Origin: a virus
DNA: 20,622 nucleotides
Reading direction: 5' to 3' (one strand)
IMG/VR virus record: IMGVR_UViG_3300030104_001079
Location: 132-20,753 of that record
In this document: in pieces, positions 1 through 20,622 of the stretch
Position numbering within the stretch: the stretch's first letter is position 1
Layout: the number at the start of each line of letters is the position of its first letter
Translations under genes and position numbers: made by a program
Notes under the pieces: generated by a model
Databases searched by the model: none
The model's input: only the letters and a program-made list of their open reading frames with translations
What the model was told of the DNA's origin: nothing

Positions 1-20
1 CAATTCAGGTGAGATTCTGA
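1..20 (+). CDS. 3' end of an upstream gene (inferred), probable head-tail connector
   Basis: One frame reads I-Q-V-R-F and stops with TGA at 18-20, which overlaps the ATG at 20-22 of the next gene. This TGATG overlap is a common coupling arrangement in phage structural operons, so an upstream gene probably ends here. By lambda and HK97 order it would be a head-closure or connector protein. Only a handful of codons are visible. A second frame has a stop at 10-12, so the assignment is an inference. Confidence 0.3.
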
Positions 21-691
21 TGGCTAGGCGAGCAGGGAGAAGAAAGCCAAAACAGAGTTACGCAGAATTACAGGCGGCGTTAAGTAGAAAAGAAACGCCT
101 GGTAAGTTTATGAGTGATATTCAGAAAGATTTATATACAGATATTGAAGCTGATTTTAATTTATTAATTCAAACAACTGTTTCTGATTTAACAAGTGATG
201 CTACTAAAGGTGGTTATAGTCCTGTTTTAACAGGTTTCTTTGCTTCTAATTGGAAAGCAAATAAAAGACCAATTAATAGAACAGAAACTCCAAAAGGTAC
301 AGAATGGGAAAAGATTAAAAAAACAACTCGAACGATTGGTGGAAGAAAAGAAACTGTTTTGTCTCCTGGTCAAACACCAATTATTAAACAACGTCATAGT
401 GTTCCAGAATTTTTCTTAAAAGATAGAGTTTATATTGGTAGTGCAGTTAAATATGCTCCATACGCTTTGATGTCTCCTAAGTCACAATTAATTAATTATG
501 TTGCAGGAGGAGGAGGTAGTACAGCTTCTTTAAATCAACGAATTAATGAAATAATGACGGATAAGAAAAAGAATGTTGATATTAGAATAGGTGCGCAAGC
601 TTTTGGAGGTAATCAAGAAGCACGAACTCAGATGACACAAAATGATGATTATAGACCTAGAACTGGGTACACCAAACTTGAAGGAACTTAA
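20..691 (+). CDS. Tail completion / neck protein (HK97 gp10-like, lambda Z position)
   Basis: This 223-residue soluble protein has a basic N-terminus (MARRAGRRKPK). Around residues 65-80 the pattern SPVLTGFFASNWKA resembles the TP-DTG-L-SW element of HK97 gp10/lambda Z type neck proteins. It is followed near residue 140 by VYIGSAVKYAPYAL, like the N-x-YA segment of that family. Such proteins complete the tail end that docks to the head. The ATG at 20 has a good Shine-Dalgarno AGGTGAG at 7-13 and overlaps an upstream stop. The position directly before the terminator and chaperone genes supports the call. Sequence similarity is only at motif level, so another head-tail joining protein remains possible. 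Confidence 0.6.
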   Translation: MARRAGRRKPKQSYAELQAALSRKETPGKFMSDIQKDLYTDIEADFNLLIQTTVSDLTSDATKGGYSPVLTGFFASNWKANKRPINRTETPKGTEWEKIKKTTRTIGGRKETVLSPGQTPIIKQRHSVPEFFLKDRVYIGSAVKYAPYALMSPKSQLINYVAGGGGSTASLNQRINEIMTDKKKNVDIRIGAQAFGGNQEARTQMTQNDDYRPRTGYTKLEGT

Positions 692-694
692 ACC

Positions 695-1123
695 ATGACA
701 CTTGTAAAAGCTAGAGCCGCTTTTGAAAAAGCAATTACTGACGCAGTAACGGATGTTGATCCGACTGTCAAAATGATTTATGACAATATTGCTTATACAA
801 CCCCTGGTAAAACAGTTAAATACATTATTTTAGGCGTTAATTTTGGTCAAGCAACAATGCAAAACCAAGGTGCTTCTAGTGATTATTATTCAGGTTTTAT
901 ACAATGTAATGTTTATGTTCCTAAGAATAAAGGGACATCAGTATTAGCTGCTATTAGTGAGTCAGTTATTAATGGAATGACATCTGTTAATGCTTCTGAT
1001 TATGCTGACACCTATAGTTGTAAGCCCAAAGTAAGGGATGTTGTAGGGCCAGGAATATTCGATACTGAAGACGAATCACATTGTATGGCTGTAATAACCT
1101 GCCAATTTTCTGCAAACGCTTAG
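695..1123 (+). CDS. Tail terminator protein (lambda U-like, DUF4128 type)
   Basis: The 142-residue product has the layout of phage tail terminators. An N-terminal helix (KARAAFEKAITDAV) leads to a D-N-I-A-Y-T-T-P segment, then a strand YIILGVNFGQA, and the core SGFIQCNVYVPKNKGTSV, which resembles the G-x-x-Q-x-x-V-x-x-P-x-x-x-G motif of the family. A final strand (CMAVITCQF) closes the fold. Terminators form a hexamer that stops tail-tube growth and joins tail to head. The start has Shine-Dalgarno AAGGA at 681-685, nine bases before the ATG, and lies three bases after the preceding stop. It occupies the lambda U position. It is too short and lacks the usual features for a major tail-tube protein. 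Confidence 0.7.
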   Translation: MTLVKARAAFEKAITDAVTDVDPTVKMIYDNIAYTTPGKTVKYIILGVNFGQATMQNQGASSDYYSGFIQCNVYVPKNKGTSVLAAISESVINGMTSVNASDYADTYSCKPKVRDVVGPGIFDTEDESHCMAVITCQFSANA

Positions 1124-1125
1124 TA

Positions 1126-1139
1126 TAGTATTAATACTA
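1126..1139. repeat. 14-bp perfect palindrome after the tail terminator gene
   Basis: TAGTATTAATACTA reads the same on both strands and lies in the 31-base AT-only-like gap between the terminator stop and the chaperone start. It has no loop and no T-run, so it is a poor terminator. It could be an operator-like site, or chance in AT-rich sequence. It sits where lambda-like phages normally carry the major tail-tube gene. Confidence 0.3.
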
Positions 1140-1154
1140 ATTGAATATTAACTT

Positions 1155-1508
1155 ATGGCTAAAGCCATTGATCTTCTCCGCAACAAATTTGGTGTCAGTC
1201 AGTTATATAAACATGAAGTTGTAAAAGATGGCGAAACTGTCTTAACTGTATATTGGAATCCATTAACAATTGCAGAAAGAGAATCAATTCAAAAAAAAAC
1301 AGGGACAAGTGATGCTAATGATTTTGCATTAGCTTTGATGATTCAAAAAGCTTTAGATAAAGATAGTAAAAGGTTATTTCAAGATGGTGATAAAGCTGCT
1401 TTAAGACGAGAAATTGAAGTTGCTGTTTTGCAGGAAATACAGTTGGCAATGCTTGAATCTGGTACAGACAAGGAGGTGGAAGAAGCTCAAGCTGATTTGA
1501 AAAGCTAA
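1155..1508 (+). CDS. Tail assembly chaperone, short form (lambda G-like)
   Basis: This 117-residue protein sits just before the tape measure, the invariant position of the G/GT chaperone pair. It starts MAKAIDLLRNKFG, then has a strand-rich middle (ETVLTVYWNPLTIAERESI) and a charged helical C-terminus (EEAQADLKS). The WNPLTIAER element recalls the P-L-T-x-x-E segment seen in many phage tail chaperones. These proteins coat the tape measure during tail assembly and are not kept in the virion. No Shine-Dalgarno precedes the ATG, only AT-rich leader. Its last codons overlap a second open frame that encodes a typical T-domain, so a longer fusion is expected. Confidence 0.72.
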   Translation: MAKAIDLLRNKFGVSQLYKHEVVKDGETVLTVYWNPLTIAERESIQKKTGTSDANDFALALMIQKALDKDSKRLFQDGDKAALRREIEVAVLQEIQLAMLESGTDKEVEEAQADLKS

Positions 1509-1695
1509 TAAGCTTTGGTATTTTATGTTTTCTCTAGCCAAGGAGTTAGGGATGACGGTATCTCAGTTGTCAAATGATTTAACGATGGAAGAGTTGATTG
1601 GATGGTCGGCTTATTTTGCGTTAAAGAATGAAGAGTCTGAAAAAGAACAAGATAAAGTTCAAAGAGGTGCTGCTAGTCGGGTACAAACAAGGTAA
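1155..1695 (+). CDS. Tail assembly chaperone, frameshifted long form (lambda GT-like)
   Basis: The frame one base ahead of G is open from 1501 to a TAA at 1693-1695. It reads K-A-N-K-L-W-Y-F-M and then FSLAKELGMTVSQL, followed by TMEELIGWSAYFAL. This matches the T-domain pattern of phage tail chaperones (LAKELGMTV, then E-L-x-W-x-A-Y-F). Joining 1155-1502 to 1504-1695 gives 179 residues. The conserved motif begins upstream of the only well-spaced internal start (ATG 1552, Shine-Dalgarno AAGGAG at 1540-1545), so read-through from G is favoured over independent initiation. ATG 1525 lacks a Shine-Dalgarno. The fusion is inferred by analogy with lambda. The frame relation requires +1 or -2, not lambda's -1. 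Confidence 0.65.
1500..1508 (+). promoter_or_regulatory. Candidate programmed +1 frameshift site in the chaperone gene
   Basis: The shift must occur between the frame-1 stop TGA at 1498-1500 and the G stop TAA at 1506-1508, a window of only a few codons. The 0-frame reads TTG AAA AGC TAA. The AAAA run at 1500-1503 lets a lysyl-tRNA re-pair on AAA after moving one base forward, giving GCT as the next codon. No good -2 re-pairing is visible. A full Shine-Dalgarno AAGGAGGT at 1470-1477 with no start codon at normal spacing lies 22 bases upstream and could pause ribosomes, though that is far for a known stimulator. Confidence 0.5.
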
Positions 1696-1726
1696 AGTAG
1701 GGTGAAGTTTATCGGGTTAGAAAGGA

Positions 1727-4306
1727 GTGGCTGCTGACTATACCCGTACGATTGTTTTTAAGGTAGAAGACAAAGCAATAAAACGTGCGACTGATCGCAT
1801 TACAAATAGCTTACAAAATATTGAAAATATCTTAGGAAGAATAGAGCGAAAAGGATTAAAAACTTTTGCAGCTTCAGTTGAAGATGTTAGTAGTGGTCTT
1901 GATAAAGCAACAAAAAAAGCAGGAAATTTAGAACAAATTGTCAATAAAATTGATAGAAAAAGGAATAAGGGGACAGTAAAAAGAAATAGATTTGTTCAAG
2001 GTATTACTGATAGATTTAATGAAATACCATTAGTTAAGTTTGAACGGGCCATTGCTGAAAATGTTCAATTTGTAAAGAGAAGGGCTGGTCGTGATATGCA
2101 ACTTATAGGTAAAGAATTTAATCGAGCAGGAAAACCTGTAATGCAGTTGGTTGGGTTCCTTGGTAACTTTGTAAATTTATTAAAAACCGCAGAAACAGAA
2201 GCTAGGAAACTTAATCAAGCTTTTAATAATGCTTTGCTAAGAGAAAGTTTAGCAACTTTACAAAGGAACCTTAGTAATGCACGAACAATTACTCAGGAAT
2301 TATCAAGAGATAGTGATTTATATAGGAAAAAAGTTGAAGATGTAGTATTTGCAGAAAAAGCAGTTAATAGAGAATTATTAGCAAGGAAACGTATCTATGA
2401 AGGAATAACTAAAGATCGAATTGCTTTTAACAACAAAATAAAAAGCAGCATTATTGAATCTAAACAAAGAAGAGCGTCTGGTGCGTTTAGTGGTGGTTTT
2501 GCTGAATTTAGTCGAGATATGGAAGAACAAAGGGTAGTTCGTGAAGCGAGAAGAAATTATAAATCAATGATGAATCAAGACTTTGTTGATTCAAGAATTA
2601 AAGAAAATAAAGCAAGAAAAGTAACTTTACAGTTATCACAAAGAGAAATAGCTTTTGAAGAGAGGTTAAATCGAGTTTTAACAGAGAAACAAACTCTTTT
2701 CAATAAATTAGGTTTTGGTGGAAGTTTGGTTCGTAATGAAGAGGGAATGTTTGCTTCCCCTGGGGGGAAAACAGGAAGGATCAGAGGGGCATTACAAAGT
2801 GGAATGATTGGTGGTGGTTTTCCTTTGTTATTTGGTCAAGGAGGAGGTGCTGCATTAGCGGGTGGTGTTGGTGGTACTTTAGGTGGTGCTTTAAGCCCTG
2901 GGTTTGGTTTTGCTGGTTCTATTGTTGCTACGGCAATAGCTTCTGCTGTTATTGAAATGGATAAATTTAATATTGCAGTTTCAAAAGTAAATGCTGGAAT
3001 GGAGGCAATGGGTTACCAGGCTGGTTTTAGTTCAAAACAAGTAAAACAACTCGCAAAAACTTTGAAAATATCGAAAGAAGAAGCTTTAGAAGTTTTAAAT
3101 TCGTTTAGTCGTTTTGGGCCTGAGATTGGTGCTGCTTTAGGTAAGTTTTATGGGCAAGATAGTAGTGCTTTATTTGCTATAGGAAAAATAAAAGATCAAC
3201 AAAGTGCGTTGCAAGCAATAATGACAATGGAGAAACAATTAACACTTGAAGATCAGGCTCAATTAATTAATCAATTGGCTACAACTTCTGCTGCTGAGAT
3301 GCAGGTTAAGTTGACAGATTTGCTAATAAAGCAACAATTTATAAAGCGAAAAAATGAAATAGGAACAGTTACTAATGCAGCAAGATTATGGTATTGGACT
3401 AAAAAAGTTGCCGAAATTAGTCCTGGCCCACTTCAGGGAATAGTTAAGGCTGGAGAAAGTCCTGGGGCAAGAAGGAAAAGAGAATTAAGTGAATTAAATG
3501 AAGAGATGGATAAATTTAGAAGTTTTACTGATGCTGCTCTTGGACAGATTGGGACAGTAGAAGACGCTTTGGCTAATTTACAGCTTCCTACTATTACTGG
3601 AGAGGTAGAGAATTTAGGGAAAGAAATAGAAAAATTAATGAATCCTGTCTATCAATTAACACAAGCTGCTGGTGCTATTGGTAATGCTTTTGGAGAATCA
3701 TTTAAGGGAATAGTTAATGGTTCAATGACAGCGCAACAAGCATTAGCAAATCTATTTCAAAGAACAGCAGATCATTTCTTAGATATGGCTGCACAAATGA
3801 TTGCAAAGCAAATACAAATGAAAATATTAGGAATAGGTTTGAATTTTATGGGAGGAAGAAGTGGTTTTTCTACGGAAGACTTTAAGACTGGTGGTTATAC
3901 AGACGCACAAACCGACATTGTTCAAAGTGGTGGATTTCTTGAAACAGTGATAGGTGGAAATAGAAATAGAGCAATAGGAATCCCACTTTTAAATAGAGTA
4001 ACAGGAGATCCAGGGATAAGGACTCCACCTGTTTTGCCAAGAGCATTAGGAGGCCCAGTATCAGGAGGAACTCCTTATGTTGTTGGAGAAAAAGGCCCAG
4101 AATTATTTGTTCCAGGTTCTAGCGGTAATATCGTTCCAAATCACGAAATGGGAGGAGCAAATATTGTTGTTAATGTAGACGCTTCTGGTTCGTCAGTAGA
4201 AGGAGATGCAGGGCAAGCTGAACAACTTGGAAGTATGCTGGCAGCAGCAGTTCAAGCTGAAATTGCTAATCAGCAACGACCAGGAGGGCTTTTAGCTCGT
4301 AGATAA
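1727..4306 (+). CDS. Tail tape measure protein (lambda H-like)
   Basis: This 859-residue protein is the longest gene of the core tail block and follows the chaperone pair. Residues 1-350 are highly charged and mostly helical, with long coiled-coil stretches. A Gly- and Ala-rich hydrophobic region spans about 355-411 (GSIVATAIASAVIEM at its end). The C-terminal region near 776-805 carries GGPVSGGTPYVVGEKGPELF, the usual tape measure tail motif, followed by VPGSSGNIVPN. It sets tail length and passes into the host envelope at infection. By the rule of about 1.5 angstrom per residue the tail would be near 130 nm. The start is a GTG overlapping an AAAGGAG at 1721-1727, and a TAG at 1718-1720 closes the frame upstream. 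No better start is seen, and MAADYTR is a plausible N-terminus. Confidence 0.93.
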   Translation: MAADYTRTIVFKVEDKAIKRATDRITNSLQNIENILGRIERKGLKTFAASVEDVSSGLDKATKKAGNLEQIVNKIDRKRNKGTVKRNRFVQGITDRFNEIPLVKFERAIAENVQFVKRRAGRDMQLIGKEFNRAGKPVMQLVGFLGNFVNLLKTAETEARKLNQAFNNALLRESLATLQRNLSNARTITQELSRDSDLYRKKVEDVVFAEKAVNRELLARKRIYEGITKDRIAFNNKIKSSIIESKQRRASGAFSGGFAEFSRDMEEQRVVREARRNYKSMMNQDFVDSRIKENKARKVTLQLSQREIAFEERLNRVLTEKQTLFNKLGFGGSLVRNEEGMFASPGGKTGRIRGALQSGMIGGGFPLLFGQGGGAALAGGVGGTLGGALSPGFGFAGSIVATAIASAVIEMDKFNIAVSKVNAGMEAMGYQAGFSSKQVKQLAKTLKISKEEALEVLNSFSRFGPEIGAALGKFYGQDSSALFAIGKIKDQQSALQAIMTMEKQLTLEDQAQLINQLATTSAAEMQVKLTDLLIKQQFIKRKNEIGTVTNAARLWYWTKKVAEISPGPLQGIVKAGESPGARRKRELSELNEEMDKFRSFTDAALGQIGTVEDALANLQLPTITGEVENLGKEIEKLMNPVYQLTQAAGAIGNAFGESFKGIVNGSMTAQQALANLFQRTADHFLDMAAQMIAKQIQMKILGIGLNFMGGRSGFSTEDFKTGGYTDAQTDIVQSGGFLETVIGGNRNRAIGIPLLNRVTGDPGIRTPPVLPRALGGPVSGGTPYVVGEKGPELFVPGSSGNIVPNHEMGGANIVVNVDASGSSVEGDAGQAEQLGSMLAAAVQAEIANQQRPGGLLARR

Positions 4307-4650
4307 TGGCAACATTTCCATCAATCACTCCTTCTTATGGAGCAAACCAAAAAAATACTCCTAAGACCCGTGTCAGCAGCATGGGAGATGGATATGAGAT
4401 CAGGGTAAACGTAGGACTTAATCAAAATCCAAAACAATGGAGTTTACGTTGGCAAAATATTAGTGAAACTGATGCAGATACGATTTCCGATTTCTTAGAT
4501 AATAGAGCGTCAGATGGAGCGAGCTTTACTTGGACTCCTCCTGATACGACAACTTCTTATAAATGGGTGTGCGCTAGTTGGACAAAATCAATACCTTACC
4601 TAAATCGAGCTACTATAAGTGCAACATTTAGACAGGTTTTCGAAGCATGA
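4306..4650 (+). CDS. Minor tail protein (lambda M-like)
   Basis: The 114-residue product has the size and pattern of lambda M family minor tail proteins. It opens with F-P-x-x-x-P-S-Y-G, has MGDGYEIRVNVGLN in the centre, WSLRWQNIS, and then a FLDNRASDGASFTWTPP loop typical of the family. It ends with a strand W-T-K-S-I-P-Y-L-N-R-A-T-I-S-A-T-F. M-type proteins form the ring linking tail tube and tip (distal tail region). The ATG overlaps the tape measure stop by one base (TAATG), and the gene's end overlaps the next start by ATGA, so it is translationally coupled on both sides. Confidence 0.85.
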   Translation: MATFPSITPSYGANQKNTPKTRVSSMGDGYEIRVNVGLNQNPKQWSLRWQNISETDADTISDFLDNRASDGASFTWTPPDTTTSYKWVCASWTKSIPYLNRATISATFRQVFEA

Positions 4651-5069
4651 GTACCATTGTCACTAGGGCTGGCAAAGGCTCGCCATTAACTCATACAGAA
4701 GTTGATGCTAATTTCACAAATTTAAACACTGATAAAGCTGGTTATATAACTGGTGATGGTGGAACAGTAACGCAAGCTACTTCAAAATCGACTGCGGTTA
4801 CGCTTAACAAGAAATGTGGAACAGTAACACTTAATAATGCTGCTTTAGCGGCTGATGCCATTGTTTCTTTTACTCTTACCAATTCAACGATTGCGGCAAC
4901 TGATGTAATTGTTTTAAACCATGCTTCTGCTGGCACAGCAGGAAAGTATGCTTTAAACGCACAGGCAGCAGCAGGTTCAGCTTCAATTAATGTGACTAAC
5001 ATTTCAGCAGGATCATTGAGTGAAGCAATTGTTATTCGTTTTGCTGTTATTAAAGCTGTAACTTCATAA
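4647..5069 (+). CDS. Small beta-rich virion protein inserted between M and L
   Basis: This 140-residue protein begins with a short phage appendage motif (G-S-P-L-T-H-T-E-V-D-A-N-F-T-N-L-N, residues 11-27). A Thr-, Ala- and Ser-rich beta domain of about 100 residues follows, with TQATSKSTAVTLNKKCGTVT, SFTLTNSTIAATDVI, and SAGSLSEAIVIRFAVIKAV at the end. Similar domains occur in tail or decoration proteins of other phages, to my recollection. Lambda has no gene at this place. The ATGA overlap with the M-like gene suggests co-expression in comparable amounts. It is likely a tail or tip decoration protein. The precise role is not known. Confidence 0.6.
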   Translation: MSTIVTRAGKGSPLTHTEVDANFTNLNTDKAGYITGDGGTVTQATSKSTAVTLNKKCGTVTLNNAALAADAIVSFTLTNSTIAATDVIVLNHASAGTAGKYALNAQAAAGSASINVTNISAGSLSEAIVIRFAVIKAVTS

Positions 5070-5073
5070 ATCA

Positions 5074-5682
5074 ATGCTGTATTGCGTTGTTAATTATTGG
5101 GTCGCTGACTACGCAGAAGGCGAAGGTGGTTTTAATTTACAAAAAACCTTACAGGATGCTGATGCTAAAACGATTGTTGAATTGTTTGATTTTGAATTAA
5201 ATACGGCCCAACACGGAGAAACAACTGTTCACAGATTTACGAATACAAAGAATGAATTAGGTAACGATATTGTTTGGCAAGGTAACACTTATACAGCAAT
5301 ACCTTTAAAGGCAGAAGGATATGAAGCCAGTGGACAAGGTACATTACCCAGACCAAGTATTTCTGTATCTAACTTACTTGGTACGTTTACAACATTAATT
5401 GCTGTATTGCCTGATGGATTAGAAGGGTGCAAAGTTACAAGAACTCGCACCCTATCTAAATATTTGGATGCTGTTAATTTTACTGGTGGCTCAAATAGTG
5501 ATGCCGATCCAACAAGTTACTTTAGACCTAGAGATATTTATTTTATAGATCGAAAATCAATGGAAAATAGAGATGTTATTTCATACGAAATGTGTAGTGC
5601 GTTTGATTTAGCTGGAGTAAGATTACCAAAACGACAGATATTGCCTGATGACTTCCCTGGAGTCGGCACGTTCAGTTATTAA
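5074..5682 (+). CDS. Minor tail protein (lambda L-like), lacking the Fe-S domain
   Basis: The 202-residue protein tracks lambda L: V-H-R-F-T-N-T-K-N-E-L-G-N-D-I-V-W-Q-G-N (residues 52-71), GYEASGQGTLPRPSISVSNL (82-101) and LSKYLDAVNF (127-136). It ends at LPKRQILPDDFPGVGTFSY. In lambda the equivalent PGRIML is followed by a cysteine-rich region that binds an Fe-S cluster and contacts the tip. Here that region is absent, and only four cysteines occur (4, 119, 174 and none clustered), so no cluster-binding site is visible. The start lacks a Shine-Dalgarno and lies four bases after the previous stop. The first 20 residues have no lambda counterpart. The end overlaps the K-like gene by 35 bases. 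Confidence 0.85.
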   Translation: MLYCVVNYWVADYAEGEGGFNLQKTLQDADAKTIVELFDFELNTAQHGETTVHRFTNTKNELGNDIVWQGNTYTAIPLKAEGYEASGQGTLPRPSISVSNLLGTFTTLIAVLPDGLEGCKVTRTRTLSKYLDAVNFTGGSNSDADPTSYFRPRDIYFIDRKSMENRDVISYEMCSAFDLAGVRLPKRQILPDDFPGVGTFSY

Positions 5683-6403
5683 CTGGAAACATACAGCTTT
5701 AGAAGCAGCAAAAGAAGCTGATCCAAAGGAAGCTTGTGGCCTTTTGTTATTAGTTAAAGGGAAAAAGAAATATTGGCCTTGTAAAAATGTTGCTAAATAT
5801 CCTGAACAAATGTTTCAAATTTGTCCAATTGATTATGCAAGAGCAGAAGAACGAGGAGAAATTCTAGCTGTTGTTCATAGCCATCCTATTTCTTCTCCAG
5901 ATCCGTCTGAAGCAGACAAAGTTGCTGCTAGTAAAGGAAAGATCCCGTGGTATATCGTTAATCCTAGAATGGAAAAATGGAGTACATACAATCCTTCTGG
6001 AGTCTATATCTCACCTTTGTTATCGAGGCAATGGGTTTGGGCGGTGCAAGATTGTTGGACTCTCGCACGAGATTGGTACAAACAGGAAGGATTAGAGTTA
6101 AGAGATTGGGATAGACCAGACGATCCAGAACAATTCATCAAAGCACCGATGTTTGATGGAGCGTATGAAGCTACAGGGTTTCGGTTGCTAAAAGACGAGA
6201 AGTTAATGAAAGGAGATTTGCTATTAATGTCGATTGGATCGCCTGGATTAAACCATTGTGCAGTGTATTTAGGAGATGGAAATGTATTGCATCATCTTCA
6301 GAATCGCTTGAGTTGTAGAGATTGTTATGGGGATTGGTTACAATCAAGTACAGGTAAGAAATTAAGGCATGAGAACAGTAAAGCTATATGGGGAACTGGC
6401 TGA
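5648..6403 (+). CDS. Tail tip assembly protein with JAMM and NlpC/P60 domains (lambda K-like)
   Basis: This 251-residue protein has two enzymatic domains. The N-terminal MPN/JAMM part has Glu28 (K-E-A-C-G-L-L) and H77-S-H79 with Ser87 and Asp90, an exact H-x-H-x7-S-x2-D zinc-binding pattern. The C-terminal NlpC/P60 part has the nucleophile Cys136 (QDCWTLARDWY), His203 (NHCAVYLG) and a third polar residue around His215-216 (VLHHL). Lambda K has the same layout and acts in tail tip assembly. The NlpC part may cut peptidoglycan stem peptides during entry, and all key residues are kept here. The only ATG overlaps the L-like gene by 35 bases, without a good Shine-Dalgarno. Confidence 0.9.
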   Translation: MTSLESARSVINWKHTALEAAKEADPKEACGLLLLVKGKKKYWPCKNVAKYPEQMFQICPIDYARAEERGEILAVVHSHPISSPDPSEADKVAASKGKIPWYIVNPRMEKWSTYNPSGVYISPLLSRQWVWAVQDCWTLARDWYKQEGLELRDWDRPDDPEQFIKAPMFDGAYEATGFRLLKDEKLMKGDLLLMSIGSPGLNHCAVYLGDGNVLHHLQNRLSCRDCYGDWLQSSTGKKLRHENSKAIWGTG

Positions 6404-6974
6404 ATTTACAGGCAGGAAAGAGATTGTTGCTGATATAGCTGATGTCGCTGAAAGCGTAAGGATGTTGGTGGCTAATTTTGCAGGATTAGATCGTCACATG
6501 GCAGAACGAGAATATGTTGTATGTGTAGGAGATACATCAATAGGACTTGATGAACTAAAAGATCCAATTGGTAAAGAAGAGATATTAATTACACCTGTAA
6601 TTGCTGGTGCTGGAGGAAATACAGGAAAAATACTTTTAGGAGTAGCTTTGGTTGGATTGGCTTTTGCCACGGCAGGGGCATCGGTAGCCGCAGCAGGGGG
6701 ATTAATGACGAAGGCTGGATGGGCTGCTGCCAGTTGGTCAACAACAACATTATTTACTGTAGGTGCTGGACTTGTTTTTGGAGGCATAGCAGGATTATTA
6801 ACTCCTACTCCTAAAACACCTGAGCAGACTGAAGACCCTAGAGAATCGTTTAACTTTAGTGGCATCACCAATACAAATGCTGCTGGTGTTCCTGTCCCTA
6901 TTGTTTTGGGACGTACAATAACAGGAAGCGTTGTTGTCAGCGCAGGTATTGATACCGTTCAGGTAGACACATGA
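6369..6974 (+). CDS. Tail assembly protein (lambda I-like)
   Basis: The 201-residue product starts with a beta-grasp-like segment (VKLYGELAEFTGRKEIVADI) like lambda I. The segment ends in ITPVIAGAGG near residue 82. A long Gly- and Ala-rich hydrophobic region (about 89-147) contains two possible membrane-inserting stretches. The tail carries SGITNTNAAGVPVPIVLGRT then TGSVVVSAGI, the usual C-terminal motif of the family. I-type proteins act with K and J in tip assembly. The start overlaps the K-like gene by 35 bases, the same length as the L/K overlap, and the end overlaps J by ATGA. The hydrophobic stretch could aid membrane insertion, as an inference. Confidence 0.85.
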   Translation: MRTVKLYGELAEFTGRKEIVADIADVAESVRMLVANFAGLDRHMAEREYVVCVGDTSIGLDELKDPIGKEEILITPVIAGAGGNTGKILLGVALVGLAFATAGASVAAAGGLMTKAGWAAASWSTTTLFTVGAGLVFGGIAGLLTPTPKTPEQTEDPRESFNFSGITNTNAAGVPVPIVLGRTITGSVVVSAGIDTVQVDT

Positions 6975-9900
6975 CTACAACAATTATTGGTGCGGGTGGT
7001 GGTGGAAAAGGTGATAAAGGCAGCAACAGAACTCCACGTACTGCTAGAGATAGCTTAGATAGTAGAGAATTTGCAAACGTCACAGAAGTTATTGCAGAAG
7101 GGCCAATAGAAGGTCTTGCTAATGGATTGCAATCTGTTTTCTTAAACGACACTGCTCTTCAAAATGCAGATGGAACGTATAACTTTCAAGATGTTGATTT
7201 ATATGAAAGAACTGGAACAGCAACTCAAGAATTAATTCCTTTAGATTCTTCTCAGTCAACACTATCGGCAACGTCTGTTAACGTCCCCGTTACAAAGAAT
7301 TTTCCTGTTACAAGAACAATTTCTGACACAAGTGTTGATGCTGTCAGGATAATAATTACAATTCCTAGCTTACAAAAAATAAATAATAAAAATGGAGATA
7401 CTTTAGGAACAAGTCTTCAATTAAAAATAGCTGTTAAATATACAAATATATCAACAGGAAGTGAAACAGCTTACGATGAAGTTATTGATGACACGATCAG
7501 AGGAAGAACAGCCGATGCTTATAACAGACAATACGAAATACGTTTTAAAAAAGCTGCTGGTGAAATAGGAGAAAATTCTACTTATACCGTTAAAATTACA
7601 AGAGTTACAGAGGATAGTAATGATCAACTTTTAACGAATGCTTTTAACTGGAGTTCTTTTACGACTGTTAAATTTAACCCTCAAACTTATGCCAATAGTG
7701 CATTAATTGGTGTCAGGTTAGATGCACAACAATTTAGCTCAATTCCTTCAAGAAAATATGATATTAAAGGGTTAAAAGTACAGATTCCAACAGGAGTTAC
7801 AGTTGATAGCGATACAGGAAGAATTATTTATCCTACTAATTTTGTATGGGATGGAACGTTCCAAGCTGCTACATGGACAGCCTGTCCTTCTTGGCTGTTA
7901 TATGCGTTAATGTTAAACACTAGATTTGGACTTGGAGATCATTTTGATAGTTCACAATTAGATAAATGGGCATTTTTTCGTGCCAGTAAATATGCTAATG
8001 AAGAAGTTGCATATACTTTGGATGGTGCCACAACAAATGAGGCAAGATTTAGTTGTAACGCAACAATTAATTCTACAGATGAAGCTTACAACGTAGTTAA
8101 TCAACTCCTATCTGTAATGAGAAGTCAAGGCTTTTGGGAAGACGGAAGTTTAACTATTGCCCAAGACTCACCTTCTGATCCTGTTTATAACTTTAATCAA
8201 AGTAATGTAACCGAAGAAGGGTTTTCTTATACCAATGCAAGCAATAAAAACAAACCAACAGTTGTTGTGGTTGCTTACTTAGATTTAGTGTTAAAAGATA
8301 GGGCTTATGAAGTTGTAAAAGATACGGCTGCAATTGCGAAGAGGGGAGTTGTGAAAAGGAGCGTTACTGCTTTTGCCTGTACCAGCAGAGCGCAAGCTAA
8401 TAGATTAGGGAAGTGGCTTTTGTATGAAGAAAACAATAGTGAAGTTATTGCCTTTACTTCCAGTTTAGTTACTGCTCAATTATTAAAACCTGGGCAAATT
8501 ATTTCAGTTGCCGATCCTGTAAAAGCAGGTTCAAGAAGAGCAGGACGGATTAGTTCGGCTACAATTAATTCAATAAACATTGATGATGGTGGGGAAGTAA
8601 GTAATGTAAACCTAGATAATTCTCCATCTTTAAGTGTTATTTTGCCTGACGGAACAATTGATTCTGGACATACAATTACAAGTATTGGTAGTTATTGTAA
8701 TGGTAATTATTGGGATATAAATTATACGACAGGAGGTGGAACAATAACAGTTGGAAGTGATTTCCAAGCAATACCAGAAGCTAATAGTATATGGGTCGTA
8801 GAAAGTTCAGATTTATTAACTTCTTTATGGCGAGTAATAGGAATTAAAGAGGAAAGTGATTTTTTATATACAGTTGAGGCTATTTCACATAATGAAAGTA
8901 AGTATGCACATATTGAACAAGGAATTGCTTTAGAAGCAAGAGACACTACAAACTTAAATGTTATTCCTGCCGCACCTACAAACGTTCAAATTTTAGATGT
9001 TCCACGGTATGACGGAACCACAACCAAAGAACTTCAGTATGAATTAAACGGCAAGATTGCTATAAAGATTACATTTCACTGGGCAGGTGTTTCAGGTTCA
9101 GATCGTTATAGAGTTAAGTGGAGACATGAAGATGATAATTTTACGACTGAAATTGTAAATAATACAACGATAGATTTGATGGATGTAAAGGTTGGAACGT
9201 ATGCAATACAAGTTTCAAGTATTAGTTCTAGTGGAATATTATTTAGTACACCTGCAATCGGTGAATATGACGTTAAAGGATTGCAAGGTAATCCAGACGA
9301 TATTACTGGGCTGTCAATGGTTCCAATATCTGAAACTTTGGCGGTTTTATCTTGGAAAGAAGTTGCACAATTAGATGTTAAATTAGGTGGTCGAATTGCT
9401 ATAAGACATGACCCTAGAACATCAGGAGCTAGTTGGTTAACAAGTAATAAAATTGTTGATGGTGTCTCTGGTGCTTCGACTCAAAAACAAGTTCCTTTGT
9501 TAGCCGGAACGTATTTTATTAAAGCACAAGATTATCTAGGAAATAAATCAACAAATCCTGCTTCATTTGTTACGACATTACCTGAGACAACAAGACGATT
9601 AAACATCAAAACATGGAGTGAAGAGACTGCTTTTAGTGGAGATAAAGTCAATAGTGGTTTAGCTAAGTCAGGTAATAATTTAGTTTTAACTCCTAATCCT
9701 TATGTTTCTTCGGGATACCATGATCCTTTTTATGTAGATGGAGATGAAGAAGGAGAATATACGTTTGCAACAACTTTTGATTTTGGACACTCTGGAGTTC
9801 AATACGACGCAGTATTAAGAAAAGAAGTTATTAGTAATTCAATTGCGGCAACAGGTACGGCATGGGATTCGAGAACTGGTTTATTTGATGCGGCTTCAGG

Positions 9901-10363
9901 AAAAATGGATGGAACGGTTATTGATGAAGCTAATGTAGATTTATATGTAAGGACAACGCCTGATGACCCAAGTTCTTCACCTACATGGGGCAATTGGGCA
10001 GAATTTGAAGCTGCAATTATTAGAGCAAGAGGTCTTCAGGTTAAAGCTGTAATTACTTCAAATAACACAGATGCAAAAGTAACAATTAGTGACTTAGGTG
10101 CAACCTTAGATTTGTTACAAAGAACTGATAGTGCTTCTGTTGCTGCTAACACTTCTGCCTCAACAGGGGTTTATAACGTGACATTTGAAAAAGCTTTTTA
10201 TGATACTCCACAAGTTCAAATCACTCCTAATTCTTCTAGTTCAAATTTATTTGTAAGTGTTTCTAGTTTGAGTCGTACAGGATTTACCGCAACATTCAAT
10301 AATGGGAGTAATGTAGATACAGCATTTATGTACACTGTGACAGGATTCGGGAGGGCCATCTAA
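6971..10363 (+). CDS. Central tail tip / host specificity protein (lambda J-like)
   Basis: At 1130 residues this is close to lambda J (1132). The Gly-rich N-terminus is followed by NVTEVIAEGPIEGLANG (residues 36-52), the hallmark start of J. A hub region follows, with PSWLLYALMLNTRFGLGDHF (from about 306) and DKWAFFRASKYANEEV. Two fibronectin III-like modules lie at about 666-760 and 770-860. The C-terminal 60 residues (FEKAFYDTPQVQITPN then VTGFGRAI) resemble C-terminal domains of phage fibres. J forms a trimer at the tail tip and contacts the receptor. It is the likely anchor for the fibres encoded downstream. ATGA and TAATG overlaps at both ends indicate coupling. Confidence 0.93.
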   Translation: MTTTIIGAGGGGKGDKGSNRTPRTARDSLDSREFANVTEVIAEGPIEGLANGLQSVFLNDTALQNADGTYNFQDVDLYERTGTATQELIPLDSSQSTLSATSVNVPVTKNFPVTRTISDTSVDAVRIIITIPSLQKINNKNGDTLGTSLQLKIAVKYTNISTGSETAYDEVIDDTIRGRTADAYNRQYEIRFKKAAGEIGENSTYTVKITRVTEDSNDQLLTNAFNWSSFTTVKFNPQTYANSALIGVRLDAQQFSSIPSRKYDIKGLKVQIPTGVTVDSDTGRIIYPTNFVWDGTFQAATWTACPSWLLYALMLNTRFGLGDHFDSSQLDKWAFFRASKYANEEVAYTLDGATTNEARFSCNATINSTDEAYNVVNQLLSVMRSQGFWEDGSLTIAQDSPSDPVYNFNQSNVTEEGFSYTNASNKNKPTVVVVAYLDLVLKDRAYEVVKDTAAIAKRGVVKRSVTAFACTSRAQANRLGKWLLYEENNSEVIAFTSSLVTAQLLKPGQIISVADPVKAGSRRAGRISSATINSINIDDGGEVSNVNLDNSPSLSVILPDGTIDSGHTITSIGSYCNGNYWDINYTTGGGTITVGSDFQAIPEANSIWVVESSDLLTSLWRVIGIKEESDFLYTVEAISHNESKYAHIEQGIALEARDTTNLNVIPAAPTNVQILDVPRYDGTTTKELQYELNGKIAIKITFHWAGVSGSDRYRVKWRHEDDNFTTEIVNNTTIDLMDVKVGTYAIQVSSISSSGILFSTPAIGEYDVKGLQGNPDDITGLSMVPISETLAVLSWKEVAQLDVKLGGRIAIRHDPRTSGASWLTSNKIVDGVSGASTQKQVPLLAGTYFIKAQDYLGNKSTNPASFVTTLPETTRRLNIKTWSEETAFSGDKVNSGLAKSGNNLVLTPNPYVSSGYHDPFYVDGDEEGEYTFATTFDFGHSGVQYDAVLRKEVISNSIAATGTAWDSRTGLFDAASGKMDGTVIDEANVDLYVRTTPDDPSSSPTWGNWAEFEAAIIRARGLQVKAVITSNNTDAKVTISDLGATLDLLQRTDSASVAANTSASTGVYNVTFEKAFYDTPQVQITPNSSSSNLFVSVSSLSRTGFTATFNNGSNVDTAFMYTVTGFGRAI

Positions 10364-11457
10364 TGCCACAAGCAAACCCAACGGGAGGATCTAATTCAGA
10401 ACGTTTAGAAAATGTAACCTTCCCACAAGCAAGGATTGATATTAATGACAACCTTGAAGCTCTTCAAACTTTAAATAGTGGAAACAGTGAGCCATCAACT
10501 AAAGCTGCTTTTATGCAGTGGCTTGATACTTCTTCTGATCCTGCTGTTTTAAAAATTAGAAACGCTGGAAATACTTCTTGGATTGATGTTGGATCGTTAA
10601 GTGCAACAGAATATGCTTCTAAAGGATTAACAGCTATTGCTAATGGTGGAACAGGGCAAATAACAGCAGCCGCAGCAATAGCAGCATTATTACCAAGCCA
10701 AGGAGGTAATTCGGGAAAGAGTCTTACTACAGATGGAAGTGCTTTGTCTTGGGCTTTAAGTTCAGTTTTTAATTCTTATACATTCGATTACACAGGAAGT
10801 ACACAGACTTGGACAAAACCAACAACAGGTAATTTAGCTTTTATCTTTATTTGGGGTGGAGGCGGTTCAGGTGCAACGAATGACGCTGGTGCTGGTGATT
10901 CTGGCGGCGGCGGTGGTGGTTGTTGTTTTGGAATTTTCCCTCTTTCACAGTTAGGTTCAACTGTTTCAATCACTATTGGTGCTGGTGGCTATCAAAGCAG
11001 TAATGATGATCCTGGTGTAGCAGGAGGAAATAGCACCTTTGGATCAACTAGCGATAGTTATTATTTAAAAGCTAATGGAGGAGAAGGAGGTCTTGAAACA
11101 GGTAGAGGAGGATATGGAGGACAGATTTATGATTTAGGTTACGCTGATCCCAGCAATCCAACAATAGGAGGATTTGCAGGAGGTCAGGGGGGTCAACATA
11201 ACGTTACGTCAGATCATGGGGATGCTGCTATTTTCGGTGGTGCTGGTGGTGCAAATGGTAATCAAAGTTCAGGAGCTTATAGCGTAATGGGAGGAAGAGG
11301 AGGAAGAGGTGGTGAAGGAACTGGCACTAGCGGAGCAGGAGGAGATGGAACAACTTCAACTGGATCAGTCCCCGGTGGTGGTGGCGGTGGTCGAGCTAAC
11401 AATGGAAGTCCGTATGGAGCAGGAGGTCATGGACAATGCAAAATTTATGTAATTTGA
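10363..11457 (+). CDS. Glycine-rich tail fibre / adhesin
   Basis: This 364-residue protein has three parts. Residues 1-90 form an attachment region (SERLENVTFPQARIDINDN). Residues 90-135 carry AIANGGTGQI and GNSGKSLTTDGSALSWA, trimer-linker motifs common in phage fibres. Residues 138-364 form a Gly-rich domain starting YTFDYTGSTQTWTKPTTGNL, with long glycine runs at 165-186 and 335-345 and a C-terminus GAGGHGQCKIYVI. Gly-rich domains of this kind are known from phage fibres. In T-even gp38 adhesins, polyglycine motifs display receptor-contacting loops. Cys187-Cys188 follow the first glycine run. The TAATG overlap with J suggests it joins the tail tip. Confidence 0.75.
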   Translation: MPQANPTGGSNSERLENVTFPQARIDINDNLEALQTLNSGNSEPSTKAAFMQWLDTSSDPAVLKIRNAGNTSWIDVGSLSATEYASKGLTAIANGGTGQITAAAAIAALLPSQGGNSGKSLTTDGSALSWALSSVFNSYTFDYTGSTQTWTKPTTGNLAFIFIWGGGGSGATNDAGAGDSGGGGGGCCFGIFPLSQLGSTVSITIGAGGYQSSNDDPGVAGGNSTFGSTSDSYYLKANGGEGGLETGRGGYGGQIYDLGYADPSNPTIGGFAGGQGGQHNVTSDHGDAAIFGGAGGANGNQSSGAYSVMGGRGGRGGEGTGTSGAGGDGTTSTGSVPGGGGGGRANNGSPYGAGGHGQCKIYVI

Positions 11458-11485
11458 TTTACACTGTTAAGAAAGCGTTAGTCCT

Positions 11486-11827
11486 ATGGCAATAGCACCT
11501 GGAACGTATGACATGACGATCCAAAGGAGATCGGATCATGCTGTTAATTTTGAACTAAAAGATTCAAATAATGCTGCTGTTAACCTAACTGGATACACGT
11601 TAGCTTCGCAAGTTTGGGATTCTAGTCGTACCAGTAAAGCAGCAGACGCAACTATTACAGTTACTAATACAACAGGTGGTTTGTTTACTTGGAAAGTAAC
11701 TGATACCCAGACAAGTGGTTTTAGCTCTAATGAATACAAGTACGATATTTTATTGACTAATGGATCTGGTGATAAAGAATATTGGGTTGAGGGTACAATT
11801 TATATGGATGAAGGTTACACAGCATGA
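11486..11827 (+). CDS. BppU N-domain-like baseplate/tip protein
   Basis: This 113-residue protein resembles the N-terminal domain of BppU-type upper baseplate proteins. Markers are A-P-G-T-Y-D-M-T-I-Q-R-R-S-D-H-A (3-18), VNFELKDSNNAAVNLTGYTL (20-39), and a C-terminal YKYDILLTNGSGDKEYWVEG. That domain is a small beta sandwich that binds the tail tip and holds a receptor-binding arm. Here it stands alone with no arm, so it may be an adaptor for the following fibres. The stop overlaps the next start by ATGA, so the two products are probably made together. No strong Shine-Dalgarno precedes the ATG. The assignment is from pattern only. Confidence 0.55.
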   Translation: MAIAPGTYDMTIQRRSDHAVNFELKDSNNAAVNLTGYTLASQVWDSSRTSKAADATITVTNTTGGLFTWKVTDTQTSGFSSNEYKYDILLTNGSGDKEYWVEGTIYMDEGYTA

Positions 11828-12069
11828 CTTCAGTTAACGTCACCACTAATAAAAATACAATCACCGTTCAAGAAGGTGATGCTACAACAGTTACAGTCGC
11901 AACCCAAGGACCGCAAGGTGCTATTGGGCCTACTGGACCAGCTAGTATTGATATAGAAGATTCAGGTAAGATAAATAAAAGTGTCATTTATTATGACTCG
12001 TCATCCGGCAAATACAAGGCTGACGCAACTTGGACAACTAGCACTCTGGTCTTTGGAGGTTCCTTTTAA
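11824..12069 (+). CDS. Short collagen-like fibre protein
   Basis: The 81-residue product has a beta N-terminus (VNVTTNKNTITVQEGDATTV, residues 4-23), four Gly-X-Y triplets (GPQGAIGPTGPA), and a C-terminal part ending W-T-T-S-T-L-V-F-G-G-S-F. Short collagen triplets act as trimer linkers in phage fibres. Cyanophage structural proteins often end with a similar L-x-x-GG-x-F signature, as I recall. It is coupled to the BppU-like gene by ATGA, and its last bases carry the Shine-Dalgarno (GGAGGT) of the next gene. A role as a linker between tip and fibre is likely but unproven. Confidence 0.6.
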   Translation: MTSVNVTTNKNTITVQEGDATTVTVATQGPQGAIGPTGPASIDIEDSGKINKSVIYYDSSSGKYKADATWTTSTLVFGGSF

Positions 12070-12071
12070 CC

Positions 12072-13358
12072 ATGGCTAACACAATTCGGATAAAGAAAAG
12101 AGCGTCATCAGGATCAACTGGTGCTCCATCATCATTAGCTCCTTCAGAATTAGCTTTTAATGAAAATACAGGTGATTTGAAACTGTATTACGGTTATGGG
12201 GACAATGGATCAGGAGAAGCAAGCTCAATAATTACAGTTGGAGGATCTGGAGCGTTCTTTAACAAGACAGATACAAGAACAGCAAATACAATTCTTAGTG
12301 GTCCAACAACAGGAAGTGATGCAGCTCCAACATTTAGGTCACTTGTTGTTGCTGATATTCCAACGCTAACAGCATCAAAGGTTAGTGATTTTGATACACA
12401 GGTAAGGACAAGTAGATTAGATCAGATGGCAGCAGCTACGGCTGTTGTTTCAGGTGTTACTCCAACTGCTGACGCTCATTTTGCTACTAAAGGTTACGTT
12501 GATAGCACTAGCGAAGGATTAGACGTTAAACAATCTGTAAAAGTTGCAACGACAGCAAATATCACGTTATCAGGTACTCAAACGATTGATGGAGTTGCTA
12601 TTAGTGCAGATGAAAGAGTACTTGTAAAAGATCAGAGTACTGCAAGTCAAAATGGTATTTACCTTTGTAAGGCTGGATCATGGGCAAGAGCTGATGATAT
12701 GGCTACAGGCAGTGATGCTGCTGGTGCTTTTGCCTTTGTAGAGCAAGGCTCAACTTACTCAGATGTAGGTTTTGTTTGCTCTTCTAATAAGGGAAGTGCA
12801 GTTACAGGGACGAATAATCTTGCCTTTACTCAGTTTTCTGGAGTGGCAAGTGTTACTGCTGGTAATGGCCTTGATAAATCTGGTAATGAATTAAGCCTTG
12901 ACCTTAAGGCGAATGGTGGTTGTGTAATTGAATCGACAGAACTCGCAGTTGATTTAGGCGCAAGTTCAATCACTGGAACGCTTGCAGTAAGTGATGGTGG
13001 TACTGGAAGTACTTTAGCTTCAGGAGCTAGGACAAATCTTGGCTTGGTGATCGGTACAAATATTCAGGCATTTGATTCCGATCTTACTTCTTTATCAAGT
13101 TGTCAATCAGGAGGCGCTGCGGCTTTAGCTGCTCTTACTTCAACAGAGATTGAAATCCTTGATGGGGCAACGGTTACAACTTCTGAATTAAATATTATTG
13201 ACGGTGGAACGTCAGCTACTTCAACAACACTCGCTGCTGCTGATCGCATGGTTATTAATGATGCAGGTACAATGGTTCAAGTTGCTTTATCTGATTTGGT
13301 TACGTTCTTAGAGAATGGTTCAGTTTCAGGGTTTGATATAGATGGTGGCACATATTAA
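12072..13358 (+). CDS. Tail fibre protein, MANTI-type (428 aa)
   Basis: Residues 1-43 form the N-terminal module MANTIRIKKRASSGSTGAPS...LKLYYGYG, seen again in the next gene. Residues 135-260 carry a domain common in cyanophage structural proteins: FATKGYVDSTSEGLDVKQSV, TLSGTQTIDGVAI, ERVLVKDQSTASQNGIYLC and a closing AFTQFSG. Residues 300-340 have a trimer-linker pattern (LAVSDGGTGSTLASGARTNL, then IGTNIQAFDSDL). The end has ILDGATVTTSELNIIDGGTS, a short internal repeat. It is therefore a modular trimeric fibre. Shine-Dalgarno GGAGGT lies at 12055-12060, eleven bases before the ATG. No enzyme motif is visible. Confidence 0.8.
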   Translation: MANTIRIKKRASSGSTGAPSSLAPSELAFNENTGDLKLYYGYGDNGSGEASSIITVGGSGAFFNKTDTRTANTILSGPTTGSDAAPTFRSLVVADIPTLTASKVSDFDTQVRTSRLDQMAAATAVVSGVTPTADAHFATKGYVDSTSEGLDVKQSVKVATTANITLSGTQTIDGVAISADERVLVKDQSTASQNGIYLCKAGSWARADDMATGSDAAGAFAFVEQGSTYSDVGFVCSSNKGSAVTGTNNLAFTQFSGVASVTAGNGLDKSGNELSLDLKANGGCVIESTELAVDLGASSITGTLAVSDGGTGSTLASGARTNLGLVIGTNIQAFDSDLTSLSSCQSGGAAALAALTSTEIEILDGATVTTSELNIIDGGTSATSTTLAAADRMVINDAGTMVQVALSDLVTFLENGSVSGFDIDGGTY

Positions 13359-13390
13359 ATCCCTTTCTGCTCACCTAATTTAAAAGTAAA

Positions 13391-16300
13391 ATGGCTAACA
13401 CAATCAAATTAAAGAGAGGAACGAGTACTCCATCAACAAGCAATATTTCTGATGGCGAAGTTGCGATAGATACTTCGGCTAAGAAGCTGTATATAAATGA
13501 TTCTGGAACGGTTAAGGAGATTGGCGGTGGCGGTGGAGCTATTGCGTCAGATGCTCAATTAAATACTATAGGCGGCACAAATGCTGGTAATAGTTTCACA
13601 GGTAGTAGCGAATTAGATAATACTTTCTTTGGTTATAAAGCAGGAGAGGATACGACTACGGGCGAAAATAATATTGCGATTGGTTATGACGCTTTAAAGG
13701 AAAATACTACGGGTTCTAATACAGTAGCTATAGGTCATTCTGCTTTAAAAAATAGTACTGGTGTAGGTCTTGCTGTTGCTATTGGTGGTAACTCTCAAGT
13801 TAATGCTGAAAGCAGTGGATTGCGAAATACAACCGTAGGATATAACTCTGCGGCTGGTTTAACTACAGCAGAGAATAATTCTTGTTTTGGTACGGATGCT
13901 GGAAAATTTGTTACTACTGGATCGAATAATGTCATTCTTGGATATGAAAGTGGTGCTAAGGATGGAGGTACAGGTTTAACAACTGGCTCGAATAATATAT
14001 TAATAGGAGATGAGGCAACATCTAGTTCAAAAACAGTATCGAACGAAATAACTTTAGGTAATACTTCTACTGATAAGTTCAGAATTCCAGGTATTAACTT
14101 CTCAATCAAAGACTCAACGGCAACAGATAACTACGTCTTAACCGTTGACGCTAATGGAGATGCAGGCTGGGAGGCTGCTGCTGGTGGTGGTGCTTCTGCC
14201 TTGAATGATTTATCAGATGCTAAAACTTTAAATTCTGGCGAGGCTATAGGTATTGGAACGGATGCTTTAGCGGCAGATGATGGTTCAACTGGAAACACCG
14301 CAGTAGGATATGAAGCTGGTAAATCACTTACATCAGGCACGTATAACGCAGCCTTTGGTAGAGGAGCTTTACGGAGCATAACGACCCAGAATTTTGCTAC
14401 TGCTTTTGGTTATGGGGCAATGAGAAATGCCACTAGCGGTGCAAATATTGGAATTGGTTATGCAGCACTTAATAATGCTAGTGGTAACTACAACGTATAT
14501 GTTGGGGATGGATCTTCAATTACGACTGGTTCAGAAAATACAGGTGTAGGATGGTCTGCTGGTAACGCAACAACAGGATCTAAAAATTCCTCATTGGGTA
14601 AGGAAGCTTTAAACGCAAACAATACTGGGTCTAGTAATGTAGCAGTAGGAGTTGAAGCTTTAAAATCTTCTACAACAGCTTCTAACAATACAACAGTTGG
14701 TACTGGAGCTGGTGACGCTATAACTACAGGTTCAAACCATGTAGCCCTTGGAGGTAAATCCTTAAGTGCTATTACAACGGCAGATGCTTGTGTAGCAGTA
14801 GGTTATGAAGCCCTAAATAACACAACTGGCTTGAGAAATACTGCGGTTGGTTATCAAGCTTTAAAAGAAGTAACCTCGGGTACTACTAACGTAGGGATTG
14901 GAGTAGGAGCAGGAGATAACTTAACAACAGGTAGTAATAATATCTGCATTGGAAACTTTACCAATGCCAGTGCTGCTGGTGTAGATAACGAAATAACTTT
15001 AGGTAACTCTTCTACCACCAAGTTCAGAATCCCAGGTCTGAATTTCTCAATCAAAGATAGTACGGCTACTGATAACTATGTATTAACAGTAGATGCTAAT
15101 GGTGACGCAGGATGGGAAGCTGCTGCTGGTGGTGGTGGAGGACTTAGTTCTGATGCTTATAGAAATACTTTAGGCGGTACTAATGCTGGAGACAGTATTG
15201 ATGGTGCAAATAGTACTACTGACAATACGTTTTTTGGGTATGATGCTGGAACGGATATTACCGATGGAACAAAAAACACTTTTGTTGGTTCATATGCTGG
15301 ATCTAATACCAATTCTGGAACTTACTTAAATACTTTTGTTGGTTATCAAGCAGGTCAAAATAATGGTAATGGTCATCAAAATGTTGGTATAGGTTATGCA
15401 ACTTTATTAGTAAATGAAGCTTGGAGCAATGTTGCGGTAGGGAACAACGCTGGCGAAGATAACACTACTGGTACACAAGGAGTATTTCTTGGTCGCAGTG
15501 CGGCTATGAACAACACTACTGGATCTAATGGAATTGCTATTGGATATGAATCATTAAAAACTAACACTACAGGTAGTAACTCAGTAGCGATTGGACATGA
15601 AGCTTTAAAAGATAATGCAACAACTAGCTCTCAAATAGCGATAGGCATACAAGCAGCTAAAGCTCACACGGCTGGAACTGATAACACAATTATTGGTTCG
15701 TATGCAGCAAGAACTGGTACTGACCATAACTATGTAACAGCATTAGGTTCTGGAGTTTTAATGAACCGTTCTGATTCTATGCACAGTACTACGGCATTAG
15801 GAGCTCTAACTATGCAATGGGCGGACGGGGATTATTGTACTGCTGTTGGTGTGCAAGCTTTAAACAAAGCGAGACAAGATTATAATGTTGGAGTAGGGTA
15901 TCAAGCTGGATATTCTGGTACTGATGCCGAAAAATGTACGGCTATAGGGACAGAGGCATTAAAAGAAAACGAAACTATAAGTAATCAAACAGCTATAGGT
16001 TATAGAGCTAGTTATTCCCACAATGGAACAAGCATTGAACCCAATACAACTGTTGGTTATCAAGCTGGATATTCTGGCACGACTACTGAACGACTAACAG
16101 CAGTAGGACATGAAGCTGCGTATTCAATGACAACGGCAAGTTGGAACGCCTGCTATGGATACAAAGCTTTATATAGCTGCACTACCAACGGACAAAATAC
16201 AGCGATTGGTAATTTGGCTGCTGAGTATGCAACAGGTAATAGTAATACAGCTTTAGGATATAAAGCTTACAACGGTGTAAGTGGAAGTACGACGGGTAGT

Positions 16301-17017
16301 TATAACGTGGTTATAGGTGAGAAAGCTGCTGAAGATGCCACTTCACTTTCCAATTCAACTATTGTGGGATATAGAGCTGGACGTTATATTACTTCGGGAA
16401 GTAATAACACTGCTATAGGTTATCAAGCTCTTGGTGGTGTAAATACAACTGGAACAGAAAACACTTCTGTGGGTTATCAAGCTGGGTATTCTGGAAATGA
16501 TAGTTATAAAACAGCAGTAGGTTTTGAATCTGCTAAAGGTTCTGGTACTGGGACATCTTATGGTACTACAGCCTTTGGTAGGAAAGCTTTACATGCAATC
16601 ACTACGGGTGCTCATAATTGTGCAACAGGTAATAACAGTTCAAAATTAATAACTACTGGAGCGTATAACACTACATTAGGTAATGATTCTGGTGCTGGAA
16701 TTAGTACAGGTACAAACAATGTTTGCTTGGGATACCAAGCTGGAGATGCAATTACAACTGGCGGTAATAATATAGTTATAGGTAAAGCTGCTGCTGCAAG
16801 TTCAGCAACTGCATCTAATGAAATAACTCTTGGTGATACAGATATTACCAAGTTTAGAATCCCTGGATTAAATAGTTTTGAAATAAACGATAGTGGTCAA
16901 TTCTCTGGTGTTGCTTCTACTGCTTCTGGAACTGCTGGTGTCCGTAAAATAACAACGTCTACTTCTTCACCTTCAGGCGGAAGTGACGGTGACATTTGGA
17001 TCAAATACACTGCCTAA
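13391..17017 (+). CDS. Giant repeat fibre with YadA-head-like beta-roll (1208 aa)
   Basis: The N-terminus (MANTIKLKRGTSTPSTSNIS to residue 50) matches that of the preceding fibre. The rest is about 55 repeats, by eye, of 14-19 residues with the core N-x-A-I-G-Y-x-A-L, for example NTVAIGHSAL. This resembles the YadA head motif NSVAIG of trimeric adhesins, which folds as a left-handed beta-roll. Three blocks are visible: 52-267, 268-584 and 585-1163. Blocks end in SNEITLG...KFRIPG, the first two followed by SIKDSTATDNYVLTVDANGD and GWEAAAGGG. The C-terminus has SSPSGGSDGDIWIKY, a phage motif. It is probably a long trimeric fibre. No signal peptide, membrane anchor or chaperone domain is present, arguing against a bacterial autotransporter. 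No clear Shine-Dalgarno precedes the ATG. Confidence 0.8.
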   Translation: MANTIKLKRGTSTPSTSNISDGEVAIDTSAKKLYINDSGTVKEIGGGGGAIASDAQLNTIGGTNAGNSFTGSSELDNTFFGYKAGEDTTTGENNIAIGYDALKENTTGSNTVAIGHSALKNSTGVGLAVAIGGNSQVNAESSGLRNTTVGYNSAAGLTTAENNSCFGTDAGKFVTTGSNNVILGYESGAKDGGTGLTTGSNNILIGDEATSSSKTVSNEITLGNTSTDKFRIPGINFSIKDSTATDNYVLTVDANGDAGWEAAAGGGASALNDLSDAKTLNSGEAIGIGTDALAADDGSTGNTAVGYEAGKSLTSGTYNAAFGRGALRSITTQNFATAFGYGAMRNATSGANIGIGYAALNNASGNYNVYVGDGSSITTGSENTGVGWSAGNATTGSKNSSLGKEALNANNTGSSNVAVGVEALKSSTTASNNTTVGTGAGDAITTGSNHVALGGKSLSAITTADACVAVGYEALNNTTGLRNTAVGYQALKEVTSGTTNVGIGVGAGDNLTTGSNNICIGNFTNASAAGVDNEITLGNSSTTKFRIPGLNFSIKDSTATDNYVLTVDANGDAGWEAAAGGGGGLSSDAYRNTLGGTNAGDSIDGANSTTDNTFFGYDAGTDITDGTKNTFVGSYAGSNTNSGTYLNTFVGYQAGQNNGNGHQNVGIGYATLLVNEAWSNVAVGNNAGEDNTTGTQGVFLGRSAAMNNTTGSNGIAIGYESLKTNTTGSNSVAIGHEALKDNATTSSQIAIGIQAAKAHTAGTDNTIIGSYAARTGTDHNYVTALGSGVLMNRSDSMHSTTALGALTMQWADGDYCTAVGVQALNKARQDYNVGVGYQAGYSGTDAEKCTAIGTEALKENETISNQTAIGYRASYSHNGTSIEPNTTVGYQAGYSGTTTERLTAVGHEAAYSMTTASWNACYGYKALYSCTTNGQNTAIGNLAAEYATGNSNTALGYKAYNGVSGSTTGSYNVVIGEKAAEDATSLSNSTIVGYRAGRYITSGSNNTAIGYQALGGVNTTGTENTSVGYQAGYSGNDSYKTAVGFESAKGSGTGTSYGTTAFGRKALHAITTGAHNCATGNNSSKLITTGAYNTTLGNDSGAGISTGTNNVCLGYQAGDAITTGGNNIVIGKAAAASSATASNEITLGDTDITKFRIPGLNSFEINDSGQFSGVASTASGTAGVRKITTSTSSPSGGSDGDIWIKYTA
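14078..14191 (+). repeat. Block footer repeat, copy 1, in the giant fibre gene
   Basis: This 38-codon segment encodes FRIPGINFSIKDSTATDNYV and continues to GWEAAAGGG. Copy 2 lies at 15023-15136. The two differ in 15 synonymous codons but only one residue (Ile/Leu at position 6). A third, partial copy (KFRIPG) lies near 16850-16867 and then diverges. The segment probably forms a cap or linker between beta-roll blocks. Confidence 0.85.
15023..15136 (+). repeat. Block footer repeat, copy 2, in the giant fibre gene
   Basis: This is the second copy of the 38-codon footer, encoding the same protein as copy 1 except Leu for Ile at codon 6. It separates repeat block 2 from block 3. Block 3 opens with a header (SSDAYRNTLGGTNAGDS) related to that of block 1 (ASDAQLNTIGGTNAGNS). 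Confidence 0.85.
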
Positions 17018-17020
17018 ATT

Positions 17021-19138
17021 ATGACTAATACTGTTCATGTAAATGTTGGCGGAACATGGAAAACCGCCACTAATTATTACGTCAATGTAGGTGGAACTTG
17101 GAAAACAGGTTCCGCTATTGGCCCTAATATATCTAGTGCTTGGAAAGGTTTTATCACCAGTCTAGTTTCTACTAATTTAAAATTACATTTAGACGCAGGT
17201 GATTCTGATTCTTATATAGGTAGTGGTGCTACTTGGATTGATTTGATAACTGGAAATACTGCAAGGTCTGTCGAGTTTGATGGTTCGGATGATGTTTTAA
17301 CTACTGCATCTTCTTCAGATTTTGATTTTGGTTCAGGTGCTTTTACGGTAGAAGCGTGGATTTATCCAGAATCAAGCAGTTCATCTAATTTAAGTGTCGT
17401 TTCGATATGGAATTACAATGACGGAAAAAGATCATGGTCAATTTCTGGAACAGGAGAATCTTCGACAATAAGAGGTATGGTCAGCCCTGATGGTGAATGG
17501 AATTCAAGAAAAGAGGTTGAAGGAAGTGTAAATCAGAATGAATGGAATCATGTGGCTTTCACTAGAAGTAGTAATACCATATATCTTTTTATTAATGGTT
17601 CGTTAGCAGAGAGTGAAACTTTTACAGGGTCTGTTTATAACAATACTTCAGACGGGATTATGGTAGGAGGCCAAGGTGCTACTGATGATATAAACAATGT
17701 TTTTGATGGGAAAATTAGTAATGTACGTGTTGTCAAAGGAACAGCAGTTTATACATCAGCATTTACCCCATCAATTGATCCATTAACAAACATAACTAAC
17801 ACCAAACTTTTATGTTGTAATAAGTCAACTACTACAGGATCAACCGTAACCCCTGGAACAATAACGGCACATAGTAGCCCAACAGTAAGTATAAGTAACC
17901 CTTTCGGAAATAAAAGATCAGTTAGTTTTGATGGAACTGATGATTACTTAACATTCTCAGCATCTTCTGATCTTCAACTAAGTACTGGTGACTTTACTGT
18001 CGAAGGTTGGTTTAAATATGATAGTGCTAGTGGTTATCCTTGCTTGTTTGATTGTAGATCCACTACAGGGTCTACAACTAATGGTTTTGCTGCTTTTATT
18101 AATGAAACAAGTGGAAAATTAGGACTATATACAGCAGGAGGATGGATATGTGATGAGGGTGTTGCTCTGTCTGCCGATCAATGGTATCACTTTGCAGCAG
18201 TTAAAAATTCAGGAACGATAAAGCTTTATATCAATGGAGTTCAAAGCGGTGATTCTTATACAACTTCAACCGACTTCACAAATAACACATTAAGAATTGG
18301 ATCAGGAGCTACAGGTGCAAACAATATGAATGGTTTGATTTCTAATTTTCGAGTTGTAAAAGGAACAGCAGTTTACACATCAGCATTTAGCGCACCTACT
18401 GAAACATTGACAAACATAACTAACACCAAACTTTTATGTTGCAACAATTCAAGTGTGATAGGAGGGACAGTTTTACCTAACACACCTACAACTAATGGAG
18501 ATCCAACAGCAAGCGTAATTAACCCTTTTGGTACTGATGCAACAATAAGCGGTGCTACTTACAGCTCATCTGATGGAGGTATATTAGATTTTGATGGGAC
18601 TGATGATTATGCTGTAACAGAACATAGTAGTGACTTTGATTTTGGTTCAGGTGATTTCACAGTAGAAGTTTGGTGCAAACCGACTAATTCATCGCAAGTT
18701 GATCCAGCAATAATTGCATTATGGAACTATCCAGATGGTAGAAGGTCATGGACAATTTTTGGTAATACTGGTGGAACTGCTGGAACTTTTGATGGTTCAG
18801 TAAGAGCTGCTGTTTCTCCTGATGGAGCATTTGCTACAAGGACTGAAATTACTGGAACGCTTACTCTTAATTCATGGAATCATGTTGTTTTTACAAGAAT
18901 CAGTAATACTTTGACCTTTTATATTAATAATTCTTCTGCTGGTACTGCATCTTATACAGGATCAGTTTATAGCAACACAGTAGATGGTATGACGATTGGA
19001 GCAATGGGTGATTCAGCAGCATCAGTTAATGAATTTGATGGAGGTATTTCTCAAGTTCGTATATACAAAGGAACAGGTTTAACGTCTACTCAAGTTACCG
19101 AAAACTATAATGCAACTAAATCAACCTTTGGACTTTAA
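17021..19138 (+). CDS. Triple LamG (concanavalin A-like) adhesin
   Basis: This 705-residue protein has a duplicated N-terminal element VNVGGTWKT (residues 7-15 and 21-29), a common phage appendage start. Three LamG/Laminin_G_3-type beta-sandwich units follow: about 83-250, 300-457 and 521-699. Each has an FDG-x-DD entry (86, 303, 524), an FTVE-W strand, an N-x-W-x-H-x-x-F segment or its W-Y-H variant, and an exit I-S-N-x-R-V-V-K-G or like. Units 1 and 2 end in near-identical TAVYTSAF...NITNTKLLCC. Such domains bind sugars, so this is a likely receptor-binding protein for cell-surface polysaccharide. Unit 3 is most like unit 1. The start at 17021 lies three bases after the upstream stop and has no Shine-Dalgarno. 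Confidence 0.82.
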   Translation: MTNTVHVNVGGTWKTATNYYVNVGGTWKTGSAIGPNISSAWKGFITSLVSTNLKLHLDAGDSDSYIGSGATWIDLITGNTARSVEFDGSDDVLTTASSSDFDFGSGAFTVEAWIYPESSSSSNLSVVSIWNYNDGKRSWSISGTGESSTIRGMVSPDGEWNSRKEVEGSVNQNEWNHVAFTRSSNTIYLFINGSLAESETFTGSVYNNTSDGIMVGGQGATDDINNVFDGKISNVRVVKGTAVYTSAFTPSIDPLTNITNTKLLCCNKSTTTGSTVTPGTITAHSSPTVSISNPFGNKRSVSFDGTDDYLTFSASSDLQLSTGDFTVEGWFKYDSASGYPCLFDCRSTTGSTTNGFAAFINETSGKLGLYTAGGWICDEGVALSADQWYHFAAVKNSGTIKLYINGVQSGDSYTTSTDFTNNTLRIGSGATGANNMNGLISNFRVVKGTAVYTSAFSAPTETLTNITNTKLLCCNNSSVIGGTVLPNTPTTNGDPTASVINPFGTDATISGATYSSSDGGILDFDGTDDYAVTEHSSDFDFGSGDFTVEVWCKPTNSSQVDPAIIALWNYPDGRRSWTIFGNTGGTAGTFDGSVRAAVSPDGAFATRTEITGTLTLNSWNHVVFTRISNTLTFYINNSSAGTASYTGSVYSNTVDGMTIGAMGDSAASVNEFDGGISQVRIYKGTGLTSTQVTENYNATKSTFGL
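17729..17827 (+). repeat. LamG exit repeat, copy A
   Basis: These bases encode VVKGTAVYTSAF, a short variable spacer and NITNTKLLCC. The same segment recurs at 18353-18451. The second half contains a 32-base run (ACAAACATAACTAACACCAA and onwards) that is identical in both copies, which indicates a fairly recent duplication or gene conversion. Confidence 0.85.
18353..18451 (+). repeat. LamG exit repeat, copy B
   Basis: This is the second copy of the LamG exit segment, 624 bases downstream of copy A. The variable spacer between TSAF and NITNTK differs (TPSIDPLT in A, SAPTETLT in B), while the flanks are near-identical. Confidence 0.85.
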
Positions 19139-19144
19139 TTAGCT

Positions 19145-19399
19145 ATGGCAAGATTTGAAAATAGACGTTGGGTTATTTTTCCAGTAACCGAATTATCTAA
19201 GGTAGATTTTTCAAAAGTCAAAGAAACTGAAAACGGTCTTCGTAAATCAGTGGATAAGTCAAAAACTTTTGTAAAATGGGATGGTGACACTCCATCTTTT
19301 GTATCTAGTATTTCTAGTACAGAAGGTCCATACACTCATAGTGAGATATTAACTATTCTTGCTACTGATACTTGGACTAATACAACAAACTCTTTCTAA
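19145..19399 (+). CDS. Conserved hypothetical protein (marine phage type, 84 aa)
   Basis: The product starts MARFENRRWVIFPVTELSKV and has LRKSVDKSKTFVKWDGDTPS in the middle, then EGPYTHSEILTILATDTW. I recall similar proteins in cyanophages and related marine viruses, next to structural genes, always without known function. The basic, aromatic N-terminus and the FVKWDGDTP-S core are the most distinctive parts. No signal peptide, membrane span or catalytic motif is seen. The ATG lies six bases after the LamG gene stop and lacks a Shine-Dalgarno. Confidence 0.75.
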   Translation: MARFENRRWVIFPVTELSKVDFSKVKETENGLRKSVDKSKTFVKWDGDTPSFVSSISSTEGPYTHSEILTILATDTWTNTTNSF

Positions 19400-19412
19400 T
19401 TTAGGTAAAACA

Positions 19413-19661
19413 ATGGCTGAACGTTCTACGGAAGAAGTTGCAAGGATTTTCTCTGCTGCTGGTGATTCCGTCACTCTTATCAATTCTATTGCTGCTCAAT
19501 CAACAATTACTGATGAGGACAAAGCAACCCTCAAAAGGAATGTTGATCATCTGGAAATCATCAAGGCTTATAAAAAAGAGGACGAAACAACCTCTATTTG
19601 GACATCAGAAGACTTTACTGCTCAAGATGCAGCAGTTACACTTGGGAAGTCTAAATATTAA
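19413..19661 (+). CDS. Conserved hypothetical protein (marine phage type, 82 aa)
   Basis: The start at 19413 is preferred over an upstream in-frame ATG at 19359, which would overlap the preceding gene by 41 bases and add an unrelated stretch. From 19413 the protein reads MAERSTEEVARIFSAAGDSV, then ITDEDKATLKRNVDHLEIIK and SEDFTAQDAAVTLGKSKY. It is mostly helical and soluble. I recall the same pattern in cyanophages, next to the MARFENRRW-type gene. A weak TAGGTAA precedes the ATG. The DKATLKRNVDHLEI segment is the most conserved-looking part. The function is unknown. Confidence 0.75.
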   Translation: MAERSTEEVARIFSAAGDSVTLINSIAAQSTITDEDKATLKRNVDHLEIIKAYKKEDETTSIWTSEDFTAQDAAVTLGKSKY

Positions 19662-19663
19662 TT

Positions 19664-19885
19664 ATGGCCTTATCTCCTGAATCAGTTCAGAAACAATCTC
19701 TTCAATGGCAAGAAGAATTAAAAGCTCAGAGAGACCGTTTAGGTCAAGCCCAGTCTGTAGTAGCTGATGCCACACAAAAGATTGCAATGATTGAAGGTGG
19801 ATTACAATTTGCTAATTCTTTAACACAAGTAGAATCTGCACCTGAAACAGAGTCTGATTCTGAAACATCTGACAATGAGGTTTAA
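19664..19885 (+). CDS. Small coiled-coil protein of unknown function
   Basis: This 73-residue protein has a charged helix (residues 8-48, SVQKQSLQWQEELKAQRDRL and onwards) with heptad-like spacing. It ends in an acidic, Ser-rich tail (ESAPETESDSETSDNEV). Nothing in it is diagnostic. It may be a small structural or scaffold-like protein. The ATG follows the previous stop by two bases without a Shine-Dalgarno. Its last codons carry the Shine-Dalgarno (GAGG at 19877-19880) of the next gene, so the two are probably expressed together. Confidence 0.65.
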   Translation: MALSPESVQKQSLQWQEELKAQRDRLGQAQSVVADATQKIAMIEGGLQFANSLTQVESAPETESDSETSDNEV

Positions 19886-20146
19886 GTGCAAAAAATCCTA
19901 AACATTATTAGTGTTATTTCTTTCCTCCTAGTGGCTGGTCTTACTGGGGGAACTGTCTTTGGTTATTTATGGATAACTAACGAAGATAACCAGAAGATGC
20001 TTCAAGACAAGGCAATGGAAAAGGTAATGGGTGCTGTTAAGTTGCCTGGTTTATCTGGTCCTGCTCTTCCTACTGGAGCGTTGAGTCCTGCACAGCAAAA
20101 GAACGAAGAGAAGAAAGCTATAGACGTTCCTTTTAGAGCGTTTTAA
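19886..20146 (+). CDS. Small single-span membrane protein
   Basis: The 86-residue product begins at a GTG, five bases after GAGG and immediately after the previous stop. Residues 4-29 (ILNIISVISFLLVAGLTGGT and onwards) form one hydrophobic span with a short N-terminus. The remainder is soluble, with KVMGAVKLPGLSGPALPTG and a Lys- and Glu-rich end. There is no lipobox, so it is not an obvious o-spanin. It could be a holin-like, spanin-like or membrane-associated virion protein. I recall similar small proteins in cyanophages, without known function. No endolysin is in the window, which weakens a lysis call. Confidence 0.65.
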   Translation: MQKILNIISVISFLLVAGLTGGTVFGYLWITNEDNQKMLQDKAMEKVMGAVKLPGLSGPALPTGALSPAQQKNEEKKAIDVPFRAF

Positions 20147-20148
20147 TA

Positions 20149-20349
20149 GTGAAAAGTAATGAAGGAAGGGTAACATTTACACCCTTAACAACTTTTGATC
20201 ATGTTTGTCTAAAAAAGATAGCTGTAGCAAAAGGAGAAACCTTATCTTCTGTAACTGCTTACGCTGTAAACCAGTGGCTAATAGAACATGGTAAAAAGCA
20301 TTTGCATTATTACGGCAAACTAAGACAGTCTATTGATTCCGAAAATTAA
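20149..20349 (+). CDS. Possible ribbon-helix-helix protein (66 aa)
   Basis: The protein has a strand (GRVTFTPLTTFD, residues 6-17) followed by two helices, HVCLKKIAVAKGETLSSVTA and YAVNQWLIEHGKK. This matches the strand-helix-turn-helix layout of ribbon-helix-helix proteins, with K-G-E-T-L-S-S-V-T as the inter-helix turn. If so, it would bind DNA as a dimer and could regulate phage genes. The start is a GTG without a Shine-Dalgarno, two bases after the preceding stop. No ATG in frame is available. Such a regulator at the end of a structural block is unexpected, and the fold call is from pattern only. Confidence 0.5.
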   Translation: MKSNEGRVTFTPLTTFDHVCLKKIAVAKGETLSSVTAYAVNQWLIEHGKKHLHYYGKLRQSIDSEN

Positions 20350-20622
20350 GATAGACCCTATTGGGATTACACCTGTTAATACTTATGTGATTAATGTTCC
20401 TGTTGTTAATCCTCCAAACGTACCAATAAATGTTCCTATAGGATTCCCAGTGATTGAGATGCCTTGTGTTAAAGCAAGGCGTAGCGGTGAAAATGATGCT
20501 CTAATAAATAACGATCCAGACGGAAATATGATTCTGTGTCCTGCTCAGACACCAAGTTATGAGCCGATGAATTTTGAACCGATGAGGTTTGTGCCTATAG
20601 AAGATGAAGAAGAACAAAGACA
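20333..20622 (+). CDS. Proline-rich protein, 3' end outside the window
   Basis: The frame is open from 20324 to the window end. Starts possible in frame are TTG 20333, GTG 20387 and ATG 20459. TTG is chosen because the reading I-P-K-I-K-I-D-P-I-G-I-T looks continuous with what follows, but it lacks a Shine-Dalgarno and overlaps the previous gene by 17 bases. The visible protein has regularly spaced prolines (VPVVNPPNVPINVPIGFPVI), then NNDPDGNMILCPAQTPSYEP and a repeated E-P-M. I recall proline-rich proteins of this style in cyanophages, without known function. It is likely a structural protein. Confidence 0.55.
   Translation, partial: MIPKIKIDPIGITPVNTYVINVPVVNPPNVPINVPIGFPVIEMPCVKARRSGENDALINNDPDGNMILCPAQTPSYEPMNFEPMRFVPIEDEEEQR

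Follow-up and report, generated by a model that had tools for sequence, protein, structure and literature searches.

The T domain of the tail assembly chaperone encoded in the phage DNA analyzed here is very probably produced by +1 slippage of peptidyl-tRNA-Lys on AAA_AGY, which, judging from comparison of related sequences, would join T to the upstream G protein in a 179-residue G-T fusion. With the same high confidence, and as part of the same reading, we regard G and T as a tail assembly chaperone pair of the lambda/HK97 type in which T exists only as a C-terminal extension of G. The window (the whole stretch of 20,622 nucleotides that was analyzed, from a 20.7-kb virus record) is a fragment of the structural module of a tailed phage, and the features that concern us are as follows.

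695..1123, + strand: gene for a tail terminator-like protein (phrog_179), upstream of G
1155..1508, + strand: G, tail assembly chaperone, 117 aa (phrog_20784/phrog_344; HK97 gp13-like fold)
1470..1477, + strand: internal Shine-Dalgarno-like AAGGAGGT, located at −30 to −23 relative to the slip AAA; under synonymous constraint in the window's lineage
1498..1500, + strand: TGA that shuts the T frame on its upstream side
1500..1505, + strand: putative shift site AAA AGC; Lys AAA 1500-1502 (P site) to AAA 1501-1503, then GCT 1504-1506
1506..1508, + strand: TAA that terminates unshifted G; its closeness to the slip site is not conserved
1501..1695, + strand: T domain, +1 frame, 63 residues after the predicted shift, beginning ANKLWYFMFSLAKELGMTV... 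(phrog_337/phrog_26456); stop TAA 1693-1695
1727..4306, + strand: tape measure protein gene, beginning with GTG; the gene expected to follow, whose product is the client of G/GT

G and T as a tail assembly chaperone pair

G follows the terminator-like gene (695-1123) and stands just ahead of the tape measure gene (1727-4306), as expected for a chaperone of this type. In comparisons with tail-chaperone families, G matched phrog_344 (tail assembly chaperone; E 5e-5) and phrog_20784 (E 1e-23), and T matched phrog_337, annotated as "tail protein" (E 3e-6); the Pfam chaperone models gave no match to G or T, and a sequence-profile search of the PDB returned chance hits only. When an AlphaFold model of G (pLDDT 79.5) was compared with the PDB by Foldseek, the HK97 chaperone 2ob9 ranked first (E 3.6e-3, probability 1.00), and the two structures aligned with a Z score of 8.8 over 100 residues, showing that G has the HK97 gp13 fold. 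T lies in another frame, lacks a conserved start codon of its own and overlaps the end of G.

The arrangement resembles lambda gpG/gpGT and HK97 gp13/gp14 in gene order, in the fold of G, in having T as an extension of G and in being followed by the tape measure gene. It differs in the shift itself, which in lambda and HK97 is −1 on an X_XXY_YYZ heptamer and in the window would be +1 at AAA AGY. Homologues of the window's G are present in the cyanophages KBS-S-2A and S-H1 and in the Pelagibacter phages HTVC026P and HTVC202P. Among the relatives, phrog_20784 is matched by G of the window, of the L265-like and L278-like lineages and of S-H1, and phrog_337 is matched by the relatives of T.

Some further observations concern the proteins of the window and its kin. 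The predicted viral protein D6PII1 in BFVD has 179 residues, exactly the length expected of the fusion, and is 68% identical to G over 103 columns; it may represent a joined reading or one fused in error. In one locus (L066:2200-2500), the central part of T is missing through an in-frame deletion (KADKLMFFMFSLTNALRRRTR), with the slip site and frame retained; this may reflect a loss inside the domain or a join made during assembly. No major tail protein was recognizable between the terminator-like gene and G (window 20-1155), where S-2L has one; that of the window may be encoded elsewhere or may be the 142-aa protein. The 1,208-aa open reading frame at 13391-17017 carries many short repeats (NTAIGYEAL.. 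/ GSNNTAVG..) and is probably a tail fiber or adhesin.

The frame change between G and T

A preliminary description of this DNA had placed T in the frame +1 (equivalent to −2) to G rather than at the −1 of lambda. The T frame is open from 1501 to 1692, with its stop at 1693-1695, and the comparative data agree with that assignment. All of the positions in that description proved correct, including the interval in which the shift could occur. The shift must come after TGA 1498-1500, which bounds the T frame on its upstream side, and the frame-0 stop TAA at 1506-1508 means that the ribosome must switch frame within about 1500-1506. Within these bounds, the AAAA at 1500-1503 to which attention had been drawn permits a single clean re-pairing, that of AAA 1500-1502 to AAA 1501-1503. 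Skipping one A gives 116 + 63 = 179 residues, the fused length that had been proposed, and the +1 frame downstream does carry the T domain, with its match to phrog_337.

With G and T as queries, we gathered ~530 related loci from viral contigs, phage records and genome contigs. T was at +1 in 335 of these and at −1 in 192, counts that represent kin and not independent events, and at frame 0 in none. The +1 loci are those of the window-like, L265-like and L278-like lineages, and the −1 loci belong to other lineages. Every window-like locus had T at +1, which is not the arrangement of a canonical −1 shift on an X_XXY_YYZ heptamer. Third-base diversity pointed to the same place. Ahead of the site it is the G frame that varies (mean of 0.51 versus 0.25 and 0.09), from six bases past the first A of the site it is the third base of the +1 frame (0.52 to 0.56), and in the −1 lineages the variable base shifts in the opposite direction at the site. 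The switch of wobble variation from the G frame to the +1 frame thus implies that T-frame coding begins at GCN, right after AAAA.

Coding that starts so far upstream bears on whether T might be a separate small gene, translated from ATG 1525 or ATG 1552 by means of its own Shine-Dalgarno sequence or by reinitiation after the G stop, an explanation that we consider improbable. The window itself would allow it, in that AAGGAG at 1540-1545, 6 bases before ATG 1552, resembles a good start and ATG 1525 is also present. Such a start is not conserved, however. The preliminary description had named homologues with a separate, strongly started T as what would count against a shift; among 73 representatives, an ATG, GTG or TTG precedes LAKELG in 35 (ATG in 25), and the codon at 1552 is a Lys codon (AAA or AAG) in 25. 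Moreover, ATG 1552 stands downstream of both the conserved LAKELG and the T-frame coding signature, which extend back as far as the A run, and a separate T start would leave the invariant AAAAGC unexplained.

Sequence at and around the shift site

All 73 representative junctions of the window's lineage (<95% identity; five AAAAGT loci were excluded from this set) carry AAAAGC. Aligning relatives, as had been suggested, showed that the A run and the frame relation are conserved throughout the 163 distinct junctions of the lineage, all of which are +1 with AAA AGC, bar four that have AGT or AGA. Nearby codon usage in the 73 representatives is quite different, AAA accounting for 53% of Lys codons and AGC for 8% of Ser codons, so the invariance of the site exceeds what chance would give. 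Likewise, the slip Lys column is AAA in 93 of 93 sequences, and the 13 other Lys columns of G hold 13 to 97% AAG. The Leu codon that precedes AAAAGC in the 73 representatives may be TTG, TTA or CTN, and the base that follows may be any of the four.

The same core recurs in two other +1 lineages. The L265-like lineage (59 distinct junctions) usually reads GAC ATG AAA AGC NNT AAA, and AAA AGC is fixed there even though 14 to 26 bases separate the T-frame opening from the G stop. The G-frame codon after AGC is nearly free in this lineage, with about ten residue types, and the T frame is constrained to GCN (Ala) and then NTA (Val, Leu or Ile). The nine junctions of the L278-like lineage have AAA AGC or AAA AGT. 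In the window's lineage, the G stop comes directly after AGC or one or two codons on. Since the two other +1 lineages share AAA AGY even where the G stop is as many as 26 bases further on, the signal is not the stop codon; the shift had been described as lying beside a stop codon, which holds for TAA 1506-1508 in the window, but this adjacency is not conserved. We also considered the T-frame stop beside the run as a selected feature and rejected it, as it showed no excess and third-base purines were equally common in Leu codons elsewhere.

A +1 slip of P-site tRNA-Lys with AGY in the A site would explain why AAAA does not vary, why AG is preserved and why the next base is free. In the mechanism that we propose, most ribosomes would terminate at TAA 1506 and produce G. 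In a minority, peptidyl-tRNA-Lys would sit on AAA 1500-1502 while the underused Ser codon AGC waits in the A site, and it would then move one base forward onto AAA 1501-1503. GCT would be read next, and the product would be the 179-residue fusion ...EEAQADLK-ANKLWYFMF.... A slow AGC codon is consistent with its uncommon use in the likely host, in which we counted 5.6 per thousand codons (360 kb of AG-418-M08). We found no avoidance of AAA AGC in other phage genes (observed/expected ratio of 0.82, n = 42) or in 360 kb of the Prochlorococcus genome AG-418-M08 (1.11). The hexamer alone therefore cannot be strongly shift-prone, so that either context must matter or the level of shifting is low, as would suit a chaperone needed in small amount.

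The T frame could also be reached by a −2 shift in the manner of Mu, which frame arithmetic permits and which had been named beside +1 as an alternative. From the spacing rules for Shine-Dalgarno sequences (PMC6321510), we would expect a long-spaced element to pull backward and not to push forward. Even so, we think a −2 shift very unlikely, because its landing codon varies by locus among TGA, TAA, TCA, TTA and CCA, with which tRNA-Lys cannot pair, whereas the +1 landing codon AAA is fixed, and the fourth A, which +1 re-pairing requires, is invariant. It is thus the +1 member of the proposed alternatives that the data support. Slippage of RNA polymerase on the A run, to give transcripts one A short, is hardly credible. 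The window-type site is indeed an A run of four or five bases, as would suit it, but transcriptional slippage usually requires longer runs, of about nine, and it would need neither the restriction of the run to four or five bases nor the conservation of the following G-C/T. Finally, the chance that sequencing or assembly error split one normal gene is negligible; loss of one base from the run would fuse the frames, and D6PII1 (179 aa) has the fused length, but the split is present at all 163 distinct junctions, whose sources are many metagenomes and a single-cell genome, and the frames are fused in no locus.

Ribosomal slippage at +1 may be assisted from upstream. The full internal Shine-Dalgarno sequence reported earlier, AAGGAGGT at 1470-1477, is present and is under synonymous constraint. 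Within it, AAGGAGG occupies −30 to −24 in the window's lineage, ending 23 bases before the slip AAA, and 98 to 100% of 87 representatives have strong anti-Shine-Dalgarno pairing. Its codons −10 and −9 are Lys AAG in 97% and Glu GAG in 99% (0 to 56% in other columns) and are the extremes among the 14 Lys and 13 Glu columns of G. Synonymous constraint of this kind argues that the element is functional and not accidental, and it points to selection acting on the nucleotides of AAGGAGG. In the L265-like lineage, such constraint was not clearly above that of other Glu columns. AAGGAGG would be a conserved helper element in the window's lineage. Shine-Dalgarno sequences stimulate −1 shifts at a spacing of 8 to 11 bases and +1 shifts when adjacent to the E site (PMC6321510), and the 23-base spacing falls outside both; our guess is that the element causes a pause a few codons upstream.

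In neither the window nor the L265 lineage did we find a consensus RNA structure downstream of the +1 site; the region from +9 to +69 had a mild z score of −1.6 in the former but gave no consensus fold. In the KBS and S-H1 groups, the −1 site is followed closely by a consensus hairpin (RNAalifold energies of −18.6 and −9.1; z scores of about −3.7 and −2.8). KBS-like loci (e.g., L155:3290-3360) also have GAGG ~8 bases upstream of the −1 site, which together with the downstream hairpin makes a dnaX-like arrangement.

Shift direction among relatives and known systems

Every cultured relative has T at −1, mostly on A_AAA_AAC. The site is GTA AAA AAC TAA in KBS-S-2A, GCA AAA AAC GAC TGA in S-H1 and AAA AAC TAA in HTVC026P and HTVC202P; MED4-117 also has T at −1. 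The 3' hairpin of KBS-S-2A and S-H1 is absent at the +1 sites. We found no cultured phage with the +1 form among the related loci; it is carried by the single-cell marine virus record AG-345-A17 and by the Prochlorococcus single-cell assembly AG-418-M08, and the +1 group is widespread and marine and probably infects cyanobacteria. HTVC-like loci (e.g., L156:3322-3336), which belong to relatives of the Pelagibacter phages, have the −1 site GTA AAA AAA AAC TAA, with a run of nine A that is long enough for the polymerase, instead of the ribosome, to slip. The deposited records of KBS-S-2A, HTVC202P, HTVC026P and S-2L (L155, L156, L157 and L158) annotate G and the tape measure protein and leave T unannotated.

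Trees of G required at least four changes of label. The starred branches force three changes of direction; omitting the slip region and long rows lowers this to two, and in the resulting tree a single +1 clade was rejected (p-AU 0.027). The number of flips is uncertain because the G alignment is short, but on the G tree the direction of the shift appears to have changed at least two to three times. The KBS-like (−1) and L265-like (+1) lineages are closely related, and the fusions that they encode can be aligned colinearly (DVKN-LKQELKKDNLL versus DMKA-LKTQLKRDNLL).

Another comparison for the proposed event is prfB (RF2), in which one tRNA, in the P site, slips by +1 during a delay at the A site and an internal Shine-Dalgarno sequence is involved. 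The window would share these three features. It lacks the CUU UGA of prfB, however, and its A-site codon is AGY with a stop at varying positions, so that the stop is not the A-site signal. Furthermore, the Shine-Dalgarno sequence of prfB is next to the E site, and that of the window is 23 bases before the P-site codon.

Tail chaperones with +1 shifts are already known. The available portions of two reports describe +1 access to a T-like tail-chaperone extension in haloarchaeal HSTV-2 (PMC5009743) and about 350 forward tail-chaperone shift sites in SEA-PHAGES annotations (PMC10885494), and those portions describe neither an AAA_AGY site with a constrained distant Shine-Dalgarno sequence nor repeated flips within a family. 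Our literature search for an AAA AGC tail-chaperone shift or a +1 chaperone shift in cyanophages found none in the papers searched. What appears to be new is thus the class of AAA_AGY sites with a constrained distant Shine-Dalgarno sequence, the fact that this site is fixed throughout large marine lineages, and the repeated flips. Whether AAA_AGY and an internal Shine-Dalgarno sequence at a distance of about 23 bases make up a distinct class of +1 recoding, in a family that repeatedly flips to and from −1 on A_AAA_AAC with a hairpin while its fused protein stays colinear, is a proposal for which we see the case as evenly balanced.

Forward shifts in bacterial and phage genes follow no general motif (PMC10885494). 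Hundreds of invariant AAA AGY cores, together with −1 sister lineages, amount to a natural experiment on shift direction, in which the run, the A-site codon, the 3' hairpin and the upstream Shine-Dalgarno sequence can be compared as candidate determinants. The site rule also helps to locate the missing T in unannotated marine phage genomes, and the lineage shows how a virus may reverse the direction of a frame change and leave its product unchanged.
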